Shown: positions 1 to 64,000 of the stretch, one piece after another
How positions within the stretch are numbered: the stretch's first letter is position 1
Layout: every line of letters starts with the position of its first letter
From: Aestuariivivens sediminicola
Lineage (GTDB): Bacteria; Bacteroidota; Bacteroidia; Flavobacteriales; Flavobacteriaceae
Length of the DNA stretch: 64,000 nucleotides
Direction: 5' to 3'
Assembly: GCF_022662015.1 (NCBI RefSeq)
Contig: NZ_JAKMCM010000001.1
Location: 1-64,000, forward strand
Made by a program: the position numbers and the translations under genes
Notes under the pieces: generated by a model
The model's database searches: none
What the model saw: only the letters and a program-made list of their open reading frames with translations
Told to the model about the DNA's origin: nothing

Positions 1-367
1 TACAGCTACTGATAACTGTAGTGCTATACCCCTTGGTGTAGTACTCTCAGAATCCACGACCCCTGGAGCATGTGCAGGTACATATACCATAACAAGAACG
101 TGGACCGCTACTGATGAATGTGGCAACTCTACCAACGCTTCTCAAACCATTAACGTAACTGATACAACTCCACCCGTGTTGAGTGGCGTGCCTGCCAATG
201 CAGACGTTGATTGTGAAAGCATACCTGTCGCCGCTATAGTTACAGCTACTGATAACTGTAGTGCTATACCCCTTGGTGTAGTACTCTCAGAATCCACGAC
301 CCCTGGAGCATGTGCAGGTACATATACCATAACAAGAACGTGGACCGCTACTGATGAATGTGGCAAC
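1..367 (+). repeat. Exact 127-bp copies with 240-bp period inside the HYR adhesin
   Basis: Bases 1-127 and 241-367 are identical, so the unit is 240 bp (80 codons, one HYR repeat) in tandem. Identity stops abruptly after the GGCAAC that ends the DECGN motif. The matching segment may extend left of the window. All later repeats in the gene are diverged. Identity at synonymous sites implies a recent duplication or gene conversion rather than protein-level selection alone. Confidence 0.97.
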
Positions 368-3300
368 GATGTGTCTGCTTCACAGATCATATCCGTACAG
401 GACACTACTGCCCCAACAGCCTCCAACCCTGGCTCAATATCAGTACAATGTCCAACAGACGTTCCCGCTCCAAACATCTCTGTGGTTAACGATGAAGCCG
501 ATAACTGTACTGTGAATCCGACGGTAGCCTTTGTTAGCGATGTGAGCGATGGCAATTCCAATCCGGAAGTCATAACAAGGACCTATAGTGTTACGGATGA
601 TTGTGGCAACTCTATTGACGTGACTCAGATCATTACTGTTGACGATACTGTTGACCCGGTAATTAGTAACTGCCCTGTCGATATTGATGTATCAAACGAT
701 TCAGGTAATTGCTCTGCTGTAGTGACATGGATCGAACCTACTGCAACCGATAATTGCACAATAGCAGGATCCTTGACGTGGAATAAATCACATCTGCCCG
801 GGGCAACATTTCCCGTTGGCACAACAACGGTGACCTATACCGTAACAGATGAAGCAGGAAATGCTTCGAGCTGCTCATTTGCTGTAACCGTTAGCGATAC
901 CGAAAACCCCACCATCTCCTGCCCGAGCGATATTACTGTAGACAATGCCGGAGGCGTTTGCGGGGCTGGTGTCGCCTACGCAGTGACATTTACAGATAAC
1001 TGTCCAGGGGGTACATTGGTACAAACTGCAGGACTGGCCTCTGGCAGTACCTTCCCGATTGGAACAACCACCAATAGTTTCACCGTAACGGATGAAGCCG
1101 GCAATACTGTAAGTTGCAGCTTTACGGTAACGGTTAATGACAGTGAGCTACCCGTATTTGCTTGCCTTCCGGACTACAATGTGAGCAATGACCCCGGTCA
1201 ATGCTATGCTACAGTGAGTTTTGCTGCTCCCACCGCCACGGATAACTGTGGTGTGGCATCCGTTGTTCAAACTGCCGGATTCGTAACTGATGATGAGTAT
1301 CCTGTAGGCACTACCACGGTGGTTTTTGTAGCTACGGATACTGCCGGCAACACGAATACCTGTAGTTTTAATGTGAATGTTACTGATGACGAAGACCCTG
1401 TTGTGCCTACATTAGCAGATCTGACAGATGAATGTTCGGTGACCATTTCTGCTGCACCTGAAACTACCGATAATTGTTCTCCTTATACCATCATTGGGAC
1501 AACCGGAGATTTTAGCATTCCACACACCTTCAGTACCCAGGGTATGCATACGATAACATGGGAATTTGAAGATGCACATAATAATAGCATTTTTGTAGAT
1601 CAAACCGTTATTATAGATGATGAAACAAAACCTGTTCCCGACCTACCGAGTTTAACTCACTATACCTCACTTAATGGCAATGCGCAATATGAATGTGAAC
1701 TCTACTTGGAGATCCCCACAGCTACGGATAATTGCAGGGGAAACATAAATGGCGTGCCTACGGTCAATGGTATAGAAATTGACCTTCCGATAACCACTTA
1801 TGGTACCTTTGTTATCGACTGGATATTTGACGACAGAAACGGCAACCCCAAAACGCAACAGCAAATCGTGGAAAATATAGAACCTCCTATTTCCGGAGGA
1901 GTATTACTGGGACAAGTGGATACCAATACTGTGGATCCACCTACAAACAACGTACTCATTGCCGCCTGCCCCGATAACATCAACCCGGTGACCATCAATT
2001 TATCAGGTTACAATGGAACTATTGTGCGATGGGAGAAATTTGAAGTCGATGCCAACAATTGGGTTGAAATAGACAATACGACAACCACCTATCATGTTGA
2101 TTTTGATATTACGAATACTGTAGCCACACTATTTAGAGCATACATTCAATACAATTCCTGTTTTGAATATTCTCAGGTATTGAGTGTACATCCAGTACCA
2201 CCTGATGTCCCTCCGACACTTGATAATAATTACTTTAATAGCTGTTATCCTGAAGAAGTTTCATTGACCGCCTACAGTGGGTATGGTGGTGATATTATTG
2301 ATCTGGAGGATGAAGAGGCCGGACAGTTCGACCAGGGGCAGTTCCCTGACAAATGGAATCCGAATATGTGGCTCATCGATGGGCAGGTGGCCGGTGTATC
2401 CTTTACCGGAGCCGCCAACAACCGCTCGGTGAACAACTGGACGGCAACCAATAACCACCCCTTCCCTGATGGGACCTGGACCCCTAAAATTGAATATGAT
2501 TCGAACAATTTTAAGTTTGCCATTGCGCAAGGTGATTATAACAGCCAGGAATACCTGGATAACTTTCCCGACGGAGGGGCAACAACCCTGGAAACTCCGA
2601 TCATGAGTTTGCTTGGGCTGGAATCACCAACATTTTCTTTTACCCAGGCCTGGAACTTGTTTGATGGCGATACAGCAATATGTGAACTGTCACTGGATGG
2701 AGGATTGACCTACACTGTAGTATTGCAAGATTTAACCGACCCAATAGTGCCCTGGCCCTACGCTAGTTATCCGCCTTCTACGGCAGATAATTATATTTTT
2801 GATCAGTCTATTGCTTCATTTGACTTGAGTATGTATAATACTTATGATCAAGTTAGAATACGTTGGACTTTCTTTGGCACCAGACCATTTAGTGCCTGGG
2901 CCATCGATGAAATCACTCTGCCACTCGGAGGATCTCCGGCCGATGAAATTGAATGGACCGATGGTATTGGAAGCCCTACTGAAGAACCATTGGCGGACGG
3001 TACCTTGAATGTGACCTACACCTTTACACCCGATGCACCGGGGCATCACCAATTTGGCGCGACAGTGCTGGTTAATGGTTGTCGGGCCTATGACCCGGCG
3101 GGTACCGCTTTGGCGGATGTCATACAAAATTATGCCTATGCCGGAGAAGATAAAATCTATGCTGACGGGGAATGCGGTGATAATATCATCACCCTGAATG
3201 CCTACGACAATACCAAGACCGCTATTGAAAATGCAGCCAAAGGGGCGTATAAGGACGCAATAACTCATGCCGATTTAATTACACCGGATTGCAAGAATTG

Positions 3301-6268
3301 TGACGATCCCGGTACAGGATCCCCTGGGATATGGACTGCTGAAGTTATTACTTCCAGTTGTGGCGGTGCGTATTCGTTTTCCGATACTACGGATCCTGAT
3401 GCTACCTTTACAGCTGATCCCGGAACCTATAGGTTGACATGGACTGTCGGGCCGTTCGGTCTGGATAACACTGGTTTCTGCGATGATGATGTTATTATTG
3501 AAATCACCAATTGTGCTCTGGTGGATTTTGATGGCGAAAATGACAATATTACATTTGGAGACAATTACAACCTGGGGCAGGAATTCAGTATCGAGTGCTG
3601 GATCAAACCCGACCCAGAGACCAATACAGGAGATCCTAACGATACGACTCAGATCATTATTTCGAAGCGTGACTATACGGACTTCAACAATTCCGGTTAC
3701 GATTTAAGATTGGAAGGCAGTACCTTATCCTTTAACTGGAACAATACCGGATCCTTAGTCTGCCCTGAACCTATAAATACGGATCGGTGGTATCATATAG
3801 CAGTAACACGAACTAAAGACGGAAAGAATTACACCATGTATGTCGATGGTATATTTGTTCAAAGTGATACGGGAAATCCACCTGGATTCAATAATAATGA
3901 ATGCATTTTAGGTGCTATGGATCAAACCGGCAATCCCCCTAATGCCCCAGTGAATTATTTTTCAGGGTGGATCGATGAAGTGCGTATATGGAATATGAAA
4001 CTGGATGTCGACCATATCCGTCAGATGATGAATCAGCAGATTGATGCTTCCGGAGGTGCCGTAATAGGAGAGGTTGTTCCGCTGGTCGTAGATGGCCCTG
4101 ATGCGGATGCCGACGGCGTGGACGATAACCCGGTATCCTGGGCCAACCTTGTCGGATATTACCGTATGGATCCCACTTCTATTTCATGTGGTTACCTGCA
4201 ACCCTACTCCGGTAAAGGTGTAGCCGGTAAACTTGTAAAAATTACCAGTCAGCAGGACGATAGCGCGCCATTACCCTATACGACCAAGGCAAATGGTAAC
4301 TGGAATGACAATGGTCTAACTACGCCCTGGACCTATGGGGATACCGTTTGGGATCATCCCAATGGCAATGGTGTAACAGGCGATCCCATTGATTGGAATA
4401 TTGTGCGAACCGCTCATGATGTCACCTCGGATATGCAGGACGTCACCTTGTTGGGGCTTCTAGTAGATCCTGATAAGGAATTAACCATAACAAATACGGC
4501 GGGTGCTCAGGATGAAACCAATCCGGGACATGCCCTGTATGTGACCCGTTACCTCTTATTGGATGGACTTATTGATCTGATCGGCGAATCGCAACTGATA
4601 CAAAAACGCTATTACTTTGACGACGATGGCAATCCTAATAATGCTGAGGTCACCCATCAATTGAACGGAAGTGAGATTGATTTGGCCAGTAGCGGCCATT
4701 TAGAACGTGATCAGCAAGGCCAATCTAACCTTTATAATTACAACTACTGGAGTTCGCCCGTGAGCCCGACGGTTAATGGCATCTATACGGTAGCCGGGGT
4801 CTTAAAGGATGGTACCGATACCGATAATCCTTTACCACTTACCAATTGGACGAGCGGTTATAATGCATCCGCTGCTACATCTCCAATTACCATGAGCCGA
4901 CGCTGGCTTTTTGCTTACCGAAACAATCCTGCCGGCTATTATGCCAACTGGGAATATTTGACAGAAACCGGAACCTTGGATCCCGGCCTGAGTTTTACGA
5001 TGAAGGGCAGTGGTGCCCCGGGGGACGAACAAAATTATGTGTTTGATGGGCTACCACATAACGGTACGGTTGCCACAGCCATTAACCCGGGCTACGGGGC
5101 CCTGGTGGGAAATCCATACCCATCCGCCATTGATGCCCGCGAATTTATAAAAGATAATATGCCGGGAGGTAATCCGGGTACCACAGAAAGTTTTGATGGC
5201 GCTTTGTATTTTTGGATACACTATGACACGAACAATACCCATATCCTCAGGGAGTATCAGGGGGGCTATGCCCAACTGACTTTAACCGGAGGAAATCAGG
5301 CGGCGGCCCCACCGATTACCATCGACGGCTATGAGGTGAGTGGTATGGGAAGTTCAGGTAAGATTCCGGACTATTATATTCCCATAGGACAGGGCTTTTT
5401 CGTCTATGCTTTACAACCCGGATCCGGGGTTGGTGATGTCACCTTCTATAATAAGCACAGGGTGTTTGAAACGGAGCTTGGTCCAGACCCCAGATCCATT
5501 TTTATGAAACAAGGGAATGGGAAAGATAGCACATCAAACACACCTGAAGAGGACCTAGATCCTGATGACATTCAAAGGGTACGACTACTCTATCGAGCGC
5601 CACAAGGTGTCGTTAAACGGCCTTTATTATTGGGATTCACGCCCGATAATGCCGCCACAGATGACTTTGATTTTGGCTACGACGCCGAAAACACCGGTAA
5701 CAACCCGGAAGACATGTTCTTTAGAATTGGTGAAAAAAATTATACCATTCAGGGTGTTGGGGCATTCGATGACACCAAGGAATATCCTTTGGCACTCTTT
5801 ACGGAAACAGGCGGTCGAATAGAGATAAGCCTTTTGGCACTGGAAAATTTAGCCAAAAATACCAAGGTCTATATTTATGATGCCTTATTGGGCACCTATA
5901 CTAAAATTAATAACAAAGCCTTTGAAACAGTTTTAGATCCGGGTATTTATATGGACCGTTTTTATGTGACCTTCTCTAAAAACAATGCACTTTCGGTGGC
6001 CACTGACATACTTGGGGACATTGGGGTTAATTATTTACAGGACAGCAGAGAAATTTATATTAGAGTAAATAATGATGTGTTGGTAAAAGAAGTACAGCTC
6101 ATCAATAGTTTGGGACAGGCCATTAAGGTATGGAATGCTTCAGCATTGCCATCCTTAACACATAATGCCATGAAAATACCGGTAGAACATGTGGCAGAAG
6201 GCGGTTATATTATTAAAGTCGAAACCAACTATGGTACTACCCATAAGAAGATAGTAATTAGCCAGTAA
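1..6268 (+). CDS. Giant HYR-repeat surface adhesin with LamG-like domain and T9SS sorting domain (5' end outside window)
   Basis: The frame is open from base 2 with no stop, so the gene starts to the left of the window. The GTG at 176 is only an internal valine codon. About 2,088 residues are visible. Bases 1 to about 1900 encode HYR/Ig-like repeats of about 80 residues, with recurring TATDNC, DECGN and VTDEAGN motifs and paired cysteines. Around 2580-2930 lies a jelly-roll/MAM-like stretch, and 3520-4020 is a LamG/concanavalin-like domain (VDFDG...ECWIKP...IDEVRIWN). Next comes a module with the flavobacterial YNYWSSPVS motif (about 4560-5450). The last 80 residues form a T9SS type A sorting domain ending in KKIVISQ. 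Such proteins are exported by T9SS and act in adhesion or gliding; the ligand is unknown. The base composition looks GC-richer than the rest of the window. A terminator follows. Confidence 0.93.
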   Translation, partial: TATDNCSAIPLGVVLSESTTPGACAGTYTITRTWTATDECGNSTNASQTINVTDTTPPVLSGVPANADVDCESIPVAAIVTATDNCSAIPLGVVLSESTTPGACAGTYTITRTWTATDECGNDVSASQIISVQDTTAPTASNPGSISVQCPTDVPAPNISVVNDEADNCTVNPTVAFVSDVSDGNSNPEVITRTYSVTDDCGNSIDVTQIITVDDTVDPVISNCPVDIDVSNDSGNCSAVVTWIEPTATDNCTIAGSLTWNKSHLPGATFPVGTTTVTYTVTDEAGNASSCSFAVTVSDTENPTISCPSDITVDNAGGVCGAGVAYAVTFTDNCPGGTLVQTAGLASGSTFPIGTTTNSFTVTDEAGNTVSCSFTVTVNDSELPVFACLPDYNVSNDPGQCYATVSFAAPTATDNCGVASVVQTAGFVTDDEYPVGTTTVVFVATDTAGNTNTCSFNVNVTDDEDPVVPTLADLTDECSVTISAAPETTDNCSPYTIIGTTGDFSIPHTFSTQGMHTITWEFEDAHNNSIFVDQTVIIDDETKPVPDLPSLTHYTSLNGNAQYECELYLEIPTATDNCRGNINGVPTVNGIEIDLPITTYGTFVIDWIFDDRNGNPKTQQQIVENIEPPISGGVLLGQVDTNTVDPPTNNVLIAACPDNINPVTINLSGYNGTIVRWEKFEVDANNWVEIDNTTTTYHVDFDITNTVATLFRAYIQYNSCFEYSQVLSVHPVPPDVPPTLDNNYFNSCYPEEVSLTAYSGYGGDIIDLEDEEAGQFDQGQFPDKWNPNMWLIDGQVAGVSFTGAANNRSVNNWTATNNHPFPDGTWTPKIEYDSNNFKFAIAQGDYNSQEYLDNFPDGGATTLETPIMSLLGLESPTFSFTQAWNLFDGDTAICELSLDGGLTYTVVLQDLTDPIVPWPYASYPPSTADNYIFDQSIASFDLSMYNTYDQVRIRWTFFGTRPFSAWAIDEITLPLGGSPADEIEWTDGIGSPTEEPLADGTLNVTYTFTPDAPGHHQFGATVLVNGCRAYDPAGTALADVIQNYAYAGEDKIYADGECGDNIITLNAYDNTKTAIENAAKGAYKDAITHADLITPDCKNCDDPGTGSPGIWTAEVITSSCGGAYSFSDTTDPDATFTADPGTYRLTWTVGPFGLDNTGFCDDDVIIEITNCALVDFDGENDNITFGDNYNLGQEFSIECWIKPDPETNTGDPNDTTQIIISKRDYTDFNNSGYDLRLEGSTLSFNWNNTGSLVCPEPINTDRWYHIAVTRTKDGKNYTMYVDGIFVQSDTGNPPGFNNNECILGAMDQTGNPPNAPVNYFSGWIDEVRIWNMKLDVDHIRQMMNQQIDASGGAVIGEVVPLVVDGPDADADGVDDNPVSWANLVGYYRMDPTSISCGYLQPYSGKGVAGKLVKITSQQDDSAPLPYTTKANGNWNDNGLTTPWTYGDTVWDHPNGNGVTGDPIDWNIVRTAHDVTSDMQDVTLLGLLVDPDKELTITNTAGAQDETNPGHALYVTRYLLLDGLIDLIGESQLIQKRYYFDDDGNPNNAEVTHQLNGSEIDLASSGHLERDQQGQSNLYNYNYWSSPVSPTVNGIYTVAGVLKDGTDTDNPLPLTNWTSGYNASAATSPITMSRRWLFAYRNNPAGYYANWEYLTETGTLDPGLSFTMKGSGAPGDEQNYVFDGLPHNGTVATAINPGYGALVGNPYPSAIDAREFIKDNMPGGNPGTTESFDGALYFWIHYDTNNTHILREYQGGYAQLTLTGGNQAAAPPITIDGYEVSGMGSSGKIPDYYIPIGQGFFVYALQPGSGVGDVTFYNKHRVFETELGPDPRSIFMKQGNGKDSTSNTPEEDLDPDDIQRVRLLYRAPQGVVKRPLLLGFTPDNAATDDFDFGYDAENTGNNPEDMFFRIGEKNYTIQGVGAFDDTKEYPLALFTETGGRIEISLLALENLAKNTKVYIYDALLGTYTKINNKAFETVLDPGIYMDRFYVTFSKNNALSVATDILGDIGVNYLQDSREIYIRVNNDVLVKEVQLINSLGQAIKVWNASALPSLTHNAMKIPVEHVAEGGYIIKVETNYGTTHKKIVISQ

Positions 6269-6295
6269 ATATAAATGGGTATTAAACTCGGACTT

Positions 6296-6319
6296 AAGTG
6301 GACCATGTCCACTTTTTTT
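6296..6319 (+). terminator. Rho-independent terminator after the HYR adhesin
   Basis: An 8-bp stem AAGTGGAC/GTCCACTT with a 3-base loop (CAT) is followed by a run of T to 6319. It starts 27 bases after the adhesin stop codon. Confidence 0.85.
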
Positions 6320-6370
6320 ATGCGGTTTGGGTCTTTAAATGTTAAAAATATGTGCATTACAACGTTATTA

Positions 6371-6401
6371 TTTGCATTTCATAGGTTTTTTTATAAATTT
6401 T
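6371..6401 (+). promoter_or_regulatory. Bacteroidota-type promoter for the small T9SS protein
   Basis: TTTG (6371-6374), 19 bases, then TAAATTTT (6394-6401) fits the -33 TTTG / -7 TAnnTTTG pattern. It sits about 45 bases upstream of the ATG at 6447 and lies inside the longer open frame that begins at 6339, so it argues for the later start. The 17-mer TTATTTGCATTTCATAG (6368-6384) recurs exactly at 7438-7454. Confidence 0.55.
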
Positions 6402-6446
6402 CTCTACATTGCAGGCGTATTAAACCTGTCATCAACCCCAAATCTA

Positions 6447-7274
6447 ATGACAAAAATTACGCGCTTAGTGTTTATGGTTATGCTCTTGTTTCAAATAGGG
6501 TATACAACTTGTGCATTTGAAACTGAAGCAAATTCCTTTACCCTTCATACAACATCATCCGATCCTGTCATACAACGCGTGCGTATTTATTTTATATCAC
6601 CCCATGGTATGACTCGATATCTGCTATTAGGCTTTACAAGTGATAACAGTGCCACGGATGGTTTTGATTTTGGGTATGATGCATTGAACTTAGATGACCT
6701 TCCGGACGATCTGAATTGGATGATTGAGAACGACAGGTACCTTATTCAGGGTGTTGGTGCCTTTAATGACACTAAAACCTATCCACTGGGTATGTTTTTA
6801 AAGAACAGCGGAGACATTTCGATTGGCTTATATAGAACGGAAAATTTTGACGATCCAATTCACGTTTACGTTCACGATGCCTATCTGAACACCTACACCG
6901 AAATCACAGAGGAAACCACATTCAACGAAGCTATGACCAAAGGTGATTATACCGATCGTTTTTATATTGCGTTTAAGGATAATTCTGAGGACAATGTGGC
7001 AAAAAACAGCCTATCCGGACCGGAAGCCTTCGCAGAAAATACGCGCATACAGTATTTAACGAATTCGAAAGAACTATACGTCAATACAGGTGGATCACAA
7101 CACATAAAAAACATCACCATATATAATCTCCTTGGACAAAGGGTCTATAGTGCAAATGGTATCCAAAATCAAATGACGAAAATGGCCCTGCCAAATTTGA
7201 AGGGTAACTATGCCATCGTTTCGGTAGAAAGTCCTGAGGGCTATATCGCGACCAAGCAAATCGTTATTCATTAG
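6447..7274 (+). CDS. Small secreted T9SS protein, stand-alone copy of the adhesin C-terminal module
   Basis: I chose the ATG at 6447 (275 residues) over the in-frame ATG at 6339. It gives a clean signal peptide (MTKITRLVFMVMLLFQIGYT, then TCAF) and lies downstream of the promoter. The mature part closely resembles the last ~235 residues of the upstream adhesin: RVR, LLLGFT, DNSATDGFDFGYDA, IQGVGAFNDTK, YTDRFY. It ends in a T9SS type A sorting domain (YNLLGQRVY...TKQIVIH). No HYR repeats, LamG or known enzyme domain is present. It probably arose by partial tandem duplication of the adhesin's 3' end. Whether it binds the adhesin, shares its surface site or acts alone cannot be told. Confidence 0.85.
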   Translation: MTKITRLVFMVMLLFQIGYTTCAFETEANSFTLHTTSSDPVIQRVRIYFISPHGMTRYLLLGFTSDNSATDGFDFGYDALNLDDLPDDLNWMIENDRYLIQGVGAFNDTKTYPLGMFLKNSGDISIGLYRTENFDDPIHVYVHDAYLNTYTEITEETTFNEAMTKGDYTDRFYIAFKDNSEDNVAKNSLSGPEAFAENTRIQYLTNSKELYVNTGGSQHIKNITIYNLLGQRVYSANGIQNQMTKMALPNLKGNYAIVSVESPEGYIATKQIVIH

Positions 7275-7298
7275 AACGACATCCCAAATTGATATATT

Positions 7299-7332
7299 AA
7301 GCCCATTTATTCTCTTATAGATGGGCTTTTTT
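7299..7332 (+). terminator. Rho-independent terminator after the small T9SS protein
   Basis: An 8-bp stem AAGCCCAT (7299-7306) / ATGGGCTT (7321-7328) has a 14-base loop and a T run to 7332. It lies 25 bases after the stop codon. Confidence 0.8.
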
Positions 7333-7422
7333 CATTAAAAATAGTTTACTAAAAAGTTGAAAAACATAAGCCATAATTAAAGCTATGGCTTTCGATAACA
7401 TAGGTCAAATGTGATTATTTTA

Positions 7423-7472
7423 TGCATTTCATCGGTTTTATTTGCATTTCATAGATATTTCATCTATATTCG
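7423..7472 (+). promoter_or_regulatory. Promoter-like sequence with tandem TGCATTTCAT sites and no gene behind it
   Basis: TTTG (7441-7444), 20 bases, then TATATTCG (7465-7472) matches the Bacteroidota promoter. TGCATTTCAT occurs at 7423-7432 and 7443-7452, exactly 20 bases apart, and again at 6373-6382 in front of the small T9SS gene. No credible coding region follows on the plus strand before the terminator at 7711. Confidence 0.45.
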
Positions 7473-7645
7473 CTCATGAACATGACACTGTAAATAAAGA
7501 TTGAGTTCTTTATTAACAGTTGTTCTTATGCTGAAGTAGCTTATGCATTTAAATGAAGAGGACTAAAAAAGGAGTACAAAGTAGCCCCATAAAATGATAG
7601 AAGGCACACTATCAAAAAAAAGTGCAAGTACCTCCGGTACGATTA

Positions 7646-7677
7646 TTTGAGTTAGTCATGATTAGTTTGAGTTAGTC
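7646..7677. repeat. Direct repeat TTTGAGTTAGTC, period 20
   Basis: TTTGAGTTAGTC occurs at 7646-7657 and 7666-7677. The same 11-mer TTTGAGTTAGT occurs once more at 13127-13137, where it reads ACTAACTCAAA on the minus strand in the leader of the TonB receptor gene. Here no minus-strand gene follows, so the repeat may be the leader remnant of a lost gene. Confidence 0.7.
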
Positions 7678-7710
7678 GATCCCAAATCTACCATATCTCA
7701 ACTAATTGTA

Positions 7711-7745
7711 AGAGTCCCGAACCTACTCGGGACTCTTTTTATTTT
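7711..7745 (+). terminator. Strong hairpin terminator abutting the hisS stop codon
   Basis: A perfect 10-bp stem AGAGTCCCGA/TCGGGACTCT with a 6-base loop is followed on the plus strand by TTTTTATTTTAT. The T tract on the minus side is poor, so it mainly stops plus-strand transcription coming from 7.4 kb. It lies directly beyond the hisS stop and may also serve hisS weakly. Confidence 0.75.
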
Positions 7746-9109
7746 ATCCTGGAAATCAATTCCTCCAATGACAGTTTTGACTGTTCTCCGGAAATCATAT
7801 CCTTTAAGGTATAGGTTTCGGATTCCATCTCCTCACTTCCGACAATGACCACATAAGGAATTTGGCGCTTATTTGCATAGGTCATCTGCTTTTTCATTTT
7901 GGCCGCATCGGGATACAGTTCCGCATGAATCCCCTGTGAACGTAATGCCTTAATAGCTTTAAGCGAGAACAAGGCTTCCGTCTCTCCGAAGTTGATGAAT
8001 AAGACCTTCACATGTCGCGTTACCGTTTCAGGAAAAAGCTGAAGTTCTTCCAAAACCATATAAATACGATCCAAACCAAAACTGATACCCACGCCACTCA
8101 TGTCCTTCATTCCAAAGATTCCCGTGAGGTCGTCATAGCGCCCCCCGCCGCCAATAGAACCTATGGCCACGGATGGTGGTGCAGCGACTTCAAAAATGGC
8201 GCCGGTATAATAGTTCAGTCCTCTAGCCAGGGTGACATCCAATTGCACACCGGCGATTGCCAATCCCAATTCCGAAATTGCCTTGTGGATAAACTTTAAT
8301 TCCTCAATCCCCTCATTTCCGATTTCGGAATCGAATAAGATCGCTGTTAAATTGGTAATTTGGTCTTCAAAGGTTCCGGATAGAGAAAACAGTGGTTCAA
8401 GCTTGTTGATGCCCGCTTCCGGAATGCCCTTCGTCAGCATCTCCTCTTTCACTTTCTCCGCTCCTATTTTGTCCAGTTTATCCAGGGCCACCGTAAAATC
8501 GATCAGTTTATCGCTGGCTCCAATAAGCTCCGTAATACCGGAAAGTATTTTCCGATGATTGATCTTGATGGTAACCCCTTCCAGCTTTAAGGCTGAAAAG
8601 ACCTGGTCATATAATTGTATAAACTCCACTTCCTGCCATAAGGAACGACTCCCCACCACATCGGCGTCACACTGGTAAAATTCTCTAAATCGCCCTTTCT
8701 GTGGTCTGTCGGCGCGCCAAACCGGCTGGATCTGATACCGTTTAAACGGAAACTCAATGTCGTGTTGATGCTGGACCACATAGCGGGCAAAGGGGACGGT
8801 TAAATCGTAACGCAGTGCCTTTTCGGAAATACTGTTCGTCAGTGCATTGGAGTCTTTGGCTTCCAATGCCCGATCGTCTGCCTTAGCTAAATAATCGCCC
8901 GAATTCAGAATTTTAAATATCAGGCGATCGCCCTCATCCCCATATTTCCCCATAAGGGTGTCGGAATTTTCAAAACTCGGGGTCTCTATCGGCTGAAAAC
9001 CAAAAGATTCAAATACATCCTTTATGGTATTTGAAATGTAACTGCGTTTGGCAACCTGCTCCGGATTAAAATCCCTGGTGCCTTTTGGAATGCTTGGTTT
9101 CTGCGCCAT
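7739..9109 (-). CDS. hisS: Histidyl-tRNA synthetase
   Basis: This class II synthetase charges tRNA-His in the cytoplasm. Of its 456 residues, visible signatures are: LRYDLTVPFARY (about 99-110); motif 2 with GRFREFYQCD (about 139-148); the histidine-binding LARGLNYYTG near residue 300; and GGGGRYDDL followed by the motif 3 segment GVGISFGLDRI. The C-terminal part (about 365-456) is the anticodon-binding domain. The length is somewhat above the E. coli enzyme (about 424), as is usual in Bacteroidota. The gene is monocistronic, with 256 bases upstream in which I see no clear promoter. Confidence 0.97.
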   Translation of the reverse strand: MAQKPSIPKGTRDFNPEQVAKRSYISNTIKDVFESFGFQPIETPSFENSDTLMGKYGDEGDRLIFKILNSGDYLAKADDRALEAKDSNALTNSISEKALRYDLTVPFARYVVQHQHDIEFPFKRYQIQPVWRADRPQKGRFREFYQCDADVVGSRSLWQEVEFIQLYDQVFSALKLEGVTIKINHRKILSGITELIGASDKLIDFTVALDKLDKIGAEKVKEEMLTKGIPEAGINKLEPLFSLSGTFEDQITNLTAILFDSEIGNEGIEELKFIHKAISELGLAIAGVQLDVTLARGLNYYTGAIFEVAAPPSVAIGSIGGGGRYDDLTGIFGMKDMSGVGISFGLDRIYMVLEELQLFPETVTRHVKVLFINFGETEALFSLKAIKALRSQGIHAELYPDAAKMKKQMTYANKRQIPYVVIVGSEEMESETYTLKDMISGEQSKLSLEELISRIK

Positions 9110-9365
9110 AATAATTTACTGAGACGATCAGCGTTGCTTTATTTTAATTCGCTATTTGTAAACAATTGTTTGCTGAATTCCTGCGAAAACTGGAAACAAA
9201 CCTAGAAATCACAGGATCACATGACAAAAATAAAAATTTAATACAGTCTCAACGCGCTTTTGTTATAAGAAATAGAATTGCGAACCTGAGAAGCAAGGTT
9301 CTGATATCGGAATCTTGACCACTTACTGCTCACAACACTCAGGAGAATTTGATCGCATTCGAACG

Positions 9366-9836
9366 CTATCCGTTTAACAGCTTATCGAAATACCTGTACA
9401 GATCACCCTTGGTAATGACCGCACCCTGCTGGATCATACGAAACTTATCCAGGTTCTTATCATCCCCATAGGCCTTATCGGCTTGGAAAAACTCGACCTT
9501 GTCATCCATCAGATGTTCACGTAACCACTGGTAGCCTTCCTCTGTGGTAATATCAACATCATTTTTTAAATTCAGCACAATCGCCTGCATGTTATCCTCA
9601 CCCAAATGAAACAGATACATGTGCTGGGGGGAAATATGTTCCAGGTATTCCGTTTTGTTTAATACCCCTTCCCATATCAGGTCACTGAAGACATCCAATT
9701 CGGTTTCCGCGAGTTCCGGTTTGTTTTGTTTCAAATTATGCCATTCGTCGGCCGTAATGGATTGCGTTGCCAGAAAATTAATGAATTCCTGATGCAATTC
9801 TTCAAACTGTTCTTTTGTAAGCCTGGAATATTTCAT
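9366..9836 (-). CDS. DUF6495-like conserved hypothetical protein
   Basis: This is a 156-residue, acidic, cytoplasmic protein with no signal peptide or membrane segment. The N-terminus (YSRLTKEQFEELHQEF) and the spacing of its tryptophans resemble a small flavobacterial family that I place, from memory, as DUF6495. The function is unknown. It is transcribed alone, between hisS and the TonB receptor, both on the same strand. Confidence 0.75.
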   Translation of the reverse strand: MKYSRLTKEQFEELHQEFINFLATQSITADEWHNLKQNKPELAETELDVFSDLIWEGVLNKTEYLEHISPQHMYLFHLGEDNMQAIVLNLKNDVDITTEEGYQWLREHLMDDKVEFFQADKAYGDDKNLDKFRMIQQGAVITKGDLYRYFDKLLNG

Positions 9837-9933
9837 TTATACTGCAATCAAAATACGATCTCACCTCAACTTATAAGCCTTCATCACTTAATGGGGCACC
9901 CTGGCATTTTCATATGGGTGACTATAAGTTCAA

Positions 9934-9960
9934 CGAAAAAAGGCTCCCGTTTCCGGGAGC
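9934..9960 (-). terminator. Terminator of the TonB-dependent receptor gene
   Basis: Stem GCTCCCG (9943-9949) / CGGGAGC (9954-9960) with a 4-base loop. On the minus strand it is followed by a run of T (plus-strand A tract 9936-9941). It lies 30 bases past the receptor stop codon. Confidence 0.85.
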
Positions 9961-9989
9961 ACAAATTTAATACTATTCTTTGTTTCTGT

Positions 9990-12900
9990 CTAGAAAATAT
10001 AGCGCAATCCTACCTGCATCTGCCAACGTGAAGCCAAACTCGAGTCGAAACCAAAGGTATTATTGAGATTGCTGTTAAAGGAATAGACTGGTGCACCATT
10101 ACTATCAAAATTTACGCCTATAGGCTGCACATTATTAGGTTGCTGGATAACACCCCAGTCTGAATCTATGAGATTTCCAAAATTTAAAATATCCAAACTC
10201 ACCTGGATGGTATTGGTTTTTTCTTCAGTCACATTAAAATTAAAATCCTGTAAGATCTTAATATCCCAGCGACCTCTCCATGGTGCGAGTGCGCCATAGC
10301 GCTCGGCATAGCTGCCGCGACGTCCGTTTAAATAATCATCTTGCTTAATATAGGCTTCCAAGGCACTGGCGTCTCCAGGATTTGCAAATTGCATCTGACT
10401 GATCTCTGCCGATGTGGGAATGTAGATCAAATCATTCAATCCTGAACCATCGCCATTGATATCACCGCCATAGGTATAATTAAAGCGTCCGCCCTGGGCA
10501 TACTCGAAGAAGGTCGATATGGTTGTACCCATGTTACCATTGCTATAGGTCCATTTTTTCGTGGCCACTCCAATAAACCTGTGGGTATCGCCATATTTTG
10601 AAAATGCCAGTACATCGTTATTCACATTGCCCAGAGCTGGATTGAACGCAAAGGCATCTCCCGTTATTTCAGCTTCGATGGAATTGACATCCTTTGAATT
10701 CAAATAACTGTAGGCCAACATCGCATAGAATCCATTGACAAATGTTTTCTGCGCCTTCACAGAGGCATTCCAAATTCTGCCTTTATCGGAATTTGAAAAC
10801 ACGTATGCGTTATTGATAACATCTGAAGCCTGATAAACGGGTCTGTTATCGACACCTTGTAGCGTTCCAGTAGGAGTCGTTAAACCCCAGTTTTGAACAT
10901 GGGCGCCATTCACATCTTTGGTGTAGGATACATCTCCAGTTAGTATTAATCCGTTTTCAAATCGATAATCGGTTCCAATATTGGTTCGCCATACCTGTGG
11001 GAATTTGTAATCCGGATCGACCATCTGATAGAAGAATACTTCGGGATTGGCTATCTGATTGCCTAACCACACGAACGGGAAACGCCCTGTAAACAAGCCG
11101 GAGCCCCCACGTAATTGGAAGGTGTCATCGCCCTTAACATCATAGTTAAAACCGACTCGTGGTGAAATCAACCAGTCATTGTTAGGCATTTTCGTATTAT
11201 CCAGAAACACGGTCTGACCATTATTCGGATTCACATAAGGAATGTCCGGTACGTAGCAGCAGGCCCTGTCAATAACCTCCTGTGCTTTATCTGCCGAATC
11301 AAAAAATAAGGGTTTATCAAAGCGTAAGCCGTAGGTCAACTTGAATTTATCGGACACGTTCCACTCGTCCTGTGCATAAAATGACAATTGGCCGACATTC
11401 GTTTCGGCCAGCGCCCAGGAATTATTTGCATTATTATTGTTGAAGGTGTTTATTGCAGCAGACTGGGCATCAGCAATCAGCCCATTACCAATAGCGGTCT
11501 GAAAATCTGCCAGGGAACCAAAGGCTCCGAAGGCGCCCACATACCCCCTGTCATCTCCAAAACCATAAACGCCAAGGTTAAAGGAATTGTCAAACTGAAA
11601 TTTCTCGAAGGAGGTTCCTATGGTAAAGGTGTGATCACCTTTAAAAAAGTTCAGATTGTTGGTAAACTGAATCACCTTCTGATCTAACCTGTTATGGATA
11701 GAAAAGGGTTCATGCCCCGCAATGATATAATTTGAGCCATCCTTTTGAATACTAATGGCAGGCATGGGCGTAGATAACGGGTTCCTGAAATCATCGAAAT
11801 GCGTAAAACCAACCTGGAGTTTATTGGTCGCTTCATCAGACAAGGTAGAGTTTAATTCGACCTGAACTGATTTTAAATTGTTGTTAATTTCATATCCGGA
11901 ATTCTGAAACTGTAAGGTTGTCGCATTAGGGCCCCTAAAGCCTAAGGCGGTAGGGTGAGCGGGTTTTTCTTTTGAGGCTTCTAACCAGTTATATATTATG
12001 GCCAGTCGGTTGCTATCATTGATATTCCAATCTAATTTGACAATACCCTTGGTGGATTTGGAGGCATAGGTAAACCCTTCATAGGCTCCTGTCATGTAAT
12101 CTAATCCCCCCAATGCATTCTGCACCGCAATTAAATCCTGCTCCGTTACCCGAGACTCATTGATGGCACGAGAATCTGTGTCCGGCACCCAACCATTGGT
12201 TCCGAGATCGTCCCGGTCGTCACTCTCGAAATTGACGAAAAAGAATAATTTATTCTTAATTATTGGACCACCAATACTCAGACCATACTGTGTTTGATTA
12301 AGATCGGGCCTGGTCACGTCTTCTCCTTTAATCTTCTTTCCGGTCATGGTTTCATCTCTGTAAAACCCATAAACCGTACCGTAAAACGTATTCGTTCCAC
12401 TTTTTGTTACCGCATTTACCGAGGCTCCCGTGAAACCGGATTGTGTAACATCGTAGGGTGCTGTAGTGACTTGTATCTGATCGATGGCGTCCAGCGATAT
12501 GGGTTGTGCTTCGGTTTGACCACCGGGAGTAGCCGCATCCAGTCCGAATGGATTATTAAAAATGGCACCATCTAAGGAGAAGTTATTGAACTGGTCATTT
12601 CGTCCCCCGAAAGAACCGGCACTGGCAGTGGGTTCTATCCGTGTAAAGTCCGCCTGAGATCGCGTAATGGTCGGTAATCTTGTGAGTTCCCTGCGTCCGA
12701 CACTGGTCTCAGCTCCGGTTCTATCGCTACCAAACGTTCCTGTACCGCCATAGCCTTCGATAACGACGGCATCTAACTGCTGACTTTCTTCAACCAGAAC
12801 AATATCGATATTCTGGGTTTTACCAAGCGTTAAAAACACATCATTGAAGGTTTGTTCCTGATAGCCTACAAAACTAATTGTAATGACATAAGGTCCTCCT

Positions 12901-13112
12901 ACCCTTAAATTTAACATATTAAATCGGCCGTCGAAGTTGGTTGCGGCCCCATACTTTGTACCCGTAGGGGAATGTATGGCCACAACATTGGCTCCAGGAA
13001 GGGGTTCAGAATTCTGATCTGTAATAAGACCTTTAATGTTTGATGTCGTTACCTGAGCGAAGGTTGCGACTGTGAAAAACAAGAAAACAATGAGAAAGCG
13101 CGTTTTTTTCAT
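9990..13112 (-). CDS. Oar-like TonB-dependent outer-membrane receptor
   Basis: The protein has 1,040 residues. Residues 1-19 are a signal peptide (MKKTRFLIVFLFFTVATFA). Residues about 22-110 form a carboxypeptidase-regulatory-like beta-sandwich (GLITDQNSEPLPGANV...DGRFNM). A plug domain follows to about 240, including SLDAIDQIQVTTAPYDV and SGANAVTKSGTN-like text (here GASVNAVTKSGTN). The rest is a beta-barrel ending LRYIF, the aromatic C-terminus expected for BAM insertion. The closest type is the Oar family, not a SusC with a SusD partner, since no susD is adjacent. The substrate is unknown. The leader carries ACTAACTCAAA and a small hairpin. Confidence 0.92.
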   Translation of the reverse strand: MKKTRFLIVFLFFTVATFAQVTTSNIKGLITDQNSEPLPGANVVAIHSPTGTKYGAATNFDGRFNMLNLRVGGPYVITISFVGYQEQTFNDVFLTLGKTQNIDIVLVEESQQLDAVVIEGYGGTGTFGSDRTGAETSVGRRELTRLPTITRSQADFTRIEPTASAGSFGGRNDQFNNFSLDGAIFNNPFGLDAATPGGQTEAQPISLDAIDQIQVTTAPYDVTQSGFTGASVNAVTKSGTNTFYGTVYGFYRDETMTGKKIKGEDVTRPDLNQTQYGLSIGGPIIKNKLFFFVNFESDDRDDLGTNGWVPDTDSRAINESRVTEQDLIAVQNALGGLDYMTGAYEGFTYASKSTKGIVKLDWNINDSNRLAIIYNWLEASKEKPAHPTALGFRGPNATTLQFQNSGYEINNNLKSVQVELNSTLSDEATNKLQVGFTHFDDFRNPLSTPMPAISIQKDGSNYIIAGHEPFSIHNRLDQKVIQFTNNLNFFKGDHTFTIGTSFEKFQFDNSFNLGVYGFGDDRGYVGAFGAFGSLADFQTAIGNGLIADAQSAAINTFNNNNANNSWALAETNVGQLSFYAQDEWNVSDKFKLTYGLRFDKPLFFDSADKAQEVIDRACCYVPDIPYVNPNNGQTVFLDNTKMPNNDWLISPRVGFNYDVKGDDTFQLRGGSGLFTGRFPFVWLGNQIANPEVFFYQMVDPDYKFPQVWRTNIGTDYRFENGLILTGDVSYTKDVNGAHVQNWGLTTPTGTLQGVDNRPVYQASDVINNAYVFSNSDKGRIWNASVKAQKTFVNGFYAMLAYSYLNSKDVNSIEAEITGDAFAFNPALGNVNNDVLAFSKYGDTHRFIGVATKKWTYSNGNMGTTISTFFEYAQGGRFNYTYGGDINGDGSGLNDLIYIPTSAEISQMQFANPGDASALEAYIKQDDYLNGRRGSYAERYGALAPWRGRWDIKILQDFNFNVTEEKTNTIQVSLDILNFGNLIDSDWGVIQQPNNVQPIGVNFDSNGAPVYSFNSNLNNTFGFDSSLASRWQMQVGLRYIF

Positions 13113-13126
13113 GTGGCTGGTGTCGT

Positions 13127-13160
13127 TTTGAGTTAGTGAATTGACATACCCGTTGCGGGT
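13127..13160 (-). promoter_or_regulatory. 5' leader of the TonB receptor: ACTAACTCAAA element and ACCCG/CGGGT hairpin
   Basis: Read on the minus strand, a 5-bp hairpin (13148-13160, 3-base loop) is followed by ACTAACTCAAA (13137-13127), which ends 14 bases before the ATG. The same 11-mer is present twice at 7646-7677. The role is unknown; leader-level regulation is a guess from the position. Confidence 0.3.
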
Positions 13161-13170
13161 CTATCAAAAA

Positions 13171-13200
13171 TAAAAAAAAAGCTGCTCATAAAGAGCAGCT
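13171..13200 (-). terminator. Terminator of the rpsF-rpsR-rplI operon
   Basis: Stem AGCTGCTC (13180-13187) / GAGCAGCT (13193-13200) with a 5-base loop. On the minus strand it is followed by nine T. It lies 26 bases after the rplI stop. Confidence 0.9.
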
Positions 13201-13226
13201 TTTTAAAATAGTTTATGTGTTTCTAT

Positions 13227-13691
13227 TTAGCCCGCCTGTGCTATAACTTCAAACGGAAATTCGAATGTTACCTCACGATGTAATCGTATAACGGCGGTAT
13301 ACTGACCTAAACGTTTGATGTTCCCACCAATGATGGTAACATATTTCTTATCAACCGTATGGCCTTCCTTTTCGAAAGCGTCAACCAAATCCGCTTTGGT
13401 CACAGAACCGAATAATTTGTCTCCGGCCGATGCCCCTGCAGTAGCTTTGGCGGCAATCTTTATGGTTAATGCTTTTATCGCTTCAGCGGTTTCATTAGCA
13501 TCATCGATAATTTTCTTTTCTTTAAAAGCCCTTTGCTTTAAATTCTCTGCCAAAACCTTCTTGGCCGACGGTGTCGCTAAAATAGCATGCCCCTGAGGAA
13601 TTAAAAAGTTTCTACCATAACCGTTCTTAACTGTTACAACATCGTCTTTAAATCCTAAGTTCTCAACGTCTTGTTTTAATATAAGTTCCAT
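13227..13691 (-). CDS. rplI: 50S ribosomal protein L9
   Basis: This 154-residue protein of the large subunit binds 23S rRNA near the L1 stalk. The N-domain signature is clear: MELILKQDVENLGFKDDVV, then VKNGYGRNFLIPQGHA at about residues 21-36. A long connecting helix (AKKVLAENLKQRAFKEKK) and the C-domain follow. It is the last gene of the conserved rpsF-rpsR-rplI operon, 13 bases after rpsR, and is followed by a strong terminator. Confidence 0.98.
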   Translation of the reverse strand: MELILKQDVENLGFKDDVVTVKNGYGRNFLIPQGHAILATPSAKKVLAENLKQRAFKEKKIIDDANETAEAIKALTIKIAAKATAGASAGDKLFGSVTKADLVDAFEKEGHTVDKKYVTIIGGNIKRLGQYTAVIRLHREVTFEFPFEVIAQAG

Positions 13692-13704
13692 TGTTATTGG
13701 TATT

Positions 13705-14001
13705 TTACTTTAATAAATCCGCAACATATGGCATTAATGCCAGGTGACGCGCTCTTTTCACGGCTACAGATACCTTTCTTTGATATTTTAAAGAAGTTCC
13801 TGTTAAACGACGTGGTAAGATCTTACCCTGTTCGTTTACAAACTTCAATAAGAAATCAGGATCTTTATAATCGATATACTTGATACCGGATCTTTTGAAA
13901 CGACAATACTTCTTTTGTTTGCTTGTTTCAATGTTAAGCGGAGTTAAATATCTGATTTCTCCGTCTTTTTTACCTTTTGCCTGTTGATCTATAGATGCCA
14001 T
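13705..14001 (-). CDS. rpsR: 30S ribosomal protein S18
   Basis: This 98-residue small-subunit protein forms a heterodimer with S6 on the platform. The core [20 protein letters not shown] and the basic [14 protein letters not shown] segment (about 62-75) are typical. It has a Bacteroidota-style basic N-terminal extension of about 20 residues. It starts 2 bases after the rpsF stop, so translation is probably coupled. Confidence 0.98.
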
Positions 14002-14003
14002 AG

Positions 14004-14342
14004 TTAGGATTTTACGTTTAATTTTTCTCTTCTTCTCTCAGCCCATGCAATGGCGTCTTTGTCCAGTTTTACGGTTAAATAACGCATAAAACGCTCGTCA
14101 CGTCTGAACTCCAGTTCAAGTTGACCGATAACGTCGCCATCTACGGTGTATTCGAACAAATGGTAAAATCCACTTTTCTTGTTCTGTATGGGGTATGCTA
14201 ATTTCTTTAGTCCCCAATCTTCTTTGGCTACCATCTTTGCCCCTTTAGAAACAAGAAAATCTTCATATTTCTTTACTGTTTCCTTTATCTGTTCTTCAGA
14301 TAAAACGGGATTTAAGATGAAAACAGTTTCATAATGATTCAT
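14004..14342 (-). CDS. rpsF: 30S ribosomal protein S6
   Basis: This 112-residue small-subunit protein is the partner of S18. The signature [18 protein letters not shown] and the basic [18 protein letters not shown] motif (about 80-97) identify it. It is the first gene of the operon. Unlike many bacteria, ssb does not sit between rpsF and rpsR, which is normal in this phylum. The 193 bases upstream are shared with the divergent LytTR gene. Confidence 0.98.
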
Positions 14343-14474
14343 AAATCTCTATTTATTGTTAAAAATGGGGGCAAAAATAACCAAATAATTTATATATTGC
14401 AAGTTGAATCACACTTATTATAGGCATCTTTTAAATGTTAAATTTTTGTTAAATTGAGCAGTTAATCGATGTTT

Positions 14475-14506
14475 TTTGGTTTTTACCCGAATTTTTTGTA
14501 CTATTG
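14475..14506 (+). promoter_or_regulatory. Promoter of the LytTR response regulator
   Basis: TTTG (14475-14478), 20 bases, then TACTATTG (14499-14506), close to TAnnTTTG. The ATG follows 29 bases later, leaving a short leader. Confidence 0.6.
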
Positions 14507-14535
14507 TCGATACTTAACCGAAATATCAAAATGTT

Positions 14536-15231
14536 ATGACTTTAAACTGTGTAGTAGTAGACGACTCGGCAATCCAGCGTCTCTCGATAGTGAAGCTGGT
14601 AGAAAACCATCCGGCTCTTAATTTAATTGCAGAGTACAGTAGTGCTCTTGAAACCAAAAATGGTTTAAACACTCACCAAGTAGATCTTATCTTTTTAGAT
14701 ATTGAAATGCCCGTACTTAACGGATTTGAACTTCTGGATGTTTTAAATAACAAACCCCAAATTATTTTTGTTACCGGTAAAACAGAGTATGCGTTCAAGG
14801 CCTTTAATTATGATGCCACAGATTACTTGCATAAGCCTATTACCAAAGAGCGCTTTAACACCTCCGTGGAAAAAGCTCTGGAACAGCATAAGCTGAAACT
14901 CGATTTCAACGAAGAGGAAGGCGAGCACATTTTTGTTAAGAGTAATCTTAAAAAACGTAAGGTCTATATCAAGGACATTAAATGGATTGAAGCCCTTGGT
15001 GACTATGTAAAATTGGTGACAGAAGAAACGAGTCTTGTTGTTTTATCGACCATGAAAGCCTTTGAAAAAGAATTACCTGAAAATAAATTTTTAAGAATTC
15101 ACAAGTCTTATATTGTAAATCTCGACAAAATTGACAGATTTAACAGTAAGAATGTTGAAGTTGGCGCTTACGAAATTCCTCTAAGTAGAAATAAAAAGAC
15201 GCAATTGGTGGATGCCTTGAATAACATTTAG
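14536..15231 (+). CDS. LytTR-family response regulator (orphan)
   Basis: A 231-residue DNA-binding response regulator. Receiver domain 1-~120: acidic pair D9-D10, phospho-acceptor D55 (LIFLDIEMPVLNGFE) and K100 in HKP are all present, so it should be phosphorylatable. A LytTR DNA-binding domain covers about 128-231 (IFVKSNLKKRKVYIKDI, FLRIHKSYIVNL). No histidine kinase is adjacent, so the partner must be encoded elsewhere. It is divergent from the ribosomal operon and convergent with priA, 25 bases away. Targets are unknown. Confidence 0.95.
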   Translation: MTLNCVVVDDSAIQRLSIVKLVENHPALNLIAEYSSALETKNGLNTHQVDLIFLDIEMPVLNGFELLDVLNNKPQIIFVTGKTEYAFKAFNYDATDYLHKPITKERFNTSVEKALEQHKLKLDFNEEEGEHIFVKSNLKKRKVYIKDIKWIEALGDYVKLVTEETSLVVLSTMKAFEKELPENKFLRIHKSYIVNLDKIDRFNSKNVEVGAYEIPLSRNKKTQLVDALNNI

Positions 15232-15256
15232 AGATTTTTTATTAATCTAACTCTCA

Positions 15257-17710
15257 CTAAAAGTTATCGACATTTAAAATTATCTTAACCGACCGAAATT
15301 CTTTAATGCTAAAGAAGCTGTTATTAATCTTAATAATGGCTTCTTTTGTTTTTGTCAAGGATTGACCCTTTGGTATTTTAATCAAAATATTTTTATAATA
15401 CTGATTTCTTATTCTGGATACAGGTGGCGATTCAGGACCCAAGACGCAATCAGAAAAAAGTCCTCTCAAGGACTTCCCTAGCCACTTTGAAGCCAGTTCC
15501 ACTCGGCTATAATCCCTGTGTTTTAAGATGATTTTAATGAGCTTATAAATTGGTGGATACTTGTAATTATGGCGATCATTCATTTGATCTGCATACATGC
15601 CCAAATAGTTGTTCGTAGAAACCTGCTGCAAGATGGCATGATATGGATTATAGGTTTGAATGAAGACTTTACCGCGTTCGTCTGTTCGACCGGCCCGACC
15701 GGCGACCTGAAGCATCAACTGGAAACTGCGTTCATGCGCACGAAAATCCGGAAAATTTAGCATGGAATCCGCATTCATGATGCCTACCAATTTAACATGC
15801 CTAAAATCGAGTCCTTTTGTGACCATCTGAGTCCCGACAAGAACGTCTATTTCCCGTTGCTCTAAAGCTGTAAATAGTTTTTCATAACTGTATTTTCTTC
15901 GGGTAGTATCCAAATCCATACGGGCCACTTTATAACCTGGAAACAATGTTTTGACCTCTTCCTCAATCTGCTCCGTGCCAAAGCCTTTGGCATCGATTTG
16001 GGAACTGCCACAGGCCTCGCAATTAAGATGCATCGCTACATGATAACCGCAATAATGGCAGCGTAATTGATTCTTATACTGATGATACGTCAAACTCACA
16101 TCGCAATTCGGGCATTGCGGTGCATGACCGCAGGTAACACATTCCACAATCGGTGAAAACCCCCTCCTGTTTTGAAACAAAATAACCTGATGACCACTGT
16201 GTAATACCTCAGTCATGGCTTCAATTAAGGTGTCACTAAAATGCCCCTTCATCCCTCTTCTTTTGTATTTATCCTTTAAATCAATTAACTGAATATCGGG
16301 CATAAGCACCTTGTTATAACGTTCATTGATCTCTGTTAAAGCATACTTATCCTGTCTTACATTGTAATAGCTCTCCAAACTTGGTGTTGCAGATCCCAAA
16401 AGTGTTTTAGCCTTATGCATCTTAGCCAACATAATAGCGGTGTCCCTGGCATGATATCGCGGTGCGGGGTCAAATTGTTTGTAGGATTGTTCATGCTCCT
16501 CATCGATTATCACAAGTCCGAGATTGCTAAAGGGTAAAAACACCGAGGACCTGGCTCCAACAACAATCTGTGCCTTTGATAGCTCGTGAAGTACATTATA
16601 CCAAACTTCAACGCGTTCATGAGACGTATACCTTGAATGGTATACGGACACATGGTCCCCAAAATAGCGTTGTAGCCTAACAATTAACTGTGCTGTCAAA
16701 GCAATTTCAGGTAATAGATAGAGTACCTGCCTGTTTCGTTTCAGCGTAGCTTCAATTAATTTTGAATACACCTCTGTCTTACCGGACGAGGTCACCCCAT
16801 GGAGTAAAACAACATCATGGGTTTCAAAGGAATCCACAATGCTTTTCAGAGCCTGAGATTGTAGCGAATTGAGCGTTTTGGTAGGCACATTATCTTCACC
16901 GGAAAACTCGATTCTATCGGTTTTGATGTGGTATTCTTCAAGAATCTCTTTGTCTATTAAGGTTCTGATGATGGAAGAGGATGCCCCACTGCGACTTATT
17001 AATTCTGAAACCTTAACCGGCTTTTTAGTCCTGGCTGCGATCGAGAATAAGGTCAATACAACCTCCTTTTGCCTCGGCGCTCGTCCAAGGCTATCCAATA
17101 ATTCCTGCATGGCCACATCCGAGGCATACCTGGAATGCAATTTGACATACCGTATTAACCGTGGCTTATACTTTTCAATAACTTCTTCTTCCAGATACAC
17201 CACCTTTTTTTGAATTAATTTATGTATAAGGGGTAGCACCTGTTTTTTATCCAGGATTCCGATTACATCCTGAATTTTCAGAGAAGATTGGTGTTGCAAA
17301 GCTTCATAAATCAAAAATTCATCGTCTTCCAATAAATTTTCTTCTACGGCTTGATCGGTATTCCTTACAATATTTGTTTCACTCTCCAAAATGAAGGCAC
17401 TGGGAAGTGCGGCCCGCATGACTTCCCCAAGCGTACACATATAATAACCTGCTATCCATTCCCAAAGTTCTAACTGAAAACCATTGACAAGTGGTTTTTC
17501 ATCCAAAATTTGATGGATCTCCTTGGGTTCATAAATTGCGGGAGGTGTTTGGTGAATTTTAAAGACAATACCCGTATAAATTTTGGATTTTCCAAAAGGA
17601 ACAGCCACTCGCATCCCTCTTTCAATAAAGGCTGCTTCAGAAACAGAGATATGGTATGTAAATAATCTTTGAAGTGGAATTGGAATTATAACATCAATAA
17701 AATGTTCCAT
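15257..17710 (-). CDS. priA: Primosomal protein N' (replication restart helicase)
   Basis: An 817-residue superfamily 2 helicase that reloads the replisome at collapsed forks. Visible are the N-terminal 3'-DNA-binding domain (VIIPIPLQRLFTYHI), Walker A GVTSSGKTEVY (about residues 306-316), the DEEH box (VIIDEEHEQSYKQ), and the zinc-binding cysteines in CVTCGHAPQCPNC and CHYCG...CEACG. RAGRTDERG is helicase motif VI. It is the third gene of an apparent nadC-yihY-priA unit, starting 3 bases after the yihY stop. Confidence 0.97.
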   Translation of the reverse strand: MEHFIDVIIPIPLQRLFTYHISVSEAAFIERGMRVAVPFGKSKIYTGIVFKIHQTPPAIYEPKEIHQILDEKPLVNGFQLELWEWIAGYYMCTLGEVMRAALPSAFILESETNIVRNTDQAVEENLLEDDEFLIYEALQHQSSLKIQDVIGILDKKQVLPLIHKLIQKKVVYLEEEVIEKYKPRLIRYVKLHSRYASDVAMQELLDSLGRAPRQKEVVLTLFSIAARTKKPVKVSELISRSGASSSIIRTLIDKEILEEYHIKTDRIEFSGEDNVPTKTLNSLQSQALKSIVDSFETHDVVLLHGVTSSGKTEVYSKLIEATLKRNRQVLYLLPEIALTAQLIVRLQRYFGDHVSVYHSRYTSHERVEVWYNVLHELSKAQIVVGARSSVFLPFSNLGLVIIDEEHEQSYKQFDPAPRYHARDTAIMLAKMHKAKTLLGSATPSLESYYNVRQDKYALTEINERYNKVLMPDIQLIDLKDKYKRRGMKGHFSDTLIEAMTEVLHSGHQVILFQNRRGFSPIVECVTCGHAPQCPNCDVSLTYHQYKNQLRCHYCGYHVAMHLNCEACGSSQIDAKGFGTEQIEEEVKTLFPGYKVARMDLDTTRRKYSYEKLFTALEQREIDVLVGTQMVTKGLDFRHVKLVGIMNADSMLNFPDFRAHERSFQLMLQVAGRAGRTDERGKVFIQTYNPYHAILQQVSTNNYLGMYADQMNDRHNYKYPPIYKLIKIILKHRDYSRVELASKWLGKSLRGLFSDCVLGPESPPVSRIRNQYYKNILIKIPKGQSLTKTKEAIIKINNSFFSIKEFRSVKIILNVDNF

Positions 17711-17713
17711 AAC

Positions 17714-18652
17714 CTATCCCCTTTTCCGCAATTTATTTAACGATGCATTTAATTCGTAACCCAGGAGCAATATATTCGAATTTAGCCATAAATAGAATAG
17801 AAGGATTAACAGTGCCCCGATAGAACCGTATAACTTATTATATTGTCCGAAGTTTTCAATATAGATACCAAATAAATACGACGTTAAAAGTATAAGCAAG
17901 GTCGTAAACAACGCACCGATAGAGAAGAACCTGGATTGCCTACCTTCCTTCGTTCCGAAATAATATAAGGTAGCGGTTGCAATGTAAATCATAACAATGA
18001 AAAACACATATTTAGCGACTTCAAACCAAAATACACTGTCGCTGTCTATATATCCCCTTGTATTTAGTACATCTACAAATTCCTTGACTACATAAATCTG
18101 AAAATAACCCAGCACTACAATAGTGATTATTAATAAAAAAGCGAGTATTAAAGCAATACCAAGGGCATACAAGTATTGTTTAAAAACGCTTCTGGTTAAT
18201 TGCTCGTGATAGGAATTTTCAAAACCGGAAAATATAGCACTCACCCCATTGGCCATCAATGCAATGGACAAAACAAAAACAGAAGACAACAATCCTCCTC
18301 TTTTCGAGTTTTCAATATTTCTAAAGATATTTTCAAAGAAAAAATCCGATGTGCTCGGTGGCAGGAATGATTCCAAAAAGGTCATGAATTCCGTTTGGAA
18401 ATTGTCTACCGGTATTTCCGGAATTAGAATGATGATAAACAGAAGAAACGGAAATAAGGCCGTAAAAAAATTGAATGCTATCGCACTGGCTCTTGTTGTT
18501 AAAGCGCCTTTAACAATCCCGGTGATATAGAGTTCCAATAAATCATAAAAGGATAAGCCCTCGAGACCTGGTAATTTTATGCGTTTTAGAAGGCGGACCA
18601 AAACATTCAATACAGGAATTTTATCAAGATTATCTTCAATTTGCCTGCTCAT
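17714..18652 (-). CDS. YihY/BrkB-family inner-membrane protein
   Basis: A 312-residue protein with about six membrane helices and the family's conserved features: ALTTRASAIAFNFFTALFP in the first helix, GVSAIFSGFENSYHE in the middle, and GSIGALLILLFYLWLNSNILLLGYELNA near the C-terminus. The molecular function of this family is not established; the old 'ribonuclease BN' label is wrong for it. It lies between nadC (77 bases upstream) and priA (3 bases downstream). Confidence 0.9.
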   Translation of the reverse strand: MSRQIEDNLDKIPVLNVLVRLLKRIKLPGLEGLSFYDLLELYITGIVKGALTTRASAIAFNFFTALFPFLLFIIILIPEIPVDNFQTEFMTFLESFLPPSTSDFFFENIFRNIENSKRGGLLSSVFVLSIALMANGVSAIFSGFENSYHEQLTRSVFKQYLYALGIALILAFLLIITIVVLGYFQIYVVKEFVDVLNTRGYIDSDSVFWFEVAKYVFFIVMIYIATATLYYFGTKEGRQSRFFSIGALFTTLLILLTSYLFGIYIENFGQYNKLYGSIGALLILLFYLWLNSNILLLGYELNASLNKLRKRG

Positions 18653-18729
18653 GTAAATACAATGGATTTATCTGATTTTACACATGCAATTTATGTAAAA
18701 TTAGGCTAACATATGTCTTGAAAAAACAA

Positions 18730-19590
18730 TTAATTGACCGCTTTTAAACTTAGGTCCATATTGTGAACAGAATGGGTTAATGCCCCACAGGAGATGTAGT
18801 TAACACCACACTCGGCATAATGCCTTATGGTAGTCTCGTTTATATTTCCGGAAGATTCGGTTAAACATCTATCACCAATTAATTTTACGGCCTTTCGTGT
18901 ATCCTCATAATCAAAGTTATCCAATAAAATTCTATGCACACCTTCATTCCTCAAAATCTCTTCAACCTCCAAAAGATTTCTGGCCTCGACCATAATGTCC
19001 AGATCCTTTCCTGTTTCCTGAAGATACTGCTTTGTCATCTCTATGGCCTTGGTAATGCCACCCGCAAAATCAATATGATTGTCTTTGAGCATGATCATAT
19101 CATACAATGCAAACCTGTGATTTTCACCGCCACCAATCTTGACCGCCCATTTTTCTAACACACGAATACCCGGTGTTGTCTTCCTTGTGTCCAGGATCTT
19201 CGTTTTTGTACCCTTTACCAAATCAACAAATAGCCTTGTCTTTGTGGCTATTGCACTCATGCGCTGCATGGCGTTTAATACAGTACGTTCGGCTTTCAAT
19301 ATGGATCGTATTGGCCCCTCAACATACATCACAATATCCCCAAAAGTGACTTCAGTGCCATCTTCAATGAGTACTTCGAGCTTCAGACCTTTATCGACAT
19401 AGGCAAATACTTTTTTTGCAAAATTAACACCCCCTATAATACCCTTGTCCTTGACTAAAAGCTTAGCCTTACCTCTTGCCGTTTCGGGTATACATGCCAA
19501 AGAACTATGATCTCCATCTCCAACATCTTCACTTATGGCACTAGCAATGATGCGCTTTACTTCCGAATCAAAGTACTCCTGTGTAATCAT
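18730..19590 (-). CDS. nadC: Nicotinate-nucleotide pyrophosphorylase (carboxylating)
   Basis: This enzyme makes nicotinate mononucleotide from quinolinate and PRPP in NAD synthesis. The 286 residues include ERTVLNAMQRMSAIAT, DTRKTTPGIRVLEKWAVKIGGG and the NHRFALYDMIMLKDNH block carrying the substrate-binding Arg, Lys and His residues. It also has the C-terminal ESSGNINETTIRHYA barrel end. The length is typical. It is the first gene of the nadC-yihY-priA unit and is divergent from rlmH. Confidence 0.97.
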   Translation of the reverse strand: MITQEYFDSEVKRIIASAISEDVGDGDHSSLACIPETARGKAKLLVKDKGIIGGVNFAKKVFAYVDKGLKLEVLIEDGTEVTFGDIVMYVEGPIRSILKAERTVLNAMQRMSAIATKTRLFVDLVKGTKTKILDTRKTTPGIRVLEKWAVKIGGGENHRFALYDMIMLKDNHIDFAGGITKAIEMTKQYLQETGKDLDIMVEARNLLEVEEILRNEGVHRILLDNFDYEDTRKAVKLIGDRCLTESSGNINETTIRHYAECGVNYISCGALTHSVHNMDLSLKAVN

Positions 19591-19715
19591 ATTTTCCTAG
19601 TTTGATGCTAAAATAATAAATTGCTGCCCCAATTAACATTTTAAATTTATCAAATTTTTAATTTTTGTAAAGTTTAAAAACAGTATTAGTAAAATGTTAG
19701 GGTTAATTTTGCATT

Positions 19716-20189
19716 ATGACAATAAAACTACTCGCAATAGGAAAAACGGATAAGAAAGAACTCATCACCTTGATTGAGGAATACACAAAACGTTTGGGGT
19801 TTTACATTAAATTCTCCATACAGATTATCCCTGATGTAAAAAATGTAAAAAACCGCTCAAAAAATCAACAGACAGATGAAGAGGGACATCTTATCTTAGA
19901 TCGCATACAGCCTTCTGATACCGTAGTGCTTTTAGATGAGAATGGACAGCAGTATTCATCCGTTGGATTTGCGAAATACCTGCAAAAGCATTTGAATTCC
20001 GGTATTAAGCAACTCGTTTTTGTAATTGGAGGACCTTATGGGTTTTCACCAAATGTTTATCAAAGGGCCAATGGGAAAATATCATTATCTCAAATGACCT
20101 TTTCCCATCAGATGATACGTCTTTTTTTTATAGAACAATTGTATCGTGGATTCACTATTTTAAAGAATGAACCTTACCACCATCGTTGA
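19716..20189 (+). CDS. rlmH: 23S rRNA (pseudouridine1915-N3)-methyltransferase
   Basis: A 157-residue SPOUT-fold enzyme that methylates pseudouridine 1915 in helix 69 of 23S rRNA. The SAM-binding knot VFVIGGPYGF (101-110) and the C-terminal SHQMIRLFFIEQLYRGFTI...YHH are characteristic. TAATTTTG, a perfect -7 box, ends only 4 bases before the ATG, so a near-leaderless mRNA is possible, but no -33 box is seen. It ends 1 base before the convergent hpf gene. Confidence 0.97.
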   Translation: MTIKLLAIGKTDKKELITLIEEYTKRLGFYIKFSIQIIPDVKNVKNRSKNQQTDEEGHLILDRIQPSDTVVLLDENGQQYSSVGFAKYLQKHLNSGIKQLVFVIGGPYGFSPNVYQRANGKISLSQMTFSHQMIRLFFIEQLYRGFTILKNEPYHHR

Positions 20190-20190
20190 G

Positions 20191-20490
20191 CTAGTGCTTG
20201 ATAAAAGTATGCTTTCTTTTTTTTAATTGTATCTCTAAATCCTTTAAAGTTTTCTTCACAGCATTTTCAAAAGTACTCTCATTAGAGGTGGCAAATAGTC
20301 TTGGGCCTGGAGCACTCAATTCTATTTTACAGATCTTTCCATTCTGATCATCATTATGTTCGATTTCAAAATGTACCTCGGCATTTATAATCCAATCGTA
20401 CTTTTTATTCAGTTTATTAAGTTTCTGCGTCACATAGGCATTCATCGCTTCACTGGTTAGCATATGAACATATTGAATGTTAATCGTCAT
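20191..20490 (-). CDS. hpf: Ribosome hibernation-promoting factor / RaiA family (short form)
   Basis: A 99-residue HPF/YfiA domain (MTINIQYVHMLTSEAMNAYV, LKDLEIQLKKRKH). The family binds the 30S decoding site and stabilises idle ribosomes. It lacks the C-terminal dimerisation domain of long HPF. It is convergent with rlmH, another gene acting at the ribosome, with 1 base between stop codons. Confidence 0.9.
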   Translation of the reverse strand: MTINIQYVHMLTSEAMNAYVTQKLNKLNKKYDWIINAEVHFEIEHNDDQNGKICKIELSAPGPRLFATSNESTFENAVKKTLKDLEIQLKKRKHTFIKH

Positions 20491-20653
20491 AATTACGCTA
20501 TTTAGATATTAAGATTATATTTTAAAAATACTAAAATTTAAAGAGGATAAATCTAACAAAAATCATAACATTATAAAATTTGTTGTTGAAAAAGAACAAA
20601 AAGGAGCGTTTACCAATTCAAAATTTTAAATTCATTTATAAGCAGTACGAACT

Positions 20654-22171
20654 CTAGATTTGGAGTTCTTTTATTTGCTCCGTCGGAATTAATCGTTTTG
20701 GACCTCTTTCCAAGGCCTCTTTATATAATTGCAGGGCCTCTTGATCTCTATTTTGAGATTTTAAAAATTGTGCGTATAATTCCTTAGTGGGCACAATAAT
20801 AACAGGGGGACCATAACTATATGAAACCTGATACTCCAGTTCGATAGATGCTTTTAAATGGTCCTCAGCCAGTTCGAAATCTTCGTCCAACCACGATTGA
20901 AGTCCCATTAATTGTAATTTTATCACTTCAGCTCGCTTGACATCAGATCTGTTTGGTAAGGATCGGTTTGCAGAAGCACATACGCTTGCCCCATTGCTGA
21001 TATTATATGCTAACACACTTTCTTTTTTAATATCCTGTTCGAGACCGTTAATGATACTGCTTATTGCATTTAAGTCCCCGGCATGATATGCCTTCATTCC
21101 TTCAATAAAGGCATTTTGGGCAACGAGAGAAATGTTTATGCCACTCACATCGACCTCTATATCCGCTATCGGATGTTCCCATAACCCCGTTTCTGCCAAA
21201 AAGGTCCCTTTTAAGAACAACAGATGTACATTGGCCCTTTTCGAAGGTGTTTCATTACAGAATCGTTGCATATCCCAGACCATTTTTTCAGCTTCTTCGA
21301 TATTACCTTGCTGTAAATACCCATACTCCAACCAATGATAGGCATGGTATCCTCGTGCATTATTGTCAAGGCCTTTCTCCTTCATGCGTGTTAAACTCGC
21401 TTGATAAGAATCAATATTCGATGACACTACTTTGTCCCACATGCCTAGGGCTACATAAATATGTGAAGGCATATGCAGTGCATGACTGGCATCAGGAGCA
21501 ACTTTGGCATAAGAATCGGCTGCATCCAAAGCCAAATAAGCATGATTGGGATCGTCATAGGAATGAATTAAATAATGAAGTGCTCCGGGGTGCTGCGCAT
21601 TTCTTTCCAAAATTTTACTGGCGACTAACGCACCTTCTCCATAAATAGAATCATTTCTGCCCTCAGATACCGATCCCAAAAGGGAAAGGGAATAGAACGC
21701 AGCAATTTCATTCTGATTCGGATATTTATCATATAACGATTTCATATACTCCATATAAGCCTTGTCCCTGTCCTTCTTTGGAGTTTTCGGCTTATAAAGA
21801 ATCGCAATTGCTTTCAACAAATCCTGTTCCACACTATTTAAATCAGACAGATCTATTTCCTCTATTTTGGCCACTGCATTCATACCATCCTGATAATCTT
21901 GCTCTCGCCATAAACTGTGATTATAAGTCATAGCTTCACCCCAATAGGCCATAGCCATATTGGGATCTCTCTTCTGTGCCTCGATAAAGGCCTCTCTCGC
22001 ATCTGTATATTCAAAACTGTGTAAAAGCAACAAACCCCTCTCAAAATGAGGAATGGCCTCATTCTGTCCTGTCACCTCAAAATCCACAATCCCTAAATGT
22101 TCGGACTGCTGCTCCTTCTCCTTACATGAAAAGAAAACAATGAGTAAAATAAAAAGTAGATAGACTCTCAT
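20654..22171 (-). CDS. TPR-repeat lipoprotein
   Basis: A 505-residue protein with a lipoprotein signal (MRVYLLFILLIVFFSC, lipid on Cys16), so it is probably anchored to a membrane facing the periplasm. The rest is helical TPR-like repeats: ERGLLLLHSFEYTDAREAF, PNMAMAYWGEAMTYNHSLW, HALHMPSHIYVALGMWDKV, EALQLYKEALERGP. The HxLHMPSHIYV pattern recurs in a family of TPR proteins of unknown role. It is monocistronic, divergent from rdgB. Confidence 0.85.
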   Translation of the reverse strand: MRVYLLFILLIVFFSCKEKEQQSEHLGIVDFEVTGQNEAIPHFERGLLLLHSFEYTDAREAFIEAQKRDPNMAMAYWGEAMTYNHSLWREQDYQDGMNAVAKIEEIDLSDLNSVEQDLLKAIAILYKPKTPKKDRDKAYMEYMKSLYDKYPNQNEIAAFYSLSLLGSVSEGRNDSIYGEGALVASKILERNAQHPGALHYLIHSYDDPNHAYLALDAADSYAKVAPDASHALHMPSHIYVALGMWDKVVSSNIDSYQASLTRMKEKGLDNNARGYHAYHWLEYGYLQQGNIEEAEKMVWDMQRFCNETPSKRANVHLLFLKGTFLAETGLWEHPIADIEVDVSGINISLVAQNAFIEGMKAYHAGDLNAISSIINGLEQDIKKESVLAYNISNGASVCASANRSLPNRSDVKRAEVIKLQLMGLQSWLDEDFELAEDHLKASIELEYQVSYSYGPPVIIVPTKELYAQFLKSQNRDQEALQLYKEALERGPKRLIPTEQIKELQI

Positions 22172-22308
22172 AAATTTAAATTTTTATCTTAAAATTTCTA
22201 ATTGTTTTAAAGATACATAATATTTTTAAGGGAAATTAGTGCACACATCCAAGATTGATGGATCGCGATTAATTGAGATCTATTTTAACCTAGTTACCTA
22301 CAAATATT

Positions 22309-22884
22309 ATGGAACTTGTATTCGCAACAAATAATGCAAACAAAATAAAAGAAGTTCAGGCCTTGATACCTCAACATATTAAGCTGTTAAGTTTAAAGGA
22401 CATTGGATGTTATGAAGAACTTCCGGAAACTCAGAACAGCATAGAAGGAAATGCCAGACAAAAGGCAGATTATGTGACCTCGAGATATAATTACGACTGT
22501 TTTGCCGATGACACCGGCCTGGAGGTGGACGCCTTAAAGGGAGCACCCGGTGTGTATTCTGCAAGATATGCCGGAGCACATTGCAGTTCGAATGATAACA
22601 TGGAAAAATTATTGCACAAATTAAAAGATATACCACTTCGAAAAGCACGGTTTAAAACGGTAATCGCTCTCAATATAAATCAAGGGACCCATATGTTCAC
22701 CGGGATTTGTAATGGAGCCATTACCCGTACCAAAAAGGGAACCAATGGCTTTGGTTACGATCCTATATTTAGGCCATATGGTTTTAATGAGACTTTTGCC
22801 GAAATGGATATCAAATTAAAAAACAAAATAAGTCACAGAGCCAAGGCCATAAACCAATTAATTGAATTTCTAAATACAGTATAA
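22309..22884 (+). CDS. rdgB: Non-canonical purine NTP pyrophosphatase (Ham1/RdgB)
   Basis: A 191-residue cytoplasmic enzyme that hydrolyses ITP, dITP and XTP to monophosphates and so keeps deaminated purines out of nucleic acids. Signatures: TNNANKIKE (7-15), the FADDTGLEVDAL block with metal-binding Asp (about 65-76), KGTNGFGYDPIF and SHRAKA near the C-terminus. A weak hairpin (22886-22916) separates it from spoT. Confidence 0.97.
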   Translation: MELVFATNNANKIKEVQALIPQHIKLLSLKDIGCYEELPETQNSIEGNARQKADYVTSRYNYDCFADDTGLEVDALKGAPGVYSARYAGAHCSSNDNMEKLLHKLKDIPLRKARFKTVIALNINQGTHMFTGICNGAITRTKKGTNGFGYDPIFRPYGFNETFAEMDIKLKNKISHRAKAINQLIEFLNTV

Positions 22885-22885
22885 A

Positions 22886-22916
22886 CAACCCATAATGTAA
22901 ATGAGAAAATGGGTTG
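22886..22916 (+). terminator. Weak terminator or attenuator-like hairpin between rdgB and spoT
   Basis: CAACCCAT (22886-22893) pairs with ATGGGTTG (22909-22916) over a 15-base loop. The following sequence is T-rich but has no uninterrupted T run, so termination would be partial. Confidence 0.4.
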
Positions 22917-22948
22917 CTAGTTAATTTTCTTTATGCTATTTTTAAAAG

Positions 22949-25168
22949 ATGACTGAAGAAGCAATAGAACAGGAGAATTTAGCAATTGCAAAAGCTTACA
23001 AAGAGTTACTTAAGGTAAGTTATCGAACCCTTTCAAGGGAAGATAAACAACTTATCCGCAAGGCTTTCGATGTTGCCCTGGATGGGCATAAAGACCAGCG
23101 CAGAAAATCTGGAGAAGCCTATATCTTCCATCCGCTTGCTGTGGCTAAAATTGTCGCACAGGAAATAGGACTGGATGCCACATCAATAGCTGCAGCTTTA
23201 TTACATGATGTTGTGGAGGATAACGAAGATTATTCCATAAATGATATTGAGCAGTTGTTTGGTGAGACCGTTGCCAAAATAGTGAATGGTCTAACTAAAA
23301 TATCCTCCTTGAGTAAGGAACAGGATATGGATGTTTCCTTACAGGCCGAAAATTTCAGAAAAATGTTGCTCACTTTAAATGATGATGTACGGGTCATCAT
23401 CATTAAAATTGCAGACAGGTTGCATAATATGCAGACCATGGATGTGATGCGCGAGGACAAACAGGTCAAAATTGCATCAGAAACCTTATACATTTATGCT
23501 CCCTTGGCCCACAGAATCGGACTTTACAATATCAAAACGGAACTTGAAGATCTTGGCCTGAAATACACTGAACCTGAAGTCTATAACGATATTTTAAATA
23601 AAATTAAAGAGAGCAAAGAAGAGCAGGACGCGTACATTGAACAGTTTAGTGAAGTCATTAAAAACTCGTTGGATAAGGAAAATATGGAATATACCATTAA
23701 AGGTAGACCTAAATCCATATTCTCCATTCGGCGTAAAATGGTAAAACAAGGCGTTTCCTTTGATGAGGTTTACGATAAATTTGCTATTCGAATTATTTAT
23801 AGTAGTGACGAGGTCAATGAAAAGTTTCTGGCATGGAAGATCTATTCTATTGTTACCGATCATTTTCGTCCGAATCCAACGCGACTTCGCGACTGGATTT
23901 CATCACCCAAATCGACTGGATATGAAGCGCTTCACATAACGGTCATGGGGCCGAAAGGCAGATGGGTTGAAGTTCAAATACGCAGCCAACGGATGAATGA
24001 GATTGCAGAAAAAGGCTATGCTGCGCACTACAAATATAAACAGCATAACGAAAAAGAGGATAATCTGGAAAGTTGGATAAATCGTCTTCAGGAAGCCCTC
24101 GAAAATCCACATCTTAATGCTGTTGATTTTGTCGAACAATTTAAACTGAATTTATATGCGCAGGAAATTTTTGTTTTTACCCCTAAAGGTGAATTGAAGT
24201 CATTGCCGAAAGGGGCCACTGCATTAGATTTTGCTTTTAGTATTCATACAGAGGTTGGCATGAAGACCCGAGGCGCCAAAGTCAATGGGAAACTCGTCCC
24301 TCTGAGTCATGTATTACACAGTGGCGATCAGGTGGATATTTTAACATCTGACACTGCAAAACCAACAACCAACTGGTTGGACTATGCCACGACTGCCAGG
24401 GCTCGAAGTAAAATTAAATCGGCCTTAAAAGAAGACAGAAAGCTTATTGGTGAGGAGGGCAAAGAGGTATTAAGACGAAAATTGAAGCAGCTTAAAATTA
24501 CATTAAACGAGCAGGCCGTCAATGAGTTAGTGCGCTATTTTAAGCTAAAAACCAGTCTCGACTTATTCTATCGTGTTGGAATCGGTTCGATAGACAATAA
24601 GATGCTTAAAGAATTTGCGGCGTCCAGGAGCAATGCCTTTGTAAGTTATATAAAAAACAAGATTTCCCGCAAACCGAGCATCAGTAAAGAGGAAATTGAA
24701 AAAGATGAAATCACCTCAAAATACGATTCACTTGTTTTTGGAAAAGAGGAAGAAAAGCTGGATTATAAGTTGGCAAATTGTTGTAATCCCATACCGGGAG
24801 ACGAGGTCTTTGGTTTTTTAACGGTATCTGAAGGCATTAAGGTTCATAAAAAGAATTGTCCTAATGCGCTGAGTTTACAATCCAATTATGCCTACCGTAT
24901 TATTCATGCCAAATGGATAGATTCGAGCCAACAGGAATTCCTGGTAAAAATTCAAATTACGGGCATAGATCACTTAGGCCTTGTAAATGAAATCACTCAA
25001 ATTATATCCTCTAACATGCACGTGAATATGAAAAGTTTGAATTTTGAGAGTGATGATGGTGTATTTTCCGGACATATTAGCGCCATTGTGAAAAACAACA
25101 CCATGATAAACAAACTAATCGAAAAACTGAAAAAAATAAATGGTATCGATAAGGTTAAAAGAGTTTAA
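22949..25168 (+). CDS. spoT: Bifunctional (p)ppGpp synthetase/hydrolase, RelA/SpoT family
   Basis: The protein has 739 residues, full length for a long RSH. The HD hydrolase domain keeps H61 and H86-D87 (FHPLAVA, LLHDVVED). The synthetase domain follows, with GRPKSIFSIRRKM (about 252) and the RLRDWI loop at the position of the RFKDYI motif, then MGPKGRWVEVQIRS. The TGS domain (IFVFTPKGELKSLPKGATALDFAF, ~405-465) and C-terminal ACT domain (~660-739) complete it. It should control the stringent response. It lies upstream of fur and purA on the same strand, 25 bases before fur. Confidence 0.96.
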   Translation: MTEEAIEQENLAIAKAYKELLKVSYRTLSREDKQLIRKAFDVALDGHKDQRRKSGEAYIFHPLAVAKIVAQEIGLDATSIAAALLHDVVEDNEDYSINDIEQLFGETVAKIVNGLTKISSLSKEQDMDVSLQAENFRKMLLTLNDDVRVIIIKIADRLHNMQTMDVMREDKQVKIASETLYIYAPLAHRIGLYNIKTELEDLGLKYTEPEVYNDILNKIKESKEEQDAYIEQFSEVIKNSLDKENMEYTIKGRPKSIFSIRRKMVKQGVSFDEVYDKFAIRIIYSSDEVNEKFLAWKIYSIVTDHFRPNPTRLRDWISSPKSTGYEALHITVMGPKGRWVEVQIRSQRMNEIAEKGYAAHYKYKQHNEKEDNLESWINRLQEALENPHLNAVDFVEQFKLNLYAQEIFVFTPKGELKSLPKGATALDFAFSIHTEVGMKTRGAKVNGKLVPLSHVLHSGDQVDILTSDTAKPTTNWLDYATTARARSKIKSALKEDRKLIGEEGKEVLRRKLKQLKITLNEQAVNELVRYFKLKTSLDLFYRVGIGSIDNKMLKEFAASRSNAFVSYIKNKISRKPSISKEEIEKDEITSKYDSLVFGKEEEKLDYKLANCCNPIPGDEVFGFLTVSEGIKVHKKNCPNALSLQSNYAYRIIHAKWIDSSQQEFLVKIQITGIDHLGLVNEITQIISSNMHVNMKSLNFESDDGVFSGHISAIVKNNTMINKLIEKLKKINGIDKVKRV

Positions 25169-25193
25169 AAAACATTAAATTTGCCATGTAATT

Positions 25194-25646
25194 ATGAGCA
25201 CGACTTCCGATACTAAGAATCAGGACATTGTTAAAAATGTATTCACTAAATTTTTAGAAGCTAATGGTCATCGAAAAACGCCTGAACGCTACGCCATACT
25301 TCAGGAAATATATAATAACAATGAGCATTTCGATATAGAGTCTTTATACCTAAGTATGAAGAATAAAAAATATCGTGTTTCCAGAGCAACGCTATATAAT
25401 ACAATTGAATTACTCCTTGAGTGCGGACTGGTAAGAAAGCATCAATTTGGTCAGAACCAGGCGCACTATGAAAAGTCATATTTCGACAGACAACATGATC
25501 ATGTCATATTAACCGATACCGGAGAGGTTATAGAGTTCTGCGATCCGAGAATTCAATCTATAAAAAAAACAATCGAAGAAGTCTTTGATATTGAAATTAA
25601 TACACATTCACTCTACTTTTACGGAAACAGAAAACCAACCAAATAA
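25194..25646 (+). CDS. Fur-family transcriptional regulator lacking the Cys4 zinc site
   Basis: A 150-residue protein with the Fur winged helix ([38 protein letters not shown]) and the dimerisation domain ([28 protein letters not shown]). The histidines of the regulatory metal site are present. The CxxCG of classical Fur is replaced by LTDTG and the second CxxC is absent; only scattered cysteines remain. So the structural zinc site is missing. The signal metal (iron, zinc or peroxide sensing) cannot be assigned. TAAATTTG, a perfect -7 box, lies at 25176-25183 just before the gene, so it may have its own promoter besides read-through from spoT. Confidence 0.9.
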
Positions 25647-25657
25647 CAGCAATTAGA

Positions 25658-26932
25658 ATGGCAGTAGATTTACTACTAGGATTACAGTGGGGAGACGAAG
25701 GAAAAGGAAAGATTGTCGATGTTCTCACATCAAAATACGATATAATAGCTCGTTTTCAAGGAGGCCCAAACGCTGGGCACACGCTTGTTTTTAATGGAAA
25801 AAAGCATGTATTGCATACCATACCATCTGGTATATTCCATGATAAAGCCATCAACTTAGTTGGTAATGGTGTTGTTATAGATCCTGTTATCTTTAAGGGA
25901 GAGCTGGACAAGTTGGAGGCACAACATGTGAATTATCGAAAATCGCTACTGATATCGCGAAAAGCACATATTATTTTACCAACCCATAGATTGTTGGATG
26001 CAGCCAGTGAAGCTTCAAAAGGAAAAGCAAAAATTGGCTCGACGTTAAAAGGTATTGGACCAACCTACATGGATAAAACGGGAAGAAACGGTATTCGTGT
26101 AGGAGATTTGGAAATGAGCGATTGGAAAAAACGCTATCGGGCATTGGCTGATAAGCACGAATCCATGATTGCCTTTTACAATGTAGACGTTCAATACAAT
26201 CTTGAAGAGCTTGAAGCTGAATTTTTTAAGGCTGTCGAGGTTTTAAAATCGATTACGTTTATAGATTCTGAGGAATATATATATCAGGCACAGAAATCTG
26301 GCAAAACCATATTGGCCGAGGGCGCTCAAGGATCTTTACTCGATATTGATTTTGGTACTTACCCTTTCGTAACTTCAAGTAATACGACAGCTGCAGGAGC
26401 TTGCACCGGATTGGGAGTTTCACCAAATAAAATAGGTGACGTGTTTGGAATTTTTAAAGCATACACCACCCGAGTGGGTTCAGGCCCTTTTCCAACCGAA
26501 TTATTTGATGACAATGGCGCTACAATGTCTAGGGTAGGAAATGAATTTGGAGCAACAACAGGCCGCCCGAGGCGCTGTGGTTGGTTGGACTTAGTGGCTT
26601 TAAAATATGCCTGTCAGGTGAACGGTGTCACCCGATTAATGATGATGAAAGGTGATGTACTGTCTGGTTTTAAAACCTTAAAAATATGTACGGCTTATAA
26701 TTATAAAGGTGATGTCATTACCCATTTGCCGTATAATATAGAACCCGAAAATGTGCAACCCATTTACACCGAATTTAAAGGTTGGAATGAAGATTTAACC
26801 GAAATGACCGAAGCATCACAACTTCCTCAGGAATTGAATGCCTATATTGAATTCCTGGAAAAGGAATTGGAAATACCGGTTGCCATCGTTTCAGTAGGAC
26901 CGGACAGAAAACAGACCATTTTCAGAGATTAA
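25658..26932 (+). CDS. purA: Adenylosuccinate synthetase
   Basis: A 424-residue enzyme that joins IMP and aspartate with GTP, the first committed step to AMP. The N-terminal GDEGKGK loop (12-18) has catalytic D13. GPNAGHT contains H41, KGIGPTYMDKTGRNGIRV is the IMP loop, and GSGPFPTEL and GATTGRPRRCGW are also present. It starts 11 bases after the fur stop, so spoT-fur-purA may be co-transcribed. A terminator follows. Confidence 0.98.
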   Translation: MAVDLLLGLQWGDEGKGKIVDVLTSKYDIIARFQGGPNAGHTLVFNGKKHVLHTIPSGIFHDKAINLVGNGVVIDPVIFKGELDKLEAQHVNYRKSLLISRKAHIILPTHRLLDAASEASKGKAKIGSTLKGIGPTYMDKTGRNGIRVGDLEMSDWKKRYRALADKHESMIAFYNVDVQYNLEELEAEFFKAVEVLKSITFIDSEEYIYQAQKSGKTILAEGAQGSLLDIDFGTYPFVTSSNTTAAGACTGLGVSPNKIGDVFGIFKAYTTRVGSGPFPTELFDDNGATMSRVGNEFGATTGRPRRCGWLDLVALKYACQVNGVTRLMMMKGDVLSGFKTLKICTAYNYKGDVITHLPYNIEPENVQPIYTEFKGWNEDLTEMTEASQLPQELNAYIEFLEKELEIPVAIVSVGPDRKQTIFRD

Positions 26933-26953
26933 TATCACCTTCAATTCATCTAG

Positions 26954-26985
26954 ACGTTCCGAATGCGTTTGGAGCGTTTTTTGTT
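26954..26985 (+). terminator. Terminator after purA
   Basis: ACGTTCC (26954-26960) pairs with GGAGCGT (26971-26977), 7 bp with one G-T pair and a 10-base loop, followed by TTTTTTGTTT. Confidence 0.65.
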
Positions 26986-27014
26986 TAGAAATGGATTCCG
27001 TGTAATATTATCGT

Positions 27015-27022
27015 TATTTTTG
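27015..27022 (+). promoter_or_regulatory. -7 box deciding the TTG start of the OstA-like gene
   Basis: TATTTTTG matches TAnnTTTG exactly. The -33 position (26991-26994, ATGG) is poor. It sits 17 bases before the TTG at 27040 and so supports a short leader and that start. Confidence 0.45.
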
Positions 27023-27039
27023 CTTCAAACAACACTAAT

Positions 27040-28821
27040 TTGAACACATCTATTAAAAACCCCCTATTCTTTCTACTCGGTTTTATTTCAATTTTCACTT
27101 TAGAGGCCCAGGAAAAAAAAAGGATTGAAATTGAACAAGCGGGGGCTATTACCATTGATGAAGTTAATTTCCCGGGAGCTAAAATTATTACTCGCGATGA
27201 CAGGGGGCAAGTTCATATCTCTCATGAAAACATCACTATGTGGTGTGACAAAGCCATTCAGTATGCGAATGAAAATTTTATTGAGGCCTTTGGTAATGTG
27301 AAAATGGTGCAGGGAGACACCATAAATATGAATGCCAAATATGTAGAGTATAGCGGAAAAACGCAATTGGCATTCGCCAGCGGCAGTGTTGTTTTAACAA
27401 CACCCGATTCCGAATTGAAAACCGACACCCTGTATTTTGATCGTATAAAGCAACAGGCCTATTACCGTTCAGGGGGTACAGTTGTAAAAGACACCTCGGG
27501 AACGATTACGAGTAGAATAGGTCGCTATTACATGGAGTTGAAAAAGTATAAATTCATCGATGATGTCATTTTAGTTAATGAAGAATCTACGATACATACT
27601 GATTATTTTGATTTTTACGAAGAAAGTGGTCATGCTTATCTCTATGGCCCATCAACAATTACCACTCCGGAAAGCGAGACCTACTGTGAACGGGGGTTTT
27701 ATGATACCAATACTAAAATTGGATACGCAGTTAAAAAGGCAGAAATACATTATGATAATCGCATCGTTGAGGGAGATAGCTTATATTTTGACAATCAGGC
27801 CGGTTTTGCCTCGGCTACAAATAATATAAAGGTAACAGACACCCTGAATAACAGCATTGTTAAGGGCCATTATGCGGAGGTTTTCAAAGCGAAAGACTCT
27901 GTTTTTATCACAAAACGGGCCCTTGCTATAACCCTTCAGGAAAACGATTCCATTTATATTCATGCCGATACCCTGATGGTTACTGGAAAACCTGAAAAAA
28001 GGATTACGAGGGGATTTAGAAATGTAAAACTTTATAAATCTGATATGAGTGGAAAGGCAGATTCCGTTCATGTAGACCATGAAATTGGATTAACCAAAAT
28101 GATCAATATTTCGAAAATATCGAGTACCGATCAATTTGCTGTAAAACGCAAACCCATATTATGGAATATAAGAAATCAGATTACTGGCGATACAATTCAT
28201 TTAAAATCAAACCCTGAAACCGAGAAACTAGATTCGTTAATTGTATTTGATAATGCATTTGTTATAAGTAAGGATTCCTTAGGATCCGGCTTTAACCAGA
28301 TTAATGGTAAAACACTCATCGGTTTGTTTAACGAACAAAATGAATTGTACCATGTCGACATCATAAAGAATGCCCAATCCATTTACTACATGCGAAATGA
28401 AAATAATGAACTAATTGGTATTGATAAGTCTAAATCGGGTAGTATTCAAATCAGCATTACAGATCGGGAAATTGAGGAGGTAAGAAAGATCAATCAGATA
28501 GACGGTAAAATCTATCCTGAATCTATGTTCCCTGACATTGAAAAACTCCTGAAAGGCTTTGATTGGCGGGAAGCAGAACGTCCATTGAGTGTGGACGATC
28601 TTTTTAAGGACGATCCCCCTTTAAACCTGCCAAAAATAAAAGGTCTGGAGGACTATGAACCTCAGGAAGAATTCTTTGATGATCAAATGATGGAACGTAT
28701 CGAAAAGGCGGATAATGAATCCATTTCAACTTCAGCCCAGAAAAACAAAGCCTCTCGAAACATTCCTAATGATATAAAGATTGAAAAGCAATTACAGACA
28801 CCTGAAAAAGTAATTGAATAA
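27040..28821 (+). CDS. OstA/LptA-like periplasmic protein (LPS transport family)
   Basis: A 593-residue protein starting with TTG (27040). No ATG lies near, and this start gives a signal peptide (PLFFLLGFISIFTLEAQ). The N-terminal half has the repeating beta-strand pattern of the OstA/LptA family (AGAITIDEVNFPGA, CDKAIQYANENFIEAFGNV, TLYFDRIKQQAYYRSGG, GDSLYFDNQAGFA), in which proteins bridge LPS across the periplasm. It is about three times longer than E. coli LptA, with additional repeats and a charged, disordered tail (~520-593). The family link is firm. An LPS-bridge role is inferred. The class III aminotransferase gene follows after 6 bases. Confidence 0.85.
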   Translation: MNTSIKNPLFFLLGFISIFTLEAQEKKRIEIEQAGAITIDEVNFPGAKIITRDDRGQVHISHENITMWCDKAIQYANENFIEAFGNVKMVQGDTINMNAKYVEYSGKTQLAFASGSVVLTTPDSELKTDTLYFDRIKQQAYYRSGGTVVKDTSGTITSRIGRYYMELKKYKFIDDVILVNEESTIHTDYFDFYEESGHAYLYGPSTITTPESETYCERGFYDTNTKIGYAVKKAEIHYDNRIVEGDSLYFDNQAGFASATNNIKVTDTLNNSIVKGHYAEVFKAKDSVFITKRALAITLQENDSIYIHADTLMVTGKPEKRITRGFRNVKLYKSDMSGKADSVHVDHEIGLTKMINISKISSTDQFAVKRKPILWNIRNQITGDTIHLKSNPETEKLDSLIVFDNAFVISKDSLGSGFNQINGKTLIGLFNEQNELYHVDIIKNAQSIYYMRNENNELIGIDKSKSGSIQISITDREIEEVRKINQIDGKIYPESMFPDIEKLLKGFDWREAERPLSVDDLFKDDPPLNLPKIKGLEDYEPQEEFFDDQMMERIEKADNESISTSAQKNKASRNIPNDIKIEKQLQTPEKVIE

Positions 28822-28827
28822 TTGCTT

Positions 28828-30021
28828 ATGACTACAGATTTCTTCAAATATCAGGCTCAAACCACTCCACATCCCATCGCCATGGAGATATCGCATGCTG
28901 AGGGATCCTATATTTATGACAAAAAGAACAATCCTCATTTGGATTTTGTAGCCGGTGTTTCGGCATGCCCTCTGGGTCATAACCACCCTAAAGTCGTGAA
29001 GGCGATTAAGACCCAGTTAAATAAGTACATGCATGTTATGGTTTATGGTGAATATATATTGGAACCCCCCGTAGAGCTTACAAAACTTCTCGCCAAAAAT
29101 CTTCCTGGTAATTTAGAAAAGACCTATTTGACCAATTCGGGAACCGAAGCCGTGGAAGGAGCGCTGAAATTGGCTAAACGCTTTACTGGAAGAAGTGAAA
29201 TTATAGCTGCTAAAAATGGCTATCATGGCAATACTATGGGTGCGATGAGTGTTATGGGTTTTGAAGAGCGCAAACAAGCATTTAGACCCCTTATTCCCGA
29301 TGTAAAATTTATTGAGTTTAACAAAAAGGAAGATTTATCCATAATAACGGAGAAAACAGCTTGTATCATACTTGAAACCATTCAGGGTGGCGCAGGTTTC
29401 ATAACACCGGTAGACGGGTATTTAGAAGCTGTTCGTAACCGTTGTAATGACACGGGAACATTGCTGATTTTGGATGAAATTCAACCGGGTATTGGTCGAA
29501 CGGGTAAATTATTTGGTTTCGAACACTACAAGTGTACCCCGGATATATTGGTCATGGGAAAAGGCCTTGGTGGGGGTATGCCAATTGGCGCATTTACAGC
29601 GTCGAGGGCACTCATGGATGTTTTACAGGATCGTCCGAAACTGGGACACATAACAACTTTCGGCGGCCATCCTGTCATTGCTGCTTCCGCTTTGGCCACA
29701 CTTCAAGAGGTATTGAGCAGCAACTTGATGCGAGACGTTTTTGAAAAAGAGGCATTGATTAGAAAACTATTGATTCATCCCTTAATTTCAGAGATTAGAG
29801 GGATGGGTCTAATGCTGGCATTAATCATGCCCTCAAAAGAAATTACCGATCAATTAATAATAGAATCTCAAAAGCATCGGTTAATTCTTTTTTGGCTTTT
29901 ATTTGAACCAAAAGCTGTTCGTATTACACCACCCTTAACCATCTCGAATAAAGAAATTATTGAGGGCTGCAACATTATAATTCGTATTTTAGATCGCATT
30001 CAATCGGGTTCAATTGATTGA
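28828..30021 (+). CDS. Class III PLP-dependent aminotransferase
   Basis: I chose the ATG at 28828 (397 residues) over the in-frame TTG 6 bases earlier. Fold type I signatures: GVSACPLGHNHPKVV, LTNSGTEAVEGALKLAKRFTGR (PLP phosphate loop), LLILDEIQPGIGRTGKLF, and the PLP-lysine in VMGKGLGGGMPIGAF (near residue 244). The family covers acetylornithine, ornithine and 4-aminobutyrate aminotransferases. No arginine or GABA genes are nearby, so the substrate is open. It is probably co-transcribed with the OstA-like gene. Confidence 0.92.
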   Translation: MTTDFFKYQAQTTPHPIAMEISHAEGSYIYDKKNNPHLDFVAGVSACPLGHNHPKVVKAIKTQLNKYMHVMVYGEYILEPPVELTKLLAKNLPGNLEKTYLTNSGTEAVEGALKLAKRFTGRSEIIAAKNGYHGNTMGAMSVMGFEERKQAFRPLIPDVKFIEFNKKEDLSIITEKTACIILETIQGGAGFITPVDGYLEAVRNRCNDTGTLLILDEIQPGIGRTGKLFGFEHYKCTPDILVMGKGLGGGMPIGAFTASRALMDVLQDRPKLGHITTFGGHPVIAASALATLQEVLSSNLMRDVFEKEALIRKLLIHPLISEIRGMGLMLALIMPSKEITDQLIIESQKHRLILFWLLFEPKAVRITPPLTISNKEIIEGCNIIIRILDRIQSGSID

Positions 30022-30157
30022 ATATCAATAATTAAAGTAATCATATTACTGCTCCAATTCCAATGTTCATTACTTTGTTAAAAACATTTGATGAATTAAC
30101 TACCATAAAAAAAATAGAGCCTTAAATTTATTGAAGTAGAACTTTACTATTGTGCCT

Positions 30158-31546
30158 ATGGAGTTAAGTCATAATGACAACAACAACTTGCCACTTTCAA
30201 AATTCGAATCGATGTTAAAAACAAATCACGTGTTGTTTTTCGATTCAGACGAATTTGAAAACATTATTCACCACTACTTAAATCAAGGAAAAATAGCCTT
30301 AGCCAAAAAAGCAATAAAGCTGGGCTTAGATCAGCATCCAACTTCAATTAACCTTCGGTTATTTAAAGCTGAAGTCTATGTGTTTGAAGACAAACTTGTG
30401 GAGGCTGATGAACTGCTAAACGAACTTTATAGTTTAGATCCTACGAATGAAGAAATTTATATTCAAAAAGCCAATATCTTTTCAAAGAAAGACGAACATC
30501 AAAAAGCCATTGAAGTGTTGAAAAAAGCACTTGAGCTTACGGATGATGTTGTTGACATTTATTCCTTAATCGGGATGGAGCATTTATTTCTGGATGAGTT
30601 TGAACATGCCAAGACCTATTTCATGAAATGTATTGAAGAAGATATGGATGACTACTCAGCGCTTTACAACATCATATATTGTTTTGATTTTCTGAAGCAA
30701 CATGAAGAGGCCATTGAATATTTAAACGTTTTTCTAGACAGAAATCCATATTGCGAAGTCGCCTGGCATCAGTTGGGAAAGCAATATTTAGAATTAAAGA
30801 AATATAAAAAAGCTTTGACATCCTTTGATTTTGCCATCATAGCGGACGATTCTTTTGTTGGCGCCTATCTTGAGCGGGGAAAAGTCCTGGAAAAACTAAA
30901 ACGTTACCATGAGGCGATAGAAAATTACAATACCACGCTTAAGCTCGATGACCCTACCTCCTTCGCTTTATTACATATCGGAAATTGTTATGAGAAATTG
31001 GGAAATCAGGATTTAGCTGTTCAATACTATTACAAAACTGTTCATGAAGATCCGTTACTGGATAAGGGCTGGATAGCAATTACCAAGTTTTATAACAAAC
31101 ATAAAAATTATCAAAAAGCCTTATACTATATCAATAAGGCCATAAATATTGATTCTGAAAATGTGACCTATTGGAAATTGTATGCCCAGATTAACCATCG
31201 TTTAAACTTTTTTGAAGAGGCCGAAAGAGGTTACAAAAAGACATTGGAACTTGGTAATTATGAATTGAACACCTGGTTGTCCAGAGGAGATTTACTTATT
31301 AAACTGGGAGAGTTGGAAGCATCCATTTTCAATTTCGAACAGGCTGTTGAGTTCTATCCGGATAACCCGGAACTGGAATATCGTTTAGCCGGTTTATATT
31401 TTGCTTTAAATGAAAATGACAAAGGGTCATTTCATCTTAAAAACGGGCTGCGACATGATAAGGACTATATGTTTATTATTGAGGAACTGTTCCCCGAAGT
31501 CATAACTAAACTTCACGTTAAAAATCTGCTAAAAACAAATCTATAA
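30158..31546 (+). CDS. TPR-repeat protein
   Basis: 462 residues from the ATG at 30158 (a GTG 6 bases upstream is the alternative). It has no signal peptide and is wholly helical, with about ten TPR units, for instance KALTSFDFAIIADDSFVGAYLERG, EAIENYNTTLKLDDPTSFALLHIG and KALYYINKAINIDSENVTYWKLY. It is presumably a cytoplasmic scaffold, common in Flavobacteriaceae; the partner is unknown. It is followed after 54 bases by the DUF368 pair. Confidence 0.9.
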   Translation: MELSHNDNNNLPLSKFESMLKTNHVLFFDSDEFENIIHHYLNQGKIALAKKAIKLGLDQHPTSINLRLFKAEVYVFEDKLVEADELLNELYSLDPTNEEIYIQKANIFSKKDEHQKAIEVLKKALELTDDVVDIYSLIGMEHLFLDEFEHAKTYFMKCIEEDMDDYSALYNIIYCFDFLKQHEEAIEYLNVFLDRNPYCEVAWHQLGKQYLELKKYKKALTSFDFAIIADDSFVGAYLERGKVLEKLKRYHEAIENYNTTLKLDDPTSFALLHIGNCYEKLGNQDLAVQYYYKTVHEDPLLDKGWIAITKFYNKHKNYQKALYYINKAINIDSENVTYWKLYAQINHRLNFFEEAERGYKKTLELGNYELNTWLSRGDLLIKLGELEASIFNFEQAVEFYPDNPELEYRLAGLYFALNENDKGSFHLKNGLRHDKDYMFIIEELFPEVITKLHVKNLLKTNL

Positions 31547-31568
31547 ACGGTCGTCACATTAAAATACA

Positions 31569-31576
31569 TATCTTTG
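31569..31576 (+). promoter_or_regulatory. -7 box in front of the DUF368 pair
   Basis: TATCTTTG matches TAnnTTTG exactly and lies 24 bases before the ATG. No TTTG is found 19-21 bases upstream, so this is only half a promoter. Confidence 0.35.
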
Positions 31577-31600
31577 ATATTTCTATAATATCATCAAAAT

Positions 31601-32521
31601 ATGCCTAGACGATTATTAGATTACATAGTCATTTTCTCAAAAGGAATTGCCATGGGTGCTGCTGATGCGGTTCCTGGTGTTTCAGGCGGTACAATTGCTT
31701 TCATTTCCGGTATTTATGAAGAATTAATTACAACGATAAGTAATGTGAACCCTTCCCTTTTTAAAATTTTATTCAAAAATGGGATTGGATCCTTTTGGAA
31801 AGCATTGAATGGCAATTTTTTACTGGCATTGGTATTTGGGATGACAGTTAGTTTTGTAAGTTTCATGAGGCTTGCAAAATACCTACTGGAGAATCATCCC
31901 GTTTTAATCTGGTCCTTCTTTTTCGGACTTATTGTAGCCAGTATATATTTTGTGGGAAAGCAAATAAAAGATTGGAACTTTTACACCATTACTGCCATTA
32001 GCGTTGGAACAGCAATTGCATTTTACGTTAGCAAAATACCATCATTGGCTGCAATTGATAGTGCCTGGTTTTTATTTTTTGCAGGTGCTATAGCGATTTG
32101 TGCAATGATCTTGCCCGGTATTTCGGGATCTTTTATTTTAATTATTCTAGGAGCATACAAAACCTTGAGTGACGCCTTACACGATTTTAAAATCAAGGAA
32201 ATTTTAATTTTTATAATTGGTGCTGCTATTGGCCTTTTAAGTTTTAGCCATGTTCTGAAATGGCTATTTAAGCATTACCGAAACGTGACATTAGCCTTAT
32301 TGACGGGATTTATTTTCGGTTCCCTGAACAAAGTATGGCCGTGGAAAAAAACCCTAACATGGCATACCAGTTCAAAAGGAGTAAAAACGCCTCTACTCCA
32401 GGAAAGTATTTCTCCATATTCTTTTGAAGGGGATAATCAATTGCTCTATGCTATCCTCTTAATGCTTGTTGGATTTTTAACTATTTTTATATTAGAAAAG
32501 TTAGAACCTAATAATTCTTAA
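31601..32521 (+). CDS. DUF368 membrane protein (PopT-type undecaprenyl-phosphate translocase), copy 1
   Basis: A 306-residue integral membrane protein with about eight to nine helices. The family hallmark GAADAVPGVSGGTIAFISGIYEE is at 19-41. The related half-repeat CAMILPGISGSFILIILG follows near 170. DUF368 proteins (PopT) have been shown in other bacteria to return undecaprenyl phosphate across the inner membrane for cell-wall and polysaccharide synthesis. I infer the same here. Its stop codon is directly followed by the ATG of the paralogous copy 2. Confidence 0.92.
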   Translation: MPRRLLDYIVIFSKGIAMGAADAVPGVSGGTIAFISGIYEELITTISNVNPSLFKILFKNGIGSFWKALNGNFLLALVFGMTVSFVSFMRLAKYLLENHPVLIWSFFFGLIVASIYFVGKQIKDWNFYTITAISVGTAIAFYVSKIPSLAAIDSAWFLFFAGAIAICAMILPGISGSFILIILGAYKTLSDALHDFKIKEILIFIIGAAIGLLSFSHVLKWLFKHYRNVTLALLTGFIFGSLNKVWPWKKTLTWHTSSKGVKTPLLQESISPYSFEGDNQLLYAILLMLVGFLTIFILEKLEPNNS

Positions 32522-33541
32522 ATGGAAAGCACCAGAACCCTAAGAGATAAAATTTTTCTCGTCCTTAAGGGGCTGGGTATGGGTGCTGCCAACAAAGTAC
32601 CTGGCGTTTCCGGCGGCGTTGTTGCATTCGTTGCAGGTTTTTATGAGGAATTTATTTATTCGCTACAAAAGGTTAATCGTAAGGCCTTCAAATTACTGAT
32701 TAACGGAAGGTTTAACAGTTTTTTCAATTACATTAATGGTCGTTTTCTTGGCCTGCTTTTTTTAGGTATGGTGGTGAGTTACTTTAGTGTATCAAAACTA
32801 TTAGACTATCTCATTGTACGTTATGAATTATATGTGTGGAGCGTATTTTTTGGTATGATTGCCGGATCGATTTATTACATAAATAAAGACTTTAGAGATT
32901 GGAATCAGAGAACCTATGTTTCTTTAGCATGCGGGATTATTTTAGGTTTAAGTATTAGTTTTTTAAATCCGGCAAAGGAAAACGATAATTTGTGGTTTGT
33001 TTTTTTATGTGGTATAATTAGTGTTTCCGGAATGACCCTGCCAGGATTTTCAGGTTCTTTTATTCTCATTTTAATGGGCAACTACGTTCTATTACTCGTC
33101 GATTCGGTAAATGCATTATATGACTCCTTTTCTGACTTGCTAAGTGGAAATCTAAATTTTATAGATAATCCGAGGCGTATAACCCAACTGAAGGTTTTAG
33201 CTGTATTTACCTTAGGTTCAGTGACCGGACTGGTCACATTTTCTCACGTTTTGAGCTATATATTGAAACACTATAAAAGCATAACACTTTCCACCATTAT
33301 AGGATTTATAATAGGTTCCTTAGGTGTAGTTTGGCCATGGAAAAAAACAATCTATAAGATTGGTGAGAACGGGCTGTTTTTAAAAGATTCGACAGGGGAA
33401 AGAGTTGTTGAAAACTATCAGCGGTATATTCCAAAATTAGATTTGGAGACCTTATATGCCGTGCTTTTTATTTTTTTAGGAATCTTAATTGTTTTAGCTT
33501 TGGAAGCATATGGAGCAAAAACCAGAAAAGGCATTAAATAA
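32522..33541 (+). CDS. DUF368 membrane protein (PopT-type), copy 2
   Basis: A 339-residue paralogue of the gene directly upstream, with no intergenic base. The hallmark reads GAANKVPGVSGGVVAFVAGFYEE, the second half-repeat SGMTLPGFSGSFILILMG, and the motif WPWKKT is shared with copy 1. It is about 33 residues longer, largely in a loop near 205-220 and in the segment after WPWKKT. Its last 32 bases overlap the aroE start in another frame, so three genes are translationally coupled. Divergence between the copies is substantial, so the duplication is old. Confidence 0.92.
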   Translation: MESTRTLRDKIFLVLKGLGMGAANKVPGVSGGVVAFVAGFYEEFIYSLQKVNRKAFKLLINGRFNSFFNYINGRFLGLLFLGMVVSYFSVSKLLDYLIVRYELYVWSVFFGMIAGSIYYINKDFRDWNQRTYVSLACGIILGLSISFLNPAKENDNLWFVFLCGIISVSGMTLPGFSGSFILILMGNYVLLLVDSVNALYDSFSDLLSGNLNFIDNPRRITQLKVLAVFTLGSVTGLVTFSHVLSYILKHYKSITLSTIIGFIIGSLGVVWPWKKTIYKIGENGLFLKDSTGERVVENYQRYIPKLDLETLYAVLFIFLGILIVLALEAYGAKTRKGIK

Positions 33542-34274
33542 ACTCGGACTTTTAGGTAAAAACATTTCTTATTCATTTTCTAGAGCCTATTTCAAGAGTA
33601 AATTTCAAAGAGAGCAAATTACGCATTGGAGTTATGAAAATTTCGATATTGAGCATATAGAGGCCTTCCCAAAAATATTAAAACGTAATCCAAACTTAAA
33701 AGGCCTTAATGTAACCATTCCATTTAAACAATCGATAATACCTTATTTAGATAAATTGGATGATCAGGCCAATGAAATAGGTGCTGTAAACACGATTAAA
33801 ATTAGTAATGAAAAGGAATTAATCGGATACAATACCGATTGTTATGGTTTTGAAAAATCTATATCACCAATACTTCATTCAATCCATAAAAGGGCATTAA
33901 TTCTGGGTACTGGTGGTGCCAGCAAAGCTATTGCGTTTACCCTTAAAAAACTTGGTATTGAATACAATTATGTCTCAAGGACGGCTTCAAATCTTGCGGA
34001 TTATACTTATGACACACTCACTAATTCAGATATTTCAAAACATTTAATAATAATTAACTGCACACCCTTAGGCACCTTTCCAAAAATAGAAGATTGTCCG
34101 GATATACCCTATGAAGCCATTTCAGAAAATCATATCCTTTTTGATTTAATTTACAATCCAGAAGAAACGACCTTTTTAAAAAGAGGGAAAGAAAAAGGAG
34201 CAACAATTTGTAATGGTCAAAAAATGCTGGAATTTCAAGCTGAAAAATCTTGGAACATATGGAATTCGGATTAA
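33510..34274 (+). CDS. aroE: Shikimate dehydrogenase
   Basis: A 254-residue enzyme that reduces 3-dehydroshikimate with NADPH in aromatic amino-acid synthesis. Shikimate-binding serines lie in SYSFS (20-24). Catalytic K73 is in NVTIPFKQ and D110 in GYNTD. The Rossmann loop LGTGGASKA spans 132-140, and QKMLEFQAEKSWNIW is at the C-terminus. The length is slightly short compared with E. coli AroE (272). It overlaps the DUF368 copy 2 gene by 32 bases. Confidence 0.96.
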   Translation: MEQKPEKALNKLGLLGKNISYSFSRAYFKSKFQREQITHWSYENFDIEHIEAFPKILKRNPNLKGLNVTIPFKQSIIPYLDKLDDQANEIGAVNTIKISNEKELIGYNTDCYGFEKSISPILHSIHKRALILGTGGASKAIAFTLKKLGIEYNYVSRTASNLADYTYDTLTNSDISKHLIIINCTPLGTFPKIEDCPDIPYEAISENHILFDLIYNPEETTFLKRGKEKGATICNGQKMLEFQAEKSWNIWNSD

Positions 34275-34310
34275 AAAGCATTTAATTCCTTACTTAAACC
34301 CTTCCAATGC

Positions 34311-34341
34311 TTTGTAATTCTTTAGGTTGTTAGTATATTTA
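34311..34341 (+). promoter_or_regulatory. Promoter of the DUF349 gene
   Basis: TTTG (34311-34314), 19 bases, then TATATTTA (34334-34341), one mismatch from TAnnTTTG. It leaves a leader of roughly 35 bases to the ATG at 34383. Confidence 0.6.
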
Positions 34342-34382
34342 AACTTTAAACCCATTATTTAACGACCCTAAACATTTTTAAA

Positions 34383-36578
34383 ATGTCTGAGACTGATAAC
34401 CTGCAGAAAGCAGAAGGAAATAAAGAGATTAATAAAAATTCGAGCACTGCTGACGATCAAAAGATTGCTGATACCAATTTGTCAGAATCAGCATCTTTGA
34501 AGAATGAAGAGAACCAAACCGAAGAAGAAAAGACTGAAGATATTGGTGCCAGTAATGAAAAAGAATCCGATACTCAAATAAATGACAATTCCGGAGAGAT
34601 TACCAACGCGGTTTCCGAAACAAAGGACGCGACTTCTAATCCATCTGATGTTGAATCCGATGAAAATGTAAAGACCGCCCAAGATTCCCCTGATGAGACT
34701 TCGCAAGAAGAGGAAGTTGTCAGTACAACAGAAGAAGAGACAGTATCAAGTAAATCTTCAGATAAAAATTCCGATAATAACGATGAAGTCTTAGATGAAA
34801 TAGAAGCTTCAAACGCTGAAGATGCCGAGGACGAAGACAATAAAGATCGTCATAAAATTGAATTCAAAGAATATGACCAAATGTCATTAGAGGCATTGGC
34901 CATAGAACTTGAAAGATTATTGAAAGACGAAAAAGTTCAGGCTATTAGGTCTCATGTACAGCATATTAACAATGAGTTTAAAACTAAATTTCAGTCATTG
35001 ATTGAAGAAAAAAAGACTGAATATGTGAATGAGGGAGGTAACGAAATAGATTTTTATTACAGTTCTCCTGTTAAGAAAAGATATAAGAAAGCTTATAAAG
35101 ATTACCGCACTAAATTAAACGACTATTACAAAGATTTAGAACACAACCTTAAACAAAACTTAGCCGATAAACTTGAGATAATAGAAGAGTTAAAGGGATT
35201 AATTAATATTGAAGAGAATATAAATACGACCTACAAGCACTTTAAAGAATTACAGGAACGGTGGCGCAATACGGGTCCAATACCTCGAGACAAATACAAT
35301 AATGCCTGGAACAGCTACCATCATCATGTTGAGATGTTCTACGACTTTTTGCATCTGAACAGAGATCTGCGAGACTTGGATTTTAAGCATAATCTTGACA
35401 AAAAACTAAAAATAATTGAACGGGCCGAAGAACTCGCCCAAGAGAGCAATGTTTTGCACGCCTTTAGAGAACTTCAAGAACTTCACAAATTATGGAAAGA
35501 AGAGTTGGGTCCTGTAGCCAAAGAACACAGAGAAGTTATATGGGAACGATTTAAAACAGCGACAAAGCTAATAAATGATAAGCGGCAACTCTATTTTAAA
35601 GAAATAGATAAGGTATATGAAAAAAACCTGGAAAAGAAAGAAGAAATAATAGAAAAGATAAACACCATTGCCTTGGAGGAGATAAATTCTCATGGCGGTT
35701 GGCAGAAAAAAATAAAAGAGGTTGAGTCCTTAAGAAATGATTTTTTCAATGCAGGCAAAGTACCGTTGAAAGTAAATGAATCTACCTGGGCAAAGTTTAA
35801 AGAAGCCGTAAGGACCTTTAATCGAAAAAAGAATGCCTTTTATAAAGACCTTAAAAAGGAACAGTACAACAATCTTCAGAAAAAGCTAGAGCTTATCAAA
35901 ATTGCAGAAGACAATAAAGAAAGTGAGGATTTTGAGACTGCAACACCTTTAATGAAAAAAATTCAAAGTGACTGGAAAAAAATTGGTCACGTACCTCGCA
36001 AGGAAAGTGATAAAATTTGGAAACGTTTTAAAGCGGCCTGTAATTATTACTTCGACAGAATTCATTCCAAAAGAAATACCGCAAATAAGCTTGAACTTGA
36101 AGCTTTCAACAAAAAACAGGAATTGCTTAACAAAATTAAGGATTTGGAGTTAAGTGAAGACAAATCAGAAGGTATTGCAACCATAAATGAGCAGATTTCT
36201 CTATGGAAAGAAATTGGGCGTGTACCTTATGATAAACGGTATATTGAAGGAAAGTTTCACAAGGCTTTAGATAATTTATTTTCGAAACTAAAAATGGAGA
36301 GAAATGAAATTGAAATGATCAAGTTTGAAAATAAATTAGAACAGCTGAACAGTGAAGAAGACTCCAGGAATCTAGATAATGAGCGCGCCTTTATTAGCAA
36401 AAAGATTGATGAAATTAAAGCACAAATCAATCAACTGGAAAATAATTTACAATTCTTCACGAATGTTGATGAAGACAATCCGCTAGTGAAAGAAGTTCAC
36501 GGTAATATCAAAGGTCATAAAGATGAACTGAAACTTTGGAAAAAGAAACTCAAAAAAATTAAAGAATTGTATTCCTAA
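34383..36578 (+). CDS. DUF349-repeat coiled-coil protein
   Basis: A 731-residue cytoplasmic protein. Residues 1 to ~160 are acidic, Ser/Glu/Asp-rich and probably disordered. Residues ~210-640 hold about five DUF349 helical repeats, each with a W and a G-P/V-P step: ELQERWRNTGPIPRDKYNNAW, ELHKLWKEELGPVAKEHREVIWERF, NAGKVPLKVNESTWAKF, DWKKIGHVPRKESDKIWKRF, LWKEIGRVPYDKRYIEGKF. A C-terminal coiled coil covers ~645-731. The function of DUF349 proteins is unclear. It has its own promoter and is convergent with mazG. Confidence 0.93.
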   Translation: MSETDNLQKAEGNKEINKNSSTADDQKIADTNLSESASLKNEENQTEEEKTEDIGASNEKESDTQINDNSGEITNAVSETKDATSNPSDVESDENVKTAQDSPDETSQEEEVVSTTEEETVSSKSSDKNSDNNDEVLDEIEASNAEDAEDEDNKDRHKIEFKEYDQMSLEALAIELERLLKDEKVQAIRSHVQHINNEFKTKFQSLIEEKKTEYVNEGGNEIDFYYSSPVKKRYKKAYKDYRTKLNDYYKDLEHNLKQNLADKLEIIEELKGLINIEENINTTYKHFKELQERWRNTGPIPRDKYNNAWNSYHHHVEMFYDFLHLNRDLRDLDFKHNLDKKLKIIERAEELAQESNVLHAFRELQELHKLWKEELGPVAKEHREVIWERFKTATKLINDKRQLYFKEIDKVYEKNLEKKEEIIEKINTIALEEINSHGGWQKKIKEVESLRNDFFNAGKVPLKVNESTWAKFKEAVRTFNRKKNAFYKDLKKEQYNNLQKKLELIKIAEDNKESEDFETATPLMKKIQSDWKKIGHVPRKESDKIWKRFKAACNYYFDRIHSKRNTANKLELEAFNKKQELLNKIKDLELSEDKSEGIATINEQISLWKEIGRVPYDKRYIEGKFHKALDNLFSKLKMERNEIEMIKFENKLEQLNSEEDSRNLDNERAFISKKIDEIKAQINQLENNLQFFTNVDEDNPLVKEVHGNIKGHKDELKLWKKKLKKIKELYS

Positions 36579-36656
36579 AATTGATTGGAATACTATTTAC
36601 AGCAATCAGTTTCTTTTAAAAGGCTTCCATTTTTTCAGATTTTATGTTATCAGGTA

Positions 36657-37430
36657 TTAAAGTTGTTTGGCCTCTTCCCAAAAGACGTCCATTTCCGCTA
36701 AGGTCATTTCTTTTAGAGGTTTATTCAGACTTTTAGCCTTATTTTCCAGATACTGAAATCGCTTTGAGAATTTTTTATTGGTTCGCTCCAATGCATTTTC
36801 AGGATTTATATTTAAAAATCGAGCATAGTTAACCATAGAAAATAGCACATCCCCAAATTCATTTTCTATGGTTTCCTGATTGCCGGAGTCTACCTCCATT
36901 TTAAACTCCTTGAGCTCTTCCTCAACTTTCTCCCACACCTGGCCAGGTTTTTCCCAATCGAAGCCAACACCCGCTACCTTATCCTGAATTCTATTAGCCT
37001 TTACCAAAGCGGGTAAACTGTTGGGAACCCCTTCCAATACGCTCGCCTTACCCTCCTTTAATTTTAATTTCTCCCAATTGCGTTTTACATCCTCTTCATT
37101 ATCAACATTTATATCACCGTAGATATGTGGATGACGGTCTACTAACTTCTCGCATATACCATGGCAAACATCTGCAATATCAAAATCTTGAGTTTCACTG
37201 GCTATCTTCGCATAAAAAACAATATGCAATAACAGGTCTCCCAATTCTTTTTTAACTTCATCCAGGTTATTGTCCAAAATCGCATCGCCAAGTTCATAGG
37301 TCTCTTCAATGGTCAAGTGTCTCAGTGATGCCATAGTCTGCTTTTTATCCCATGGGCATTGCGCACGCAATTCATCCATAATTGTAAGTAACCTATCGAA
37401 CGCCTCTAATTGTTTTGCTCTTTTATTCAT
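36657..37430 (-). CDS. mazG: Nucleoside triphosphate pyrophosphohydrolase MazG
   Basis: A 257-residue all-alpha NTP pyrophosphohydrolase that removes aberrant NTPs and can affect ppGpp levels. It has two MazG domains. The first carries CPWDKKQTMASLRHLTIEETYEL and ELGDLLLHIVFYAKIA, including the EExxE and ExxD metal ligands. The second has VEEELKEFKMEVDSGN and ENEFGDVLFSMVNYARF. The length is typical. It is monocistronic, flanked by the DUF349 gene and the glycosyltransferase. Confidence 0.96.
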   Translation of the reverse strand: MNKRAKQLEAFDRLLTIMDELRAQCPWDKKQTMASLRHLTIEETYELGDAILDNNLDEVKKELGDLLLHIVFYAKIASETQDFDIADVCHGICEKLVDRHPHIYGDINVDNEEDVKRNWEKLKLKEGKASVLEGVPNSLPALVKANRIQDKVAGVGFDWEKPGQVWEKVEEELKEFKMEVDSGNQETIENEFGDVLFSMVNYARFLNINPENALERTNKKFSKRFQYLENKAKSLNKPLKEMTLAEMDVFWEEAKQL

Positions 37431-37478
37431 AGATACATTTATTTTTATAATGGAATGTGAGGAAAAATAAGTATTTCC

Positions 37479-38948
37479 TCACCTATTTCTTTTTAAAATT
37501 TGACAATTACCAATGTTCTCATAATCAGTATAATTGTTTTCGACATAATCGATGTTCTTTTTACTATAAACATTTATATCTATCGGTACATCGATTTCCT
37601 TTAAAATAAAAACAGGCGGGTTTGATATTAAATCTTGATATAACTCTTCATTTTGCATTTCCCCGGATAAAAATATCGAATTAAAATATTTACTAGAAGA
37701 TACGCTCTCTGAAATTGCAAGACCCTTAATTAAATTTTCATCTGCACCTAATATATAAACATAATCTTTATCTGAAGTGTTATCATTTAACCATCTGCCA
37801 ATTAATTCATAAACGGCAGTATCTCTATTTATGTACTGAAATCCTGAATATAGTACTTGATAATATGGAAAAAAAAGAAAGATTACCAGTATTAATACTT
37901 TTTTATAATTAAAATACTTAGGGAATAATCCTTTATCTAAAAGTGTGGCAATAGAACAACCTAATAGTATGGATAATGGGGCAATTACCTGTCTTAACTG
38001 ATGACCATAATAATACCCAGAAGAATTCACACCGAAGAAATCAATTATAAGCCACAACATAACTCCTATTAAAAATGTGTTTAGAATTAATTTAAAATTG
38101 TAGAAAACCACAACTAAAAGAGGATAAAAAATGATAATTTTAGAAAATACGAAAACATCAAGAAACTTGATAAAACGCATTTTTATAGTTGGTGCTTTAG
38201 ATCCTGAATTAGTAAGAATTGCCCATGAACCCTCAAGGTAGTCTTGATAGGGGATAGCAAAAAAAACATCTAAAATGAAAACTGATGAAACTAAAATTGA
38301 AACTATTCCTAATACGAAGCAAACATAACCACTAACTAATTTTCGTTTTGTTCTTTGGGGATTTAAATAGATAAAATAAAAACAAGAAAAAGCAATATAT
38401 GTGGTTATAGAAATTTGTTTAAATGAAATGGCCAGACCTAACGCTAATCCAGATATGTACATGAGGGTATTCAAATTTGGATATTTAGCAGACATTACTA
38501 TGGCATAAAAGCCAAGAACACTAAACAAAATCATAAAGGTTTCTGTTTGTGCTAACGCAGATCCATCGAATACAAACCAACAAAAAACAAGTCCAAAAAT
38601 ACACATGGCCAATATCCCCGCAAATTTATCATATAGCTGTTTTACTGTTTTATAAATAAAGACAGAGGATATCAGAACTGATAATGCTCCGATCATTCTA
38701 ACGAAATAGAAATTTCCGTTCGAAACAATTTCAGATAAAGCATATAGAATAAAAATTCCAGGCGTTTTGTTCTCTACTGAACCCACATAGGGTGGCATCC
38801 CATTATCAACCCAAATTCTGCCAATATATGTCCACAATCCCTCATCATACCGCATATATGGGTACAAGGCGGTAATAGATAAAACAAGTGCTAAAAATAA
38901 AAATAGTGTTATTGGATTAATTAAGAGGAAAGTGTTACTTCTTTTCAT
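37479..38948 (-). CDS. GT39/ArnT-like membrane glycosyltransferase
   Basis: The ATG at 38948 (489 residues, [11 protein letters not shown]) is preferred to an upstream GTG at 39002 that would overlap the previous gene by 68 bases; the overlap is then 14 bases. A GT-C fold is likely: about eleven to twelve membrane helices, with the catalytic-type acidic pair D35-E36 in the first outer loop ([11 protein letters not shown]) and NKTPGIF further on. Such enzymes move a sugar from a polyprenyl-phosphate carrier to a lipid, glycan or protein. The acceptor is unknown. It forms an operon with the FAD oxidoreductase and looks AT-rich. Confidence 0.85.
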
Positions 38949-40515
38949 GATATGTCTTTTCCATATTAATATTCCAAAGATTCTCTTTAGAAATAACACC
39001 ATTAATAATATTGTCTACGGCTGTTATAGCTGTTAGCATAGAATGGTCTTGATTATTATATTTATGCATCCCATTTCGACCAATTAAAAATAAGTTACTA
39101 TATGAATCTGTATACTGTCTTATTACATGAAATTCCGAGTACGAACCGAAATATGCAGGATATGCCTTAGGCACTTTTATTATGGTTCTATCTAGCACAT
39201 CAGCCTTATCAATGATTTGTATTGATTGTAATTCATTTATGGCAAACTCCATAAACTCATGGTCACTTTTACGCCACAATTCATCTCCAACATTGCAAAA
39301 ATATTCTAAACCAATCCAAATCTTATCTTCATCCTTAACCAGGTAAGGTGACCAATTATTAAATATTTGCAATCTTCCCAATTTCACATCTTTTTCCTGA
39401 ATGTAAATCCAATTATCTTTAACAGGACCAATATTTTCTTCAACTTTCAATTTATTTAACAATAATCCGACTGTAATGAAATCTCTATATTTTAAACCTT
39501 CACTGACTCGTATAACTTTTTTAGGAACATCACTTCCCATACTTCCTATTAAATGCTTAACCGGCATAGTAGAAAAAAAGTAATCCCCTTTGACCACCTT
39601 CTTCTCTTTGGAATTCAAATCCGTATATCCAATTTCAACAACCCTATTCTTGTCTAAAAATAAATCCGTTACACTTGAATTCAAATGAACTTCTCCTCCC
39701 TTTGATCTTATGATTTCAGCTACTGATTCCCACATTTGACCCGGACCCAGTTTTGGATACATAAATTGCTCAATAAGGCTCGTCTCAGTATTTTTCTGTT
39801 CAATAGATTTGACTTTAATAAAAAGAGATTTAAAAATATGTAGGATTACTTTTTGAATGGATAAACGCTTTATGCGCTGAGCGCCCCAACGAGAGTCAAT
39901 TTCTGAACATGGCACTCCCCATACCTTTTCCGTGTAGTCCTTAAAAAAGGTTTCATACAATTCCTTGCCGAACCTATTAATAAAAAACTCTTCTAAATTA
40001 GATATCCTTTTTAGTGGAAATAGCCTTATTAATAAATAAGTCCATCCGATCTTCAATATTTTAACGGGCCCTAAAGAAGATATTGTATGCCAATTAATAC
40101 TGATCGGATAATCGAAAAACCGTTTTAAAAAAAATATACGTGACAATCGAGTTCGAATGAGCATTACCATGTCCTCTTTTTCAGGATCTGGACCATTATT
40201 TGATAACTTTAATTCGATCTCTTGCTGCATAGTTTTATTGCCACTCTTTAGTTCATCTCTTGCAGGAGATCCCTGTATAGGCAAAATGTTTTGCCACCAC
40301 TGCATGACAACATCAGATTTTGAAAAAAATCGATGACCGCCTATATCTATCCTGTTCCCATTGTAAATTTCAGTTCGAGAAATACCACCTATCTTATCTG
40401 TACTTTCAAAAACCAACGGTTTAATATTTGTACGTTTTAAAAGCTCATATGCAGCGGTTAAACCAGCAGGACCAGCCCCAATTATTATTGCATATTTCCC
40501 ATTGAACTTATCCAT
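38935..40515 (-). CDS. FAD-dependent oxidoreductase of the protoporphyrinogen-oxidase/UDP-galactopyranose-mutase type
   Basis: 526 residues. The N-terminal dinucleotide fold is [18 protein letters not shown] (9-26), followed by [14 protein letters not shown] and the GGHRFFSK motif. A mutase-like middle part (FTEKVWG-like text, here [14 protein letters not shown]) and the C-terminal FAD motif [20 protein letters not shown] are present. Members of this group are frequent in exopolysaccharide loci, and the next gene is a membrane glycosyltransferase, which supports a role in surface glycan synthesis. Substrate unknown. It is not a heme gene by context. Confidence 0.85.
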
Positions 40516-40556
40516 AATGTTAATCCAAACGATTAATATAGATTGCTTAGTTTAAA

Positions 40557-40589
40557 TAAAAAAAACCTGCTGGTGTGAAACGCAACAGG
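40557..40589 (-). terminator. Terminator of the aconitase gene
   Basis: Read on the minus strand: CCTGTTG (40589-40583) pairs with CAGCAGG (40572-40566), 7 bp with one G-T pair, and is followed by eight or nine T. It lies 30 bases past the aconitase stop and insulates the FAD oxidoreductase operon. Confidence 0.75.
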
Positions 40590-40618
40590 CTGTATAATAA
40601 TATAAATACGAATAAATT

Positions 40619-42889
40619 TTATTGTGCGTTTTGCTTTTTAATCAAGTTTAATGCTGATCCCTCTTTATACCATGCTATTTGAGCATCGTTGTATGAATGA
40701 TTCAACTTAATGACGTCCTTTGATCCATTCGAATGAACTATCTCCAATGTCAATTGCTTTTCAGGAGCAAATTCATTTAGATCCAAAAAGTTGAAGGTAT
40801 CATCTTCCTGAATTAAATCATAATCATTTTCATTGGCAAAAGTCAAACCTAGCATACCCTGCTTTTTTAGATTGGTTTCGTGTATCCTTGCAAACGATTT
40901 GACTATTACCGCCGCGACGCCTAAATGACGCGGTTGCATGGCAGCATGCTCTCTGGAGGATCCTTCACCGTAGTTATGATCTCCAACAACAATAGTTTTA
41001 ATACCTGCTTTTTTGTATTCACGTTGGACATCGGGCACACCACCGTATTCGCCTGTTAACTGGTTTTTAACGAAGTTCGTTTTCTTGTTAAATGCATTCA
41101 CTGCCCCGATAAGCGTATTATTGGAAATGTTATCCAGATGACCTCTAAAACGCAGCCATGGACCCGCCATTGAAATGTGGTCCGTTGTACACTTCCCAAA
41201 CGCCTTTATTAAAAGTTTTGCTCCACTAATAGTATCGCCTATTGGCTCAAATGGTGTTAGCAGTTGCAATCGTTCTGAGTTATCAGCGACAATAACCTGA
41301 ACGCCACTGCCGTCCTCAACCGGTTCTAAATACCCATTATCTTTAACTTCAAATCCTTTTGGAGGCAATTCCCAACCTGTGGGCTCATCCAAAAAGACTT
41401 CCTCACCATTTTCATTGATCAAAGCATCCGTTAATGGATTAAAATCCAGACGGCCCGCTATAGCAATAGCTGCAGTAATCTCTGGCGATGCCACAAATGC
41501 ATGAGTATTAGGATTTCCATCGGCACGTTTGGCAAAATTCCTGTTAAAAGAATGCACAATACTGTTCTTCGGAGCATTCTTGGGATCACTGTAACGCGCC
41601 CATTGTCCTATACACGGACCACAGGCATTCGTGAATATCTTAGCGTCCAATTTTTCAAAAACCTCAAGAATTCCATCGCGCTCAGCCGTGTACCGTACCT
41701 GTTCAGAACCCGGATTAATACCAAACTCAGCCTTGGTTTTTAACCCTTTGTCCAAAGCCTGTTGAGCGATTGAAGAGGCTCTCGATAAGTCCTCATAAGA
41801 TGAATTGGTACATGATCCAATAAGTCCCCACTCCACCTTAATTGGCCAATCGTTAGTCTTCGCCTTTTCTGTCATTTCGCTTCCAACAGGTGTCGATAAA
41901 TCCGGCGTAAAGGGTCCATTTAACAATGGACTTAACTCAGATAAATTGATTTCAATTACTTGATCAAAATAGTGCTCAGGATTGGCATATACTTCTGGAT
42001 CGGCAGTTAGGTAGCTTTTCACCTCATTGGCAGCATCTGCAACATCCGACCGATCTGTGGCACGCAAATAACGCTCCATAGAGTCATCATAACCGAATGT
42101 TGATGTTGTTGCTCCTATTTCCGCTCCCATATTACAGATCGTTCCTTTTCCTGTACATGACATGGCTGTAGCTCCTGGTCCAAAATATTCTACAATGGCA
42201 CCGGTACCGCCTTTTACTGTTAATATTTCCGCAACTTTTAGTATAACATCCTTCGGTGCTGTCCAACCAGACAATTTCCCAGTGAGCTTAACACCAATTA
42301 ATTTCGGAAATTTAAGTTCCCAAGCCATTCCAGCCATAACATCTACAGCATCGGCACCTCCAACACCAATGGCAACCATACCTAATCCTCCGGCGTTAAC
42401 CGTATGTGAATCGGTACCTATCATCATACCTCCCGGAAATGCATAGTTTTCGAGAACAACCTGATGTATAATACCCGCTCCTGGTTTCCAAAATCCAATA
42501 CCATACTTATTAGAGACCGATTCCAAAAAGTTAAACACTTCACTACTCACGCTATTAGCATGTTTCAAATCGACAGCCGCGCCTTCCTTTGCCTGAATTA
42601 AATGATCGCAATGTACGGTAGTAGGGACAGCGACCTTATTTTTGCCTGCTTGCATAAATTGCAACAAGGCCATTTGAGCCGTTGCATCTTGACAGGCTAT
42701 TCTATCGGGTGCAAAATCGACATAATCCTTACCTCTGACAAAAGACTTGGTCGTTATACCATCCCATAAGTGATTATACAGAATCTTTTCTGAAAGTGTC
42801 AGTGGTTTTCCCACTACCTCCCGTGCTTGGTTCACACGTTCGGTCATTCGGCTGTAAACCGCTTTAATCATATCGATATCAAATGCCAT
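40619..42889 (-). CDS. Aconitate hydratase (mitochondrial-type)
   Basis: A 756-residue TCA-cycle enzyme converting citrate to isocitrate. The three [4Fe-4S] cysteines are in GSCTNSS (near 357) and [10 protein letters not shown] (near 423 and 426). Other signatures: [27 protein letters not shown] and the swivel-domain [17 protein letters not shown]. The length and order match the mitochondrial-type family (like yeast Aco1) rather than AcnA or AcnB of E. coli. It is transcribed alone and is a core gene set between two accessory-looking gene groups. Confidence 0.96.
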
Positions 42890-43058
42890 ATCTAATAAAT
42901 ATTATAATTCTATTTTAAGTGTCGCAAAGTACAAAATTATTACAAAGTTTTAAAAATAAACCCCTATGAATGCCCCCTATTAATACGATTTTATTATACC
43001 AATATTGGAAATGCATATCAGTTATATTTTTACCAGATCTGAGCGATAAAAATACCGA

Positions 43059-44204
43059 TTAGTCAATTTTTTGATTGAAAAATTGCTTTATTCGAAACGA
43101 ATCCCTTAAACTTGTACACGGTTTTTCAAAATACGTATAAATTATTTGAGATCCGAAATAGGTTATCCCCAGATAGAACAGAACACAAGCTATGCGTTGC
43201 CATATTTTTAAAGCATTAAAATCCAATACTAATTGCATCAGATATAAAATAAAGGTGTAATGTATAAGATACATGGCATAAGAATACAGACTAATTCTTT
43301 TTATTAATTTAGCCCATGCACCGGATGGCCTCTTCAAAAAGTAGAACATTGGTAATGCAAGGCTTATTCCAATTGAATTTAAAGGCAAGTATAAAACGTT
43401 CCAGTAAAATGGGTAATTTTCTATGGAAATACCTAAATATGGAATGACAACCATCACAAGAAAAGATAAGCCTATACCGAAATAAAAAAGTATCTTTTTT
43501 TTAAGTTTGATTAGCATTCTAAATCTTTTAAGCAAAGCAACCAATATGAACCCATAAAAAATTGCATCTAATCTATATATAACAATAGCCTTTAAATTGG
43601 TGTTCCATATCGATAAAGACTGAAGTCCATTATTTACTGATGAGTTGTATTTTGCTTTAAAAACGAAAAAAAGTAGAACCAAAAAAACAGAAACACCTAA
43701 AAACAATGAATCCTTTTTGAAAAAATTATTAAGCAGTCTGAAAGATACAATTAAACAAAGTGGTGCCAGAAGATAAGCATATTCTTCCACCGATAGACTC
43801 CATGATTCTGGAAAAAAAAGAATATGAGAATCGTAAAAATTCTGAAGAAAAAATAAATATTTCCAGAGATTCGATGGCAATTCGTAACCAATCCAAAGGG
43901 CCACAAGGACATTCACAAAAAGCATCAAAAAGTAAAGCGGCAATGTTCTGAACCACCGTCTTACCCAAAAGTAAAGTACATCGAACACCTCAAACGAGGT
44001 TGAATTTATCAATCGTAAAAGAAGTCCACCTATCAGAAACCCACTGAGCACGAAGAATATTTCAACACCTTGTACGCCAAACAATTGAATACCTTGAATA
44101 TCGTATCCCTGAAAGATATAACTTGTATGAGATAGTAAGACCAAGGTAATGGCAATTGCCCTTACCAGATCTAGTCCATAAATTCTCTTTGATTTTTGAT
44201 TCAC
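43059..44204 (-). CDS. Acyltransferase-3 family membrane protein (copy A)
   Basis: A 381-residue integral membrane acyltransferase with about ten helices. The family motif is GLDLVRAIAITLVLLSH with R15 and catalytic-type H26, then GVEIFFVLSGFLIGGLLLR and ESWSLSVEEYAYLL. These proteins O-acylate sugars of LPS, capsule or other envelope glycans. It is the last gene of a three-gene unit, 2 bases after copy B, and clearly a paralogue of it. The base composition looks lower in GC than that of the core genes. Confidence 0.92.
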   Translation of the reverse strand: MNQKSKRIYGLDLVRAIAITLVLLSHTSYIFQGYDIQGIQLFGVQGVEIFFVLSGFLIGGLLLRLINSTSFEVFDVLYFWVRRWFRTLPLYFLMLFVNVLVALWIGYELPSNLWKYLFFLQNFYDSHILFFPESWSLSVEEYAYLLAPLCLIVSFRLLNNFFKKDSLFLGVSVFLVLLFFVFKAKYNSSVNNGLQSLSIWNTNLKAIVIYRLDAIFYGFILVALLKRFRMLIKLKKKILFYFGIGLSFLVMVVIPYLGISIENYPFYWNVLYLPLNSIGISLALPMFYFLKRPSGAWAKLIKRISLYSYAMYLIHYTFILYLMQLVLDFNALKIWQRIACVLFYLGITYFGSQIIYTYFEKPCTSLRDSFRIKQFFNQKID

Positions 44205-44206
44205 AA

Positions 44207-45334
44207 TTATCTCGGAAATTTTTTATCACGATAACTCATAATAGGTTTCTCAAAATAAAGATAAATGAAATTTGAAATTGTAAGAGTTAGAAATAAAAAA
44301 ATAATTAAAGCGCTAAATTTTGTCCATATTCCTAATCCAATCTTATCTGTAAGTAACTGCATATTTAATAGTATTAAAGAATAATTCACTAAATACATGG
44401 CATAAGATCGCGTACTGATAAATTCGATTATTGATTTTAAATATCTACTTCCTCGCAATTCTATAGCGTAAGGAAACATGAATAATAAGGATATCGAGAT
44501 TACTTGTAAGTATAAAAATGAATAAAACCATAAATAGGAATCAGGTCCTATGTTAAAAATAAACATACTTAAATGTAGAGCAACAAAAATGAGAAGGCCG
44601 AGCAAGAATAAAATAGTTTTGTATTTCTTTATTATCAAGGCATATGATTTAATTACAAAAACGGCAAGAAAACCCAAATAAATGCTATCCATCCTAAAAA
44701 TAACTACCTTTCGAAATGACGAACTCCAATCATAATAATTATTAACTACTGTATTGAAATTAAAATCCATCTTAAAAAATGAAAGCACCACTATAACACT
44801 CAGTGAGACCACAAAAAATACCTTTTTTCTCTTCTTGTTTTGAAATAATAACACCGCTGTAAAAAGAAGAAATGGCAATAGAATATAAGCGTATTCTTCT
44901 ATCGATAAACTCCAGGCCTCAGTAAAAAAATCGGGATGCCCCACCGTAAAATTCTGCAGAAAAAATAAGTAGCTCCCTAAATTCTTGGGCAAAGTTGTAT
45001 CCAGCAATAATGCAATAACAATATTTATAATTAAAATCAGGTAGTAATTAGGGAGGGTTCTAAGCCAGCGCCTTTTCCAAAACCGAAATAAATCAGACCA
45101 TTTTAGATGTTTATTATCATTTAATGTTTTAATTAGGATGCCTCCGATTAAATACCCGCTCAAAACAAAAAACAAATCAACTCCAACGGTTCCCATAAGT
45201 CTTAAACCATCTAATAATGTATTACTCATTTCGGGAAACAACAATAAAGAGCAATGGGATTGCAGGACGAGGCAAATTGCTAAAGCGCGTATACAATCTA
45301 AACCAAAAATGCGTGAATCCTTTTTTGGCATCAA
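44207..45334 (-). CDS. Acyltransferase-3 family membrane protein (copy B)
   Basis: A 375-residue paralogue of copy A: GLDCIRALAICLVLQSH (R16, H27), GVDLFFVLSGYLIGGILIK, EAWSLSIEEYAYILLPFL, and a C-terminal YFEKPIMSYRD also shared with copy A (YFEKPCTSLRD). It is probably an O-acyltransferase of an envelope glycan. Its ATG overlaps the end of the HTTM-like gene by 4 bases (translational coupling). Two divergent copies in a row suggest two positions or two acyl groups modified on one glycan. Confidence 0.92.
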   Translation of the reverse strand: MMPKKDSRIFGLDCIRALAICLVLQSHCSLLLFPEMSNTLLDGLRLMGTVGVDLFFVLSGYLIGGILIKTLNDNKHLKWSDLFRFWKRRWLRTLPNYYLILIINIVIALLLDTTLPKNLGSYLFFLQNFTVGHPDFFTEAWSLSIEEYAYILLPFLLFTAVLLFQNKKRKKVFFVVSLSVIVVLSFFKMDFNFNTVVNNYYDWSSSFRKVVIFRMDSIYLGFLAVFVIKSYALIIKKYKTILFLLGLLIFVALHLSMFIFNIGPDSYLWFYSFLYLQVISISLLFMFPYAIELRGSRYLKSIIEFISTRSYAMYLVNYSLILLNMQLLTDKIGLGIWTKFSALIIFLFLTLTISNFIYLYFEKPIMSYRDKKFPR

Positions 45335-46413
45335 TAAAATTCTAAGTATGAATTCGGACCATCCAGATACTTATTTATATGATCCTGTAATTTCTGATAT
45401 ACTCGTTTTTCCGGATATACCATGACATTTATGGTCTTTGCTGACCACTCATTAAAATCGATATAATATTGACCTTCCTGTTGTCTAATATTTTGTTTAA
45501 TATTCATAGGTAATCTGGATAAATCTTGCTCAACCTTAAAATGCAATCTACAATATTTTGGTTTTGCAGAAAAATAACTAAAGGACAGAAGATGATCGTA
45601 GTATCCAAAAAAATTCAAAATCGGAAAAACTATGGATAAAAAAAATACAATGAGGCTTTTTGGATGGTTTAACCTAAATAAAAGTTTAGATGAAAATGGT
45701 TTCTTGTAAAATAAATAGAATAGAGTAAATATATTAAACAATGTTAGAGGAAAAACGAGATAACCAAAATTACCAATAATAAAAGTAATTAGAATCATAA
45801 TATGCATAAAGGTTATCAGCCAAATAGCCCATTTCCTGGTCTTTGAAAAAATTAAAAGTATACCAAATGACGCCTCTAAAAATGGAACTGAATAGGTAAA
45901 AAGTTTCCTGTGAACTTCAGGGACGAAAGGTATTCTTCTGCTTAGGCCATTGGACCAAATTTCAAAAAATTGACTGTTCCATTTATGTATGCCACTCCAA
46001 AAATAAGTTCCAACAAAAATTAATAGAATACATTGCTTGGCTCTTTTTGGATCATTCGAAAACATGATAAGTGAAAAAACAACAAATACAATTTCAAAAT
46101 AAAAGGGTTGTATCCTATTTTGGTCAATTAAGGCCCAATAAATATATATGATCACAACTGGTAAACCAAACTTCCATTTCGGAATAAATAAGAACATCAG
46201 AAACGTCGAAAAAAATATAGCTATTAAGACAATATCTCCTATCAGATCTGGCACGGGCATTCTCTCGAAAAAGGGTATTAAAGGAAATAACCTATTAGAA
46301 AACCAAATTTTGGGAGCCATAATAAAGGGTAAAAAAAATGCTAAAAATGTAGCTACTCTTATTACAAAAAGCTCATCATTTTTTAAATCTTGAATAATGG
46401 TTTTAGAATTCAC
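45331..46413 (-). CDS. HTTM/DoxX-like multi-pass membrane protein
   Basis: A 360-residue protein with about eight membrane helices and a soluble C-terminal tail (~285-360). Features resembling HTTM (vitamin K gamma-carboxylase-like) and DoxX-type membrane proteins are ALIDQNRIQPFYFEIVF (94-110) and VGTYFWSGIHKWN (134-146). I cannot place it more precisely. It is the first gene of the unit with the two acyltransferases. It is divergent, with 55 bases between the starts, from the PHM-like gene. Confidence 0.6.
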   Translation of the reverse strand: MNSKTIIQDLKNDELFVIRVATFLAFFLPFIMAPKIWFSNRLFPLIPFFERMPVPDLIGDIVLIAIFFSTFLMFLFIPKWKFGLPVVIIYIYWALIDQNRIQPFYFEIVFVVFSLIMFSNDPKRAKQCILLIFVGTYFWSGIHKWNSQFFEIWSNGLSRRIPFVPEVHRKLFTYSVPFLEASFGILLIFSKTRKWAIWLITFMHIMILITFIIGNFGYLVFPLTLFNIFTLFYLFYKKPFSSKLLFRLNHPKSLIVFFLSIVFPILNFFGYYDHLLSFSYFSAKPKYCRLHFKVEQDLSRLPMNIKQNIRQQEGQYYIDFNEWSAKTINVMVYPEKRVYQKLQDHINKYLDGPNSYLEFY

Positions 46414-46468
46414 AGTACTTTAATATTAAAACTAAATTATTAGTACATTAGCCAGTAATTAAAGACAC

Positions 46469-47623
46469 ATGACCTTAAAAAAATGGTTTAGATTAGCATT
46501 TATATTTTCTGCGATATGCAGTATAATTGGTCTAATATACTATTTTAATTTATCCAACAGGCATAAAGCAATTGTAAAAACGAGACTGTTACATTTTTTT
46601 CATATTATAGACTCCGATTGGTCAACCAAGCTGACACCCTTATCAATAGAAATTGAATCTCCGTCGTTTTTAATAGACGGTATATATAAATCTATGGAAG
46701 GTCCAAAGGCCGTACATTATTTTCAGGCGGACAAAGTTAGAAATGACTTATTATGGATGACAGGGTTTCAAGTTACGGCTCTATCACAAAAATCAAAAGA
46801 CAAAATTTCCAATGATTTCATTTGTCATACAAATATTAACTATATTGAACAAGAGCATCACGACCGTTGGAATTTAAAAGATCGTATAAATTTGCAATAT
46901 CCAAGATTAATCTCTTTATCTCACGGAATTGAGTCGATGAATTTTCCAGAAGGTTATGGATTTCCTTTTTTTGCCAATGAGAAGTTTTTTCTAATTACAC
47001 AATCCTTAAACCATAACATCAGCGATTCTATATTTCAATTAAAACACCATATTTCCATAAAATATAAAAGTGATAGACTTAAAACTTTGATGCCAAAAAC
47101 GGTCTACATGCAAATTCCTTTCTCCAAAGAACAAATTAAGGATAGTGAGATTGGTAAAATTGAAATGAATACTTGTATTCCTGTAGAAACAAAAAACCAT
47201 ACCTATACCGATGATCAGGGAAATTTACTTTCCGGGCATTGGAAAATCAATTTAGGAAAACAAGAATTTAAGTCAAATATTACGGACCAACTGTCCTTGA
47301 AGGATACTTTAAGAGTACATCAAATTACACCTCATTTACATCCTTTTGCAGAGACATTTGCCCTAAGGGATATAACAACTAATAACGTACTTTTCAATTG
47401 TAAGGTTATTAATCATAAGAATAAAATTGGATTGAGTAGAACACCTGCCTTTTCAAGTATAGAAGGAATTTTATTATATCCAGACCATGAATATGAACTC
47501 CTTCTTAGAACTAATAACACTACCAACGAAATTCAAGATATGATGGCGAGCATGTTCATGTTTTTTTATGATGACGAAATGGCTGATAAAATCAACAATT
47601 ACAAAACTAAGTCTGAAAATTGA
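46469..47623 (+). CDS. Membrane-anchored protein resembling copper type II monooxygenase (PHM-like)
   Basis: 384 residues: an N-terminal membrane anchor (about 8-27), then a soluble part outside the cytoplasm. By eye it follows peptidylglycine alpha-hydroxylating monooxygenase (PHM). FPEGYGFPFFANEKFFLITQ with LNHN (H182) matches the PHM stretch containing the third Cu-H ligand. LRVHQITPHLHPF (H289, H291) matches its HTHHLG. NEIQDMMASMFMFFYDDE (M358/M359) matches the DEMCNLYIMYY segment with the Cu-M methionine. H120 in ICHTNI would replace the first His pair, one His being a Cys. Spacings 120-182 and 291-358 are close to PHM's 108-172 and 244-314. No substrate is known. This family call is mine from motif comparison and needs a structure search. 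Confidence 0.55.
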   Translation: MTLKKWFRLAFIFSAICSIIGLIYYFNLSNRHKAIVKTRLLHFFHIIDSDWSTKLTPLSIEIESPSFLIDGIYKSMEGPKAVHYFQADKVRNDLLWMTGFQVTALSQKSKDKISNDFICHTNINYIEQEHHDRWNLKDRINLQYPRLISLSHGIESMNFPEGYGFPFFANEKFFLITQSLNHNISDSIFQLKHHISIKYKSDRLKTLMPKTVYMQIPFSKEQIKDSEIGKIEMNTCIPVETKNHTYTDDQGNLLSGHWKINLGKQEFKSNITDQLSLKDTLRVHQITPHLHPFAETFALRDITTNNVLFNCKVINHKNKIGLSRTPAFSSIEGILLYPDHEYELLLRTNNTTNEIQDMMASMFMFFYDDEMADKINNYKTKSEN

Positions 47624-47773
47624 TAATTTTGTCATTAAGATAGTTCATCAAAAATTTAGTTTTTATTCAGATATCAGCTACTTCGGAAGATTAATGATAA
47701 TCCATATTTATGGATATAATAATTTCCTTAATAAAATTCCGGCAAACAACTAAATATCTAAAAAAGAGGCCTA

Positions 47774-48727
47774 TTAAAATAAATCCTTAATGATTTGGTT
47801 TTCAGAAATACCTTCAGCTTCCGCTTTATAATTTTTAATGATACGGTGTCTTAAAACACTATAAGCAACAGCTTGAACATTTTCTATATCCGGTGAAAAT
47901 TTACCATTTATTGCAGCATGCGTTTTGGCTGCCAATACAAGATTCTGTGATGCACGAGGACCAGCACCCCAATCAATATATGTTTTCACCAAATCCGTTG
48001 CCGTGCTATTATCCGGTCTTGTTTTTGCTACCATGGTAACCGCATACTCAATGACATTGTCTGCCACCGGAATCCGGCGAATTAAATGTTGAAAATCGAT
48101 AATTTCCTGAGCTGTGAACAATGGGGCCACTTTATTTTCTACATCGGCTGTGGTGGCCTTTACAACTTCTACCTCCTCATCAAATGCCGGATATCCCAAA
48201 TAGATAGCAAACATAAAACGATCCAATTGGGCCTCAGGCAATGGATAGGTACCCTCCTGTTCAATGGGATTTTGCGTGGCCAAAACAAAATAAGGTAAAC
48301 TAAGCTTATAATGATGACCCGCAACAGTTACGGCCCGCTCCTGCATGGCCTCTAATAAGGCTGCCTGAGTCTTCGGTGGGGTTCGGTTAATTTCATCGGC
48401 TAAAATAATATTTGCAAAAATGGGCCCTTTAACAAATTTAAAATGTCGGTCTTCATCTAAGATTTCACTTCCCAGTATATCACTTGGCATTAAGTCCGGT
48501 GTAAATTGGATACGCTTAAAATCCAATCCTAGTGCCTTTGCAATGGTATTCACCATTAATGTTTTGGCCAAACCTGGTACGCCTATTAATAATGAATGTC
48601 CACCCGAAAATATGGATACTAAAATTTGATCGATAATTTGTTCTTGACCAACAATTACCTTAGCTATTTCTGTTTTTAATTCTTTGTAACGCTTTACAAA
48701 CTTTTCTAAGTCAGCAACATCAGACAT
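47774..48727 (-). CDS. MoxR-family AAA+ ATPase
   Basis: 317 residues. Walker A is GVPGLAKT (about 45-52), Walker B FANIILADEINR, with the family's PPKTQAALLEAMQE and PEAQLDRFMFAI segments. MoxR ATPases act as chaperones that insert cofactors or mature partner complexes, usually with a von Willebrand/DUF58 partner gene next door. Here no DUF58 or vWA gene follows. Instead it starts 3 bases after the third SurA/PpiC foldase gene, so it is probably part of that operon. Confidence 0.95.
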   Translation of the reverse strand: MSDVADLEKFVKRYKELKTEIAKVIVGQEQIIDQILVSIFSGGHSLLIGVPGLAKTLMVNTIAKALGLDFKRIQFTPDLMPSDILGSEILDEDRHFKFVKGPIFANIILADEINRTPPKTQAALLEAMQERAVTVAGHHYKLSLPYFVLATQNPIEQEGTYPLPEAQLDRFMFAIYLGYPAFDEEVEVVKATTADVENKVAPLFTAQEIIDFQHLIRRIPVADNVIEYAVTMVAKTRPDNSTATDLVKTYIDWGAGPRASQNLVLAAKTHAAINGKFSPDIENVQAVAYSVLRHRIIKNYKAEAEGISENQIIKDLF

Positions 48728-48730
48728 AAA

Positions 48731-50203
48731 CTATTTTTTTAACCAATTACTTGAGAAATCACATTCTCTATACTCCCCACCTATTTTTATGTAAGTATCC
48801 ATTATTTTTTCCGCTTGCCATTTCTCCACCGCACGAATTCTTTTTTCTTGGAGGGCAAGATCCTTAATCTTTAAAAAATCTTGAGCATAATCCGCTTTGT
48901 GCTCATCCACACGGTCAGTAACGGTTAAAATAACAAACTTTATATCTCCCGTTCTATCTTGATCATTTAACACCAAACTTACCTCTCCATCTTCCAAATT
49001 TTGTATCTGAACATACAACTCCGTATCCATTTTGGTCAATTCAAAATTATAATCCTGGGTGGTTGGATTAATAAGTTGTCCTCCTTCTGCTCGTGTCTCT
49101 TCCTCATCACTAGCTTCTCGAGCAGCATCAGCAAAAGAGATATCACCATTAACAATGCGTTCTCTTATCTTTTCTAAACGCGCTTTAGCCTCTCTAATGG
49201 CTTCATCTGACACCTTAGGTCTTAATAAAATATGACTCACATCATATTCCTGTCCTCTAATTTTTTGAAGATGAATGATATGAAATCCAAAGTCTGTTTC
49301 AAATGGTTCTGAGATTTCACCTTCCTGAAGTGAAAAGGCCACCTGTCTGAATTCCTTAACCATCCTTGGTTGCTTTCTATGAAGGGTATATTTATATCCC
49401 GCCTGCTTCAATCCGGGATCCTCCCCATATAAAATGACCTTGGACCGGAAACTGGCTCCATTTTCTTCAATATCTGCCTTGAATTCTTTCAGTTTATCAA
49501 TAACTTTCTGTTTTTCTTCTTCAGAAACTTTTGGTTTAGCCACTATTCTGGCTACTTTCAGTGTTGTTCCGAATATAGGACGTTCCTCTTCAGGTATGTT
49601 ATTAAAATAGGTTCTTACTTCTTCAGGAGTAATTTCGACATCTTCAACGACCTTGGCCTGCATTCGCGCCGCTAACTGGTTCGCTTTATTGATTTCGAAC
49701 ATTTCGTCTCTTAAACTCTTTTCGTCTTCCTTATTGTAAAATTCCAGAATGCGCTCCATCGATCCATTTACCTGTTGCAAAAATTGCTCTAACTGATAAT
49801 CTACGTTTCTGCGAATTTCCGCATCAGAGACTGCTATACTGTCTTGTATAGCATGATGGGCATACAACTTATCTTCTAAAAGTTTTCCCATCAATTCACA
49901 ATTCGTAATGTCTTTAGTATTATAACCTCCCGCCTCTAATTGTAATCTGTTTTTAGGAATATCGGAGTCCAAAATTATGTAGTCTCCAACTACTGCCGCA
50001 ACCCCATCTACCTTGATTGCTTTGGTAGTATCAACGGCCTTTACGGCATCTTTAACAGCGACCTTTTCATCTTCAATGATCTCCTGTGAAGATAAAAAGT
50101 TAAAGCAAAATATATTTAAGGCAATGATTAATGTAATCCCAAAATTATTTGAATATCTCAAATTGCTTATTTTTAATTGCATCCTTCGTAATATCTTTTT
50201 CAA
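48731..50203 (-). CDS. SurA-like peptidyl-prolyl isomerase (foldase C)
   Basis: Up to 490 residues. The start at 50203 overlaps the preceding gene by 59 bases. An ATG at 50182 and a TTG at 50161 are alternatives, and the latter gives the cleanest signal peptide (NFGITLIIALNIFCFNFLSSQ). It has a SurA N-terminal chaperone domain, a degenerate parvulin-like segment, and a canonical parvulin domain (YDVSHILLRPKVSDEAIREA...FADAAREASDEEETRAEGGQL). A periplasmic chaperone for outer-membrane proteins is the expected role. Third gene of a foldase trio. Confidence 0.88.
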   Translation of the reverse strand: MKKILRRMQLKISNLRYSNNFGITLIIALNIFCFNFLSSQEIIEDEKVAVKDAVKAVDTTKAIKVDGVAAVVGDYIILDSDIPKNRLQLEAGGYNTKDITNCELMGKLLEDKLYAHHAIQDSIAVSDAEIRRNVDYQLEQFLQQVNGSMERILEFYNKEDEKSLRDEMFEINKANQLAARMQAKVVEDVEITPEEVRTYFNNIPEEERPIFGTTLKVARIVAKPKVSEEEKQKVIDKLKEFKADIEENGASFRSKVILYGEDPGLKQAGYKYTLHRKQPRMVKEFRQVAFSLQEGEISEPFETDFGFHIIHLQKIRGQEYDVSHILLRPKVSDEAIREAKARLEKIRERIVNGDISFADAAREASDEEETRAEGGQLINPTTQDYNFELTKMDTELYVQIQNLEDGEVSLVLNDQDRTGDIKFVILTVTDRVDEHKADYAQDFLKIKDLALQEKRIRAVEKWQAEKIMDTYIKIGGEYRECDFSSNWLKK

Positions 50204-50996
50204 TTTCCTTTATGAGCTCAAGTTTTCTCTTATTAATAACGATTTGATCGATGGTAGGTTTAACATATTCTATCGGTGCCGTTTCATTTCTCAATAGCAC
50301 ATCGTTAATTTTCATCAAATATACTCCTAATGAATCTTTGAGTTGTATAAAATTAGATTTTTTTAACAATTCACTTTTATTGCCCGAGTTTAAAACGGAT
50401 ATCTTATCAATAACCTGACTTACTTTTACCCAAATGGAATCGTTAAGAGAATAGGATTTGAACTGAATTGAGATCGAGTCCAGTTCCTTTTTATCTTCAT
50501 TATTAAAACGTTTGAATCGCTTTTCAATACTACTAAAATTATTGATTTGCTCTTCAACCTGAATGTATCTAAACTTAATGAGTTCCTCGTTTAATTTAAA
50601 AATGGTCTTGTTTTCATTGTAATAAACTTCAGCTTCTTCGAAAGTTACTACAGTGTCCACATTTCTACTTACCAGACCTTCTAAATAGGCCTTGGCATAG
50701 AGATCATTTTTGTACTGATCGACCAGTCTGTTGAAGGACTCCTGCTTCGATTCACTTAAATTAAGTTTTGCGCCATCGAACAACAATTGTTGGGTCGCCC
50801 AACTTGTAATATAATTTTGCACCAGCAGGGTACTATCTTCTTTAGATATTTCCGAAGATATTAATCCTTTGAGATCCTCTGCATATAAATAGGAATCATT
50901 AACACGAGCAATAGCATCACGATCATCGGTTTTTTTAAAAAAAGAACATGACACTAAAATCCCAAATAACAATAATATCCAAATTCTCGACCTCAC
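50145..50996 (-). CDS. SurA-like lipoprotein without a parvulin domain (foldase B)
   Basis: A 283-residue lipoprotein: MRSRIWILLLFGILVSC, lipid on Cys17. It keeps the helical N-terminal core of SurA (RVNDSYLYAEDLKGLI, YYNENKTIFKLNEELIKFRYIQVE) and the C-terminal helix, but no HILxxP/GGxLG parvulin signature is visible. It is therefore probably a non-catalytic chaperone. It sits between two catalytic foldases, 0 bases after foldase A, and overlaps foldase C. A partnership with them is inferred from the operon. Confidence 0.8.
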   Translation of the reverse strand: MRSRIWILLLFGILVSCSFFKKTDDRDAIARVNDSYLYAEDLKGLISSEISKEDSTLLVQNYITSWATQQLLFDGAKLNLSESKQESFNRLVDQYKNDLYAKAYLEGLVSRNVDTVVTFEEAEVYYNENKTIFKLNEELIKFRYIQVEEQINNFSSIEKRFKRFNNEDKKELDSISIQFKSYSLNDSIWVKVSQVIDKISVLNSGNKSELLKKSNFIQLKDSLGVYLMKINDVLLRNETAPIEYVKPTIDQIVINKRKLELIKEIEKDITKDAIKNKQFEIFK

Positions 50997-52949
50997 TTAA
51001 CTCCTATTTACCATTTTTTTTACCTGATTTAAAACTTGCTTGTCAACCACCACTTTGTACTTTTCATGCAATTCCTTAATCCACTGAGCCTCTTTAAATT
51101 CTTGATAATCACTAATAATAGCGCCTTTGGCCTCTTCAAATGATTTTAGTGTTTCAGGTACAATTTCTTTAACCTGAACCAAAACAAAATTCGAATTATG
51201 TTTATAGATCTTCGATAAACCCATTTTGAATGTATAATCTTTTGGGAGGGCCTGATGTTGAGAATCCATTATTCCTGACGTAAAAATAACTTCGATACTG
51301 TCATTTCCATTTATAAGATTTTTTATTCTGTCCAAGGCCAAACCCTGCTCAAGTAACTTGGCTACTTTTTTAAGCGGTTTTTGAGTTGTTGAGGACGCCA
51401 CAATCGCTTGGATCCGTTCCGGTACATAATATTTAGATTTGTTAGAAGCATAAAAGTTTTGTATTTGAATGGAGTCTTTCGAGGAATCCCAGATCTTGGA
51501 TTCCATTAGATCGAACAACAATAACCCATCTTGATACTCCCGTAAAATATGAGCAAAGTCTTCATTTTCAAACTCTAAATTATCTTCTCGATATCTCATT
51601 AAGCTCGCATTCAGAAAGTCATTGTAATGCTTTCTAACCAATACATTGAAAGGTTCTCTCTTCTGCACGGTACGCTGACTTTTTAACAAATAATCTCCAA
51701 AATCATTAAACCTTAATTGCCGGTTACCAATTTTAATCAAAGCACTATCTGCACTAAAATCCTCAGGTAATGTCCAGGTTCTTCTAAAATAATTTTCATT
51801 TAATATGGACACAAAATAGTCCAATGCTGGCTGATCGTCGCTTATTTTATAACGCGTTCTCAAATTTTTATATAGTGCCTCATCAATAAGCCTGGATCTA
51901 TCGTCTCGTTTAACCTTCACCTCCAATTCGGGTTTCATAACCTCAAACGGGGGAACGGGTGTTTTCTCATATAATTTTATGATGTGCCATCCGAATTTAG
52001 TTTTAAAGGGTTCAGACACTTCACCCGCAGATTCCAAACTGAAAGCCACATCCTCAAATTCCGGGGCACTTAACTGACCTCCGGAAAATGGTTTCAACAG
52101 CCCCCCTTTTGAGGAAGAGCTCTTATCCTCTGAAAATTGCCTGGCCAGATCTTCGAATTCCTCTCCCTGGTTGATCTTTTGATAAATTTCATTTATTCGC
52201 GTCTCCGGGCTTCCATGAAGTGTGTCTTTGCTGTTGAAGCCAATCATGATATGTGCTACAGTTCGCTCTCCTCTTGATTTTCTTTTATCGAAAACCTTTA
52301 CAATATGATACCCGAACCGTGTTCTAAAGGGCATTGAAATTTCTCCGACAGGTGTCTTAAAGGCAGCGTTTTCAAAATTGTAAACCATTTTGAAACCATT
52401 AAAATACCCTAACGCCTCCCCGAAAACAGTTTTCCCGTTGTGAACTTCCTTCCTAATATTCTCAAATCCTTCTGCAATAGCCCGTTCCCGGAGCTTAAGA
52501 ATTTTATTATATGCGACTAATGTATCTTCCGGGCTTGCAGAATCGTCGATCCGTACCAAGATATGATTTGCCTTTACATCGTTAGAAATACGTGCATACG
52601 CTTCTTCAACCAAATCATCTGTCACTTTTGAATCCGAAATAAAACTTGAGGCTAACTGCTTTTTGTAGGTGTTCAATTCGCGACTATAGCTTTCCCTTTT
52701 ATCTAAACCCAGGGCTCTCGCTTCCTTTAACTTAAGCTTGTAATTTGTAAAGAGTTTCAAATATTCATCCACATCCTTTTGGGATTCATCTTGAACTAAT
52801 TCGAGATTCTTGTTGTATACACGTAAAAACTCAGACACATATACTGGTGCCCCATCTATTGAAAAAAGAATGGCATCTTCATTGCTCTGTGCATTATAAT
52901 TAATTACAAAGAAGAAAAATAATACAATCGAAAAATACTTGGACTTCAT
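50997..52949 (-). CDS. Periplasmic parvulin-type peptidyl-prolyl isomerase with two rotamase domains (foldase A)
   Basis: 650 residues with a signal peptide (YFSIVLFFFFVINYNAQ). Residues ~25-125 form a chaperone segment. Two parvulin domains follow: ~135-235 (VKANHILVRIDDSASPEDT...FRTRFGYHIVKVFD) and ~245-345 (RTVAHIMIGFN...LARQFSEDKSSSSKGGLLKPF...FKTKFGWHIIKLYE). The C-terminal 300 residues are helical and unassigned. First gene of the foldase trio, with a good promoter 26 bases upstream. Probably acts on outer-membrane and T9SS cargo proteins. Confidence 0.93.
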   Translation of the reverse strand: MKSKYFSIVLFFFFVINYNAQSNEDAILFSIDGAPVYVSEFLRVYNKNLELVQDESQKDVDEYLKLFTNYKLKLKEARALGLDKRESYSRELNTYKKQLASSFISDSKVTDDLVEEAYARISNDVKANHILVRIDDSASPEDTLVAYNKILKLRERAIAEGFENIRKEVHNGKTVFGEALGYFNGFKMVYNFENAAFKTPVGEISMPFRTRFGYHIVKVFDKRKSRGERTVAHIMIGFNSKDTLHGSPETRINEIYQKINQGEEFEDLARQFSEDKSSSSKGGLLKPFSGGQLSAPEFEDVAFSLESAGEVSEPFKTKFGWHIIKLYEKTPVPPFEVMKPELEVKVKRDDRSRLIDEALYKNLRTRYKISDDQPALDYFVSILNENYFRRTWTLPEDFSADSALIKIGNRQLRFNDFGDYLLKSQRTVQKREPFNVLVRKHYNDFLNASLMRYREDNLEFENEDFAHILREYQDGLLLFDLMESKIWDSSKDSIQIQNFYASNKSKYYVPERIQAIVASSTTQKPLKKVAKLLEQGLALDRIKNLINGNDSIEVIFTSGIMDSQHQALPKDYTFKMGLSKIYKHNSNFVLVQVKEIVPETLKSFEEAKGAIISDYQEFKEAQWIKELHEKYKVVVDKQVLNQVKKMVNRS

Positions 52950-52974
52950 TCGAACTTAAACTTTAATCAGGTGA

Positions 52975-53005
52975 CAAAAATACTAATATAAACCTATAAA
53001 ACAAG
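52975..53005 (-). promoter_or_regulatory. Promoter of the foldase-MoxR operon
   Basis: On the minus strand: CTTG (53005-53002), 19 bases, then TATTTTTG (52982-52975), a perfect -7 box. The ATG follows 25 bases later. The remaining sequence up to 53224 shows nothing else I can name. Confidence 0.6.
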
Positions 53006-53224
53006 ATGCTAATAAGAACGATTAAAATGGATAAATCGTATCTTAAAAAAGAGCATCATTATTATTAAAAATTAACCTTTTGTTATTTTATTGCGGTCTA
53101 CTAAAGTCAACCTTTTCAATGCTCAGATGATAAGACAGAAACTCTTTAAAATTGGGACTATATACTGGAACCCACTCGTGATGTGCTTAATTAGAATTGT
53201 TTACGAAACAAACTTCAGTAGGTA

Positions 53225-54697
53225 CTATCTCGAATAATTGGGAGACTCTTTTGTGATGGTTACATTGTGCGGATGGCTTTCATTTATCCCACTTGAAGTA
53301 ATCTTAACAAATTGCCCATTCTCCTTTAAATCTGCAATATTTTTGGCTCCACAATAGCCCATACCGGCTCTAAGTCCTCCAATAAACTGATGAATACTTT
53401 CATAGAGATCACCTTTATAAGGCACTCTTCCAACAATACCCTCTGGAACTAACTTTTTAATATCATCCTCAACATCTTGAAAATAGCGGTCTTTACTGCC
53501 CTCTTTCATGGCCTCTACCGATCCCATGCCTCTGTAGGACTTAAACTTACGCCCTTCGTATATAATGGTTTCTCCTGGAGATTCTTTAGTTCCCGCCAAA
53601 AGTGATCCCAGCATTACGCAATCCGCTCCAGCAGCAATTGCTTTTGGAATATCTCCTGTATACCGTATACCTCCATCGGCAATTACAGGAACTCCGCTAC
53701 CTTTAATTGCAGCAGACACTTCTAATACTGCTGAAAATTGCGGAAATCCAACACCTGCTACAACTCGAGTCGTACAAATGGAACCAGGACCTATACCCAC
53801 CTTTACGGCGTCTGCGCCAGCTTCAACCAAATATCTGGCTGCCGCCCCGGTGGCTATATTTCCAACTATAACTTCCAATTCTGGAAACTTGGCTTTTATT
53901 TCCTTTAAAACTCCGACCACACCTTTAGTATGTCCATGAGCCGTATCAATTACAACAGCATCGACACCTGCATTTACCAAAGCCTCTGCCCTATTCATAG
54001 CATCAGCGGTAACACCTATGGCCGCCGCAACACGCAAGCGCCCGTATTTATCTTTGTTGGCAATAGGTTTCTGACTCAATTTTGTAATATCCCTGAAGGT
54101 GATGAGGCCCGATAGTTTATAATCATCGTCAACAATAAGCAGTTTTTCAATTTTATGCGCCTGAAGTATGGCTTCAGCGTCCACCAGGGAGGTTCCTATT
54201 GGTGCTGTCACTAAATTTTCACTTGTCATTACCTCGACAATGGGTTTTTTATTATCGTGTTCGAAACGTAAATCCCGATTGGTAACAATCCCCTTCAAGG
54301 TGCCGTCAGATTCAATAATTGGAATCCCACCGATACTGTGTTCAGCCATGGATTGCTTAGCGTCAAATACCGTAGCCGTGAGGGGAAGGGTTACCGGATC
54401 TATAATCATTCCGCTTTCTGCACGTTTTACACGTCTTACTTTAAGCGCCTGTGCTTCAACAGTCATGTTTTTATGTAGGACACCAATACCACCCTCTTGG
54501 GCCATGGCAATGGCCATTTTACTTTCCGTAACCGTATCCATCGCTGCCGATATAATCGGAACATTAATGGTTATGTTACGCGTAAACTTGGTCTGAATAT
54601 TAACTTCGCGAGGTAAGACTTCTGAAAATGCCGGAACGAGTAAAACGTCGTCGTAGGTAAGACCTTCACCTACTATTTTGTTTTGATGTGCAGTCAT
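53225..54697 (-). CDS. guaB: Inosine-5'-monophosphate dehydrogenase
   Basis: 490 residues from the ATG at 54697; an in-frame TTG two codons earlier is less likely. It oxidises IMP to XMP, the committed step to GMP. Signatures: [15 protein letters not shown], two CBS domains (~95-210) within the barrel, catalytic Cys308 in GPGSICTTR, the [17 protein letters not shown] loop and the RGMGSVEAM flap. TAAATTTG, an exact -7 box, lies about 25 bases upstream on the minus strand (54729-54722). Monocistronic. Confidence 0.98.
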
Positions 54698-54848
54698 GTG
54701 CAATTACGTTATAATTGCGTGCAAATTTACGTATTTTTTTCCATTTGATTTCACAATTAATCTCTAATTGTGACCGAGTATTCGATTTCTAATTTATTCG
54801 AGAAATCTTAAACGATGACCGGATCAAAAAAAATAAATGACACTTTAT

Positions 54849-55904
54849 TTATTTCTTCAGAGAGGACATATCAATTACGAACCTATAATGTACATCACTC
54901 TTAAGCATGCGTTCATATGCTTCATTGATATCCTGAATTTTAATCATTTCAATTTCAGAGGTAATTCCATGTTCACCACAAAAATCCAAAAGTTCTTGTG
55001 TTTCAGCGATACCTCCAATCAACGATCCAGCCACAGTTTTGCGACCCATGATCATCGGCATGGAATTCAACATTGGATCCAAAGGACCTAAATAGCCTAC
55101 TAAAACCAAAGTACCATTTGTAGACAAAGTCCCCACATAGGGGTTAATATCATGAATATATGGCACCGTATCGATAATCAGATCAAAATACCCCTGCACG
55201 GCATTCATTTGTGACTCATCGGTAGATATAACCACACGATCAGCTCCAAGATTCATAGCGTCTTGTGTTTTATCGGGTGATCTTGAAATTAACGTTACTT
55301 CGGCCCCTAAGGCATCTGCCAACTTAATGGCCATATGTCCCAAGCCTCCTAAACCTACCACAGCAACCTTCGTATCCTTCCCAACTTTCCAATGCCTTAA
55401 TGGTGACCAGGTAGTAATACCGGCGCATAGTACCGGAGCTATAGCGGCTTTATCCAGATTAGCAGGAAGGCTTAACACAAAATGCTCATCAACGACAATG
55501 CTTTCTGAATAACCTCCGAAAGTTTGCATATCTAAATGCTTATCATGACCACCATAGGTGCCAACCCATTCCGGACAATATTGTTCAAGATCCACTTTGC
55601 AATTCGCACAGCTTCTGCAGGAATCCACCAGACAGCCGACTGCCACCGAGTCCCCAATCTTATACTTTGATACATTAGCACCTACGCCGACCACAGTCCC
55701 AACTATCTCGTGACCAGGAACCACAGGATAAACAGAAAAACCCCAATCATTTCTAGCAAAATGCAGATCCGAATGGCAAACACCGCAATACTCAATATCT
55801 ATTTCAACATCATTTGGTGTAATTTCTCGTCTTTGGATATTTAATTTTTCTAAATTGGCATCAGCGGCTTCTGTGCCAAATGCCTTAACCTGTTTTGTGT
55901 TCAT
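54849..55904 (-). CDS. Zinc-dependent alcohol dehydrogenase (YahK/cinnamyl-alcohol-dehydrogenase type)
   Basis: A 351-residue medium-chain dehydrogenase. Catalytic zinc ligands are C40 (EYCGVCHSDLH) and H65-E66 (PGHE). Structural zinc cysteines are C96, C99, C102 and C110. The nucleotide fold carries VVGLGGLGHMAIKLA. The substitution of the usual Asp after the third strand by LISRSPDK suggests NADP preference, as in the YahK group, which reduces many aldehydes. The physiological substrate is unknown. Isolated gene. Confidence 0.94.
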   Translation of the reverse strand: MNTKQVKAFGTEAADANLEKLNIQRREITPNDVEIDIEYCGVCHSDLHFARNDWGFSVYPVVPGHEIVGTVVGVGANVSKYKIGDSVAVGCLVDSCRSCANCKVDLEQYCPEWVGTYGGHDKHLDMQTFGGYSESIVVDEHFVLSLPANLDKAAIAPVLCAGITTWSPLRHWKVGKDTKVAVVGLGGLGHMAIKLADALGAEVTLISRSPDKTQDAMNLGADRVVISTDESQMNAVQGYFDLIIDTVPYIHDINPYVGTLSTNGTLVLVGYLGPLDPMLNSMPMIMGRKTVAGSLIGGIAETQELLDFCGEHGITSEIEMIKIQDINEAYERMLKSDVHYRFVIDMSSLKK

Positions 55905-56219
55905 TCTTTTGGATTTTTTACGCAGATTATAATTTGATTGTCATGGGACAGTTAATTCCTAAATTTAAGATAAAATCAGATAATCCACAACAATTAAAAT
56001 CTCGGTATATTATAATCATCTTCAAAAAATTAAAAAGTTAGTCTTTGATCATTTTACATCACTTAAAAAGATCACATCCGAAACTATAGTGCGAAAGCAA
56101 TATGCCTTTAATCAGTGTCAAAAAATCCATTATCCTTATAAAGCAGAACATATATAAATTCCATAAGACTTATTGGACTTCGATGTATTTAGAAGCAGGA
56201 TTAATAATATCAAAGAAGC
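55905..56219. other. Gene-free interval, 315 bases, nothing identified
   Basis: AT-rich sequence between the alcohol dehydrogenase start and the 4-TM protein stop, with stop codons in all frames. I see no terminator with a T run, no tRNA and no clear two-box promoter. It should include the 5' region of the alcohol dehydrogenase and the 3' end of the upstream operon. Confidence 0.6.
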
Positions 56220-56714
56220 CTAATTGGCTTTCTCAATAATTAACTGATATAAAATTATAAAAACAGCGAGTGTAAATGTTAGGGTCATCAAAACTCCAGA
56301 AAACATGACAACATAGGTCATCCATAACATCCCTTTCCAAAGCAGATATAGTCCGCCAAAAGTGAGAAGAACAGAAAAGAACGGCTCGATGATAATAAAT
56401 AGTTTAAATTTTTTAGGGAGTTTCGTTAGGGAAACAATCAACCCTAACAAAAAGAATATTATGGACATTGACAGTACATGATTATGCACCAAGGTAAGCA
56501 TCTCCTGATCACTTTTTTTGAAGCGCATGACTTCAATAACATCCTCATCTTCATTACCCAAATATTGTTCTTGAATCCCTTTTGGATTGGCAGACGAAGT
56601 TTCTCCAACAAATAATAAGCCTGTAAAAAATCCTATACTCAATACAATAACGAAAGTCCCTATTAATAGTTTGATTTCTTTTGGAAGTGTTGATATAAGT
56701 CCGTTTAATTCCAT
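56220..56714 (-). CDS. Four-helix membrane protein of unknown function
   Basis: A 164-residue protein with about four membrane helices (near 16-36, 75-100, 108-128, 133-160). The first loop after helix 1 is hydrophilic and acidic (about 38-66). A short LTLVHNHVLSMS stretch (about 74-85) puts two histidines at a membrane border, possible metal or heme ligands. It starts directly after the stop of the FMN-binding protein gene (no gap), so the two products probably work together. I do not recognise the family. Confidence 0.75.
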   Translation of the reverse strand: MELNGLISTLPKEIKLLIGTFVIVLSIGFFTGLLFVGETSSANPKGIQEQYLGNEDEDVIEVMRFKKSDQEMLTLVHNHVLSMSIIFFLLGLIVSLTKLPKKFKLFIIIEPFFSVLLTFGGLYLLWKGMLWMTYVVMFSGVLMTLTFTLAVFIILYQLIIEKAN

Positions 56715-57242
56715 CTATAGAAGCTGTTTCGAATGAAGAATATTAAGGGACCGTAAGAGATTATTCATTGCAGTAGTCATAGAGCGAACTGAAATAGTAG
56801 CACCGGAGATGGCCATAATATTATCACCATACTTCAGTTCATCGGAATGCGTTTTTCCTATAAATTGCTTTAACCAGCGTTTACTCCCAATTTCACCACC
56901 GTAATCTTCTCGATAAATTAATACCTTGGCCTTAAGAATAACCAATTCTTTGTCCAGGAGAACCACATAATCAAATTGGGCTGTTTTACTCGGAGCCTGG
57001 GCGATATAAACATAGCCTAGAAGCTGTTCCTGGTTATTTATTTTAAAAAAGTTGTCTGTTTCAAATTTTGAAGGGAGTTCTTTTGCAGCTTCACTGTTAA
57101 TGCTATAACTCGATAAATCAAACGTTTCAACTTCGAAGGTATCTCTAATCTCTTTATCTACTTTTTTCTTAATATTCTTGGGTAGCCCCGAGGATATTAA
57201 GAATATGCTTAAAACTATTAAAGAAACGTATTTTATACCCAT
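56715..57242 (-). CDS. Secreted FMN-binding domain protein (RnfG/NqrC-like)
   Basis: 175 residues with an N-terminal signal or anchor (YVSLIVLSIFLISSG). The FMN_bind domain covers ~75-165 and ends in the flavinylation motif: D140, then SGAT at 146-149, in which Thr149 would carry FMN attached by ApbE. Such proteins pass electrons in the periplasm. It lies 171 bases after the porin gene and directly upstream of the 4-TM gene. An extracytoplasmic redox role is likely; the donor and acceptor are not visible here. Confidence 0.88.
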   Translation of the reverse strand: MGIKYVSLIVLSIFLISSGLPKNIKKKVDKEIRDTFEVETFDLSSYSINSEAAKELPSKFETDNFFKINNQEQLLGYVYIAQAPSKTAQFDYVVLLDKELVILKAKVLIYREDYGGEIGSKRWLKQFIGKTHSDELKYGDNIMAISGATISVRSMTTAMNNLLRSLNILHSKQLL

Positions 57243-57413
57243 GTTGTAAAAGTATTCTTTTTAATTCGAGCGGACAAGACCCTTCAATATTACTTAAATG
57301 ACCCTGTCCTGTGACTTAACTTTTATTTCAACTCCTAAATCTTATCTAACCCTATCTATTTGGAAGTATCGCTATACTCGTTTAAAAACTATGGCCCTTA
57401 ACCTGTATTTTTA

Positions 57414-58592
57414 TTAAAACCAAACGCCCACTCCAAAATTAAGTCTATCGTTTACCTGATCTCCGGATAATGCATTATCTCTAAATTGGTAATCTCCTTT
57501 TAGCACAACTCCCGGAGCGATATGATAACTCAGGCCCGTTGTAATATCAGTCCTGTTATAAGCATCATTTCGCATCAATCCACCGGCTGTATCGGCATGT
57601 GTGTCATATTGTTCGTATCTGAGGAAAGCAAATAAACGCTGTCTTTTTTCTTGAGATAATAAGTTATAGGCGCCTTCCAAATAATAGCCCTGCAGGGCAC
57701 TTCCCAAGTCTTTTCCCGTGGCCAGATTATACGCCTCAGTGTCATTTAAACTTGCATAAACAAATTGTCCTCGCGCTGTAAATCTTTGGTAAGCATACCG
57801 GGCGTCTAACCCAAACATAGTTGTCCCTATATTGGCGCCGTCCAGTTCTTCGATATCATCCGCAGCCTGTGTCTTTCCAGTGTAGGCGGAAAGCCCCAAA
57901 CGTAGACCTGGTATCCCATAATAATCAAATTTCACGGATAACGTAGGACTATCAATAGTCGACTTAATAGCCTTTTGACGTCCACCCCGCAAACCACTAG
58001 AGCCGCTTAAATAACCACTTAATCCATCGGCCCCGTCAGAACTGGTTGACTTGAAACCATTAAATATATAAGCTTGATAACTTAAAGACAGGTCATTAAA
58101 CCTACCGGTCACACCAACACCTATTTCTCTCCAGGTGGTGGGTACAATTACATTATCCATTGCCGGACGTTCAACGCCATTAAACGTCGTAGGTTCATGA
58201 AATTCGTTAATAATTCCCATCGGAACCAGCATTAAACCACCTCGTAAACTTACATTTGAACCTATTGCATAATTAACGAATGCCTGTTCAACAAAGATTT
58301 CTTCAACATGTTCGAATTCCAATTCAGTCACAAACTGTGTTTTATCGTCGAATTTGTAACCAAACAAAACGACTAAACGCTGTACGTCCAATTCTCCATT
58401 TTGACCTTCAGGTTGATTGTAGGTGAGTTCGCCATAAGCTCCAACCGTTACGGCCTTACCATAATTACCGGAAAGTAAACGCTGGGCGGCATTTAATTGT
58501 TTCTGAGGATCGAAGGTTATGGAATCCTGCATGGTTTGACCTGAAGCCAGAGAAATAGCTAAAACTGCAAAAAGTAGGATTATTTTTTTCAT
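57414..58592 (-). CDS. Outer-membrane porin (phosphate-selective-porin-like)
   Basis: 392 residues. Signal peptide KKIILLFAVLAISLASGQ; then an alternating beta-strand barrel (KAVTVGAYGELTYNQ, KTQFVTELEFEHVEEIFVEQAFVNYA, SLRGGLMLVPMGIINEFHEP, TYRE-like WREIGVGVTG) ending NFGVGVWF with an aromatic last residue. The strand pattern resembles porin O/P-like proteins of Bacteroidota. The permeant is unknown. A good promoter lies 60 bases upstream. The FMN-binding and 4-TM genes follow on the same strand. Confidence 0.85.
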   Translation of the reverse strand: MKKIILLFAVLAISLASGQTMQDSITFDPQKQLNAAQRLLSGNYGKAVTVGAYGELTYNQPEGQNGELDVQRLVVLFGYKFDDKTQFVTELEFEHVEEIFVEQAFVNYAIGSNVSLRGGLMLVPMGIINEFHEPTTFNGVERPAMDNVIVPTTWREIGVGVTGRFNDLSLSYQAYIFNGFKSTSSDGADGLSGYLSGSSGLRGGRQKAIKSTIDSPTLSVKFDYYGIPGLRLGLSAYTGKTQAADDIEELDGANIGTTMFGLDARYAYQRFTARGQFVYASLNDTEAYNLATGKDLGSALQGYYLEGAYNLLSQEKRQRLFAFLRYEQYDTHADTAGGLMRNDAYNRTDITTGLSYHIAPGVVLKGDYQFRDNALSGDQVNDRLNFGVGVWF

Positions 58593-58651
58593 AGTTGGTT
58601 GTTGTGCTATATTTATTTAGATTAATTATAAATAGCTGTTGATTAACGGTA

Positions 58652-58683
58652 CAAATATAATACACATAACTAGTAAAGCCAAC
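58652..58683 (-). promoter_or_regulatory. Promoter of the porin gene
   Basis: On the minus strand: GTTG (58683-58680), 20 bases, then TATATTTG (58659-58652), an exact -7 box. The ATG follows about 60 bases later, leaving a leader of some 50 bases. Confidence 0.55.
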
Positions 58684-58763
58684 TTATTTAGAATAAATTT
58701 AAATAAAGATTTTTGCGAAAAATAATAACATCCTATTTACCAGTTTTTTAAGATAAAAATAAA

Positions 58764-59627
58764 TTAATGATACATATTGAAGATTTTAGAAGCCTCGTTG
58801 TAGGCACTTTCAAAGCTCAACGCATTAAGGGTATTCATCTTATTAGAGGTGAGATACGATAAAAGCTTTTCGGTGGGCATATTTCCCGTGAGTTCATCCC
58901 TGGCCATGGGACAACCTCCAAAACCTTGAATGGCACCATCAAATCGCCTGCAACCGGCATGAAAGGCCGCATCAATCTTTTCAAACCACGATGAAGGCCT
59001 GGTGTGCAAATGCGCACCGAATTCTATATCAGGATATCTCGGAATGAGATTCGAAAACAGATAGGTGATAGTCTCCGGATTCGAAGTACCAATGGTATCA
59101 CTTAAAGACACTATTTTCACCCCCATATTGATCAACTTCTCAGTCCATTCACCAACAATATCCACATTCCATGGATCACCGTAAGGATTCCCAAAACCCA
59201 TCGAAACATAGACTACCACCTCTTTTCCAAAAGTATTGGCTATGCCCAATATTTCCGATAACACTTCCACCGATTGGGCAATGGTCTTGTGGGTGTTACG
59301 CATTTGAAAGTTTTCAGAAATTGAAAATGGATATCCTAAATAGTCTATTGTCTCAAATTTACAGGCATCATTAGCCCCCCTTGTGTTGGCAATAATGGCT
59401 AATAATTTACTGGAAGTATTTCTTAAATCAAGTGACGATAGCACTTCAGCCGTATCCACCATCTGTGGTATGGCCTTGGGTGATACGAAACTCCCAAAAT
59501 CTATTGTATCGAAGCCAACGCGCAATAAAGACTGAATGTACTGTACTTTCTTTTCAGTGGGTATAAATTGTTTTATACCCTGCATAGCATCCCGCGGACA
59601 TTCTATTATCTTAACCGATTCGGTCAT
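58764..59627 (-). CDS. Hydroxymethylglutaryl-CoA lyase
   Basis: A 287-residue TIM-barrel enzyme that splits HMG-CoA into acetyl-CoA and acetoacetate in leucine breakdown. ECPRDAMQG (9-17) carries the catalytic Arg12 and metal ligand Asp13. SLSDTIGTSNP, FGAHLHTRP (metal-binding HxH) and FDGAIQGFGGCPMA with the catalytic Cys near the C-terminus follow. Length is typical. Monocistronic here; other leucine-degradation genes are not in the window. Confidence 0.95.
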   Translation of the reverse strand: MTESVKIIECPRDAMQGIKQFIPTEKKVQYIQSLLRVGFDTIDFGSFVSPKAIPQMVDTAEVLSSLDLRNTSSKLLAIIANTRGANDACKFETIDYLGYPFSISENFQMRNTHKTIAQSVEVLSEILGIANTFGKEVVVYVSMGFGNPYGDPWNVDIVGEWTEKLINMGVKIVSLSDTIGTSNPETITYLFSNLIPRYPDIEFGAHLHTRPSSWFEKIDAAFHAGCRRFDGAIQGFGGCPMARDELTGNMPTEKLLSYLTSNKMNTLNALSFESAYNEASKIFNMYH

Positions 59628-59717
59628 ATTCCAATTAAAGTTCAGATAAAAATACTACTATTTTTTGTAAGACTTATATTCTAGTATCGACATATTCATT
59701 AAACCGATAATCCCTTT

Positions 59718-60641
59718 ATGAGGTACTCTTACAACTTCCATAATTTCATATTTACGGTTCTGATTCTTGTATTCTCAAAGTCATTTAGTCAAAGTACTGC
59801 CATCTATGATTTTACCTTTTCAAGTGCATGGAATGCAGCAGATCATACTTCCATTCCTGCAAATGCACATTGGTCGGATTTAGTTGGTGCAACTCATAAT
59901 ATGGCCAATGAATTCTTAGAGGTGGGGCAATTGGCAACCGATGGCATTAAAGATTTAGCAGAATTGGGCTTGAATACGAATTTCCATGCGGAAGTTAATA
60001 ATGCAATAGCTTCGAATCGAGCACATATTTGGTTGCAGCAGTCATTTTCGCCCTACGGAGCGATCAGTTCGGCCACACTAACTCATGTTGAACTAAGTGA
60101 AGACTTCCCTTTAATAACCTTGGTGTCCATGGTGGCGCCGAGTCCAGATTGGTTTATCGCAATAAACAGTTTAAATTTAAGAACCATAGACAATTTGAGT
60201 TGGAAACCATCCTTTTCAATCGATGTTTTTGCCTATGATGCAGGAACCGATGATGGTGTAAATTACGAGGCTTCAAATTCGGTTACCAATCCGCCAAATG
60301 TTATATCTAAAATCGAAGGTGCCCCGTTCAATGGCAATGTTATTGGTACACTCACTATTACACTGAAATCTGTATTGAACAATAAAAAGAAGGATTTTGA
60401 CGGTGTTTCAATATATCCCAATCCATCAGATGGAAAAATAATCATATCCAATCCGAATACGATCTACCTGGATCACATAGAAGTGTTTAATGTAATTGGT
60501 AAACTGGTCGAAATTCTTAGGCCCGTGCCGGCCTCATTCTCCGTTAGTCTTGATCTTTCTACATTGAAAAAAGGCATGTATTTTTTGAGACTACATACAA
60601 CCGATGGACGGAGTAAAACGCAAAAGTTAGTACTTCAATAA
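59718..60641 (+). CDS. Spondin-domain protein with T9SS sorting domain
   Basis: 307 residues. Signal peptide ([20 protein letters not shown]). A spondin N-like domain covers ~25-215: [65 protein letters not shown], and a [14 protein letters not shown] loop. The SMVAPSPDW motif is the best mark. A T9SS type A sorting domain ([14 protein letters not shown]...KTQKLVLQ) ends it at ~228-307. So it is a surface or secreted protein, possibly adhesive. The stop overlaps the 3' end of the convergent pyrD by 15 bases. Confidence 0.9.
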
Positions 60642-61661
60642 GGCTTTATTTATTGATTTCACAAGCGACGGACCTTCATAAATAAACCCGGTGTAAACTT
60701 GTATTAAATCGGCTCCGGCCTCAATCTTTTCGATGGCATCAGCAGCCGAATGAATACCACCTACACCAATTATTGGAAACGCTTTATTACTTTTCTTAGA
60801 CAGGTATTGAATTACCCGTGTACTTTTGTCTTTAATTGGTTGTCCACTCAATCCGCCCTGGCCTATGGCATCCAATTCATCCTTTGAAGTCTTAAGACCG
60901 GTTCTATCGGTGGATGTATTACTTGCAATAACCCCATCGAGATTGGTGCTCTTTACCAGTTCAATAATTTCATCTAATTGTCCATCATTTAAATCCGGAG
61001 CAATTTTTAACAGAATAGGTTTCTGTTTATCGTAATTTGTATTTGCCATTTGAACTTCACTGATGAGTTCTTCTAAGTAGTCCCTGTCATTCAATTTGGC
61101 ATGACTTTGCACATTCGGACAACTCACATTGAGCACAAAATAATCGACATATGGATGTAAGGCCTTAAAGCATGTCAAATAGTCTTTTGTATAATCCTCC
61201 GGTCGCGTACTGGTATTTTTACCAATATTTCCACCGATTACCATTTGACATCTTTTATTTTTTAACTGCGCAATTACAGCCTCTACCCCATCATTATTAA
61301 ATCCCATCCGATTGATAATACCCTGATCCTCCTGTAATCTGAATAACCTCTTTTTTGGATTTCCGTATTGTCCTTCAGGTGTAACCGTACCTATTTCGAT
61401 AAATCCAAAACCAAAATTAGCCAACTCATTGTACAATACGGCATTCTTATCGAAACCTGCTGCCAATCCCACGGGATTTTTAAATGTAAGTCCAAATAAG
61501 TGTCTTTCCAATCGCTTGTCCTCCACGGCAAATTGACTTCGAAAAAAAGCTTTAAAACCCGGGATTTTAGACGTAAACTTTATTAAGGAAAAAGTAAAAT
61601 GATGAATTTTCTCTGGATCGAACGCGAAGAAAATAGGGCGAAGTAACAGCTTATACATCAA
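60627..61661 (-). CDS. pyrD: Dihydroorotate dehydrogenase (quinone), class 2
   Basis: A 344-residue inner-membrane-associated FMN enzyme of pyrimidine synthesis. The N-terminal helices ([20 protein letters not shown]) mark class 2. [40 protein letters not shown] (catalytic Ser), ASNTSTDR and [19 protein letters not shown] bind FMN and substrate. Start at 61661 (MMYK); the second Met is an alternative. An exact -7 box, TATTTTTG, lies just upstream on the minus strand (61680-61673). Confidence 0.97.
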
Positions 61662-61788
61662 TAATATTTGTGCAAAAATAGGTGGAAATCCTTAGAATAA
61701 AAAATCGTGCTATTCAAAAGTAAAAAAATTAATAATCGTAACTTTACAGACATCTTAAAGTATTAATTTTTTCAACTTCTGTGATACC

Positions 61789-63033
61789 ATGATTTCTAAA
61801 AAAGATATAATAAAACGTTTTGTGAGTTATGTTACCGTAGACACACAATCGGACCCAAAATCAGATACGACTCCTAGCACGAAAAAACAATGGGATTTAG
61901 CCAATTTGTTGGTCAAAGAGCTTCAATCCATTGGGATGCAAGAAGTGACTATTGACGACAATGCCTATATCATGGCAACATTACCGAGTAATATAGAAGA
62001 TGATGTACCAACCATAGGATTTATTTCTCATTTTGACACCTCACCGGATTTTACCGGAGCTGATGTAAAGCCACAGATATTTGAGAATTACCACGGTGGG
62101 GATATTGTATTAAACAAAGCAGAGCACATTGTATTGTCACCTGAGTATTTTGAAGATTTACGTCAGTATATTGGACAAACCCTTATAACCACCGATGGCA
62201 CAACCCTTTTAGGTGCCGATGATAAGGCCGGAATATGCGAAATTGTATCGGCTATGGAGTATCTTATAAATCATCCTGAGATTAAACATGGTAAAATTAG
62301 AGTAGGCTTTACTCCGGATGAAGAAATAGGCCGAGGCGCACATAAATTTGATGTTGAAAAATTTGGGGCGGATTGGGCCTATACAATGGACGGAAGCCAA
62401 ATCGGTGAATTGGAATTTGAAAATTTTAATGCGGCAAGTGCCGTTGTTAAAGTTAAAGGCAAGATCGTACATCCGGGATATGCAAAGGGCAAATTAATCA
62501 ACTCCATGTATATAGCCACAGAATTTATAAATTCACTGCCCAAATTTGAAACCCCGGAACACACCGAAGGCTATCAGGGATTTTTTCATTTGCATCATAT
62601 GACCGGTAGTGTGGAGGAAACACAATTGGAATATATTATTCGGGATCATGATGCCGGACATTTTAAAGCGCGAAAGGAAGTCATGGTGAAATTGACGAAT
62701 GAGCTTAACTCGCAATACGGCAAAGAAGTTGTTGTGACCGAAATTAAAGATCAATATTACAATATGCGGGAAAAAATAGAACCCGTCATGCACATTGTTG
62801 ATATCGCCGAAGAAGCCATGGTGCAACTCGGTATTGAACCTATTATCAAAGCCATTAGAGGAGGTACGGACGGATCCCAATTGAGCTATATGGGTCTACC
62901 CTGCCCGAATATATTTGCAGGAGGTCACAATTTTCACGGACGCTACGAATATATCCCCGTTGAAAGCATGATCAAGGCCACGGAAGTGATATGTAAAATA
63001 GCTGAACTAACGCCCCGCTTTCAAAAGGATTGA
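61789..63033 (+). CDS. pepT: Peptidase T (tripeptide aminopeptidase)
   Basis: A 414-residue M20 metallopeptidase releasing N-terminal residues from tripeptides in the cytoplasm. Zinc ligands and catalytic residues are visible: H81 and D83 (SHFDTSPD), bridging D144 (GADDKAG), E178-E179 (TPDEEIGRG), the AYTMDGS Asp, and the C-terminal His in [15 protein letters not shown]. Length as in E. coli PepT (408). Monocistronic, convergent with yajC. Confidence 0.96.
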
Positions 63034-63108
63034 ATACCTTTTACAGACGGTAACAGCCTACTTAAATAAGCATTGGAAAGCATATTAAAGCTTGAGGAGA
63101 TGTAAGCA

Positions 63109-63135
63109 TAAAAAAGCCTCCTGTTGGGAGGCTTT
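63109..63135 (-). terminator. Terminator between pepT and yajC, mainly for yajC
   Basis: AAGCCTCC (63114-63121) pairs with GGAGGCTT (63127-63134) over a 5-base loop. The minus side ends in a run of six T; the plus side has only three T. It lies 25 bases past the yajC stop and 80 past the pepT stop, so it may serve both. Confidence 0.8.
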
Positions 63136-63159
63136 ATACTTATTTTGCTGTAGCCAAAC

Positions 63160-63447
63160 CTATTTGGCCGGGGCATTGGCTTTGTTAGTCATCTCCAGAG
63201 AGATCGCTGATCTGTCAAACTTGAGTTTACCTGCTAATGTTTCAATAACACAACTATTGTCTTTGTCATTCAACTCAGCAATTTTACCGTGCAGACCACT
63301 TTTGGTTACAACTTTATCACCTCGCTTTAACTCGGAGATAAACTTTTTTTCTCTTTTAGCCCGTTTCATCTGCGGGGCAATCATAAAAAAATAGACCACC
63401 GCAAACATCAAAATTAGGGGTAAAAAAGACCCCATTCCTTCTCCCAT
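63160..63447 (-). CDS. yajC: Preprotein translocase subunit YajC
   Basis: A 95-residue single-span inner-membrane protein of the SecDF-YajC complex. The N-terminal helix (FLPLILMFAVVYFFMIAPQMK) is followed by the cytoplasmic domain with RAKREKKFISELKRGDKVVTKSGLHGKIAEL, a typical YajC signature. It follows the DUF1573 lipoprotein gene by 9 bases and is probably co-transcribed with it. Confidence 0.96.
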   Translation of the reverse strand: MGEGMGSFLPLILMFAVVYFFMIAPQMKRAKREKKFISELKRGDKVVTKSGLHGKIAELNDKDNSCVIETLAGKLKFDRSAISLEMTNKANAPAK

Positions 63448-63456
63448 GTCTTACTT

Positions 63457-63933
63457 TTATTGTGCTGCAGCTGCAGCCGTTTTATTTGGATCCGGCTTTA
63501 CAAAAGCTGTGATTTTAACCGTTTCTGTTCCTTTTTCAGTGTTCGCTGTTACCGTGATGGTTTTGGATACCTTGTTCGTACCACTACCATTAAACTTAAC
63601 TGTAAATTCTCCGGAATCTCCAGGGGCTAAAGGGTCTCTGCTCCAATCCTTAGGTACAGTACAACCACAAGAACTCTTAATATCTGTTATTACCAAAGGG
63701 GCCTCACCGGTATTGGTATATTTAAAGACCGTTTCAACATTGGTTTTGGCTTCAATTTCGCCAAAATCATGCTCTGTTTTATCAAATTCAATAACAGGGA
63801 ATTTAGAAGCGACTGCATCTCGCTCAGCAGCTTGAGCCACATTATTTTCTTCTATTTTTTTGGCTGCATTTTCCTTACATGACGTAAAGGAAACAAAACA
63901 TAATACACTTAATCCTAAAATTAATTTATTCAT
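63457..63933 (-). CDS. DUF1573 lipoprotein
   Basis: 158 residues with a lipoprotein signal (MNKLILGLSVLCFVSFTSC, lipid on Cys19). The DUF1573 Ig-like domain is at ~48-150: EHDFGEIEAKTNVETVFKYTNTGEAPLVI, then SSCGCTVP with the conserved CGC cysteine pair. Envelope-located. The role is unknown, though the family often accompanies export genes in Bacteroidota, as here with yajC. The 67 bases to the window end show no clear promoter. Confidence 0.93.
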   Translation of the reverse strand: MNKLILGLSVLCFVSFTSCKENAAKKIEENNVAQAAERDAVASKFPVIEFDKTEHDFGEIEAKTNVETVFKYTNTGEAPLVITDIKSSCGCTVPKDWSRDPLAPGDSGEFTVKFNGSGTNKVSKTITVTANTEKGTETVKITAFVKPDPNKTAAAAAQ

Positions 63934-64000
63934 AATAGTGGGTTTTTAATTTTTAGTTCGTAAAAATAACAAATATTTAACCGTTTTAAAATTTTTGTAA

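Follow-up and report, generated by a model that had tools for sequence, protein, structure and literature searches.

A putatively membrane-anchored flavobacterial protein with a predicted PHM/DBH fold and a conserved cysteine at the position of a CuH histidine

The question raised by this locus is whether a flavobacterial gene encodes a copper protein of the PHM/DBH superfamily, and which of the two copper sites of these enzymes it has kept. The window, i.e. the whole stretch of 64,000 nucleotides that was analysed, contains an open reading frame of 384 amino acids with an ATG start (46469..47623, + strand), the product of which is predicted to be membrane-anchored and to adopt the double β-sandwich fold of PHM. 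The initial annotation had described a PHM-like copper monooxygenase fold on the basis of C119, H120, H182, H289, H291, M358 and M359, and all of these residues were found at those positions in the translation. A predicted N-terminal membrane anchor comprises residues 3-26 (46475..46546, + strand), which form a helix in the structural model and a hydrophobic stretch in the sequence. This helix precedes that of NRHKAIVKT, and after a short helix at 30-43 the model consists mostly of β strands. From this topology we infer that the protein is exported and anchored in the cell membrane via its N-terminal helix. No second copy of the gene was found in its own genome.

Searches of Pfam, NCBIfam and PDB sequences, with single sequences and with profiles, gave no match above chance for the protein or its family. 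With E values up to 1 allowed, the 52 members searched brought up 16 Pfam families, PF01082 and PF03712 not among them, and PF03712 had no match in the protein's own genome. A phage origin is without support, a scan of viral contigs having found no relative.

An AlphaFold2 (AF2) model, built from 52 family members and without metals, had a pLDDT of 91.1 and a pTM of 0.87. In a Foldseek search against 350,542 PDB chains, ranks 1-29 of the 50 matches listed were taken by 28 PHM entries and one DBH entry (4ZEL, rank 21), with E values of 1.6e-9 to 1.7e-7, a probability of 1.00, TMq of 0.32-0.45, 7-12% identity and rmsd of 7-12 Å. The rank after this block was an unrelated protein with an E value of 6.8e-6 and a probability of 0.98. 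The initial annotation had named the lack of a structural match to PHM/DBH as a refuting result, and the fold it proposed was instead supported, PHM and DBH standing ahead of all other PDB matches listed. The two-domain β-sandwich of the superfamily was found in a predicted, not a solved, structure, and the moderate TM-scores suggest a structural similarity of moderate degree. Among the matches listed, the top TM-score was that with 6ALA (TMt 0.56), described as a PHM variant crystallised in a closed form, in which His107, His242, His244 and citrate bind a single copper (PMC6123673); a resemblance of the model to closed PHM is therefore possible. Since PNGase F, DUF2961 and some capsid proteins are reported to share the double jelly-roll fold (PMC8812541), a control with the viral protein library BFVD was important. 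In this library Foldseek returned a jelly-roll background, with a best E value of 1.2e-6 and TM-scores of at most 0.32 among the matches listed.

The homologue set consisted of 56 loci, and 54 distinct proteins were left when the exact duplicates L023 and L025 had been dropped. The gene was present in 22 of 299 genomes sampled from the same taxonomic family, its own genome counted, and 34 more loci came from genome contigs. The record titles of these 34 named Flavobacteriaceae or its genera in 30 cases, only Flavobacteriales in one, only Bacteroidetes in one and other names in two, and they point to Flavobacteriaceae as the probable family of the window as well. The titles or bins of L039 (Bifidobacterium breve MAG) and L049 (Sphingobacterium thalpophilum MAG) are probably wrong, because the neighbours at these loci are those usual in Flavobacterium. 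The sole genome sampled from the same genus (G219) gave no match, so that presence is patchy even inside the genus. In a phylum-wide sample the family profile matched 4 of 395 genomes, three of them inside the taxonomic family, and outside this family the 384-aa protein type is rare.

Pairwise identity among the 54 homologues averaged 50%, with a minimum of 32%; four proteins (L095-L098) form a diverged subgroup with about 40% identity to the window protein. The initial annotation had named the loss of its residues among homologues as a refuting result, and C119, H120, H182, H289, H291, M358 and M359 were instead identical in 54/54. The same was true of N122 and of H193, C236, H244 and H284, the last four of which had escaped the initial annotation, as had H257 (identical in 53/54). 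Since these identities persist at such low overall identity, the candidate ligands are not there by chance. Altogether 41 columns are invariant, spread across both domains. C119 and C236 are the sole invariant cysteines of the family, and 28 of the 54 members have exactly two cysteines beyond residue 40. Cys236 (47174..47176, + strand) sits in a low-confidence stretch of the AF2 model (block means 56 and 58), and could be a disulfide partner of C119 or an extra ligand.

The closest relatives found outside the family were proteins of the L065/L067 type, from genomes G641 and G768. L065 comes from another taxonomic family and was matched at an E value of 3.1e-6 in the phylum-wide search (395 genomes); its comparison with the family profile covered 209 columns with a probability of 95.8 and an E value of 6.7e-9. 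L065 has HLHPF as in the window protein and a His opposite H182. Both L065 and a second protein of this type, L067 (an N-terminal fragment only), carry His-His at the Cys119-His120 of the family. L065 has no cysteine at all, and gaps are found at the positions of C236 and H257. Within its class, this type was present in no more than 2 of the 244 genomes sampled. The model of L065 was of low confidence (pLDDT 60), and its first 23 PDB matches, all PHM, lend minor support.

Proteins of the same phylum with a PF03712 match show the same ligand order and profile homology to the family. Profile A3 was built from 23 of these bacterial proteins out of 25 loci; L081 and L086, for which the longer frame had been taken, were left out, although the HH, HxH and DEM motifs are present in their correct frames as well. 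The His-His pair, the third His, the HxH and the Met were invariant in 23/23 aligned sequences, HH and HxH having been partly required by the selection, whereas the window family has Cys-His. A stretch of about residues 208-255, which holds C236 and H244 in the window family, is missing or shorter in the PF03712 relatives. Against the PDB, the A3 profile matched DBH at 3.6e-17 and PHM at 3.2e-10.

A profile of L065 with 19 family members (A4) matched A3 with a probability of 90.8, an E value of 1.2e-6 and a score of 54.8, while 200 column shuffles scored at most 27.1 and the reversed profile 20.1. With the same 19 members minus L065, the score was 43.7 and the probability 69.6. The family-only profile A1, which comprised 52 of the 54 members (the fragments L049 and L054 were left out), gave an intermediate result against A3, with a probability of 32 and a score of 36.6, and 100 shuffles at or below 27.2. 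L065 alone matched A3 weakly (probability 1.1), and A1 showed no significant match (probability 0.45) to A2, a profile of just four sequences. Of the profile comparisons tried, only that of the combined profile A4 was convincing. The resemblance to PHM, which the initial annotation had drawn from manual comparison, thereby gained further sequence support from the comparison with profiles of bacterial copper monooxygenases.

With relaxed settings, the A4-A3 alignment placed all six superfamily ligands opposite the C119/H120, H182, H289/H291 and M358 columns. In the A1-A3 alignment the HxH and Met agreed, and the first domain was shifted, so that residues 112/113 stood opposite the His pair and Q178 opposite His172; the ligand assignment in the first domain therefore rests on L065. 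In the second domain, His289-Leu-His291 (47333..47341, + strand) are the counterparts of the PHM CuM ligands His242/His244 by conservation and profile comparison. Met358-Met359 (47540..47545, + strand) contain the candidate counterpart of the CuM ligand Met314. Both methionines had been proposed for this role, and it was M358, not M359, that lay opposite Met314 in both profile alignments where this region was reached. In the first domain, Cys119-His120 (46823..46828, + strand) are candidate CuH ligands, placed via L065 opposite PHM His107-His108. His182 in LNHN (47012..47014, + strand) is the candidate counterpart of PHM His172, on the basis of conservation and the A4-A3 alignment. The description of a one-His CuH site consequently fits in part: the adjacent His-His pair is down to one His, but the site would hold H120, H182 and also Cys119.

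The likeness to PHM (1PHM, 1OPM, 6ALA) thus comprises two β-sandwich domains, the CuM His-x-His plus Met, and residues that correspond to His172 and to the latter His of the CuH pair. The CuM residues H289, H291 and M358 are present in 54/54 and lie opposite the superfamily ligands in the profiles. In contrast, the His-His pair and third His of CuH were not found as such, Cys119-His120 being present in 54/54, and the family also differs from PHM in being bacterial and predicted to be membrane-anchored. With DBH (4ZEL) it shares the catalytic fold and ligand order; however, with 384 amino acids it is too short to include a DOMON or dimerisation domain, and Cys again stands at the first CuH His.

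Three further PHM residues, Arg240, Asn316 and Tyr318, are presumably the holders of the peptide carboxylate. In PHM these Arg, Asn and Tyr residues stand at HxH -2, Met +2 and Met +4, whereas in the register of the profile alignments the family has mostly Ala/Thr at 287, Ala/Gly at 360 and mostly Met at 362. Since these residues are replaced, peptide amidation by the window protein appears unlikely, and this role was rejected as a candidate.

The best reading of these results is a copper protein of the PHM superfamily in which the CuM triad is intact and CuH would be a Cys-His-His site. In PHM and DBH, CuM (two His and one Met) is regarded as the site of oxygen binding and hydroxylation, and CuH (three His) as that of electron transfer (PMC4846438). 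Two PHM/DBH-fold β-sandwich domains would lie outside the cytoplasm, and by analogy the full CuM triad of H289, H291 and M358 in the second domain would bind oxygen and hydroxylate the substrate. In the first domain, H120 and H182 would be retained as CuH ligands, with C119 as the third. The substrate would be an envelope or small molecule and not a peptidyl-glycine. To the reading that the 384-aa protein works with two coppers and O2, as an oxygenase or redox enzyme of the PHM superfamily with a non-peptide substrate, we give about an even chance.

At 18 of the 56 loci, a SCO1/SenC match starts near the end of the family gene on the same strand; no SCO match adjoins the gene in the window, nor in 38/56 loci. 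PF02630 was confirmed in 6/6 scanned SCO genes (four distinct counted loci and two duplicates or re-fetches), and 17 of the 18 adjacent SCO matches combine CPxICPxM with DFYH or DYYH in a distal position. With stops excluded, the frames of the family gene and the SCO gene share 8 bases in both L101 and L102, and in L103 they are separated by 2 bases. Elsewhere in the genome that contains the window, four SCO1-SenC matches were found, of which two are strong and two weak. SCO proteins are reported to bind copper and, in some bacteria, to reduce copper-site cysteines (PMC6696091), an activity that would suit a Cys-containing copper site. In some relatives, a SCO protein from what may be the same operon would help to charge the protein with copper or to maintain its cysteines in the reduced state. 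The fuller proposal of a Cys-His-His thiolate copper site for electron transfer, dedicated SCO maturation and a copper oxygenase acting on a flavobacterial envelope molecule is possible but tentative.

The SCO neighbours also suit the main rival, in which the protein is a copper-binding non-enzyme, i.e. a periplasmic carrier, store or assembly factor of PHM fold that partners SCO like PCuAC for cytochrome oxidase. Some bacteria are reported to use SCO and PCuAC together to assemble CuA (PMC6696091), and the CuH site of the family is altered. Crystals of rat PHM H107A, H108A and H172A without citrate are described as having no CuH copper, and no peptide was reported in soaked H108A and H172A crystals (PMC6123673). 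In view of these mutants, the altered site may mean a non-enzyme. However, 41 invariant columns over both domains are above expectation for a His/Met copper carrier, more than half of the loci (38/56) have no SCO match, and no oxidase subunit was recognised by eye among the listed neighbours, not all of which were scanned. The protein is also distinct from PCuAC itself, for which the motif H(M)X10MX21HXM and a cupredoxin-like fold are given (PMC6696091), in having a predicted PHM-like fold and no Pfam family above cut-off. On balance, we consider a copper-binding non-enzyme somewhat doubtful.

The two invariant cysteines could instead form a C119-C236 disulfide, and the protein would then be a CuM-only enzyme of the PHM superfamily, in which the disulfide has a structural role and CuH copper is absent. 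The invariance of both C119 and C236, the 28/54 members with exactly two Cys past residue 40 and the complete lack of Cys in L065 agree with this reading, but the invariance of H120, H182 and H193 (54/54) would be left without obvious reason, which makes a CuM-only enzyme unlikely. A resemblance in fold only, i.e. a carbohydrate-binding or PNGase F-like jelly-roll protein with His/Met serving another purpose such as zinc binding, is very improbable: the Foldseek background is full of jelly-roll proteins and PHM and PNGase F are placed in one Pfam clan (PMC8812541), but the PHM/DBH matches stand apart from this background in E value, probability and TM-score, and the profile homology exceeds 200 shuffles with the HxH and Met ligands aligned.

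If the fuller proposal of a thiolate Cys-His-His copper oxygenase is true, the family would show a case in nature of His replaced by Cys where a monooxygenase with two coppers transfers electrons. How electrons pass between the two distant coppers in PHM/DBH, and whether these close into one site, is described as still debated (PMC6123673, PMC4846438), and a natural family with Cys fixed at the electron-transfer site at about 50% mean identity would be a ready-made variant for this debate. It would also be a copper protein missing from the family libraries searched, and a possible SCO client besides cytochrome oxidase. The family was not described in the titles and abstract openings among the papers listed on bacterial PHM relatives or Pfam names, in which few subscription papers were covered.

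In the window, the gene is preceded by three genes on the - strand. A MauE/DoxX-type membrane protein (45331..46413) is divergent from it at a distance of 55 bases, followed by a membrane acyltransferase (PF01757, 44207..45334) and a second membrane acyltransferase (PF01757 by Pfam, 43059..44204). Homologues of the MauE/DoxX-type protein were found in the flanks of 8 of the 56 loci and those of the first acyltransferase in 45, mostly upstream and divergent, some flanks being too short to tell. Arrangements like that of the tandem acyltransferases and MauE/DoxX at 43059-46413 (- strand) recur often in the loci whose neighbours were listed, with aconitase on one side and a MoxR ATPase on the other. 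The diverged L095-L098 are located elsewhere, adjoining genes that by eye resemble ParA/ParB and not acyltransferases, with no SCO match in the nearest flanks, and the acyltransferase/MauE/aconitase/MoxR synteny was not leaned on as a functional clue. Among the PF03712 proteins of the phylum, L057, L058, L060 and L061 are single chains of about 600 amino acids that combine a redoxin, a CxxCH (seen by eye) and PF03712; L059 also matches PF03712 and is shorter than these four.
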